Assembly: GCA_016932645.1 (NCBI GenBank) | Contig: JAFGCL010000161.1 | Span: 1 to 36,275 of the forward strand | DNA: 36,275 bases | Direction of reading: 5' to 3' | Origin: Dehalococcoidia bacterium | Lineage (GTDB): Bacteria; Chloroflexota; Dehalococcoidia; UBA2247; RBG-13-53-26 | Shown: piece by piece, positions 1 through 36,275 of the stretch | Numbering within the stretch: position 1 is the stretch's first letter | Layout of the letters: each line of letters opens with the position of its first letter | Program-made: the position numbers and the translations under genes | Notes under the pieces: generated by a model | The model's database searches: none | The model's input: the letters and a program-made list of their open reading frames with translations, nothing else | Told to the model about the DNA's origin: nothing

Positions 1-2063
<2,063 letters not shown>

Positions 2064-2067
<4 letters not shown>

Positions 2068-3281
2068 CGGGAGACATCTTGCCGGATTCTGTTTTCATCC
2101 ATCGCAGCCCCGAGACGGCTGCCTCGAAGGGCGGACCTCTGCGAGGGCTTCAGATTGCGATCCAGCCCAATATCTCGGCGGCGGGCTGGCCGACCGAGGC
2201 CGGCTCGAACGCGCTGGCCAACTTCAAGTCATTGGAAGACGCCACTGTGATCCGGCGCCTGCGCCAGGCGGGAGCCTCACTTTGTGGCTCCACCCGCATG
2301 AGCGAGTTCGGCTTCGGCCTGCAGGGGAGCCAGGCCGGCGGCGCACTCCAAGACCAGGCCGCAGATGCCGAGTTGGTCCTGGACATGATGGGCGAGAGCC
2401 GGCTCGCCGCCGGTCGCACTGGCGTCTGCGGTTTCAAGCCCAGTTGGGGTCTGGTGTCCCGCTACGGCCTGATCGGCCTGATTCCATCGATGGAATGCTG
2501 CGGGATACTCTCCGCGAGCTTCACGGATGTCCGGGAGATACTCAAGGTCATCGCCGGTCCGGATGAGCTTGACTTCTCGCTGCCCGGTGAGAAACCCCTT
2601 GACTTCTCCCCACAGAACATCGACCCGAAGAACACCACGATTGGCACTATCAATGAAGCCCAAGACGGCTTGCCTGCTGGGCAGGAAGAGGCGTTCCGGG
2701 CATCGCTCGACGATCTGAACAAGGCGGGCTTCGCCGTGCGTGAGATGTCGTTCCCCGACTTCCCGCTCTTCTCTCCAGTTCACCAGATCGTGGGTTCGGT
2801 GGAGGCCTCGTCCGCCGCCGGCCGCTACGACTCGGTTCGCTACGGCCCTCGGGCAGCGGGCGGCAAGAACTGGAACGAGATGTATCTTCTGTCGCGCGCG
2901 ATCGCTTTCGGGCCCCTGGTCAAGAGCTACCTGTTCCAGGGCGCCTTCTTCCAGTTTGAGCGGTATGAAGCCTTCGAGGATGCCTGCCGGATACGGGCCC
3001 GGTTGCTGGCGGGCATGCACGCGCTGACTTCGCACGTCGAATTCCTGGTCTTCCCGGCAGTCGAAGCCGCCCCATCCACAACACCCGCGTCGCTGCCCCA
3101 GACCTACGCCCAATTCGCCTCGACGCTCTTCGCCAATGTCACCGGCCAGCCCGCGCTCTACCTGCCCCCGGGCCGGAGCGCGGGACACTCAGGCATCCAA
3201 CTCACGGGGCCGAGGCTGAGCGATGCGCGGCTGTTGTCGCTGGGGGAACAACTCCTCCATCTGGGGCGGGGAGGCAAGTAG
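2064..3281 (+). CDS. gatA: GatA-like amidase-family protein lacking the catalytic triad
   Basis: Homologue of the glutaminase subunit of the GatCAB Asp-tRNA(Asn)/Glu-tRNA(Gln) amidotransferase, 405 residues against roughly 480-490 usually. Family landmarks remain: EDATVIRRLRQAGA, MSEFGFG, GVCGFKPSWGLVSRYGLIG, SVEASSAAGRYDSVRYG, and the C-terminal VTGQPALYLPPG. The chemistry does not. The IKDN catalytic Lys is Gln (IAIQPN). The GGSSGGSAAA loop carrying the cis-Ser is deleted, a gap of roughly 20 residues. The SDTGGSIRQPA segment with the nucleophilic Ser reads MMGESRLAAG, which puts Glu at the nucleophile position by my hand alignment. Part of the N-terminal helical region is also missing. The frame is continuous, so this is not a simple frameshift. 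It starts inside the aspS stop codon and ends 2 bp before gatB. It is probably a structural, non-hydrolysing subunit, with glutaminase activity unlikely. Confidence 0.85.
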
Positions 3282-3283
3282 CC

Positions 3284-4714
3284 ATGGACTTCGAAGCGGT
3301 CATCGGCCTGGAGATCCACGTAGAGCTCAATTGCACCACCAAGATGTTCTGCGACTGCCCCAACCGCTACGGCGATGAACCCAACATCAACACCTGCCCG
3401 GTCTGCCTCTGGTTCCCGGGCGCCATGCCGCGGTTCAGCCAGCAGGCCCTGGAGAAGGCCTCGCTGGTGTGTCTGGCGTTGGGAGCCGAACTGCAGCCCC
3501 GAAGCGCCTTCGACCAGAAGGTCTACTACTATCCCGATCTGCCCAAGGGCTTCCAACTATCCCAGGCTCATCTGCCTCTTTCGCGCGGCGGCGGCATCTA
3601 CATCGTCGACGAAAACGGCCAGCCCAAGCGAGCGCGCCTGCATCATGTCCACATGGAAGAGGATGTCGCCAAGCTGGTGCACGAGATGGAAGGCCGCCTG
3701 CCTATCAGTCTGGTGGACTTCAACCGCGCCGGCACGCCGCTGGTGGAGATCGTCACCGAGCCCGACTTCCGTTCGCCGTATGAGGCCATGGAGTTCCTCA
3801 AGGCGCTGCGCACCCAGGTGCGCTACACCGGATGCTCCGAGTGCAGCATGGACAACGGCACCATGCGCGTGGATGCAAATATCTCCATCCGTCCGCGGGG
3901 CACCAGCCAGATGAACACCAAGGTGGAAGTCAAGAACATGAACTCCGTCCGCCACGTGGGCGACGCCATTGCCTACGAGATCACCCGCCAGACGGCAGCG
4001 GTGCAGGCGGGCGAAACGGTCATTCTGCACACCCGGCTCTGGGACCCGGACAAGAAAGTGACCACACCGATGCGCGCCAAGTTCGAGGGTCCGTGCGTTC
4101 CCGATCCCTCGGTGCCGGCCATTGAACTATCAGCGGAGTGGATCGAGAACATGCGTTCGCGTCTGCCGGAGATGCCCGCGGCCAGGGCCGAGCGCTTCGT
4201 CAAACAGCATGGGCTGACGCCCGAAGAAGCCCGGTTCCTCAGCTCCGATCTGGACGTGGCCGGCTACTTCGAGGCCCTCATCCGCGAGGGCATTGCGCCG
4301 CGGACGGCCATGCACTGGCTCACCACGCAGCTAGTGCCCGCCCTCAAGGAGCGCCAATTGGAACTCGGTGCTTCGCCCGTAACACCGGCGCGGCTTGCCG
4401 CCCTGCTCAAGATGCTCTCCAAGGACGAGATCAACGCCAACGCGGCCCGCGAGGTGCTGGTGCACCTGTTCGACAGCGGCGAGACACCGGAGGCCATCGT
4501 GACAGCCAAGGGGTTCCGCCAGGTCTCCGACACTGGCGCGCTCGATGCGCTTATCGAGAAGGTGCTGGCCGCGCAGCCCACCGCTGTCGCCGACGTCAAG
4601 AAGGGGCAGGGCAAGGCCATGGGCTTCCTGGTTGGCCAGGTGATGCAGGCCTCGGGCGGCAAGGCCAACCCCAAGGTGATACGGGAGTTGCTGGCGAAGA
4701 AGCTGGCAACGTAG
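3284..4714 (+). CDS. gatB: GatB subunit of tRNA-dependent amidotransferase
   Basis: GatB activates the misacylated Asp- or Glu-tRNA carboxylate and transfers ammonia supplied by GatA. The protein has 476 residues, normal length. Visible motifs: IGLEIHVEL near the N-terminus, zinc-type cysteines in MFCDCPN and CPVC, FDQKVYYYPDLPKGFQLSQ, HMEEDVAK, DFNRAGTPLVEIVTEPD, MRVDANISIRP, KVEVKNMNS, and the C-terminal YqeY-like tail with GKAMGFLVGQVMQASGGKANP. The usual KE..DYRYFPEPDLPP stretch is reduced to KFEGPCVPDPSVP, which loses the DYRYF core and about four residues. This is notable because the GatA next door is also degenerate. It starts 2 bp after gatA and is the last gene of the aspS-gatC/gatA/gatB operon. 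Confidence 0.93.
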   Translation: MDFEAVIGLEIHVELNCTTKMFCDCPNRYGDEPNINTCPVCLWFPGAMPRFSQQALEKASLVCLALGAELQPRSAFDQKVYYYPDLPKGFQLSQAHLPLSRGGGIYIVDENGQPKRARLHHVHMEEDVAKLVHEMEGRLPISLVDFNRAGTPLVEIVTEPDFRSPYEAMEFLKALRTQVRYTGCSECSMDNGTMRVDANISIRPRGTSQMNTKVEVKNMNSVRHVGDAIAYEITRQTAAVQAGETVILHTRLWDPDKKVTTPMRAKFEGPCVPDPSVPAIELSAEWIENMRSRLPEMPAARAERFVKQHGLTPEEARFLSSDLDVAGYFEALIREGIAPRTAMHWLTTQLVPALKERQLELGASPVTPARLAALLKMLSKDEINANAAREVLVHLFDSGETPEAIVTAKGFRQVSDTGALDALIEKVLAAQPTAVADVKKGQGKAMGFLVGQVMQASGGKANPKVIRELLAKKLAT

Positions 4715-4857
4715 TGAGGACAACTCACCATCCGCGATTCAGCCATCTACGCGTCGGGGCTCTGCCAAGATGTCACCCTAACGGCTCACTCAAGAGGCGT
4801 GAGATGCTGCCTACCTTCTGTCGGCATCGCCGTGGCACCCAGACCAGCCCCGCGGCG

Positions 4858-4887
4858 TTGACATCCCCCACCCCTCCAACATAAGAT
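4858..4887 (+). promoter_or_regulatory. Promoter copy 1 of the TTGACATC family (upstream of the STAS-like gene)
   Basis: -35 TTGACA at 4858-4863, 18 bp spacer, -10-like TAAGAT at 4882-4887, followed by TCAGACGG. It is about 90 bp upstream of the gene starting at 4977. It shares sequence and exact spacing with five other sites at 6373, 7755, 10960, 12466 and 12879. Confidence 0.7.
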
Positions 4888-4976
4888 TCAGACGGTTGTC
4901 CAGCCAGCCAGCTGGGCGAGTAGCAAACGAGTCGTGCAAGGAAGAATGACACGGTCGTTCAGCCCAGGAGGCAGCC

Positions 4977-5357
4977 ATGAGTCAGTACTGGCAATGGATT
5001 GAGCACAAAGGAAAGCGCATTCTTCTGGCGAAGTTCGGCGGCCTGAGGGACGAAAAGACCTATGTGGAGGCTATCGCCGACCTGGAGCAGGAGATACTGA
5101 GGCAGCCAAAGGGACAACTTATCCCGCTGGCGCTGGACGTGAGCGATACGCGCGTGACAAGGGCAGTTACCAACAGAGGCAAGCAACTGATGGAGACCGC
5201 CAAGGCAAACGGCATACCGGACAGCCCGACCGCACTGATCGGCCTTTCGGGAACGCAGAAGGCTATCGTGATGGCCATCCAGCTCGTCAGAGGCGACATA
5301 CACGTAGTGGGAAGCCTCGACGAAGCAAAGGACTGGCTCGTCAGCCGCCTGGGATAG
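4977..5357 (+). CDS. SpoIIAA/STAS-like small protein, paralogue 1
   Basis: A 126-residue soluble protein with no signal peptide or membrane segment. The alternating pattern (WQWIEHKGKRILLAKFGGL, a helix, LIPLALDVSDT, a helix, PTALIGLSG, a helix, GDIHVVGSLDEAKDWL) fits the SpoIIAA-like/STAS fold. A second copy lies at 16582-16947 and shares YxxWIExxGxRIL near the N-terminus and DIHV...EAKxW at the C-terminus. STAS-like proteins usually bind partners or nucleotides in stress or regulatory switches; here the partner is unknown. AGGAGG sits about 6 bp before the ATG. The gene appears monocistronic, with promoter copy 1 upstream and a separate gene 125 bp downstream. The fold assignment is from pattern only. 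Confidence 0.72.
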   Translation: MSQYWQWIEHKGKRILLAKFGGLRDEKTYVEAIADLEQEILRQPKGQLIPLALDVSDTRVTRAVTNRGKQLMETAKANGIPDSPTALIGLSGTQKAIVMAIQLVRGDIHVVGSLDEAKDWLVSRLG

Positions 5358-5482
5358 CGCCGCAGAGAAAACGATCGCACCGGGCCGCCATCGCGAGTCA
5401 ATCCGAAGCGTGGGGCTGGCGGAACGACAAGGATCTCAGCGCTGCAGCAGCCATGAAGCTCTGGTAGAAGAGGAGAAACGAC

Positions 5483-6319
5483 ATGTTTGAGATCCCGGAG
5501 TACGTCACTCTCGCCCGCCAAATGACTGAAAGCCTTTCCGGTAAAAGGATCGCCAAAGGGAATCTGGGCAACTCTCCGCACAAGTTCGTCTGGTACAACC
5601 GAAAGCCTTCTGAGTTCTCAGCTCTCGTCAAGGGAAAGACAATCGGCAACGCCTACACCAGAGGCAGATGGCTCTTCATCCCCTTGGAGCCAGGCCACAC
5701 TCTCGTCTTTGGAGAGTGCGGCGGCAAAATACTCCTGCATGAATCGGAGTCACTGATGCCAAAGAAGTACCATCTCTCACTTCATTTCGAGGATGGCAGT
5801 GCGCTATCGGCCACGACCCAGATGTGGGGCGCCATGGAGCTGTACGAGAAAGGACAAGAACTTGAGAGGCAGTACATCAAAGGAATGCGGACCACACCCG
5901 TTGATCCCGAGTTCAGCCCGGCGTATCTGACCGCACTCATCCAGGAATGTGCGAAGGAAGGAAGCAGGTCGGTGAAAGGCATTCTCACCCAGGACCAGTT
6001 GATTCCGGGACTGGGGAACGCAATTGCGCAGGATATCATGTTCAAGGCAAGGCTCCATCCAAAACAACCCATAGCCGGACTGAGCAGCAAGCAAATCAAG
6101 GATCTCCACCGGGCAATCGTCGATACTGTTGCGCAGGCGATCCGAATGGGCGGCAGGAATGACGAGTTTGACTTGTATGGGAAGCCAGGGAGATACGTCC
6201 GGATCATGGACAAGGCCAACGCCGGACGCCCGTGCCACGAGTGTGGGACGAAGATCGAGAAGATAGCCTATCTTGGAGGAGCGTGCTACTTCTGCCCCAG
6301 ATGCCAGAAACTGGATTGA
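5483..6319 (+). CDS. Fpg/Nei-family DNA glycosylase-like protein with altered catalytic residues
   Basis: A 278-residue member of the formamidopyrimidine-DNA glycosylase/endonuclease VIII family. It keeps the helix-two-turn-helix (QDQLIPGLGNAIAQDIMF, about residues 169-186) and a C-terminal four-Cys zinc finger (CHEC...CYFCPRC). The N-terminus reads MFEIPEYV where Fpg/Nei enzymes have MPELPE or MPEGPE, so the catalytic proline exposed after Met removal is Phe. The acidic residue that follows is kept. The Lys of the RRGKYLL hairpin also appears as Arg (RGRWLF). DNA binding is therefore likely, but classical Schiff-base glycosylase/lyase chemistry is doubtful. The same MFEIPEY start is, from memory, seen in a distinct subgroup of homologues, so it is probably not a local mutation. 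It starts at ATG after GAGGAGAAACGAC and appears to be a single gene. Confidence 0.85.
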   Translation: MFEIPEYVTLARQMTESLSGKRIAKGNLGNSPHKFVWYNRKPSEFSALVKGKTIGNAYTRGRWLFIPLEPGHTLVFGECGGKILLHESESLMPKKYHLSLHFEDGSALSATTQMWGAMELYEKGQELERQYIKGMRTTPVDPEFSPAYLTALIQECAKEGSRSVKGILTQDQLIPGLGNAIAQDIMFKARLHPKQPIAGLSSKQIKDLHRAIVDTVAQAIRMGGRNDEFDLYGKPGRYVRIMDKANAGRPCHECGTKIEKIAYLGGACYFCPRCQKLD

Positions 6320-6372
6320 GTTCAGACTGTAGCGCGGCCTCGCACCACCTCCCCCAACAACCTGAACCGCCG

Positions 6373-6402
6373 TTGACATCCTCTGCCGCCGCACCATAGT
6401 AT
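6373..6402 (+). promoter_or_regulatory. Promoter copy 2 of the TTGACATC family (upstream of the YcxB-like gene)
   Basis: TTGACA at 6373-6378, 18 bp spacer, TAGTAT at 6397-6402, then TCAAGCGA. It lies 53 bp after the Fpg-like stop and upstream of the YcxB-like gene. The whole stretch, spacer included, closely matches copy 4 at 10960. Confidence 0.7.
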
Positions 6403-6558
6403 TCAAGCGACTCCCGCGTATCCCCAATGAACCGTGGTGCAAGCCCAGCCTTGACCACACCAGTGATCTTGTCGTACGATTTCACCCGACTCAAGACACC
6501 AAGCCAACCCTGTGATCTGCCTGACCCAGGTTCGGTCGCAGAGAAAGGGGATGCATCC

Positions 6559-7701
6559 GTGCGGGAGTACTCAGGTCAGTACACTTTGTCCGACTACCTT
6601 CTAGCCAACCGCATGCACTTATTTTCCAGCCGCACCACCAAGTTTGTCATAGTTTTCATACTCCTTCTAATGGCCCTGCCAGTTCTTGGTCTAATAGGCA
6701 ACCCGACTGATGTCTTCGCCTGGGGTCTCATACTCTCTGGGCTGGTCATCATAGCTTATCCGTACACAGTGTTGCCAATTGCAGGCAGAATCATGTATGC
6801 GCAACAGCCGCAGATTCGTGGTCAGGTTAGGATTCTAATAGGACCCGACAGAATCGTTGATGCATCCGCCACCGGAAGCGCCACTCATCTGTGGCTTCAC
6901 CACATCCTGGTCTCCCAGCGCATGATCCTGCTCTTCGAGACACCCCGAACCTTTATAATGTTGCCACGTAGGTTCTTCAAGGACGAGGACGACTTGCAGG
7001 CTGCCAAGTCACTTCTGGAGGGCTTCCCAACCGGGAAGCACGGCTATGATGCGATCAGCCGTGTCTCAGCACCAGCCAGTCTCCCTGCGGGTCAGAGCCC
7101 ACCCATTCTCAATCTCGAGGGTAGCACCGAAGACACCGCGACCGTGAAGTCGGCTGTGTCATGGCCAGCCCAGCCATTGACTCAGAGTTCATTCGAAAAG
7201 ACCGCTCTGTCAGTAATCAAGATCGTCGGCGCCATCGCGGGCTTTCTTCTAGCGTTGGCTGGCCTTCTCGTGACCGCCAGTACATGTTTGTACATAGCAG
7301 GTGGCTCCTACGATGGCTCGCTAGTCAGCAACCTTTTCGGCATGGTGCTCTTTGGTATCGCCCCCGCGGCCACAGGGTTGGCGTTGATAGTCCTTTCACT
7401 TCGCAGTCTGTCCACTGGCCAACGTCATGGAACCGCCGCCAGAAGTGGCGATGCGACGCCATCCGTTCTCTCTGAAGGGCAAACCTCACCCGGGTTTGAT
7501 GCCAAGGAGGAGTCCGATGACTCCGTACCGCTGAACACTCCCCTATCCGTCACAGCAGGTTCAGGCACTCGGCCTGTTGTCAGCCGCTTCGAGAACGGGG
7601 TGAACAAGGGGGCGAAGATACTTGGAATCATCGCCGCCTCCCTCGTGGCATTGCTGCTCATCTTCGTCATGATTGCGGTTACTATCAACAGGTTATCGTA
7701 G
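6559..7701 (+). CDS. YcxB-like membrane protein
   Basis: Membrane protein of about 380 residues. I chose the in-frame GTG at 6559 because AAAGGGG lies about 8 bp upstream and the conserved region (EYSGQYTLSDYLLANRMH) begins there. An upstream in-frame ATG at 6427 (424 residues) has no visible ribosome-binding site. It has two adjacent hydrophobic helices (around FVIVFILLLMALPVLGLIG and FAWGLILSGLVIIAY), then a soluble YcxB-type C-terminal module ending LLFETPRTFIMLPRRFF. A low-complexity linker follows, then two more hydrophobic helices, a Ser/Thr/Pro-rich linker and one terminal helix (IIAASLVALLLIFVMIA). Canonical YcxB ends after the LPRR module, so the roughly 200-residue C-terminal extension with three extra helices is unusual. 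Function unknown. Confidence 0.68.
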   Translation: MREYSGQYTLSDYLLANRMHLFSSRTTKFVIVFILLLMALPVLGLIGNPTDVFAWGLILSGLVIIAYPYTVLPIAGRIMYAQQPQIRGQVRILIGPDRIVDASATGSATHLWLHHILVSQRMILLFETPRTFIMLPRRFFKDEDDLQAAKSLLEGFPTGKHGYDAISRVSAPASLPAGQSPPILNLEGSTEDTATVKSAVSWPAQPLTQSSFEKTALSVIKIVGAIAGFLLALAGLLVTASTCLYIAGGSYDGSLVSNLFGMVLFGIAPAATGLALIVLSLRSLSTGQRHGTAARSGDATPSVLSEGQTSPGFDAKEESDDSVPLNTPLSVTAGSGTRPVVSRFENGVNKGAKILGIIAASLVALLLIFVMIAVTINRLS

Positions 7702-7754
7702 GCTCCGCTCGGCCAACCATTTCCAACAGTAGAACCTAGTGGGTCCGACCACCG

Positions 7755-7784
7755 TTGACATCGTTCACCACCGCGCCATAACAT
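7755..7784 (+). promoter_or_regulatory. Promoter copy 3 of the TTGACATC family (upstream of the acetyltransferase-ABC operon)
   Basis: TTGACA at 7755-7760, 18 bp spacer, TAACAT at 7779-7784, followed by TCAGGCGAT. It lies about 50 bp upstream of the acetyltransferase start at 7834 and probably drives that gene plus the ABC exporter behind it. Confidence 0.7.
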
Positions 7785-7833
7785 TCAGGCGATCGTGTAA
7801 GCGGTAATCAAGTAATGTAGTGTTGAACCAGAC

Positions 7834-8370
7834 ATGCACCGAGAGATTGGACAATACGTAATCCGTGACTGGAACATTGAAGACGCTCCGTCGATTGCCA
7901 AATATGCGAACAATAGGAAGATATGGATCAATCTGCGCGATGCTTTTCCCCATCCGTACGGCCTTCAAGACGCAGAGTCCTTCATCACCAGCACCCTGGC
8001 AGCAGAACCGGTAACCGTGTACGCCATAGCCAGCCAATCGGAGGCCATCGGAGCCATCGGATTGATCCTCGGCCAAGATGTTAATCGGTTCACGGCAGAG
8101 ATAGGTTATTGGCTGGCAGAGCCCTTCTGGGGCAAAGGTATCACGACTGAGTCCGTGAAGAGTCTGACGGCTCATGCCATCCGTGAGCTCAAGCTGCACA
8201 GGGTCTTCGCTGAACCGTTCACCACCAATCCGGCTTCGGCTAGAGTCCTCGAGAAGGCAGGATACCGGTGTGAGGGCATTCAACGGTCCAGTGCTTTCAA
8301 GAATGGCGAAGTCCTCGACCAGTTCCTCTACAGCTACGTGGCAAGACGGAGCACAGACCCGGGTATTTGA
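7834..8370 (+). CDS. GNAT N-acetyltransferase, RimJ/RimL type
   Basis: A 178-residue acetyl-CoA-dependent acetyltransferase. Recognisable elements are the N-terminal strand YVIRDWNIEDAPSIAKYANN, the hydrophobic strand EAIGAIGLIL, IGYWLAEPFWGKGITTE with the acetyl-CoA pyrophosphate loop (WGKGIT), and the C-terminal LHRVFAEPFTTNPASARVLEKAGY, all typical of RimJ/RimL-like enzymes that modify protein N-termini, antibiotics or small amines. No strong Shine-Dalgarno precedes the ATG. Only 17 bp separate it from the ABC transporter gene, so the three genes at 7834-10954 probably form one operon. A resistance or detoxification role together with the exporter is plausible but not shown. Confidence 0.88.
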   Translation: MHREIGQYVIRDWNIEDAPSIAKYANNRKIWINLRDAFPHPYGLQDAESFITSTLAAEPVTVYAIASQSEAIGAIGLILGQDVNRFTAEIGYWLAEPFWGKGITTESVKSLTAHAIRELKLHRVFAEPFTTNPASARVLEKAGYRCEGIQRSSAFKNGEVLDQFLYSYVARRSTDPGI

Positions 8371-8387
8371 GAGAGGGGGAGGCAGAC

Positions 8388-9296
8388 ATGAGCGATCGAC
8401 CAGCCATCCACACAGAGAGGCTTACCAAGCACTATGGTAAGGTGCGCGCCCTCGTGGACCTGAACCTGGACATCCCCGCAGGCGAGGTATTCGGGTTCCT
8501 CGGCCCGAACGGCGCTGGCAAAACGACCGCGATCCGGACGATGCTCGACGAGATCCGGCCTACCGCGGGGCGGGCATCCATTGTCGGGCTGGACACACAT
8601 GAGAAGTCCGTCGAGATCCGCAGGCACATCGGCTACGTCCCGGGCGACCTGGCAATGTATCCCAACCTCACCGGCAGGGACACACTCACGTACTTCGCCA
8701 ACCTCAGGGGCGGCGTCGACTGGTCTTACATCGGACAGTTGGCCGACCGACTTCACGCCGACCTCGACAAGAAGGTGGGCGACCTGTCCTCCGGCAACCG
8801 GCAAAAAATCGGGGTCATCCAAGCCTTCATGAACAAGCCCCAGGTTCTAATCATGGACGAGCCAAGCGCCGGTCTTGATCCACTCATGCAGCGGGAGTTC
8901 CAAAAGATGATGCGTGAGGCCGCTGCCGGAGGCTGCACGGTGTTTCTCTCCAGCCATGCCCTGTCTGAAGTTCAGCGCGTCGCCGACCGAGTGGGAATCA
9001 TCCGGCGCGGCCGCCTCGTCGCCGTGGAGACCGTCTCCGAGATCCGGTCCAAGGCGATGCGGCGCGTCGAGTTCGAACTCGACTCACGAGCGGATGCCTC
9101 GGTGTTCGAGGCTGTGGCTGGCGTACGCGATGTCACCGTCGCCAACCATCGTGTCGCCCTGTCCCTGGATGGCGACATGGGACCGCTGCTCAAGGCTGTT
9201 GCTTCCCGCTACGACATCGTCGATGTCAGCACACAGGAAGCCGATCTCGAGGAGGTCTTCCTCACCTACTACCGCGACAAGGAAGTGTCGGCCTGA
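8388..9296 (+). CDS. ABC transporter ATP-binding protein (drug/antibiotic exporter type)
   Basis: Nucleotide-binding subunit of 302 residues. It has Walker A GPNGAGKTT, signature LSSGNRQK (a variant of LSGGQ), Walker B VLIMDEPSAGLDP and the H-loop SSHAL. A C-terminal extension typical of DrrA/CcmA-like exporters follows (FELDSRADASVFEAVAG...DLEEVFLTYY). The ATG at 8388 is chosen over an upstream in-frame TTG (8367) because GGGGAGG lies about 7 bp before it. The stop overlaps the permease start (TGATG), so the two are coupled and form one exporter. The substrate is unknown. Confidence 0.93.
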   Translation: MSDRPAIHTERLTKHYGKVRALVDLNLDIPAGEVFGFLGPNGAGKTTAIRTMLDEIRPTAGRASIVGLDTHEKSVEIRRHIGYVPGDLAMYPNLTGRDTLTYFANLRGGVDWSYIGQLADRLHADLDKKVGDLSSGNRQKIGVIQAFMNKPQVLIMDEPSAGLDPLMQREFQKMMREAAAGGCTVFLSSHALSEVQRVADRVGIIRRGRLVAVETVSEIRSKAMRRVEFELDSRADASVFEAVAGVRDVTVANHRVALSLDGDMGPLLKAVASRYDIVDVSTQEADLEEVFLTYYRDKEVSA

Positions 9297-10954
9297 TGCT
9301 CGCCAGCGTGTTCGCCAAGACGCTCCGGGACAACTGGAGGTCATGGGTGATTGCTGTCGCCAGCCTCTCAGCCATGCTACTCCTGTCCATGTGGGCCTAC
9401 CGTGAGGTCGATCTCAGCTTCTACATGTCGCTGCCGGAAGTCTACCGTTCCATGCTAGGTATCCCTGAGAACGCGGATGTGGCCAGTCTGGCCATCAACG
9501 CCCACATGGGATCCTACGGTGCGATGACGGTCGCCGCGATAGCGCTCGGCATGGGAGCGGCCTCGATCGCCGGCGAAGAGCGGGCGGGGACCATTGCGCT
9601 TCTGCTGGCCAACCCCAGGAGCCGCACCCACGTGCTAGCATCCAAGGCAGCGTCGATGGTGCTCCTGGTTGGCCTCGCCATCCTGGGGTTGTGGGGCGCC
9701 ATCCATCTCGCGGCTCTAGCCCTCGGCATTTCGATCGCCGGCCTGCACCTCGGGGCCCTCACCCTGCACCTGTTCGCTAGCTCACTCTTCTACGGCTTTC
9801 TGGCAATGGCCATAGGGGCCTGGACCGGAAATCAGGGGGCAGGAGCAGGGTTGGCCATCGGAGTGATGTTCCTGTCATTCGTCGCCGTGGGCGTGCTGCC
9901 CCTCGTGGAAGGAGCGGAGGACTTCGTCAAGGCCTTCCCATGGTACTACTTCAATGGCGGCGATCCGTTGCTCAACGGGGTTCAATGGGGCCACATTGGC
10001 GTGTTGGCGGCTGCCTCCGCTGTTCTTGCCACCGGTGCGCTGATCGTGGTCAATCTGCGCGACCTCAAGGCCCAGTCCGTAGGCGGGACGTTCGTGGATC
10101 GGCTTCGCGCCAGCCCGTTCGCCGGGAAGGTCATCGGCCGCCTCTCCGGTTCGGCCCGCGTCTCCAGCATCTGGGCGAAGACCGCGGCGGAGTATCAGTG
10201 GCTGCTGGCAATCACGGCTGTCTATACGTTCCTGGTCCAAGGTGTGATGCTCGGTCCGATGTACGCAGCCATCCCCGAGGATCTCCTCTCGACCTTCTCG
10301 GATTTCCCGGAGGTCATGCTTGCCCTGTTCGGCGGCGGTGACATCTCCACTCCCCAGGGCTTCTACCAGATCGAGACGTTCGGCATGATGGCCCCCGTCG
10401 TGGTCATGGTGGTGACGATAGCTATTGGGGCAGTGGCCCTTGCCGGAGAAGAATCGCGCCGGACCATGGGCCTGCTGCTTGCCAACCCGATCAAGCGCTC
10501 CAGGGTCGTCCTGGAGAAGACCCAAACAATGATACTCTTCGCGTTCGTGTTGGGGTTCGTGACCTTCGTCGGCGTCGCCCTCGGTTCAGTGATCGGCGGC
10601 CTGGGCATCGACACCGGACACATCGCCGCCACATGCCTGTTGCAGACGCTGGTCGGGCTGGTCTTCGGCACTCTGGCTCTGGCCTTGAGCGCGGGTACAG
10701 GCCGCAAGAATGTGGCAATCTTCGGGGCTATCGGGGTGGGCATCTGTCTCCATCTCCTGAACGGACTGGCTGAGCTCAATGACGCCATCGCCGGCTGGGC
10801 AAAGCTCTCGCCGTTCTACTACTATCTGGGCAACGATCCGCTCAACAACGGCATGAATTGGACCCACGCCGCGGTTCTTGCCGGGGTCGTGATAGCTTTG
10901 ATCGCGCTTTCGGTGCTCCTCTTCCAGCGGCGGGACCTCCGGCAGACGAGCTAG
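9296..10954 (+). CDS. ABC-2 type permease with two homologous halves
   Basis: A 552-residue integral membrane protein with about 12 hydrophobic helices, the partner of the upstream ATPase. It is an internal duplication. Half 1 has AGEERAGTIALLLANPRSR followed by FPWYYFNGGDPLLNG. Half 2 has AGEESRRTMGLLLANPIKR followed by SPFYYYLGNDPLNNG. A loop of about 60-70 residues (DLKAQSVGGTFVDRLRASPF...) joins them. One chain thus supplies both membrane halves, as in tetronasin/polyketide-type antibiotic exporters. It overlaps the ATPase stop by one base and is the last gene of the operon. Confidence 0.9.
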   Translation: MLASVFAKTLRDNWRSWVIAVASLSAMLLLSMWAYREVDLSFYMSLPEVYRSMLGIPENADVASLAINAHMGSYGAMTVAAIALGMGAASIAGEERAGTIALLLANPRSRTHVLASKAASMVLLVGLAILGLWGAIHLAALALGISIAGLHLGALTLHLFASSLFYGFLAMAIGAWTGNQGAGAGLAIGVMFLSFVAVGVLPLVEGAEDFVKAFPWYYFNGGDPLLNGVQWGHIGVLAAASAVLATGALIVVNLRDLKAQSVGGTFVDRLRASPFAGKVIGRLSGSARVSSIWAKTAAEYQWLLAITAVYTFLVQGVMLGPMYAAIPEDLLSTFSDFPEVMLALFGGGDISTPQGFYQIETFGMMAPVVVMVVTIAIGAVALAGEESRRTMGLLLANPIKRSRVVLEKTQTMILFAFVLGFVTFVGVALGSVIGGLGIDTGHIAATCLLQTLVGLVFGTLALALSAGTGRKNVAIFGAIGVGICLHLLNGLAELNDAIAGWAKLSPFYYYLGNDPLNNGMNWTHAAVLAGVVIALIALSVLLFQRRDLRQTS

Positions 10955-10959
10955 CTGCG

Positions 10960-10989
10960 TTGACATCCTTTGCCGCTGCACCATAAGAT
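10960..10989 (+). promoter_or_regulatory. Promoter copy 4 of the TTGACATC family (upstream of the V4R-like gene)
   Basis: TTGACA at 10960-10965, 18 bp spacer, TAAGAT at 10984-10989, followed by TCAGGCGATTCCGCC. It starts 5 bp after the permease stop and is about 95 bp upstream of the V4R-like gene. It resembles copy 2 through the spacer and copy 3 downstream of the -10. Confidence 0.7.
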
Positions 10990-11082
10990 TCAGGCGATTC
11001 CGCCAGCAAGACAAGCGGGAACAGATCGCCAGCACTCTGGCGCAACTCCGTGTTAGCTACGGTTATTGAAGGGAGATGGAGA

Positions 11083-11658
11083 ATGACAAAGAGACCTCAG
11101 GTGAAAGCCTCCATCGTCAACTCGGCAATGCTGTTCGTCAGCCAGAGTCTTGGAGAGCCCGCCCTTAAGAGCATCCTGGATAGTTTTGACAGCCACGAGA
11201 TTTCCGGCAAGAGACTCTTGCCTTCAGCCTGGGTTTCAGAAGAGACATATCGCGATTTCCTGCTCGCCGCTGGCAGATACTTCGCCTCATTGGCCAGTGA
11301 GAAGAAACCTCAGGAGTTCTTCTTCGAAATGGGGAGATTCACCGCCATGGATGGAATAAACAAGTACTACAAATCGCTGATACGTATGTTTGATACCAAG
11401 TTTATGTTAACCCGAAGCCCCCTCCTCTGGGGTGTGATGCACACTCACGGAACGCTCAAGGTTGAGCCGGTAGGCAAGACCGGTGCCTATGTCTATATCA
11501 GTGACTTACCGGCTCCGTGCCAGGAGTTCTGTTATACGATGGAAGGGTACATGTACGCTGTCGCTGAATTGACCAAGGCAAAGGTCATCCGGGTAGAAGA
11601 AGTGGAATGCGTCATGGGAGGCGCCAAGCGCTGCAAGTACGTTGGGGAGTGGAAATAG
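11083..11658 (+). CDS. V4R/H-NOX-like sensor-domain protein
   Basis: A 191-residue soluble protein. The start is the ATG at 11083 with GGGAG about 8 bp upstream; an in-frame GTG at 11050 is less likely. The C-terminal end ECVMGGAKRCKYVGEWK has the Cys-x4-G...Cys pattern of V4R (4-vinyl-reductase-like)/heme-NO-binding-associated domains, which bind small hydrophobic molecules or metals. The N-terminal half (SAMLFVSQSLGEPALKSILDSF...WVSEETYRDFLLAAGRYFA) resembles the helical module of the Myxococcus-type TIGR02265/H-NOX-like family. No DNA-binding or output domain is visible, so it may act as a sensor or carrier. Fifty-three bp downstream is a metallo-beta-lactamase-fold gene, probably cotranscribed. 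Confidence 0.65.
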   Translation: MTKRPQVKASIVNSAMLFVSQSLGEPALKSILDSFDSHEISGKRLLPSAWVSEETYRDFLLAAGRYFASLASEKKPQEFFFEMGRFTAMDGINKYYKSLIRMFDTKFMLTRSPLLWGVMHTHGTLKVEPVGKTGAYVYISDLPAPCQEFCYTMEGYMYAVAELTKAKVIRVEEVECVMGGAKRCKYVGEWK

Positions 11659-11711
11659 ACGCCGCCAGAACAATGGAACCGCCCGTCTATACTCCATAGC
11701 GGGGACTCGAC

Positions 11712-12404
11712 ATGACAGCCCACCGGACATTCCAGAGCTTCAGACTCGGCTTCACGTGGTGCTACCTGCTCAAGTGCCGAGATGGCTACGTTCTCATAGA
11801 CACGTCTTATCCCGGCTACTTTCAGCCTTTCCAGAAATGCATCGCCAGGCTGGGGATAGACATGTCGGAGATCAAGTACCTGCTTCTGACACACCACCAT
11901 GATGACCACTCAGGGTTTGCGGCTGAGCTGGTCAGAAAGACAGCATGTCGGGTCATTGCTCATCCCAACGCCGTCGCGCCTTTGAAGAAGGGTGAATCAG
12001 AGGACACGGTGCAGCCCGTCAACCTTCGTGTCAAGTTCGTCTTCTCGATCTTCCAGTTGTTTCATCGGGGCTTCAGGTTCCCACCATTGTCCCTCGCAGA
12101 GAATGACTTCATCTTGACGGGTGATAATGACGATCTGCTGAAGAATATAGGCATTGATGGCAGGATTCTATACACTCCAGGCCACTCCCGGGATTCCCTT
12201 TCAGTTCTCCTGTCCGATGGCAGCGCCTTTGTCGGTGATGTGGCCATGAACTTCCTGCGCCCGACCGGAATCGGACACCGGCCGATCTTTGTTGAAGATA
12301 TCAACACGGTGTATGCTAGTTGGCAGAGGCTTGTAGAGGAAGGCGCAAAGGTAATCTATCCTTCCCATGGCAAGCCTTTCTCCTCCCGGGAACTTGTGGG
12401 GTGA
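11712..12404 (+). CDS. Metallo-beta-lactamase-fold hydrolase
   Basis: A 230-residue MBL-superfamily enzyme. It has the metal motif THHHDDHSG, then TPGHSRDS, FVGDVAMN, and a late His in YPSHGKPF, so all expected zinc (or iron) ligands are present. It starts YLLKCRDGYVLIDTSYPG, typical of the family. The length and motif order fit glyoxalase II/RNase Z-like small-molecule hydrolases; the substrate is not predictable. GGGGA precedes the ATG by about 7 bp. It lies 53 bp after the V4R-like gene with no clear promoter between, so it is probably the second gene of that unit. Confidence 0.88.
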   Translation: MTAHRTFQSFRLGFTWCYLLKCRDGYVLIDTSYPGYFQPFQKCIARLGIDMSEIKYLLLTHHHDDHSGFAAELVRKTACRVIAHPNAVAPLKKGESEDTVQPVNLRVKFVFSIFQLFHRGFRFPPLSLAENDFILTGDNDDLLKNIGIDGRILYTPGHSRDSLSVLLSDGSAFVGDVAMNFLRPTGIGHRPIFVEDINTVYASWQRLVEEGAKVIYPSHGKPFSSRELVG

Positions 12405-12465
12405 TGGCTGCTTAACAGGCTCCTCATGATCGGGCTCCTTGGCCCCCCTTTGGCATGCCAATTGA

Positions 12466-12495
12466 TTGACATCCTCCTGACTGGCACCGTAGCAT
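12466..12495 (+). promoter_or_regulatory. Promoter copy 5 of the TTGACATC family (upstream of DUF4491)
   Basis: TTGACA at 12466-12471, 18 bp spacer, TAGCAT at 12490-12495. It is about 70 bp upstream of the DUF4491 start. The ATTCAGGCGAT extension is lost, but a GCAGCAAGACG stretch downstream resembles sequence after copy 4. Confidence 0.65.
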
Positions 12496-12565
12496 TGGCC
12501 CAACTGTTGCAGCAAGACGACGTCCTGTACATACTTACTTGCGGATTACCCACGGAGGGCAACTC

Positions 12566-12847
12566 ATGAACATCAACGGAGCCGTTATTGGTCTAGCCAC
12601 CTTCGCCATTATCGGGGTGTTCCATCCCGTCGTGATAAAGACGGAGTACTATTTCGGTGCCAGGTTTTGGCCCGTCTTCCTGCTGGCCGGCATCGCCGGC
12701 ATCACCGGGTCGCTATTCGTCGAAAACACCATCATCTCCGCTCTACTCGGCGTGTTCGGGTTCTCAGCCCTATGGAGCATCCGGGAACTGCATGAACAGA
12801 CCCGGCGCGTGGAGAAGGGTTGGTTTCCGAAGAAACCCAGCCGCTAG
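12566..12847 (+). CDS. DUF4491 small membrane protein
   Basis: A 93-residue protein matching the DUF4491 pattern: NINGAVIGLATFAIIGVFHP, VVIKTEYYFGARFWPVFLLAG, SLFVENTIISALLGVFGFSALWSI, and a C-terminal RRVEKGWFPKKP. It has three hydrophobic helices and no known function. The start is the ATG at 12566, with GGAGGG about 6 bp upstream; a more upstream in-frame TTG at 12539 lacks support. It is monocistronic, behind promoter copy 5. Confidence 0.88.
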   Translation: MNINGAVIGLATFAIIGVFHPVVIKTEYYFGARFWPVFLLAGIAGITGSLFVENTIISALLGVFGFSALWSIRELHEQTRRVEKGWFPKKPSR

Positions 12848-12878
12848 CGCCCGCCTCCCGGAAAGGAGCACGGCATGG

Positions 12879-12908
12879 TTGACATGATTCGCTATGGCAA
12901 CGTAGCAT
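12879..12908 (+). promoter_or_regulatory. Promoter copy 6 of the TTGACATC family (upstream of the AbrB-like gene)
   Basis: TTGACA at 12879-12884, 18 bp spacer, TAGCAT at 12903-12908. It lies 32 bp after the DUF4491 stop and about 75 bp before the AbrB-like ATG. The AYCGTAGCAT-type -10 region resembles copy 5 most. Confidence 0.65.
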
Positions 12909-12983
12909 CTCTATAACCGTGTCGGCAAGATGGAAGGGAGTCCCGGTCTAAACCGCGAGAAATGCATAGAGAGGAGTCGCCCA

Positions 12984-13451
12984 ATGCCCCAGCTTGTCAA
13001 AGGCGGTAAGCACGTTTTCGGTTGGTCCCGTGTGGGCGACGACGGACATATCATTGTTCCCCCTGAAGCGCTGGTGGAATATCGCCTGACGGAACCTGAG
13101 AAGCTAGTCCTGATGCCGGGCAGCCGGACCTCCGGAGGTTTCGGGGTAGCATCCATGGAGTCTCTCAGAAGCTCCGCGCTTGGGGCCGCACTGAAGCTCC
13201 ACCCAAGCCTTCGACCGCTCCGGATGCCTGAAGGAGAACCAATCGAGTACAAAGGGAAAACGTATTGCCGGGTTGGACTGCGCGGCGGAGGCGTCACCGT
13301 TCCCCTGGGAACGTTGTCCAGGTACGGCGTCAACACTGGTGACAGACTGCTCGTGGTAAGAGGGAGCGGTCTCGCCGTCGGCTTCGCCGTCAGAGGACCG
13401 ATTGTCGAGGAAGCCAAGAGACACAGTGAACTGAAGGTATTCGGACCGTGA
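12984..13451 (+). CDS. Protein with two tandem AbrB-like repeats
   Basis: A 155-residue soluble protein. The ATG at 12984 is preceded by GAGGAG at 7 bp; an in-frame ATG at 12930 has no such site. It contains two similar units. The first is GDDGHIIVPPEALVEYRL, then EKLVLMPGSRTSGGFGV. The second is GGGVTVPLGTLSRYGV, then DRLLVVRGSGLAVGFAV. Each resembles a SpoVT/AbrB swapped-hairpin barrel (Gly-x-Ile-x-Ile-Pro-x-x-x-x-x-x-x-[YL]-x-[LV]...GDxLxV). AbrB-type domains often bind DNA as dimers; a one-chain duplicated form could be a DNA-binding or structural protein. I do not recognise a named family. It is monocistronic, behind promoter copy 6. Confidence 0.65.
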   Translation: MPQLVKGGKHVFGWSRVGDDGHIIVPPEALVEYRLTEPEKLVLMPGSRTSGGFGVASMESLRSSALGAALKLHPSLRPLRMPEGEPIEYKGKTYCRVGLRGGGVTVPLGTLSRYGVNTGDRLLVVRGSGLAVGFAVRGPIVEEAKRHSELKVFGP

Positions 13452-13575
13452 ACAAGCAGAGCTTGCCTTAACGGGGGACGCAAGGAGGGGCTGGTTACGG
13501 CAGGCACTCCCGCGCTCGATCCGTCGCCCATCGGGGAGTCCGAACCATCGAAGGAACAAGAAGGGGGTCCGGGAA

Positions 13576-14244
13576 GTGAAGCCCAGTGAAGGCGATGAAT
13601 ACCGCGGCGAAAACGCGGCTCAGTACGAGCGACAGGCCGCCGAACACGACTGGCACGGACATGAAATCCTGTTCGGCTTGATGTACGATTTCATTACCCC
13701 TGGGGAGAGTCTCCTCGACATTGGGATCGGCACCGGCCTAGCCTCACTGCGGTTCCACAGAGCGGGCCTCAAGGTATCGGGCTTTGACAACTCCCCGGAC
13801 ATGCTGAGAGGGTGTGAGTCAAAGTGCTTCGCGGGAGCAGTAGTGCAGCACGACCTGCAGGATGTGCCGTTTCCCTACGAATCAAGCTCCTTCAACCACG
13901 TGGTTTCTCTGGGCGTCTTGAACTTCTTCGCCGACCTTGCCCCCGTTTTCAGAGAGGCAGCGCGAATTATCAAGCCAAAGGGCATCTTCGGCTTCACGAT
14001 TGAAGAGAGAAAGCCCGGGCAACGATCGCGATACACCATTCGTTACACCGGGGAATCAGATGAGGGTGCTCATCAGTTCAAGATTGCCATGTTCCGCCAC
14101 GGTGACAAGCGGGTAAGGAGTCTGCTCGGAAGCGTCGGGTTTGCGGTGCTGAAAGAGCACGACTTCCTTGCGGACCGATACCCGGATCAGGGGATCGACG
14201 TGTACCTCAAGATATACGTAGCTCAGAAAGCGGCGTCAGGCTGA
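13576..14244 (+). CDS. Class I SAM-dependent methyltransferase
   Basis: A 222-residue UbiE-like methyltransferase. Motif I is LLDIGIGTGLASLRF, followed by VSGFDNSPDMLRG (ribose-binding acidic strand), the QHDLQDVPFPYESSSFNHVVSLGVLNFF motif II region, and IIKPKGIFGFTIEE. The initiation codon is GTG, 8 bp after AGGGGG. The substrate cannot be inferred. It is flanked by unrelated small genes and is probably monocistronic. Confidence 0.85.
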   Translation: MKPSEGDEYRGENAAQYERQAAEHDWHGHEILFGLMYDFITPGESLLDIGIGTGLASLRFHRAGLKVSGFDNSPDMLRGCESKCFAGAVVQHDLQDVPFPYESSSFNHVVSLGVLNFFADLAPVFREAARIIKPKGIFGFTIEERKPGQRSRYTIRYTGESDEGAHQFKIAMFRHGDKRVRSLLGSVGFAVLKEHDFLADRYPDQGIDVYLKIYVAQKAASG

Positions 14245-14314
14245 TTCTCAATTGCGATGCGCCCCCGCGGCCAACACGGCCCTTGACAGGATTCCTCGGC
14301 AAAGGTAGGTGTCT

Positions 14315-14761
14315 ATGAAACCACTGGGCATAAACAGGATCATACTGGCCGTCCGAGATCTGCAGAAAGCCAAGGCACTGTATTCGAAGATGCTTGGCGC
14401 CACATCCCATGACGCCAGTTGGACGGGAGCGCCACTGGGGATGGATGTGGCCATCAGTTGGGAGGCGGGTATCGAGCTCTGCGCACCAATGCAGGGGCGC
14501 GAAAAGGACTCCATGATTTCCGGTTTCCTCGACCAGAACGGTGACGGAATCCTTAGCATCGTCTTTGGTGTTCAAGACGCTGACGCTGTCAAGGAGAAGG
14601 CTGAGAAGGTCTGCATTCAGGCGCTCTATTCGGTCAACTACTCCCAACAAGAGATCGATGACCACCTGGACGGCTTGTTCCGCAAGTACAGAGAGTGGTT
14701 CATGAACTCGGCGGAAACCTGCGGTTTCACGGCGACGATCGCCCAGATTGTGCCGAAGTAG
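14315..14761 (+). CDS. VOC (glyoxalase/bleomycin-resistance fold) family protein
   Basis: A 148-residue vicinal-oxygen-chelate protein. The N-terminal betaalphabeta unit INRIILAVRDLQKAKALYSKML is characteristic, with a matching second half around GDGILSIVFGVQDADAVKEKAE. The C-terminal extension (about residues 110-140, DDHLDGLFRKYREWFMNS) is longer than minimal VOC proteins. An enzymatic role is likely but the substrate is unknown. The ATG at 14315 is used; an in-frame GTG lies 6 bp upstream at 14309. Confidence 0.75.
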   Translation: MKPLGINRIILAVRDLQKAKALYSKMLGATSHDASWTGAPLGMDVAISWEAGIELCAPMQGREKDSMISGFLDQNGDGILSIVFGVQDADAVKEKAEKVCIQALYSVNYSQQEIDDHLDGLFRKYREWFMNSAETCGFTATIAQIVPK

Positions 14762-14814
14762 AGACTGATCACGAGCACAAGCACCATGCTTCCGATCTTA
14801 GTAAGGAGGCCATC

Positions 14815-15201
14815 ATGACAATACGCATTGTCCGTCTGGGCACACCGAGAGCGGACAACGAGGGATTGCGCATCGGCACCGTTAGGCATCCACCTCGCGG
14901 CGTGCCCAAGAGCCAATACGCTTCCGACAACTGGTTCGACTTGTGGTTCCCCAATTTGGCGCCGAGCGCCGGACTGCTGAGGTCGGTCCGGGGCGCCAGG
15001 TCCGAAGCGGACTGGAGGGGCTTCTCACGCCGTTACAAGGCCGAAATGGCGGAGCCCGAGAAGGGCAGGGTGCTGGACGTGCTCGCCGCCCTCTCGCACC
15101 AAACCAACTTTTCCGTCGGCTGCTATTGCGCCGACGAACAACGCTGCCACCGGTCAATACTGCGGGCCTTGCTGCTGGAGCGAGGCGCAGTGGTAGAATG
15201 A
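14815..15201 (+). CDS. DUF488 family protein
   Basis: A 128-residue protein with the DUF488 hallmark near the C-terminus, FSVGCYCADEQRCHRSILRALL, containing the CxC...CHR cluster, plus NWFDLWFPNLAPS and DWRGFSRRYKAEM in the middle. DUF488 proteins are small cytosolic proteins of unproven function, sometimes suggested to be metal-binding. AAGGAGG sits 6 bp before the ATG. The much longer frame upstream (from 14695) is not coding. Confidence 0.88.
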   Translation: MTIRIVRLGTPRADNEGLRIGTVRHPPRGVPKSQYASDNWFDLWFPNLAPSAGLLRSVRGARSEADWRGFSRRYKAEMAEPEKGRVLDVLAALSHQTNFSVGCYCADEQRCHRSILRALLLERGAVVE

Positions 15202-15328
15202 AGACCTTGTATCTTCGCTCAAGGGCTCTCTGCTGGCAAAGGGTCGGCTTTGATGCTGGTTCCGTCAATACAATCCCGCCAGCCCGCCGGGCCCGGCCGG
15301 CACGCGGTGTTCAGCATGATGCAATGAT

Positions 15329-15676
15329 ATGTCCTTGTTAGAGATCGGATGCTGTGGCGCCTATTGTGGAACGTGCCGCGCGCTGGCGGACGGCGTCTGC
15401 CGCGGCTGCAGAATGGGTTACGACACCGGCGAAAGGGATATCGAAAAGGCCAGATGCCGGATCAAAGTCTGCTGCATCAAGAGACTGGGTGCGGAGCACA
15501 CATGTGCGGACTGCCCTGACTGCCTCACTTGTGATACGCTCCAGGGTATGTATGCCAGGAAGGGTTACAAGTACCGCAAGTACCGCCAATCACTGGAGTT
15601 CATCAGGAGGCACGGGTGCGATCGCTTCATTAAAGCGGCTGACAAGTGGAAAGGCGCCTACGGGAGGCTGCCATAG
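15329..15676 (+). CDS. DUF3795 cysteine-rich protein
   Basis: A 115-residue protein with a dense cysteine pattern: CCGAYCGTCRALADGVCRGC near the N-terminus, then CRIKVCCIKR, and CADCPDCLTCD. This matches the DUF3795 zinc or iron-sulfur binding family common in anaerobes; function unknown. The ATG at 15329 has no strong Shine-Dalgarno, but the family start is usually at this distance (6-8 residues) before the first CxxxC. It is followed 34 bp later by a small gene. Confidence 0.85.
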   Translation: MSLLEIGCCGAYCGTCRALADGVCRGCRMGYDTGERDIEKARCRIKVCCIKRLGAEHTCADCPDCLTCDTLQGMYARKGYKYRKYRQSLEFIRRHGCDRFIKAADKWKGAYGRLP

Positions 15677-15710
15677 TGGCAGTCAAGCCGACACGCAGAA
15701 GGGAGCTATC

Positions 15711-15890
15711 ATGAAGACACCCAAGCTCAACCGGGAGTGGCACCTCAGTCATCGGATGCCAAAGAATCCCACGTTGCAGCAGAGGCTGGAATGGCATCTG
15801 GAGCATGCGAAGAACTGCCAATGCCGTCCCATCACGGGCAAGTTCGCCGAGGAGATGAAGAAGAGGGGCATGTCGGTTCCCGGCATCTAG
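15711..15890 (+). CDS. Conserved small protein (59 residues)
   Basis: A 59-residue protein beginning MKTPKLNREWHLSHRMP, continuing ERLEWHLEHAKN-like (here QQRLEWHLEHAKNCQC) and ending GMSVPGI. It has a HxxxH spacing, two nearby cysteines (CQC) and a basic C-terminus. I recall similar short proteins in archaea and anaerobic bacteria but no named function. GGGAG lies 7 bp before the ATG. A larger overlapping frame (from 15354) is on the same codon frame but crosses the DUF3795 gene in another phase, so only the short version is real. Confidence 0.72.
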   Translation: MKTPKLNREWHLSHRMPKNPTLQQRLEWHLEHAKNCQCRPITGKFAEEMKKRGMSVPGI

Positions 15891-15935
15891 CTCAGCGCGA
15901 TACCAGGAAGCAGGGAATCACACAGGAGGTGCAGC

Positions 15936-16472
15936 ATGCAAGCACGCGGGCCTCTAATGATCGAACACCGTCTGATTGAAGGGATGATAGCCGTCATTCA
16001 GCGCAGACTGGAGCGCGCTGCCCAAACGCAGTCCATCGATCCGCACTTCGTCGATGCGGCTGTCGACTTCATCCGCGTCTATGCCGACCGCACGCACCAT
16101 GGTAAAGAGGAAGACATCCTTTTCAGGACTCTCCGGGACAAGAACCTGTCCGAAGAGCATCGGCGCATTATGAACGAACTTGTCCAGGAGCACGTTTTCG
16201 GCCGGGAGACCACGAAAGCTCTGGTCGAAGCCAACAGCCGCTACAGGAAGCGAGACATCGGAGCGTTGGCCGAGGTCACAGACCGTCTCAGGACACTGGT
16301 GGGCTTCTACCCGAAACACATCAAGAAGGAGGATACTGTCTTCTTCCCTGCTGCCCTCACCTACGTCACGGAACAGGAAGACCAAGCCATGCTGGCTGAG
16401 TTCTGGGAGTTCGACCGGAAGATGATACACGAGAAGTACAAGGCTGTGGTCAAAGGGTTCATGCGGGAATGA
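15936..16472 (+). CDS. Hemerythrin HHE domain protein
   Basis: A 178-residue four-helix hemerythrin-type protein that binds a non-heme diiron centre, and commonly handles O2, NO or iron. Candidate ligands are His11 (IEHRLIE), His54/His55 with Glu58/Glu59 (THHGKEED), His86 (EHVFGR), and His128 with Glu132 (FYPKHIKKEDTVFFP), the usual set. AGGAGG precedes the ATG. Close neighbours are a cysteine-rich protein and small unknowns, so a redox or oxygen-stress context is plausible. Confidence 0.9.
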   Translation: MQARGPLMIEHRLIEGMIAVIQRRLERAAQTQSIDPHFVDAAVDFIRVYADRTHHGKEEDILFRTLRDKNLSEEHRRIMNELVQEHVFGRETTKALVEANSRYRKRDIGALAEVTDRLRTLVGFYPKHIKKEDTVFFPAALTYVTEQEDQAMLAEFWEFDRKMIHEKYKAVVKGFMRE

Positions 16473-16513
16473 AGTGCAAAGGACCGCCTGCCTGCCCGGT
16501 GTTTCCCAAGGGG

Positions 16514-16541
16514 TTTACAAGAGGCGCACTTCATATATTAT
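16514..16541 (+). promoter_or_regulatory. Promoter for the second STAS-like gene
   Basis: TTTACA at 16514-16519, 16 bp spacer, TATTAT at 16536-16541 within an AT-rich block (TATATTATATGAT). It is about 40 bp upstream of the ATG at 16582. It does not belong to the TTGACATC family. Confidence 0.5.
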
Positions 16542-16581
16542 ATGATCTGTCCTGCCAAATGACGTTTAGGGGGTAGAAGGC

Positions 16582-16947
16582 ATGGGGAAATACGTGAGTT
16601 GGATCGAGTATCGCGGCCAGAGGATCCTCTATAGTGATTACTCCGGATTGAAAGGAGCCGCCTATGAATCCGCAGTCGATGAGACCCTCGCCGCACTGCT
16701 GAAAATCCCCGACGGCACCACTGCTCCCAGCATAACGAATATCAAGGGTACTGCAATGTCGTCGGCGACAGCAGCCAAGGGCCGGCAGATCGACGCATTG
16801 GTGAAGAAGAAGAAACTCAGGGGGCCGACTGTCGTAGTGGGCGCATCAGCCCTGGCAGGCTCGGTCATCAGCCTTATGCAAGCGGACATCCACGTAGCCA
16901 AGACCCTCGGAGAGGCAAAGGAGTGGATAGTCAACAACCCCTCGTAG
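16582..16947 (+). CDS. SpoIIAA/STAS-like small protein, paralogue 2
   Basis: A 121-residue paralogue of the gene at 4977. It keeps YxxWIExRGxRIL at the N-terminus and ADIHVAKTLGEAKEWI at the C-terminus. The middle differs (APSITNIKGTAM and a KKKK loop). The same STAS/SpoIIAA-like fold is inferred, and no catalytic residues are recognised. The pair brackets the accessory cluster 4.9-16.9 kb. It has its own promoter-like region and GGGGG 9 bp before the ATG, and is probably monocistronic, since the next gene starts 43 bp later with its own AAGGAGG. Confidence 0.72.
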   Translation: MGKYVSWIEYRGQRILYSDYSGLKGAAYESAVDETLAALLKIPDGTTAPSITNIKGTAMSSATAAKGRQIDALVKKKKLRGPTVVVGASALAGSVISLMQADIHVAKTLGEAKEWIVNNPS

Positions 16948-16990
16948 TTACAGTCTCCAGCATCCCCTGCCGATGTCCCAAGGAGGTCCC

Positions 16991-17938
16991 GTGAGTGACA
17001 AGATTGAGACAACCACGGTGCAGGCCAACGGCCTCACATTCCAGGTTGACACTTGCGGCAATGGCGACAGATTCGCCCTGTGTCTCCACGGCTACCCGGA
17101 AAGCTCCTTCTCCTGGCGCTACCAGTTGCCGCTGCTCGCGAAGCTGGGCTACACGGCCTGGGCGCCCAACCTGCGCGGTTATGACGGATCCAGCCGCCCA
17201 CCCGGGAAGTCCGACTACCGGATCGACTGCCTCACGGCGGACGTGGCTGGTTTGATCGATGCGGCAGGTGTTCACTCCACCCTCCTCATAGGGCACGATT
17301 GGGGCGGTGTGATCGCCTGGATATTCGCACTGCAGAAGATACGACCTCTCGACCGATTCATCGCCATGAACTTCCCCCATCCGAAGCTGTACCGAGACCG
17401 CATAGCCCGCTGGCCCCAGATCACCAGGTCCTGGTATGTCTTCCTCTTTCAGCTTCCCTGGTTTCCTGAGTTCATGATGGGATCTAGAGGAGCCACAACC
17501 ATCCGGCAGACGTTCTATGCTACGGCAGTCGACAAGTCCAGGTTCCCCGAGGAAGTTCTGGACGTCTACCGCAAGAACGCCCTCATTCCCGGGGCGCTCA
17601 CTGCGATGATCAACTACTACCGCGCCAACTGGGGAATCCGCAGGGGCGGACTGTTTGCAGAACAGCGCGAAGCCATCGAGTCGATCCTGGAGACTCCCAC
17701 GTTGCTGATCTGGGGCGAGAAGGACATCGCGCTCGGCAAACACCTGACCTACGGCACTGACAAGCTGGTCAAGGACCTAACGCTCCGCTACCTGCCGGAC
17801 GTGTCTCACTGGGTGCAGCAGGAGGCCCCGGAGACCGTGAACGCCATGATTGAAGCCTGGCTGATGGGCAGGGAGGTGCCACAGGCTAAGCCGGGCGGGA
17901 AACCTGCGGCAGTGAGTGGGCCACGCCAGACTGCCTGA
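16991..17938 (+). CDS. Alpha/beta hydrolase, epoxide-hydrolase-like
   Basis: A 315-residue hydrolase. Signs are the oxyanion motif HGYPESSFSWRYQ, the nucleophile loop GHDWGG with Asp at about residue 103, RGYDGSS near the front, the cap region, WGEKDIALG (acid) and SHWVQQE (His at about 273). Asp rather than Ser at the nucleophile fits soluble epoxide hydrolases or haloalkane dehalogenases; HGYP favours epoxide hydrolase. The GTG at 16991 is chosen since AAGGAGG ends 5 bp before it; the ATG at 16973 is less well placed. The physiological substrate is unknown. Confidence 0.87.
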   Translation: MSDKIETTTVQANGLTFQVDTCGNGDRFALCLHGYPESSFSWRYQLPLLAKLGYTAWAPNLRGYDGSSRPPGKSDYRIDCLTADVAGLIDAAGVHSTLLIGHDWGGVIAWIFALQKIRPLDRFIAMNFPHPKLYRDRIARWPQITRSWYVFLFQLPWFPEFMMGSRGATTIRQTFYATAVDKSRFPEEVLDVYRKNALIPGALTAMINYYRANWGIRRGGLFAEQREAIESILETPTLLIWGEKDIALGKHLTYGTDKLVKDLTLRYLPDVSHWVQQEAPETVNAMIEAWLMGREVPQAKPGGKPAAVSGPRQTA

Positions 17939-18005
17939 CAGCCTGCCGAGGCGCAGCAGCATTGCACGCCCGGCCAGTGTTCTGCACGACAACGCTTGAG
18001 CTTGT

Positions 18006-18014
18006 TGCTATAAT
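18006..18014 (+). promoter_or_regulatory. Extended -10 promoter of the Usp-TrkA-pheA operon
   Basis: TGCTATAAT at 18006-18014 is a perfect extended -10 (TGNTATAAT). No convincing -35 lies at the right distance. It sits about 50 bp upstream of the ATG at 18067. Confidence 0.6.
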
Positions 18015-18066
18015 AATGCGATGAAGGAAGGGCAGCCAACGCCGCGGCCGCCCTGTTGCACTGAAT

Positions 18067-18504
18067 ATGAAGTTCTATCGAATACTTGCCGCGGTGGACG
18101 GCGGTGATGCCGACAAGGACGCCATCCAGTTGGCGTGCAGGCTAGCAAAGGAGACCAAGGGCCAGGTCTTCGTTGTTCACGTAATAGAGGTCAAGCGTTC
18201 GCTGCCTTTGAATGCCGAATTGGATAACGATGCCGAACAGGGACAACGCATCCTGCGCCGCGCCCTGGATTGCGCCAACGAGCGCGATTGCACTATCGAG
18301 ACCGATCTTCTGCAGGCGCGGGAGCCAGGCCCGGCCATAGTGACGGAGATTGTGGAAAAGCAGATTGACCTCCTTCTCATCGGCATGAGTTACAGGACGA
18401 AGTTCGGTCATTTCGACATAGGCGAAACGATTCCGTATGTGCTCAAGAACGCGCCCTGCCGCGTCATGATTCTGCGGCAGCCGCTGGAGAACGACGCCAA
18501 ATGA
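18067..18504 (+). CDS. Universal stress protein (UspA family)
   Basis: A 145-residue single-domain Usp. Visible elements are RILAAVDGGDADKDAIQLACRLA at the start, VFVVHVIEV, IVTEIVEKQIDLLLIGM and NAPCRVMIL at the end. The usual ATP-binding G-x2-G-x9-G-[ST] loop reads GMSYRTKFGHFDIGET, with Tyr instead of the second Gly and Glu before Thr, so nucleotide binding may be lost or altered. Its stop overlaps the next start (ATGA), linking it to two RCK proteins; Usp domains are known to accompany K+ transport regulators. Confidence 0.9.
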   Translation: MKFYRILAAVDGGDADKDAIQLACRLAKETKGQVFVVHVIEVKRSLPLNAELDNDAEQGQRILRRALDCANERDCTIETDLLQAREPGPAIVTEIVEKQIDLLLIGMSYRTKFGHFDIGETIPYVLKNAPCRVMILRQPLENDAK

Positions 18505-18893
18505 AAGTCCTCATCATGGGCTGCAGCAGAGTCGGAGCACACTTGGCCTCGCTCCTTGAGACAGACGGGCATGAAGTAACCGTGCTGGATGTTGACCCCT
18601 CGGGGTTCGGCAAGCTGTCTCACACATTCAGGGGCAATGCGCTGCTGGGTGATGGCACAGACGAGGACTCCCTGCGTAGAGCCGGTATAGAGCAAATGGA
18701 CGCCTTCGTCGCTTTGACTGAGGCCGACAACACCAACATCATGGCGGCCCAGATCGCCAAGAGTGTTTTCAACGTCGCCAAGGTTGTCTGTCGGGTTTAC
18801 GACCCTACGAGGGAAGAGCTCTATCGAGAACTGGGGCTAGACACTGTCTGTCCTACGGCGCTCATAGCAGCGTCGGTGAAGAAGAGGCTATAG
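18501..18893 (+). CDS. TrkA-N (RCK) domain protein, N-domain only
   Basis: A 130-residue regulator of K+ conductance (Rossmann-type NAD/ATP binding). The nucleotide loop is GCSRVG, followed by VTVLDVDPS (acidic end of beta2), GDGTDEDSLRRAGIEQMDAFVALTEADNTN and VCRVYDPTREELYRELGLDTV. It has no C-terminal TrkA-C domain. It overlaps the Usp gene by 4 bp, and the second RCK protein starts 34 bp downstream. It probably pairs with that protein to gate a K+ transporter encoded elsewhere. Confidence 0.9.
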   Translation: MKVLIMGCSRVGAHLASLLETDGHEVTVLDVDPSGFGKLSHTFRGNALLGDGTDEDSLRRAGIEQMDAFVALTEADNTNIMAAQIAKSVFNVAKVVCRVYDPTREELYRELGLDTVCPTALIAASVKKRL

Positions 18894-18927
18894 ACAAGGT
18901 GCGCCAGACAGGATGAACAATTAGGCC

Positions 18928-19593
18928 ATGTACATAGTCATCGTCGGTGCCGGGAATGTCGGGTATCACCTGGCTAAGGCCGTGCTGAGCAAAGGGCACG
19001 AAGTCCTGCTGATAGATAGAGATGCAGCGACTCTGGAGCGCATCGAGGACGAACTCGGCAGCATAGGCCTGAACGGCGACGGGTGCGAAGCCAATGTGCT
19101 CGAGGAGGCGGGAACAGCCAGGGCGGACTTGTTTGTGGCAGTGACCGACCAGGATGCAGATAACCTGGTAGCCTGCCAGATAGCAAAGCACCGTTTCAAG
19201 GTGCCGCGCACGGTCGCCCGGATGAGCGACCTCAAGAACGAACCGCTGTTCAAGAAGCTGGGCGTCGATGTCACCGTCAGCAGCACGATACTCATCCTAC
19301 AGTACATCGAGACCCAGACCAGCAAGCCCCGTCTCTTGACCCGACTGGCGGTGCTGAGAGGCAGTGAACGCGAGATGGTGGATGTCAGAATACCTCCGAC
19401 GGCAGCGGTCGTCGGCAAGAAGATCAGGGACATCAGCCTGCCGCAGAACAGCCTCATCATCCTGTTGATCCGCCAGGACGAGAGAATCCAGTTGCCAACG
19501 TCAACAACCACGCTCGAAGCCGGTGATAGAGTAGTGGTTGTTGGCGATCGTTCCTCGGAGGAAGGATTGCACCAGGCACTCACCGGTAGCTGA
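18928..19593 (+). CDS. trkA: TrkA family potassium uptake regulator (TrkA-N plus TrkA-C)
   Basis: A 221-residue peripheral Trk/Ktr subunit. The Rossmann half has IVGAGNVGYHLA, VLLIDRD, NGDGCEANVLEEAG and VAVTDQDADNLVACQIAK. The C-terminal half (about residues 140-218, VDVRIPPTAAVVGKKIRDI..., AGDRVVVVGD) is a TrkA-C ligand-binding domain. Together with the shorter RCK gene upstream it forms a two-RCK module. No TrkH/KtrB membrane subunit is in the window. The stop is 2 bp before pheA. Confidence 0.9.
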   Translation: MYIVIVGAGNVGYHLAKAVLSKGHEVLLIDRDAATLERIEDELGSIGLNGDGCEANVLEEAGTARADLFVAVTDQDADNLVACQIAKHRFKVPRTVARMSDLKNEPLFKKLGVDVTVSSTILILQYIETQTSKPRLLTRLAVLRGSEREMVDVRIPPTAAVVGKKIRDISLPQNSLIILLIRQDERIQLPTSTTTLEAGDRVVVVGDRSSEEGLHQALTGS

Positions 19594-19595
19594 CC

Positions 19596-20432
19596 ATGAG
19601 CAAGAAGAGCATCGCGTATCTGGGCCCTCCGGGCACCAACACTGAACAGGTTGCCCTGAAGTACGACTCCCAGGCCCATCTCATCCCCTTCCCCAGTGTG
19701 TCGGCCGTCGCCTCTGCAGTGGACACCGGAATTGCCGGCGAAGGCGTGGTTCCCATCGAGAACAGCCTGGAGGGGTCTGTGACCGACACGCTCGACCTCC
19801 TCATCCACGAATCCCGGCTGCTCATCTGCCGCGAGTTGGTGCTCGACATTGAGAACCACCTCCTAGTCAAACCCGGCACATCAGCCGCGGACCTCAAACT
19901 CATCTATTCCCATCCCCAGGCGCTGGCGCAGAGCCGGCGTTTCATTGAGCGGTGCTACCCGAAAGCGCAAGTGGTAGCTGCTCTGAGCACGGCAGCCGCC
20001 GTAGAGGACATGATGGCCTCGAAGGAACCTGCAGCCGCTGTCGGCAATTCCCGGGCTGCCGAGCTCTACGGAGCACACGTGCTGGCGCGCAACATACAGG
20101 ATCGGTCGCCCAATGTGACCCGGTTCGTAGTCCTGGCCGCGCAGGATCATTCTCCAACCGGACGGGACAAGACGTCCCTGGCCTTCACCTTCGCCGATGA
20201 CCGTCCCGGTTTGCTGCACGAAGTTCTGGGCAAGTTCGCCACCCACAGCATCAACCTGGCCAAGATAGAGTCCCGCCCATCGAAGGAGGCCCTCGGCAGG
20301 TATATATTCCTCATCGACATGGAAGGCCACCGCCAGGACAAGCTGATTGGCGAGGTACTGGACGCAGTGAAAGTCAAAACGTCGTTCTTCAAGGTCCTCG
20401 GGTCTTACCCCAAATACCAGGAGGGGTCTTAA
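19596..20432 (+). CDS. pheA: Prephenate dehydratase
   Basis: A 278-residue monofunctional enzyme converting prephenate to phenylpyruvate in phenylalanine synthesis. The catalytic domain has YLGPPGTNTEQVA, VVPIENSLEGSV, YSHPQALAQSRRF, AAVGNSRAAELYG and NVTRFVVL (the Thr-Arg-Phe catalytic motif). The C-terminal ACT domain (GLLHEVLGKFA, NLAKIESRPSK) is the phenylalanine feedback site. Its position directly after the K+ regulator genes suggests cotranscription without an obvious functional link. Confidence 0.96.
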   Translation: MSKKSIAYLGPPGTNTEQVALKYDSQAHLIPFPSVSAVASAVDTGIAGEGVVPIENSLEGSVTDTLDLLIHESRLLICRELVLDIENHLLVKPGTSAADLKLIYSHPQALAQSRRFIERCYPKAQVVAALSTAAAVEDMMASKEPAAAVGNSRAAELYGAHVLARNIQDRSPNVTRFVVLAAQDHSPTGRDKTSLAFTFADDRPGLLHEVLGKFATHSINLAKIESRPSKEALGRYIFLIDMEGHRQDKLIGEVLDAVKVKTSFFKVLGSYPKYQEGS

Positions 20433-20570
20433 GAGAGATGCGGGGAGCGCCGTTTTCTCCACGCCCTAGCCGTGCTTCGACCCTGCATTATCCTCTATCC
20501 TCCAGGCCCGCGAAGCAGGGGGCTGGCGACAGCCTTGGCATGTGGAAGGGATACAGCAGGACGTTGCCAG

Positions 20571-20641
20571 GAGTGCAAGGGTGCCCCCCGTTCCCCTTCG
20601 TTTGTCCTCCCCCAAGAATGGGGGATCATAGATGGTTGATG
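20571..20641 (+). repeat. Intergenic hairpin repeat, copy 1
   Basis: Member of a three-copy family (others at 25288-25350 and 32788-32880). The core is CCCCC (20609-20613), AAGAAT, GGGGG (20620-20624), preceded by a GC-rich stretch with TGCCCCCCG and followed by ATCATAGATGGTTGA. It lies in the gap between pheA and the next methyltransferase; the gap otherwise holds no gene that I can support. Confidence 0.75.
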
Positions 20642-20672
20642 CTACCCTATCAAGGAGTGCTGGATTAGATAG

Positions 20673-21491
20673 ATGGCCAACGATATGAACAGTACCAACC
20701 ACGAAAACCACGACGGCGAGTTTGACCTGGATTGGCACGACGACCACGTCGTGCCCAAGGTCATGTTCCCGGATCTGGAGTTCTTCTTCGATCGCCTTAG
20801 CCAGGCAACATTCGATGCGGTTGACCCAAGGAACGGAGAGAGGGTTCTGGACGTGGGGTGCGGCCGGGCCAACGACGCCATGGACCTGGCACGGCGGGGC
20901 GGAAGTTGCCTGGGGCTGGAGCCTTCCGAGACCATGATCTACCACGCCAGGCGGGACATCGCCAAGGACGGCAACGGTGTAGCCCTCGTGCGAGGGATCG
21001 GTGAGGACATGCCTCTCAAGGCGCACTCGGTGGACAAGGTCGTCTGCAAGGGCGCCCTGGATCATTTCCCCACACCAGAGAAGGCGATAATGGAGATGGC
21101 CAGAGTAGTGAAGCCAGGGGGATCCGTCATCATCACGGTAGCCAACCTTGACTGCCTGGGATTCAGGCTAGGCCGCACCTTCTTTGTGAGATTCAGGAAG
21201 ATGCTGCGCCGCGAGGAGTCCATCTACGAGAGGATCTGGCAGACGCCGTTCGATCATACGTACAGGTTCGACTACAAGACGCTGAACAAGATGGTCAAAC
21301 AGCACATGAGAGTCAATGACTCCATCGGAGTCTCGTTGTTTTTCGCGTCGCCGTGGTGGGGTTCCATCCTATCCAAGATGCCCAGGCCGATATCAAGGGC
21401 TATCCTGAGAACATTGGACTCTGTCGCCCGCCATATTCCATCCCTGAGCGACGGCGTAGTGCTCAAGTGCAGCCTGCGCGCCGGGCGATAG
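20673..21491 (+). CDS. Class I SAM-dependent methyltransferase
   Basis: A 272-residue methyltransferase with motif I VLDVGCGRANDAMDLARRGG, then CLGLEPSETMI, GEDMPLKAHSVDKVVCKGALDHF and RVVKPGGSVIITVANLD. An acidic/His-rich N-terminus (NHENHDGEFDLDWHDDH) precedes the fold. Its stop is 8 bp from that of the convergent minus-strand cluster, so it could belong functionally to that glycosyltransferase/methyltransferase set. Start ATG 20673; the in-frame ATG 12 bp later is a close alternative. The substrate is unknown. Confidence 0.88.
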   Translation: MANDMNSTNHENHDGEFDLDWHDDHVVPKVMFPDLEFFFDRLSQATFDAVDPRNGERVLDVGCGRANDAMDLARRGGSCLGLEPSETMIYHARRDIAKDGNGVALVRGIGEDMPLKAHSVDKVVCKGALDHFPTPEKAIMEMARVVKPGGSVIITVANLDCLGFRLGRTFFVRFRKMLRREESIYERIWQTPFDHTYRFDYKTLNKMVKQHMRVNDSIGVSLFFASPWWGSILSKMPRPISRAILRTLDSVARHIPSLSDGVVLKCSLRAGR

Positions 21492-21499
21492 CATTTTAG

Positions 21500-22096
21500 C
21501 TAACGCTTGACCAGCAGCAGCGTGGAGACGTCTCCCCTGCCCTTGATCTCCACAATCTCCTTTATCTGCTCCTTGTGGTCTGCAACGATCTTGTCCACCG
21601 CTAGCGTGACCTCGGGCCAGTCATCGAACCTATAGTCATGGAATCCGATCGCTCCTCTTGACACCAGGAGGGGCCATATCAGCGTAAAGTCGCTTTCTAC
21701 GTACGTCTTCTGGTGACAGCCATCAACAAACCCAAAGAAGAACCTCTGCGCCTCGGGGAGACTCACCTGACGCGAATCCGCCCTGATGGTGACTATGTTG
21801 TCCAGCCCCCGCGTGGCCTTCTCGTAGACCTCGAACATGGAGGAACCCTCCAGGAACGCCTCATAGACCTCTCCCGCCGTCACTCCCCCACGCCCCACAG
21901 TCCGGTCGATGCCAGGATCGAAGGTGTCAATGGCGAATACCTTCTTGTTGTACTTCCTGGCGAATCCAGCGAGCTTGACCGTACCCCCGCCCATGTAGGC
22001 GCCGATCTCGATGATGTCGCCGTCTAGATGCTGGAGCGCCCGGTCTTCGATGAAGCGAATGAGGTTCTCATACCCAACATATTCTTCAGGGCACAT
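21500..22096 (-). CDS. Class I SAM methyltransferase (Methyltransf_24/TylF-like)
   Basis: A 198-residue enzyme, last of a four-gene minus-strand operon. It has DIIEIGAYMGGGTVKLAGFA (motif I), VFAIDTFDPGID, NIVTIRADSRQVSLPEAQRF, FFGFVDGCHQKTYVESD and GAIGFHDYR, the order seen in TylF-type/Methyltransf_24 sugar or natural-product methyltransferases. The pattern with D...HDY metal-site residues suggests metal-dependent O-methylation. Its start overlaps the stop of the toroid gene by 11 bp. Confidence 0.82.
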   Translation of the reverse strand: MCPEEYVGYENLIRFIEDRALQHLDGDIIEIGAYMGGGTVKLAGFARKYNKKVFAIDTFDPGIDRTVGRGGVTAGEVYEAFLEGSSMFEVYEKATRGLDNIVTIRADSRQVSLPEAQRFFFGFVDGCHQKTYVESDFTLIWPLLVSRGAIGFHDYRFDDWPEVTLAVDKIVADHKEQIKEIVEIKGRGDVSTLLLVKR

Positions 22097-23087
22097 GCAG
22101 ACCTTCGATTGTCAATCCTTCGACCTTCGCCCAGGCCGAGATGGCCATGATGACGCCGGCCGATGTCCAGGTGTTCTTCTCCTCCGGCCAAATCATCTGA
22201 TCCGGCAGTTTCACGCCTGTCTCAAAACCGCCATCGTGGTCCTTCAGTCTAAGCATCCAGTTCATGAGCCGGCTACCCCTGTCTCGGTCGCCGATGCGGT
22301 AAAGAGACATGACCAGCTCGGAGGTCTCCGCCACCGTAACCCAGGGCGTTCCCGTCACGCACTTGCATCCCCAATCCTCCACCACAAAATCGTGCCACTT
22401 GTCTACGATGACCTTGTGGGCCTCTTCCCCATGAACGACCCCAGTCAGAACCGGGTAGTACCAGTTGGTGGCGAATCCCTGGCGGTCTTCGCCATACTTG
22501 TCGAAGCACTCACGGCGCTCCCGCATGGCGTCGAGGAGTCTGCCGCTGGCGATCTCCCACTCGGGCCTCCTGACCCCCAGCTTCTTCGCGATCTTCAGAG
22601 CGCTTCTGACGCTCTGCCAGACACATGTCGACGCTGCATAGATCGCCCCCGGCCAGGTGCCCTTGCCCCCGTTGCACGCCCATAAAATCTCGCCGCCGGG
22701 CTGCTGCAATCCCAAGGCGAAGTCGATCGCCGCCTGCACGCTTGGCCACATCTCACGCAGAAAGGACTCATCCTTGGTCACAAGGTAGTGATACCAAACG
22801 CCGGTGGCTATGTAGGTGCTGTGATTGGTGTCGCGCGTCAGGTCCTTTGGCTTGTCATCAACATACCCCGAGTACCAACTCCCATCAGGATTCTGCTTGT
22901 TCTTCATCCACTGGTAGGCCATCACGGCCCGGTCAAAGCGGCCCGTCAGATCCAGGGCTATCGCGCACTCCACATGATCCCAGGGATCAGTGATGCCCTC
23001 GTCGTACCATGGGATGGCACCAGAAGGCAACTGATGCCGGCTGATGTAGTCGGCCAGTTCGCTAAGCAGTTCGGAGATGTTTTCCAT
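22086..23087 (-). CDS. Alpha/alpha-toroid protein (prenyltransferase/glycosidase-like fold)
   Basis: A 333-residue protein with helical repeats carrying aromatic-rich turns such as GAIPWYDEG, NKQNPDGSWYSGY, LGLQQPGGEIL and LKDHDGGFETG. This resembles the QW-type hairpin repeats of squalene-cyclase/prenyltransferase or GH-like alpha/alpha barrels. Conserved Asp/Trp/His positions (DPWDHVECA, DTNHSTYIA) could form a carbohydrate-binding or catalytic face. No signal peptide. It sits between two methyltransferases and overlaps both (26 bp upstream, 11 bp downstream). Exact activity not recognised. Confidence 0.7.
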   Translation of the reverse strand: MENISELLSELADYISRHQLPSGAIPWYDEGITDPWDHVECAIALDLTGRFDRAVMAYQWMKNKQNPDGSWYSGYVDDKPKDLTRDTNHSTYIATGVWYHYLVTKDESFLREMWPSVQAAIDFALGLQQPGGEILWACNGGKGTWPGAIYAASTCVWQSVRSALKIAKKLGVRRPEWEIASGRLLDAMRERRECFDKYGEDRQGFATNWYYPVLTGVVHGEEAHKVIVDKWHDFVVEDWGCKCVTGTPWVTVAETSELVMSLYRIGDRDRGSRLMNWMLRLKDHDGGFETGVKLPDQMIWPEEKNTWTSAGVIMAISAWAKVEGLTIEGLHVP

Positions 23088-23796
23088 TTTCTCCCTTCCT
23101 GGCGTAGATGACGATGCTTTTTGGAAAGAGGTGATTGCACAGGTCGTCCAGCAGACGCACCGGCTTGGTCCTGGTCTTCAAGTCCCAGACCAGGAGACTG
23201 TGATATATGCGGGGAACTAACGCTTTCTCGTTGTTAACGCCGAAGATGCACCGGAGCAGCCAATACACCGAATGCAGCGAGTGTTTGTGCCGAACTGTGA
23301 ATATCTCCAGGTTGCTATCCCGGAGCAGTTGTATTATCTCTTTCGCCCTGTATATCCTGATGTGGCCGCCGGGATTCCGGCTGTATTGCCTTGATATCCG
23401 CCAGTATACGCTCTCGGTGAGCCGCGTTGGCACGCTCACGGCAATCACTCCGTTATCCTTCAGCACCCTCACCAGCTCAGCAACACTTCGCCTATCGTCT
23501 GCCACATGCTCCAGTACCTCCGAACAGATAACGCGGTCAAAGGAGCCACTCTTGAGAGGCAGGCTTGCGGCGTCCCCTCTGACCGCCAGCCAACCATCAC
23601 CCATACCTTTGCCGTTGTCCGCAGTGTATAGCGCATAGCGCGTCTTCTGCAGGTCTTCCTGAAGCATGTCCAATGCCAGCACCTGGCAATCGTGAAGACA
23701 GTACGCCGCCCACGTGTGCCGTCCGTTGCCACAGCCGACGTCTAGAAGCCGATGACCTGTCCCCACCTCCATCAGCTTGTAGTCAACGGTGAGCAT
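23062..23796 (-). CDS. Class I SAM methyltransferase
   Basis: A 244-residue UbiE-like enzyme with LLDVGCGNGRHTWAA (motif I), VLALDMLQEDLQK, GDAASLPLKSGSFDRVICSEVLEHV and LKDNGVIAVSVP. The C-terminal half (WRISRQYSRNPGGHIRIYRAKEI...) fits small-molecule or lipid-linked sugar methyltransferases. It begins inside the end of the glycosyltransferase gene (14 bp overlap) and ends inside the start of the toroid gene, so the operon is translationally coupled. Probably modifies a product of the neighbouring glycosyltransferase (inference). Confidence 0.87.
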   Translation of the reverse strand: MLTVDYKLMEVGTGHRLLDVGCGNGRHTWAAYCLHDCQVLALDMLQEDLQKTRYALYTADNGKGMGDGWLAVRGDAASLPLKSGSFDRVICSEVLEHVADDRRSVAELVRVLKDNGVIAVSVPTRLTESVYWRISRQYSRNPGGHIRIYRAKEIIQLLRDSNLEIFTVRHKHSLHSVYWLLRCIFGVNNEKALVPRIYHSLLVWDLKTRTKPVRLLDDLCNHLFPKSIVIYARKGENGKHLRTA

Positions 23797-25018
23797 CGCC
23801 TATCAGCTCCTCGTATACCGCGACGGTCTTCTTGGCCGCCTGCTCCCAAGTGAAATGTGTCTCCACCCTTCGCCGTGCCGCGACCCCCATGCGCTGGCGC
23901 AGTTGCTCATCGGCCATGAGTCTCTTCAACGCCGCAGCTATGGCTCCGGCATCGGCCGGTGGCACGAGTAGGCCGGCTTCACCATCTGGCCCTACCACTT
24001 CGGGAAGAGCGCCGGCGCTGCTGGAGATGACTGGCAGTCCGCAGGCCATGGCTTCGCCAGCCGGAAAGCCGAATCCCTCGTACAGCGAAGGAATCACCGC
24101 TACCTGCGACGCCGCATACTGCTTCACCAATTCCTCGTGGCTTATCCTGCCGGTGAAAGTCACCGAGTCCTGCAAACCGTACTCCCTCACCAACCCGCTG
24201 GAGTACTTGCCATCGGGGGGCCCGCCGATAATGGTCAGCTTCAGGTCCATCTCGTTCTTCACGAGTGTCATGGCCTTCAGCAGGTGTGTCAATCCCTTTA
24301 TCGGACTGTATCCGCCAACCACGATCAGGCTGTTGGGCCTCTTCGGAGTCGAACCGTTGGTGTGAAAGAGATCGCCGTCGATTCCATTGTAGACAACCCG
24401 GAATCTGTCCCGTGGTATCTTGAATGACTTCGAGGTGTCGTTAGCAGAGCTCTCCGCCACGGCCAGTATCCGATCCATCCGCCGCGCCACAAACTTCTGC
24501 ATCGACAGGAATGAATACCATCTGTACAACTTGAACTTCATCCAGCCCTTCGCATTGCGTATGTCCACATTACGGTCCACTGTTACCGGATGGTGGATCG
24601 TGCAGACCATCGGGATCTTGAACTGCTTCATCAGCAGCATGCCATACCCCAGACACTGGTTGTCATGGATAACGTCGAACCTGCGGTGTCTTACCAGGGA
24701 ACAGAGCTTGCGGTGCGCCCTGACGCTGAAGGTCAACGGTTCCGGGAACCCGCCGAGCAGCACCGACGCAACTTCATACATATTTAGCGGGTAGACGAGG
24801 CGGAGCGGCTCCGGTGGGAAGCGGCCGGTCCAACTGTAGGCGTCGAGACTGTCGAGCTTGTGTACTTTGACGGCATCGACGACAACAGGATGCGGATTGC
24901 CTGACAGCAGGTCAACCTCATGACCCAAGTTGACCAATGCCTTGGAGAGATTGTGAATGTAAATGCCCTGTCCACCCCCGAAGGGATGCCCTCTATACGA
25001 TAGGAGGCATATTCTCAC
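23783..25018 (-). CDS. GT4-family glycosyltransferase
   Basis: A 411-residue retaining glycosyltransferase with GT-B fold. The N-terminus RICLLSYRGHPFGGGQGIYIHNLSKAL is the acceptor domain with the Gly-rich loop. The C-terminal domain carries LIVVGGYSPIKGLTHLLKA, LTIIGGPPDG and the EX7E motif in EGFGFPAGEAMACGLPVI. It is first in the minus-strand operon (glycosyltransferase, methyltransferase, toroid, methyltransferase), consistent with assembly of a methylated polysaccharide or glycolipid. The donor sugar is not deducible. A promoter-like pair lies near 25153-25182. Confidence 0.92.
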   Translation of the reverse strand: MRICLLSYRGHPFGGGQGIYIHNLSKALVNLGHEVDLLSGNPHPVVVDAVKVHKLDSLDAYSWTGRFPPEPLRLVYPLNMYEVASVLLGGFPEPLTFSVRAHRKLCSLVRHRRFDVIHDNQCLGYGMLLMKQFKIPMVCTIHHPVTVDRNVDIRNAKGWMKFKLYRWYSFLSMQKFVARRMDRILAVAESSANDTSKSFKIPRDRFRVVYNGIDGDLFHTNGSTPKRPNSLIVVGGYSPIKGLTHLLKAMTLVKNEMDLKLTIIGGPPDGKYSSGLVREYGLQDSVTFTGRISHEELVKQYAASQVAVIPSLYEGFGFPAGEAMACGLPVISSSAGALPEVVGPDGEAGLLVPPADAGAIAAALKRLMADEQLRQRMGVAARRRVETHFTWEQAAKKTVAVYEELIGDAHR

Positions 25019-25152
25019 GGACGACCGTTCCCCCCGTTTTCGACTTGCCGCACCGGCTCATGGTAGGATGGCCGGATTTGCATCACTGCTCTTGGCGAAA
25101 CAGTGTTTTCCCCAAACAGTTCAACAAAGACCCAGCAATTATACAGCACGCT

Positions 25153-25182
25153 AGTATATCATATTCGTTCCAGCGCAGCCAA
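25153..25182 (-). promoter_or_regulatory. Candidate promoter of the glycosyltransferase operon
   Basis: Read on the minus strand, TTGGCT (25177-25182), 18 bp, TATACT (25153-25158). A second, perfect TATAAT (25138-25143, minus strand) lies just downstream without a good -35. Either could serve the gene starting at 25018. Confidence 0.4.
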
Positions 25183-25287
25183 GGACAGTGACGTTTCGCA
25201 AGCTGCTGTCCGCTGCCAGGCGACATTCTGCGATCACGCCGTCCCTGCAAGTGATGAAGTGCAACCGCAGAGGCCACCCATCAGGGC

Positions 25288-25350
25288 GTGCGAGGGGCAC
25301 AGCCCCTCTGCCTCTTTTCCATCCCCCAAGACTGGGGGTTATGGAGGTTG
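25288..25350 (+). repeat. Intergenic hairpin repeat, copy 2
   Basis: A strong hairpin GAGGGGC (25292-25298), ACA, GCCCCTC (25302-25308), then CTCTTTTCCAT, then CCCCC (25323-25327), AAGACT, GGGGG (25334-25338), then TTATGGAGGTTGA. It shares architecture and core sequence with copies 1 and 3. Confidence 0.8.
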
Positions 25351-25480
25351 ACAATACGATTCTGAGAGAGTGTGCGTGGGACACCCTCTCCAACCACCAG
25401 GAGACGACCCCCTGCAAGACACATATCTGTCACAGAGACACTCCATGCTGTGTTTCCACACGGCCCACCTTCGGCAATCA

Positions 25481-25510
25481 TTAGCACAGCAAGCATAGGG
25501 ATGTTATAAT
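25481..25510 (+). promoter_or_regulatory. Promoter of the activase gene
   Basis: TTAGCA at 25481-25486, 18 bp spacer, perfect extended -10 TGTTATAAT at 25502-25510. It is about 54 bp upstream of the ATG at 25564. Confidence 0.65.
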
Positions 25511-25563
25511 CGTTATCGCATTATGGATTGCGCTTCTGCGTTTAGCAGCCTCTCCGGTGAAGA

Positions 25564-28500
25564 ATGACCTATTCGCTAGGTATCGATATTGGGTCCGTCA
25601 ACGTCAAACTGGCTCTGCTCGATCAAGACAACAAGACAGTCCGGCTTGACACTGAGAAGGTAAGCACCAGTTCCAAGGCCGCCGTGGTCTCCCTGATCAG
25701 CAGACTGGGCCAGCCTTTTCCGCTCCAGGAGATCCGGTGCGCTGCGGTTTCCGGCTCAGCCACTGCCGTCGTGCCAAAGGACCTGAGCTGGTCGGAGTAC
25801 AGCAGTTCGCTCTCGATCGCCTCCGGCATCCTGCACTTCCACAGCGACGCCAAGACCATCGTTCAGATCGGCGGTCAGAGCTCCTTTGTTCTTGAACTCG
25901 TAGACGGGCTGAAGAAACCCTGGCGGGTAGTTTCCAACCCCCTGTGCGCTGCCGGCACGGGCATGTTCCTTGAGCAGCAGGCCTACCGCTTGGGCATCAC
26001 TATGGAAGACTTCGCCCGTCTGGCACTCGAATTCGAGGGGCAGCCCCCCAGAATAGCCGCAAGGTGCAGCGTCTTCGCCAAGACCGACCTTATTCACCTG
26101 CAGCAGAAGGGCGTCCCAGTGGGAGCCATGCTATACGCGCTCTGCGGCAGCATCGCCCGCATGGTGGTCTCCCTGAAGAAGGGGCCCTTCGAGGAACCCA
26201 TCTACTGCATGGGCGGCGTCGCCGGCAACGCCGCCATTATCAAGGCTCTAAACGAAGTGATCTCTGCCAGAAACGCACGCCAAGTAAACGTGATTGTCCC
26301 CCAGAACCATTTTCACATGGAAGCGATAGGAGCAGCGCTTCTGGCCAAGGCTTCGGGCAAGACCTCGACGGTCGCTAAGTTGGCCGACGCCGAGACTGCG
26401 CTGCACTATTACGAGACGCCCCGCCTCCAGAAGACCGGGCAGCAGAAAAACGGCTGGACTCGCCCGCCGATCGACGGTTCGTTCAAAGGCTATCTGGGCG
26501 TGGATGTTGGATCGACAAGCACCAAGGCGGTCATAGTCGATGAGTCTGGTACCAAGGTCATCGCGAAGAGCTATCTCATGACTGCGGGCAGGCCCGTCGA
26601 CGCCGTCAAGGAGGTCTTTCGCAACCTTCTCCAGGACGTGGGTGACAAGGCGGAGATCGCTGGCGTTGGGGTAACCGGCTCAGGAAGATACCTGGTGGGC
26701 AGCTTCATTGGAGCCGATCTGATCAAGAATGAGATCACGGCCCAGACGAGGGCCGCAGCAGACCTCGATCCCGAGGCGGATATTATCGAAATCGGCGGAC
26801 AGGACTCGAAGCTCGTCATTAAGCGCCATGGCGTTGTTATCGACTACCAGATGAACAAGGCCTGCGCTGCCGGCACCGGCAGCTTCATCGATGAACTGGC
26901 CGAGCAGATGGGCGTCAGCGTCAAGAACGGGGACTTCGCACGCCTGGCTTTCGAGGCGCCTCACACCATAGACTTGGGAAGCAGATGCGCTGCCTTCATG
27001 GGTCAGGCGGTGGCCTCAGCCCAACAGGGAGGAGTGCCTCTGGAGGTCATCTCCGCCAGCCTGGCCAACTCCATTGCCGGCAACTACCTCTCCAAGGTCG
27101 TGGAAACACGCAAGCTGGGCGACAAGGTCATACTTACCGGCGCGGTCTTCTACAACGAAGCCGTAGTCTCCGCCTTCCAGCGCGCCCTGGAAGGCAAGTC
27201 CACCATCGTCCCTGAGCACAAAGAGGTCAGCGGGGCCATCGGAGCTGCGCTTCTGGCGAAAGAGCGGAGCGACGGCAATGGCTCCCGGTTTAAAGGGTTC
27301 CAGAGGGTCATCGACAGCAATCACAAGTTGAGCACGTTCGTCTGCAAGAGCTGCGACAACAACTGCACCATCAGCCGCCTGGATATCCCTGGCGAGAAGG
27401 CCACTTTCTACGGTAGCCGGTGCGACCTCTACGACAGCAGCATCGCCACCAAGGAGAGAGTAGAGACGGCATTCGACGAGCGGGAGAAGCTGCTGTTCGG
27501 CGACTATGTTGAGCAGGACGGCAAGCCGGTCGTCGGCCTCCCCAGAGCCCTTCTCGTATATGACTACGCCCCGCTGCTCATCGGCTTCCTGAATGCGCTG
27601 GGCGCCAAGGTCGTGCTCTCCAGCAAGACCACCAAGCATATCATAGAGGAATCTACAGAGCTGGGCTACACCGACAGTTGCTTCCCGGTGAAGCTCCTCC
27701 ACGGCCATGCCGCCACCCTGAAGGATGTTGACTACATCCTCTATCCCTCTGCTATTCGCCTAGGGATCAAAGACGGGGATGAGAACCAGAAGTACTCATG
27801 CCCCCTGGTGCAGGCTTCGCCCTACATTATCCGCGAAGTGATGGATCTCGAGAAGAGACTACTGGTGCCGACCCTGGACTTTAGCCGGGGTGATGACGAT
27901 GCTATCAAGAACCTGGCTCACGTCGCGACTCGTATGGGTTTCTCATCGAAAAAGGGCCGGGCCGCAGCCATGGCCGGCCTTGCTGCCCAGAGGAAGTACC
28001 AGGACTCTCTGACGCAGCACGGGCAGCGATTGCTGCAGCAATTGCGTAATAGCAACCAACTGGGCGTGGTCATCTTTGCCCGTTCGTACATGTTCCAGGA
28101 CTCCGGTGCGAACCTGGGCATTGCTGAGAAGCTCGCACAACTGGGAGTGGTGCCCATCCCGCTGGACTACCTCCCGCTGGATTCCATCAACGTGAAGGAG
28201 TATTGCGACCGGCCCTACTGGTTCTACGAAACCAAGCACATAGCGGGTGCGGCCATCGCCGCCAAGGATCCACAGATCTACGGCCTGATCCTAACCAACT
28301 TTGGCTGCGGACCCAACTCGTTCATACTCAATGTGGTCAGAGACATCATGGGTGATAAGCCTCTGGGTCAACTGGAGATCGATGAGCACGCAGCAGAGGC
28401 AGGCATCGTCACTCGCCTGGAAGCGTTCGTTGACACGATCACCGAGTACGCCCGATCCTCCAGGGCCTACAGTTTGCCCAGCGACATAGGAGCCATCCGC

Positions 28501-29730
28501 CGCTACTCCCGTAGTGCCATCAGTTCCAACAAGGTGGTGCTCATACCCAACATGGCCAGCCATGCCGCGGCACTGGCTGCGGCCATGCAGCACTTCGGCG
28601 TGAAGGCCGTGCTTCTGCCGGAGTCAGACGAGAGGAATCTCCTCTATGCCAACAAGGTGACATCAGGCAAGGAGTGCCTGCCTTACCGCGTCAGCCTAGG
28701 CGACTTCATGAGGTTTTACTATGAGCACGATGGCTACGACTTCGGCCCGCAGGACGTCGAGGGCTTCATGGCCAGCGCCTACGGCCCCTGCCGGTTCGGC
28801 AAGTACGCCGTGGAGCAGGCCCGGTTCCTGAGAGAAATCGGGTTTGACTTCCAGATACGCACCACTGTCTCCAACAATGCCTACCGAGACCTGCACCTTG
28901 GCCCAGGCTTCGAGCGCCTCGCCTGGAAAGGCATCGTGGCAGTTGATTACCTCGAGAAGATGCTCTGGCGCACCCGCCCGTACGAGAAAGTACCCGGATC
29001 AACCGAGGCGCTGTTCAAGGAATGCCTTGCCGGATTGTGTGATTTGATACGGAAGGCTGAGCCCACAGACGAGTACCTGCAGCAGGTCACTCGCAAGTTC
29101 AGACTCCTCATAGACCCCGAAAAGCCCCGCCGTCCAGTAGTGGGCATCAACGGCGAGATATACCTCCGCTCCAACACGTTCGCCAACAGCAATCTGGTCA
29201 AGGAGTGCGAGAAGGTGGGCCTGGAAGTAGTCGTTTCGCCGATAGGCGAGTGGCTCAACTACATCACTCACAGAAGCCTGGAGGACGGCATCCGTGACCG
29301 CGATCTCAAGAAGACCATTCTCAGCTACCTGAGGCAATGGCAGCAACTGCGCGACGAGAAGTCCGTCACCGTCAACTTCAGGGAGTTGATCGACACTCAG
29401 GAGCCTGCCCTTAAGGAACTTCTCTCGATATCAGGGAAGCACCTGTCGCCGAAATGCGGCAGCGAGGCGGTTATCAGTATCGGCGCCGGCATCGAGTGGC
29501 TGGAGAACCCCCACTTCGCCGGAGTGATATCGGTCATGCCGCACGGCTGCATGCCCGGCGGGATCGTAGCCGCCATGTCCGAGAAGTTCAGCCGGATCTA
29601 CGGTAAGCCCTGGATCAACCTCACCTACGACGGGTTCATGGAAACCAACAACCTGGTGAAGCTGAGCAACTTCGCTGAGATCATCCGCTTCTGCAGCAAG
29701 ACCGACGGAGCAGCGCCCGGCGCTCGCTAG
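25564..29730 (+). CDS. Giant 2-hydroxyacyl-CoA dehydratase/benzoyl-CoA reductase-type activase (BadF/HgdC, DUF2229)
   Basis: A 1388-residue ATP-dependent electron activator. It has two complete ASKHA ATPase domains. Domain 1 starts LGIDIGSVNVKLALLD, with NPLCAAGTG (Cys about 128) and ARCSVFAK (Cys about 168). Domain 2 starts LGVDVGSTSTKAVIVD (about residue 310), with KACAAGTG (Cys about 434) and SRCAAFMG (Cys about 475). The paired cysteines fit the 4Fe-4S site shared by HgdC-type dimers, so one chain may make its own pseudo-dimer. A Cys cluster C-x2-C-x3-C near 594-601 plus Cys 620 follows. Then comes the DUF2229 domain (VGLPRALLVYDYAPLL, from about 657) and a HgdB-like C-terminal part (about 950-1380). 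No dehydratase subunits lie nearby. Monocistronic. Confidence 0.92.
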   Translation: MTYSLGIDIGSVNVKLALLDQDNKTVRLDTEKVSTSSKAAVVSLISRLGQPFPLQEIRCAAVSGSATAVVPKDLSWSEYSSSLSIASGILHFHSDAKTIVQIGGQSSFVLELVDGLKKPWRVVSNPLCAAGTGMFLEQQAYRLGITMEDFARLALEFEGQPPRIAARCSVFAKTDLIHLQQKGVPVGAMLYALCGSIARMVVSLKKGPFEEPIYCMGGVAGNAAIIKALNEVISARNARQVNVIVPQNHFHMEAIGAALLAKASGKTSTVAKLADAETALHYYETPRLQKTGQQKNGWTRPPIDGSFKGYLGVDVGSTSTKAVIVDESGTKVIAKSYLMTAGRPVDAVKEVFRNLLQDVGDKAEIAGVGVTGSGRYLVGSFIGADLIKNEITAQTRAAADLDPEADIIEIGGQDSKLVIKRHGVVIDYQMNKACAAGTGSFIDELAEQMGVSVKNGDFARLAFEAPHTIDLGSRCAAFMGQAVASAQQGGVPLEVISASLANSIAGNYLSKVVETRKLGDKVILTGAVFYNEAVVSAFQRALEGKSTIVPEHKEVSGAIGAALLAKERSDGNGSRFKGFQRVIDSNHKLSTFVCKSCDNNCTISRLDIPGEKATFYGSRCDLYDSSIATKERVETAFDEREKLLFGDYVEQDGKPVVGLPRALLVYDYAPLLIGFLNALGAKVVLSSKTTKHIIEESTELGYTDSCFPVKLLHGHAATLKDVDYILYPSAIRLGIKDGDENQKYSCPLVQASPYIIREVMDLEKRLLVPTLDFSRGDDDAIKNLAHVATRMGFSSKKGRAAAMAGLAAQRKYQDSLTQHGQRLLQQLRNSNQLGVVIFARSYMFQDSGANLGIAEKLAQLGVVPIPLDYLPLDSINVKEYCDRPYWFYETKHIAGAAIAAKDPQIYGLILTNFGCGPNSFILNVVRDIMGDKPLGQLEIDEHAAEAGIVTRLEAFVDTITEYARSSRAYSLPSDIGAIRRYSRSAISSNKVVLIPNMASHAAALAAAMQHFGVKAVLLPESDERNLLYANKVTSGKECLPYRVSLGDFMRFYYEHDGYDFGPQDVEGFMASAYGPCRFGKYAVEQARFLREIGFDFQIRTTVSNNAYRDLHLGPGFERLAWKGIVAVDYLEKMLWRTRPYEKVPGSTEALFKECLAGLCDLIRKAEPTDEYLQQVTRKFRLLIDPEKPRRPVVGINGEIYLRSNTFANSNLVKECEKVGLEVVVSPIGEWLNYITHRSLEDGIRDRDLKKTILSYLRQWQQLRDEKSVTVNFRELIDTQEPALKELLSISGKHLSPKCGSEAVISIGAGIEWLENPHFAGVISVMPHGCMPGGIVAAMSEKFSRIYGKPWINLTYDGFMETNNLVKLSNFAEIIRFCSKTDGAAPGAR

Positions 29731-29742
29731 GGATCAGCCCGG

Positions 29743-30270
29743 TCACAACGAGGCAATCCGGAACCCTGCTATCGTCTTGGCGTCGCATATCTGCCCTGAG
29801 GCAACCAGGCCCGGCACGTCTGCAGGACTGACCGGCACCACCTCGATCTCGTCAGTGTCTTCTGCCGTGAGAGGACTTCTCTCCAATTGAGTCGCCCGGA
29901 AGAAATGCAGGTACTCGGTACAATAGCCCGGCGCTGCATAGAATCCACCCAGTCCCTCCAGCCTTTTCGGCTTGAAGCCGGTCTCCTCCCGCAGTTCGCG
30001 GGTCGCCGCCTCCTCAGGTGTCTCGCCAGGGTCTATGCTTCCCGCCGGAAGCTCCAAAAGATCCTTGTCCACGGCGTGACGGTATTGGCGCACCAGCAGG
30101 ATGTTACCCTTCGAGTCAACGGGCATGATGACGACGCAGTTGACGTGCTCCACGACCTCGCGCGTGGTTTCCTTGCCATTTGGCTTGGCCACACGGTCCA
30201 CACGCAGGTGTACGGCTCGCCCACGGTAGGCATGCCGGCTGCTTAACACGCGCTCTTTCCTGTCTGTCAA
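29743..30270 (-). CDS. Nudix hydrolase, ADP-ribose pyrophosphatase type
   Basis: A 175-residue protein with a full Nudix box: G-x5-E in GSIDPGETPEEAA continuing to RELREETGF. It also has the strand VVIMPVDSKGNILLVRQYRHAV and the ELPAG motif immediately before the box, typical of ADP-ribose pyrophosphatases. GGFYAAPGYCTEYLHFF downstream also fits this class. It would hydrolyse ADP-ribose or related nucleoside diphosphates, fitting the NAD kinase upstream on the same strand. It converges on the activase gene, with 12 bp between stop codons. Confidence 0.92.
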   Translation of the reverse strand: MTDRKERVLSSRHAYRGRAVHLRVDRVAKPNGKETTREVVEHVNCVVIMPVDSKGNILLVRQYRHAVDKDLLELPAGSIDPGETPEEAATRELREETGFKPKRLEGLGGFYAAPGYCTEYLHFFRATQLERSPLTAEDTDEIEVVPVSPADVPGLVASGQICDAKTIAGFRIASL

Positions 30271-30368
30271 CGCACTTCCTCCAAACCAGGAATCGTTGAG
30301 TAGGCCCTGTCAGTAGAGACTTGGCGTTAAGCCCCTTAGGAGCCAAGACAGTCTCCTCGCTGGAGTGA

Positions 30369-30857
30369 TCACTCCACGCGATACATCATCGCCACCTCGT
30401 CACAGTCGGGGAACTTCGGGCAGCGGTAGCACTCGGCCCATATCTTGTGCGGTAGTTCCGCCTTCTCGACGCGATTGAACCCCTGTCTTTCGAAGAAGGA
30501 CCCCTTGTACGTCAGGCAGAACACTTGAGGTATACCGAGTTCCTCAGCCTCGTTGATACACGCTTCAATCAGTTTCGCGCCCAGACGCTGGTTCTGCTTT
30601 TCTTCAGCCACTGCCACGCTCCGGACCTCGGCCAGATCAGCCCAGTAGACATGCAGGGCCCCACAACCCACTACCTTACCATCTTCCCGGATCACGAAGA
30701 AGTCCCTGATGTTCTCGTATATCTCGCTCAAAGCCCGAGGCAACATCAGTCCCTTTTGCGCGAAATGGTTCGCCAGCTTGTGTATCTGAGGCACGTCAGC
30801 CATTTTGGCCTTATCCACCGCCAGCGTCTTCGCCTTCTTCACTGCTTTGGAAGCCAT
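30369..30857 (-). CDS. GNAT N-acetyltransferase, ArgA-like
   Basis: A 162-residue GNAT. KMADVPQIHKLANHFAQKGLMLPR opens the fold, VVGCGALHVYWADLAEVRSVAV is the core strand, QRLGAKLIEACINEA the acetyl-CoA loop, and LPHKIWAECYRCPKFPDCDE the C-terminal Cys-containing tail. That tail is characteristic of the short N-acetylglutamate synthase-like class, so it may make N-acetylglutamate for arginine synthesis. It begins on the base after the NAD kinase stop, so it is coupled to it. A 16-bp perfect palindrome (30361-30376) overlaps its stop codon. Confidence 0.85.
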   Translation of the reverse strand: MASKAVKKAKTLAVDKAKMADVPQIHKLANHFAQKGLMLPRALSEIYENIRDFFVIREDGKVVGCGALHVYWADLAEVRSVAVAEEKQNQRLGAKLIEACINEAEELGIPQVFCLTYKGSFFERQGFNRVEKAELPHKIWAECYRCPKFPDCDEVAMMYRVE

Positions 30858-31706
30858 TCACTCCCTCACTTTCAGACGCTGCTCGAGGACAGCGTAGAAC
30901 AACTCCCGGGGCGATATCCTTAAGAAACGAGCTATATGCGGGCTGCGCTTGGCTCTTACAGTATCGCTATCTCTCAGTGGTACGTTCACCTGCCCGTCGA
31001 TACTCAGCACAGCTTCATGATTGGTATGCACCACCATCTTCACTTCCGCGGTTGGAGGCAGTACCAGCGCATAGGGCAAACTCAGGTGGGCTGACACTGG
31101 CTTTATCAGCATCTCCTCCGCCTGCGGGTAGAGGATCGGCCCGCCGGCGGCCAGCGAATACCCCGTGCTCCCCGTAGCAGTAGACACGATGACACCGTCA
31201 ACCCGGTAGTTCGACAACGACGCTCCGTTCACCATCGTCACCACGTTGATAATGCGCGGGACCGACCCTCTGCCCACTAGCGCATCGTTCAGCGCATGGA
31301 ACGTGCTCTCCCGTCGATCGCCACCCTTGAGCTCGCTCAGGAGGTCCACCTGCAGCATGGCGCGCTGGTCCACCCACGCTTCTCCCGCCAGAACCTCGGG
31401 CAGTCTCTCCATCACCTCGCCAGCCGAAAACTCAGTCATGAAACCGAGGTGCCCCATGTTCACCCCTACAATAGGGATCCCGTATGCCGCCACCAGCCGG
31501 GCTACCCGGAGGATGGTCCCATCACCGCCGACACTGATGGCCAGATCACTGCCTTGGCAATGAGCGCTCATCTCTTCCTCATCCCAGGACGAGCACAGCC
31601 AGGCATTCGCCTTCATGCCCGCCAGCACTTCGGCCAATCGCTCCGCCAGCGGTTTGGATGCCGGTATCTTGGGATGATAGATGACTCCCACCACCTTTAT
31701 GCCCAT
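30858..31706 (-). CDS. nadK: NAD kinase
   Basis: Phosphorylates NAD to NADP using ATP or polyphosphate. 282 residues from the ATG at 31706. GGDGT in ISVGGDGTILRVA is the signature. HALNDALVGRG gives the conserved Asn-Asp, and DGVIVSTATGSTGYSLAAGGPI is the second diagnostic block. An in-frame ATG 30 bp upstream (31736) lies inside the PAC2 gene; 31706 is preferred as GAGGAAG precedes it and family proteins begin MxIKxVGVIYHP. One base separates it from the PAC2 stop. Confidence 0.96.
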   Translation of the reverse strand: MGIKVVGVIYHPKIPASKPLAERLAEVLAGMKANAWLCSSWDEEEMSAHCQGSDLAISVGGDGTILRVARLVAAYGIPIVGVNMGHLGFMTEFSAGEVMERLPEVLAGEAWVDQRAMLQVDLLSELKGGDRRESTFHALNDALVGRGSVPRIINVVTMVNGASLSNYRVDGVIVSTATGSTGYSLAAGGPILYPQAEEMLIKPVSAHLSLPYALVLPPTAEVKMVVHTNHEAVLSIDGQVNVPLRDSDTVRAKRSPHIARFLRISPRELFYAVLEQRLKVRE

Positions 31707-31707
31707 A

Positions 31708-32592
31708 CTACTGCTTCCTCTTCCGGAAAAAGTCATCTATGTCCTTCATCATCCCCTTTAGTTCCTCATCACTCATCTGCCCCAGTCCCTTATCGGAGTA
31801 TGCCGTCGTCTGCTCGCCTCCGGGATAGACGAACTCGTTCTTGGCTTCCTCGTGGAGCTGCTCGTAAATCTTGCTCATTTCATCTGCCGTCCGCTTCGAG
31901 AGCTTCTCCAATTCCGTAGTATCAATCTGCAATCCCTCCATAACATTGAGCTTCTCGATGATGCAGAGCGAGGCCCCCGGGTAGTTGCTCCAGGGAAAGG
32001 GCAGCCTGGCAACATAGTGCGGTATCGGTGCCCATAGCCCCAGCGACTCCAGCTTTCTCTCCTTGGCGAACCACAGGAAGGACGAGTGTATGGTGCCAAT
32101 CCCTTTGTACTGCGGATACGGCTGCACGCCGGCCTCGACCAGAAGCTCCGTCAGATAAGGCATGTTGACCACTCCCAGAACAGCAGGCGGCTCCAGATGG
32201 GTGACCCCGACAGCCCCGAAAGACCCCACGATGTATACCCGCCTGGCGCCCACGCGTTCAGCCACGTCCAAAATCGCCTCCACATATTCGTACGGCCTGG
32301 CCGTGGGCTGTTCGCTCTTGAAAATCACCAGGTCGTTCCCTCCACCCCTGTTTTTCCAGAAGCTGAAACCATTCCTCAGCAGCTCCAGGTCCTCAATCAC
32401 ACCGTTCTTCACCGACACCCACGGGACCGTCGAGAACCGTTGCGGCTCGATATGACCGAACTCCTGCGCTCTCAGTTTGCTCTTCAAATAGTCGATCACG
32501 CGCAGGCCAACGTATCCCACATCCGGCAGCCCGATGATCAGGGTGGGATTGTGCAGCTCCGGCTCACCCGACAGTATGAATTCACTGCTCAT
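31708..32592 (-). CDS. PAC2 family protein (proteasome-assembly-chaperone-like)
   Basis: A 294-residue PAC2-domain protein. LIIGLPDVGYVGLRVIDYLKS opens the fold, VIFKSEQPT, VYIVGSFGAVG and the C-terminal YPGASLCIIEKLNVMEGLQIDTTELEKLSKRTADEM are family features. A final helical/charged tail (SDEELKGMMKDIDDFFRKRKQ) looks coiled. PAC2 proteins in bacteria without proteasomes have unknown roles, possibly as ligand- or protein-binding chaperones. The ATG at 32592 is used because AGGAG is 7 bp upstream; a longer in-frame start at 32706 is unsupported. First gene of the PAC2-nadK-acetyltransferase operon. Confidence 0.88.
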   Translation of the reverse strand: MSSEFILSGEPELHNPTLIIGLPDVGYVGLRVIDYLKSKLRAQEFGHIEPQRFSTVPWVSVKNGVIEDLELLRNGFSFWKNRGGGNDLVIFKSEQPTARPYEYVEAILDVAERVGARRVYIVGSFGAVGVTHLEPPAVLGVVNMPYLTELLVEAGVQPYPQYKGIGTIHSSFLWFAKERKLESLGLWAPIPHYVARLPFPWSNYPGASLCIIEKLNVMEGLQIDTTELEKLSKRTADEMSKIYEQLHEEAKNEFVYPGGEQTTAYSDKGLGQMSDEELKGMMKDIDDFFRKRKQ

Positions 32593-32787
32593 GGCTGACT
32601 CCTGTCTGCTAAATCTATCACTTTCACGTTGCGCCGTAAACTCACTTTCGAAGGAGCGAAGCCCTGTGATTGTAGGTTCAACTCTCCGACTCGAAATCCT
32701 AAGCACGAAACCACGAATCCTGACCTCATGGCTTATAGCTCATATAGCATTGGCCGACCCTCCCAGAGTCAAGCTCGAAATCCTAAT

Positions 32788-32880
32788 AGGGTGCAGGGAC
32801 TCGTCCCTGCCGTGGGCCTGGGGGTGTCCCCCAGCTTCCCTTTCTCTTCCCCCAAGAGTGGGGGAAAAAGGGGGCTGAAA
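32788..32880 (+). repeat. Intergenic hairpin repeat, copy 3 (longest)
   Basis: Three hairpins in series. GCAGGGAC (32793-32800), TC, GTCCCTGC (32803-32810). CTGGGGG (32818-32824), TGT, CCCCCAG (32828-32834). CCCCC (32849-32853), AAGAGT, GGGGG (32860-32864), then AAAAAGGGGGCTGA. The last core is shared with copies 1 and 2. Confidence 0.82.
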
Positions 32881-32998
32881 GACACTATGGGAAACCTCTT
32901 CGAACGGATCAGTGATCCGCAGAAAGCCGAAGATCGCCGGTAGAGATTCTTGTTCCGGGAAGTGAGCAGGGGAGACTCATTTCGTGGGGCGGCCCGAA

Positions 32999-33028
32999 TT
33001 GACCCCTGCTTACGGCAAACAATATACT
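32999..33028 (+). promoter_or_regulatory. Promoter of the SDR gene
   Basis: TTGACC (32999-33004), 18 bp spacer, TATACT (33023-33028), each 5 of 6 consensus bases. It lies about 30 bp upstream of the ATG at 33060. Confidence 0.65.
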
Positions 33029-33059
33029 GGCAATAGGTCCAACGAAGGAGGTCCCGCTG

Positions 33060-33818
33060 ATGAAACGTTTCGAGGGGAAGGTTGTACTCGTAACAGGCGG
33101 CGGCTCCGGCATCGGTCGCGCCACATCATTGGCATTCGTCAGCGAGGGCGCCAGGGTGGTCATCGATGACATCAACGTCGAAGGCGGCGAGGAAACGCTG
33201 GCCATGGTGAGGAGTGCGGGTGGCGAGGGTGTCTTCGTGAAGGCGGACGTCTCTAATGCCGCTGAGGTCGAAGCCATGGTGCAGAAGGCGATGGACATCT
33301 ATGGCCATCTCGATTGCGCCTGCAACAATGCCGGCGTCGGCGAACCTCTCAAGCGGGTCCATAACACCTCCGAGGACAACTGGGACCGCGTGATGGCCAC
33401 CAACCTCAAAGGTGTCTACCTGTGTATGAAGTACGAGATACCGCCCATGCTCAAGCAGGGCAAGGGTGCCATCGTCAACACCGCATCTCTGGCGGGCCTC
33501 AAGGGACTGTCCGGCCAGGCATCCTACGTTGCCAGCAAGCATGGCGTGGTGGGACTGACCAAGTCCGCGGCCATCGAATACGCCACTCTGGGCATCCGCA
33601 TCAACTGCATCTGTCCCGGAGTGATAAACACGCCTCTGATCGCGCCCAACATGAAGGACAGGCCGCACGTGGAGAAGGGCTACATCGACATGGAGCCTAT
33701 CGGTCGCCTCGGCAGGCCGGAGGAGATCGCGTCGGCCGTCCTCTGGCTGTGCTCCGATGAGGCGTCTTTTGTGGTAGGCAGCGTCTTCTCCGTGGACGGC
33801 GGGGTGGTGGCCAGATAG
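33060..33818 (+). CDS. Short-chain dehydrogenase/reductase (SDR)
   Basis: A 252-residue classical SDR. VLVTGGGSGIGRATS is the cofactor loop, with VVIDDINVEGG (acidic end of beta2, favouring NAD over NADP), CNNAGVG, NTASLAG (Ser) and SYVASKHG (Tyr-x3-Lys active site), and a Gly-Gly end (VFSVDGGVVAR). The substrate is not deducible; the closest pattern is the 3-oxoacyl-ACP reductase/glucose 1-dehydrogenase group. AAGGAGG is 7 bp before the ATG. It converges on the 4-alpha-glucanotransferase gene. Confidence 0.95.
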   Translation: MKRFEGKVVLVTGGGSGIGRATSLAFVSEGARVVIDDINVEGGEETLAMVRSAGGEGVFVKADVSNAAEVEAMVQKAMDIYGHLDCACNNAGVGEPLKRVHNTSEDNWDRVMATNLKGVYLCMKYEIPPMLKQGKGAIVNTASLAGLKGLSGQASYVASKHGVVGLTKSAAIEYATLGIRINCICPGVINTPLIAPNMKDRPHVEKGYIDMEPIGRLGRPEEIASAVLWLCSDEASFVVGSVFSVDGGVVAR

Positions 33819-33825
33819 CGATTTG

Positions 33826-35955
33826 CTACGATACCTCGCCCGTCTGCCTCGCCTGGTTAACTAGTCTCAGCAACCCCACAACCTCCGTCATCCGCGAGAA
33901 CGTCTCGAAGTCGTACCAAGCCTTCCTCTGCCAGTTGGGATGACCTTCCACTACCCCAGGGACGTTCTGCTGCTCCGTCTCCAGCCACAGGTCCTCCATG
34001 TTCACCATCAGCATGCGGGACGGGCTGTCGGCCAGAAATGAGAGGCAGGCCCGGAACACTAGACCGACATCGCCGGGGTCTCCTTTGAGATAGCCACGCT
34101 GCATCAGAAATCTGACCAGCACTCTCTTCGCTGCATGGCGGTCCTCGGTCCTGGTCTTGGCTTCGGCCTCTGTTATCAATCCCAGCGCGTGCCAGCGCTC
34201 TATTTCGAGCCCCTGCCAAAAAGCCGCGAATGGCGGCATGTCGTGTGTATTGAGACTGGCCACAGAGGCGGGCGGAATATCACGCAGTCCTCCATTGGGA
34301 TCCAATGGCACCTCATACTGCGCGACGTACAGGCCATGCACGCCGTGCTGTGCCATTGTGTTATTGACATACGGCGGCACGGTCCCCAGGTTCTCTCCCA
34401 CCATCTGGCATTGGTGCCGGTGTGATTCAACGCTCAGGATGGCATACATCTCGTCAGCGGGGCAGCGAACGTACACACCTTCAGCGGCCTCCATGCCCTG
34501 CGGCACCCAGAAAAGATGATGCAGGCCCATCACGTGGTCCACGCGCAGGACATCGGCATACTTCATGTGGTGGTCGAGATAGGCAATGGCATATCGGTAG
34601 CCTTGTTCCCTCATCTTCTGCGGATGTACTGGGGGGAATCCCCAGTTCTGGCCCTTGTGGAATAAGGCATCCGGCGGCGCGCCCGCCGACACTCCGGACA
34701 CGAACAGGTCGCCTTGGCGCCACGTATCGTACCCATCAGGATGAACACCCAGGGGCAGATCCAGATAGAGTCTCACCCCTTTCTCACGCACGCGTCCCGA
34801 GACGCGCGCCAGTTGCTCATCCGCCAGCCACTGGACGTAGGCATGGTAATGCTGCGTCTCCTTCCCGAAGTCCTTCCGTTGCAGAAGACCGTCCCGCAGA
34901 GGATGGGGCCAACTCCGCCACGTCTCCCCTCGAAACTCGACCGTGGCCCGGAAGCGGGCATAGTCCAGCAATCCGTCACGCTCCCTCACAAATCCCTGGA
35001 AGGAGTGCCACCGTTCCCCTGAGTCCGGACCGAGCCTCTTCGCCAGTCTTTCCAGTATGGCGCGCTTCAAAGCCATTCCGCGCCGGTAGTCGACCAGGCG
35101 CTCGCGGTTGAGAGACTCGATCTCCTCCCTGAATTCCGTCGATTCCGCAAGGGCAATGGCCTCCGGGCACAGCGCCATCTCAGGCACCTTAGTCACGTCA
35201 ATGTAAAACTCGTTCCAGAAAAGCCGGCTGACCGGTTTGTATGGGCTGGGATCACACGGCTTGTCCAGGAACGACGCCAGAAAGGGCAGCGTGGCCACAA
35301 AGTTCCCGCCCAGCCCGGAGACCCATCCCATGAACGTTTCAAGATCGGAGAAATCGCCACTTCCCCAGCTCCTTTTCGAGTAGAGCGCATACAGCGGCAG
35401 GAACGACCCCCACTCCCGGCCCTCTGTCTCCACATACGGTGAGTAAACGAACGCCGGTGCTGATATGAAGAGGGATTCGTTCAGACGTCCCGCTGCTTCC
35501 ACCGTCAATCGGTGGTATCCCATCGGCAAAACTTGCGGCAAGGCGATTGACTTCACCGTATATGTTGCCCCCTCTACGGTGGCCTGCTGGAGCGTTGGCA
35601 GCCGGGACAAGTCGATCCCCCACTCCCGGACCTCCCCCGTCTCGAACTTCAGATGACACGCGGCGGTGCCAGAGGCTCTGTCCGACGGCAGCCGGAGGTC
35701 GATATCGGTTGGCGCCCCATCCCAGGACACGACCACCGGATCCAGAGGCTGCCTCCAGTACGAGAGACGGCGCTCCCGTCGCGCGGCAGAGATGTCCTCG
35801 CTTCCCTCAACCGGAGCCCCAAGAGCCTTCAAAACCGCCAGCAGAGCCTCTGGAGAAGCCTCCTGCCGGCGCCCGTTGTTGTCACGGTAGTCAGTCTCAA
35901 CGCCGTAGGCTCGTGCCAGGTTCTGAAGCGAGAGAGGCTCGTTGCCAGCGGTCAT
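33826..35955 (-). CDS. malQ: 4-alpha-glucanotransferase (GH77)
   Basis: A 709-residue amylomaltase/disproportionating enzyme that transfers maltooligosaccharide units between glucans. The N-terminal 150-180 residues form the extra domain of long MalQ proteins. The GH77 barrel has SFLPLYALYSKRSWGSGDF, GDLFVSGVSAGAPPDALF and GQNWGFPP. The catalytic Asp in LRVDHVMGLHH is at about 473, the acid/base Glu in VGENLGTVPPYV at about 521, and Asp in NTHDMPPF at about 572. Implies glycogen or maltodextrin turnover. Apparently monocistronic, without strong ribosome-binding site near the ATG. Confidence 0.95.
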   Translation of the reverse strand: MTAGNEPLSLQNLARAYGVETDYRDNNGRRQEASPEALLAVLKALGAPVEGSEDISAARRERRLSYWRQPLDPVVVSWDGAPTDIDLRLPSDRASGTAACHLKFETGEVREWGIDLSRLPTLQQATVEGATYTVKSIALPQVLPMGYHRLTVEAAGRLNESLFISAPAFVYSPYVETEGREWGSFLPLYALYSKRSWGSGDFSDLETFMGWVSGLGGNFVATLPFLASFLDKPCDPSPYKPVSRLFWNEFYIDVTKVPEMALCPEAIALAESTEFREEIESLNRERLVDYRRGMALKRAILERLAKRLGPDSGERWHSFQGFVRERDGLLDYARFRATVEFRGETWRSWPHPLRDGLLQRKDFGKETQHYHAYVQWLADEQLARVSGRVREKGVRLYLDLPLGVHPDGYDTWRQGDLFVSGVSAGAPPDALFHKGQNWGFPPVHPQKMREQGYRYAIAYLDHHMKYADVLRVDHVMGLHHLFWVPQGMEAAEGVYVRCPADEMYAILSVESHRHQCQMVGENLGTVPPYVNNTMAQHGVHGLYVAQYEVPLDPNGGLRDIPPASVASLNTHDMPPFAAFWQGLEIERWHALGLITEAEAKTRTEDRHAAKRVLVRFLMQRGYLKGDPGDVGLVFRACLSFLADSPSRMLMVNMEDLWLETEQQNVPGVVEGHPNWQRKAWYDFETFSRMTEVVGLLRLVNQARQTGEVS

Positions 35956-36088
35956 CTTGCACCGATCCGCAGTCGCACTATGCCTCTCCCCCTACCATGA
36001 GAAACGCCCGCGGCACGGGCAGATTGGACGAACACACCACCCACCCGTCTGAACCATGAACAGCCACAGCCCTCGATCCTCCCCGGCG

Positions 36089-36235
36089 CTATCCCCTGAA
36101 CACGATCCAGACCAGGAGCGCGATGAGAATCAAGAACACGACGGATTCGGCGACCAGAATGACGACCAATGTCCTGAGCGACAGCGAGCGCAATCGATCA
36201 AAGAGGGATTTGGGCTTGGCAGGCGGCTCGTTCAT
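36089..36235 (-). CDS. Small single-pass membrane protein (48 residues)
   Basis: Read on the minus strand from ATG 36235, this gives a 48-residue protein: a proline/lysine-rich cytosolic start (MNEPPAKPKSLFDRLRSL), then one long hydrophobic helix (from about residue 22 to 46, rich in V/I/L/A with a Glu and Ser near its start) and a short FRG end. The positive-inside pattern suggests N-in topology. A GAGG lies about 12 bp before the ATG. No family recognised. Located upstream of the malQ gene on the same strand, with a 133-bp gap. Confidence 0.5.
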   Translation of the reverse strand: MNEPPAKPKSLFDRLRSLSLRTLVVILVAESVVFLILIALLVWIVFRG

Positions 36236-36275
36236 CTTGATCTGTACCTCACTACACCATTACTTCCGGCACTGC

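What the first reader, a model, noticed from the sequence alone, without database searches (positions are those of the whole stretch)
12984..13451. Tandem duplicated AbrB-like domain in one chain
Two units with matching patterns (IIVPPEALVEY...LVLMPGSRTSGGFGV and VTVPLGTLSRYGV...LLVVRGSGLAVGFAV). AbrB-like domains usually dimerise; a built-in pair with a GSRTSGGFG loop may form a monomeric barrel. It sits behind a member of the promoter family and could even be its regulator (speculation).
Basis: partly seen in the sequence, partly recalled or inferred. Interest (0 to 1): 0.5.

Follow-up and report, generated by a model that had tools for sequence, protein, structure and literature searches.

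The report
Two-in-one AbrB-fold barrel protein
A small protein made of two fused copies of a fold that bacteria normally use, as separate paired subunits, to bind DNA; it belongs to an unnamed family scattered across bacteria and archaea that lacks the arginine its relatives use on DNA, so its real job is open.

Summary
Window 12984-13451 (+) encodes 155 aa with two homologous units (half-against-half profile probability 97%, 0 of 60 shuffles as good). AlphaFold2, given 45 relatives, predicts one compact chain of two beta-beta-alpha-beta-beta units (pLDDT 90.7, pTM 0.87). Its only strong solved match is MraZ, the known single-chain AbrB-fold pseudo-dimer (Z 10.3-10.7, next row 4.8), so this arrangement is already known. 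By sequence it stands apart from MraZ: both halves match AbrB/MazE better, none of 46 members matches Pfam MraZ at E<=1, and this genome has its own mraZ. One pattern search found 213 relatives, from Lokiarchaeota to Firmicutes. None of the libraries searched showed a model of the family itself. The arginine at P+4, present in 10 of 10 AbrB/MazE and 7 of 7 MraZ units compared, is basic in 1 of 46 first and 0 of 44 second halves. Two matching GS hairpin loops are conserved instead. Control of the window's promoter family is not supported. Architecture is near certain, function is not; I lean slightly to a ligand- or partner-binding barrel over a classical DNA regulator.

The parts
12984..13451 (+). 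Gene for the 155-aa tandem AbrB-fold protein (stop codon TGA 13449-13451)
   Evidence: AF2 pLDDT 90.7, pTM 0.87
13011..13154 (+). Unit 1, aa 10-57: beta10-16, beta22-24, alpha27-32, beta40-45, beta53-57
   Evidence: Model; profile match to AbrB/MazE domains 92.4%, 0 of 60 shuffles as good
13155..13238 (+). Helical linker, aa 58-85; much shorter in relatives L059 (134 aa) and L077 (131 aa)
13257..13388 (+). Unit 2, aa 92-135: beta92-100, beta103-105, alpha108-113, beta121-126, beta132-135
   Evidence: Model; profile match to AbrB/MazE domains 95.4%, 0 of 60 shuffles as good
13119..13142 (+). Hairpin loop 1, GSRTSGGF (aa 46-53); family pattern GS[KR]x[ST]GGF
   Evidence: Weighted conservation over 46 rows: G46 97%, S47 94%, K/R48 90%, S/T50 100%, G51 97%, G52 100%, F53 92%
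13359..13385 (+). Hairpin loop 2, RGSGLAVGF (aa 126-134), in register with loop 1; R126 and S128 invariant in 46 rows
13398..13418 (+). C-terminal helix aa 139-145, behind the invariant G138
12970..12976 (+). Ribosome-binding-like AGAGGAG
   Evidence: Read from the sequence
12879..12908 (+). Sigma-70-like promoter, TTGACA-18-TAGCAT, 10 of 12 matches
   Evidence: 4 sites in 10900-16600 where shuffles give 2.1 +/- 1.4: weak by itself

Best explanation
The gene makes a single-chain pseudo-dimer of the AbrB/MazE swapped-hairpin type: two homologous beta-beta-alpha-beta-beta units, fused head to tail by a short helical linker, close into one barrel within one molecule. Ordinary AbrB needs two chains for this. 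Shown here: duplication, homology of both halves to AbrB/MazE, and the scattered distribution. Predicted: fold and closure in one chain. Inferred: it is not a classical AbrB-type DNA reader, because the P+4 arginine is gone from both halves. The function-bearing surface is more likely the pair of matching hairpin loops, GS[KR]x[ST]GGF and R[GS]S, which may bind an anionic ligand or a partner protein. It would then act as an accessory or sensor in small gene modules that bring their own DNA-binding regulators (PadR, MerR, DUF134). My split: architecture 0.93; given the architecture, ligand or partner binding 0.44, DNA binding by another surface 0.41, other 0.15.
For: Duplication. AbrB homology. 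Fold: with MraZ at Z 9.9-10.7 for both models and the next row at 4.8 or below. Loss of the P+4 arginine: basic in 1 of 46 first and 0 of 44 second halves, against 10 of 10 AbrB/MazE domains and 7 of 7 MraZ halves that fitted the anchor pattern (10 of 11 and 7 of 12 fitted). I take P+4 to be AbrB R23 from recall of the AbrB sequence. R23 is one of four arginines proposed as AbrB's DNA site (PMC4022651, passages) and equals Sso7c4 R22 (PMC5222340, passages). Invariant sites outside the search pattern: P26, A29, E32, Y33, G52, R126, S128, G138. Regulators beside relatives: PadR within four genes in 23 and MerR in 6 of 40 gut-type loci with enough flank; DUF134 in 5 of 25 environmental loci, window included (families by Pfam; counts). 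A linked trio, this gene + DUF998 + ATC_hydrolase, in 13 of those 40 loci and in three gene orders.
Against: Single-arginine changes are mild in known cases: AbrB R15A still binds DNA, and Sso7c4 R22A binds only about twofold worse (5.07 against 2.73 uM), while R11A/R22A loses measurable binding. So loss of one arginine per half does not exclude DNA binding. No coordinates were available, so I could not show that the conserved loops form a pocket. Net charge is mildly positive (mean +3.7, range -3 to +11), close to the AbrB and MraZ controls. A lysine-rich N-terminal arm (PQxxKGGK) could grip DNA; its invariance is inflated because the search pattern demanded it. In many gut-type loci the PadR gene is divergent from this one, so the protein could be a co-regulator. 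The window shares none of the partner modules.
Confidence: 0.44

Rival explanations
1. It is a DNA-binding transcription regulator working like MraZ or AbrB, but with a different contact surface (N-terminal lysine arm and strand 2), controlling its own or neighbouring genes.
For: Best solved match is MraZ, including complexes with promoter DNA. Both halves match AbrB/MazE profiles. It has a sigma-70-like promoter upstream. In many gut-type relatives it is divergent from a PadR gene. Single contact arginines are dispensable in AbrB (R15A) and nearly so in Sso7c4.
Against: P+4 arginine missing in both halves. No inverted repeat found upstream. No 7- to 9-mer shared by 3 or more of 7 upstream regions, window and L011-L016. 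L014, L017, L018 and L022 lie between same-strand genes with gaps of at most 51 nt on both sides (simple ORF calls), so they need not have a promoter of their own.
Confidence: 0.38
2. It is an antitoxin of a MazEF- or VapBC-type toxin-antitoxin pair.
For: 13 of 46 relatives match the Pfam model named MazE_antitoxin. By eye, RelE-like genes lie near two loci: downstream of the truncated copy in L008 (with a DinJ-like antitoxin of their own) and three genes upstream in L020.
Against: No toxin family among seven window neighbours, three upstream and four downstream, nor among ten further window ORFs, apart from a side match of an ABC-transporter ATPase to PF13304, a model titled putative AbiEii toxin. 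None of the 18 neighbour-cluster representatives read looked like a toxin, nor did the ten proteins scanned. No disordered tail in the model (no segment under pLDDT 50, last block 93). No PADLOC match in 46 members.
Confidence: 0.04
3. It is a divergent MraZ.
For: Same two-unit single-chain layout; Z 10.3-10.7. All four half-against-half comparisons with MraZ still beat all 60 shuffles. L028 touches an NCBIfam MraZ model at E 0.22.
Against: Those four comparisons reach 6-52% probability against 92-95% for AbrB/MazE (the MraZ profile has only 6 close sequences, which weakens this). No Pfam MraZ match at E<=1 in 46 members. P+4 arginine absent. This genome has its own two-unit MraZ at C206.
Confidence: 0.06

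Closest known systems
MraZ (PF02381; structures 1n0e, 1n0f, 9qlg, 9r4j, 9sz7)
   Same: Two AbrB-type units fused in one chain; same overall fold (Z 10.3-10.7, 111-116 residues aligned, rmsd 3.7-5.3).
   Different: Weak sequence profile match (6-52%), no Pfam MraZ match in 46 members, no P+4 arginine; not beside cell-division genes in the window; members of A2 are 131-163 aa; patchy spread.
AbrB / MazE / SpoVT domains (PF04014, TIGR01439)
   Same: Each half is a beta-beta-alpha-beta-beta unit with the G-x-hydrophobic-x-hydrophobic-P core; profile probability 92-95%.
   Different: AbrB makes its barrel from two chains (PMC4739770, passages). Here it is one chain, without the P+4 arginine and with conserved GS hairpin loops.
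HgcC (NF040962, HgcAB-associated protein)
   Same: 8 of 46 relatives match this AbrB-like model at E<=1, best 4.9e-7.
   Different: The model is a single unit of 70 positions; the matches seen (best 29.5 bits) are far below its cut-off of 70.
Sso7c4 (archaeal SpoVT-AbrB superfamily protein)
   Same: Same swapped-hairpin superfamily (PMC5222340, passages).
   Different: A homodimer that binds DNA through arginine pairs; the R22 place, equal to AbrB R23, is not basic here.

Membership tests
AbrB/MazE swapped-hairpin superfamily | beta-beta-alpha-beta-beta unit with G-x-hydrophobic-x-hydrophobic-P core, by profile | tested here: met
   Both halves: 92.4% and 95.4% against AbrB/MazE domains of related genomes, 0 of 60 shuffles as good. 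Four of ten relatives scanned singly pass the Pfam cut-off (L011, L012, L018, L028). The window protein alone has no Pfam match.
AbrB/MazE swapped-hairpin superfamily | Barrel of the AbrB type in the three-dimensional structure | tested here: met
   Predicted, not solved: pLDDT 90.7 and 93.0; MraZ at Z 9.9-10.7.
Classical AbrB-type DNA-binding protein | Contact arginine at P+4 (AbrB R23, place assigned from recall) | tested here: not met
   Basic in 1 of 46 first and 0 of 44 second halves; 10 of 10 and 7 of 7 in the controls that fitted the anchor.
Classical AbrB-type DNA-binding protein | Sequence-specific DNA binding | not testable with these tools
   No operator-like inverted repeat or shared word found upstream, which does not exclude binding.
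MraZ | Two AbrB-type units in one chain | tested here: met
   MraZ symmetry from PMC4739770 (passages).
MraZ | Match to the MraZ profile PF02381 | tested here: not met
   Not among the 16 families matched by any of 46 members at E<=1; one member touches an NCBIfam MraZ model at E 0.22.
MraZ | Sits with division/cell-wall genes | tested here: not met
   Window neighbours scanned: V4R-like (below cut-off), metallo-beta-lactamase-fold, DUF4491, methyltransferase, glyoxalase-like, hemerythrin, and others without division genes. The genome's own MraZ is on C206.
MazE antitoxin | Adjacent cognate toxin gene | tested here: not met
   Three neighbours upstream and four downstream scanned, no toxin family. 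For the relatives only shared clusters were looked at.

The most novel reading that the evidence does not exclude
A widespread, unnamed family of single-chain AbrB barrels that has given up classical DNA reading and turned the two matching hairpin loops (GS[KR]x[ST]GGF and R[GS]S) into a pseudo-symmetric binding site. It would be a living step between DNA-binding AbrB dimers and other single-chain cradle-loop barrels, used as an accessory in PadR/DUF998/ATC-hydrolase and MinD/NifX/DUF134 modules.
Probability: 0.27. Interest if true: 0.62.

Novelty: new variant of a known kind. Interest (0 to 1): 0.42.

Why it matters
AbrB (one motif per chain, homodimer) and MraZ (two copies in one chain) are used as the example of barrels formed by duplication (PMC4739770, passages). 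A second fusion family, apparently separate, in bacteria and archaea including Lokiarchaeota, gives another case to compare. If it no longer binds DNA, it shows how a DNA-binding fold can be put to other use. It also makes the function of an uncharacterised gene testable in culturable gut Firmicutes, where it often lies beside PadR genes.

Tried and rejected
Family libraries: the window protein has no match in Pfam at E<=10, PHROGs at E<=10 or PADLOC at E<=0.01, and only a chance-level MscS match in NCBIfam (E 0.31). All 46 members of A2 were blank in PHROGs and PADLOC at E<=0.01. PDB sequence searches gave chance-level rows only (best 0.03 and 0.46). Weak genome matches (E 0.005-0.009; G472; G650), some with internal stops, were not used as relatives.

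Promoter regulator idea: tested and not supported. The element pattern finds 7 places in this genome (up to 1 mismatch) against 0 for the reversed control, 1 in G001, 0 in G002, 1 in G003 and 0 in six others. My first pattern had a wrong spacing and found nothing.

Operator search: no shared 7- to 9-mers among 7 upstream regions (plain shuffles, small sample; shuffles gave 2.5 shared 7-mers on average). One imperfect 13-nt direct repeat at 12930 and 12966, not followed up.

Mobility: no match in plasmids or phages for the window protein (E<=0.1) or for member L092 (E<=1e-3). Five relatives lie in IMG/VR contigs; the single-sequence scan there found none.

Literature: no paper on a tandem AbrB family other than MraZ turned up in the searches, of which I saw listings. 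I read passages of four papers: PMC4739770, PMC4022651, PMC5222340, PMC7761207. Only open-licence PMC papers are held, so this is weak evidence of absence.

Structural absences: AbrB or MazE dimers do not appear high, as expected when one chain is compared with single chains.

Limits: A2 holds the window and 45 of the 85 loci. Near-copies, L020 (runs to the contig end) and the broken copies L054 and L062 were left out; I chose the rows by eye. Of 213 relatives only the best 80 were kept by the tool. Genes around relatives are simple longest-ORF calls; eleven loci lost their family gene that way, mended by forcing it. The neighbour HMMs were built from clusters of the same loci, and many gut-type loci are near-copies. 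The 'gut-type' set is the 56 loci that are neither environmental nor viral in my sorting and includes some from other habitats. In one search, 10 of 11 AbrB domains (11 kept of 19 found) and 7 of 12 MraZ halves fitted the anchor. In one search the upstream MinD row of L077 looks like an antisense ORF and I give it no weight.

Full report
What is there. Window 12984-13451 on the + strand is an open gene for 155 residues, with a ribosome-binding-like AGAGGAG 7 nt before the ATG. Scanned neighbours on the same strand are a V4R-like protein (below the curated cut-off), a metallo-beta-lactamase-fold protein, DUF4491, then this gene, a methyltransferase, a glyoxalase-like protein, a cysteine-rich protein without a Pfam match, and a hemerythrin. 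The genome is a draft of 2.43 Mb in 238 contigs, 72.8% complete, with no second clear copy (the other row there has E 0.08). Its class seems to be Dehalococcoidia: G262 of the same class carries a protein identical to that of L058, titled Dehalococcoidia bacterium UBA5748.

Two units in one chain. BLASTP of the window's own halves gives E 2e-4. Profiles of the halves from a 46-row alignment match each other at 97.0% probability, score 52.6, while 60 column shuffles reach at most 19.1. AlphaFold2 gives mean pLDDT 90.7 and pTM 0.87 with the order bb-a-bb, linker helices, bb-a-bb, C-terminal helix. A natural short relative, L077 (131 aa, with a much shorter linker), gives 93.0 and 0.88; there the helix of the second unit is reduced and not listed as an element. 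The high pTM of a single chain is what a closed one-chain barrel predicts. It does not prove the oligomeric state.

Which fold. Against solved structures the only strong rows are MraZ: Z 10.3-10.7 over 111-116 residues at rmsd 3.7-5.3 for the window protein, and 9.9-10.2 for L077. The next rows are at 4.8 and 4.3. Foldseek alone ranks MraZ first, E 2.9e-4, TM 0.54/0.60. AbrB is a homodimer with one motif per chain, and MraZ has two copies in one chain (PMC4739770, passages).

Which family. Both halves match AbrB/MazE domains of related genomes (92.4 and 95.4%) and match MraZ halves less (6.4 to 52.2%), though all of these beat all 60 shuffles and the MraZ profile is narrow (6 sequences). 13 of 46 members match Pfam MazE_antitoxin, 11 of 46 NCBIfam's AbrB domain and 8 of 46 HgcC, all at E<=1. 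In ten members scanned singly, eight match MazE_antitoxin, with the best stretch on the first half in four and on the second in four; four pass the cut-off. The window member matches none of these. No member matches MraZ in Pfam at E<=1, and the genome carries its own two-unit MraZ. The simplest reading is a second, separate fusion of AbrB-type units. I did not prove independence with a tree of single units.

Spread. One degenerate pattern in the genome collection gave 247 stretches, 213 of them relatives, of which the best 80 were kept. Those 80 include Chloroflexota, Electryonea, KSB1, Aminicenantes, Bathyarchaeota, Lokiarchaeota, WOR-3, spirochaetes, Firmicutes and others. In the window's own class, 2 of 343 and 2 of 294 genomes have it, the window's included. 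In the phylum it is 4 of 400 in each of two searches, the window's and one weak hit with an internal stop included in each. The two other genomes of the genus gave no match (G001, 95% complete with 8% contamination; G002, 85%). In the tree the window sits in a six-row set with L011 (Electryoneota), L012 (a Chloroflexia bin), L013 (KSB1), L014 and L015 (Aminicenantes) at 97/91, apart from the Dehalococcoidia members; Chloroflexota rows need 5 changes of label. That patchy pattern is best explained by transfer (inference); bins can be contaminated.

Loss of the usual DNA contact. AbrB's proposed DNA site is R8, R15, R23 and R24 (PMC4022651, passages). AbrB R23 corresponds to Sso7c4 R22 (PMC5222340, passages). 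I place R23 four residues after the core proline from recall of the AbrB sequence. That place is arginine in 10 of 10 AbrB/MazE domains and 7 of 7 MraZ halves that fitted the anchor. In this family it is basic in 1 of 46 first and 0 of 44 second halves, where leucine is commonest. The other three places are not conserved either, but the AbrB/MazE controls also lack basic residues at them (0 of 7, 0 of 10, 1 of 10), so only the P+4 loss is telling. Against over-reading: AbrB R15A still binds DNA, and Sso7c4 R22A binds about twofold worse, with the double change R11A/R22A losing measurable binding.

What is conserved instead. Outside the search pattern the invariant residues are P26, A29, E32, Y33, G52, R126, S128 and G138. 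The two strand 3-strand 4 hairpin loops line up, GS[KR]x[ST]GGF with R[GS]S, and are among the best kept parts. I infer a site made by the two loops, possibly for an anion or a partner. The invariance of the N-terminal PQxxKGGK is inflated, since the search required it.

Neighbours of relatives. I sorted the 85 loci into 24 environmental, 56 gut-type and 5 viral ones. Of the 56, 40 have at least two genes upstream and three downstream. In these 40, PadR lies within four genes in 23, the membrane protein DUF998 in 20, MerR in 6 and ATC_hydrolase in 13; all 13 also have DUF998 (families by Pfam). The order varies: this gene-DUF998-ATC in ten loci, ATC-this gene-DUF998 in L053 (and in L034, outside the 40), ATC-DUF998-this gene in L085 and L087. 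That argues for a working link there rather than mere inheritance of one locus, though many loci are near-copies. Of 25 environmental loci (window included), 5 have a MinD-type ATPase with ferredoxin domains nearby (L016, L018, L032, L058, L077) and 5 have DUF134 (L016, L018, L032, L058, L080). The window has none of these. In the viral contigs L091, L093 and L094 the gene lies between a small gene without a Pfam match and a tape measure gene; in L092 and L095 the tape measure gene is two genes upstream.

The promoter idea. The window's promoter family is a longer element, CGTTGACATC...CATANNATTCANNCG, with four full copies at 4856, 6371, 7753 and 10958. This gene's upstream site at 12879 shares TTGACAT and the spacing to a -10-like hexamer. 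Element copies occur singly in G001 and G003, where no copy of this protein was found. So the protein is not needed wherever the element occurs, as far as draft genomes can tell.

Verdict. The family looks distinct, and no model of the family itself showed up in the libraries searched. The regulator-of-the-promoter speculation is unsupported. The function is open, and I lean slightly to a role other than classical DNA binding.

Noticed in passing
window 4856-4899, 6371-6414, 7753-7796, 10958-11001: Four copies of a promoter-like element CGTTGACATC...CATANNATTCANNCG, each ahead of an open frame. Seven places in this genome (up to 1 mismatch, reversed control 0), four of them in this 36-kb window; 0 or 1 in each of nine related genomes.
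   Followed up: partly
window 20601-20625, 25315-25339, 32841-32865: Three copies of a 25-nt element around TCCCCCAAGA-TGGGGG, itself a short inverted repeat.
   Followed up: no
L091, L093, L094 (about 5001-5465); also L092, L095: Relatives of this gene sit among phage tail genes of IMG/VR contigs, near a tape measure gene, like an added cargo gene.
   Followed up: partly
L034, L053, L085, L087 and loci such as L037, L042, L047: A gene trio of tandem AbrB-fold protein, DUF998 and ATC_hydrolase in three different orders, often with a divergent PadR gene.
   Followed up: partly
L026 260-2339 and window 12984-15676: A Lokiarchaeota contig has this gene near a glyoxalase-like gene, a methyltransferase and a cysteine-rich protein resembling the one at window 15329-15676; L026 judged by eye, not tested.
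   Followed up: no
L008 1501-1929, L054 5001-5192, L062 5001-5162: Relatives with a lost second half or an early stop, so the gene seems to decay in some genomes.
   Followed up: no
L104, L110, L111: Single-unit AbrB-like proteins with a cysteine-rich start in related genomes; a second frame in L111 contains what reads like the start of another cysteine-rich protein (by eye).
   Followed up: no
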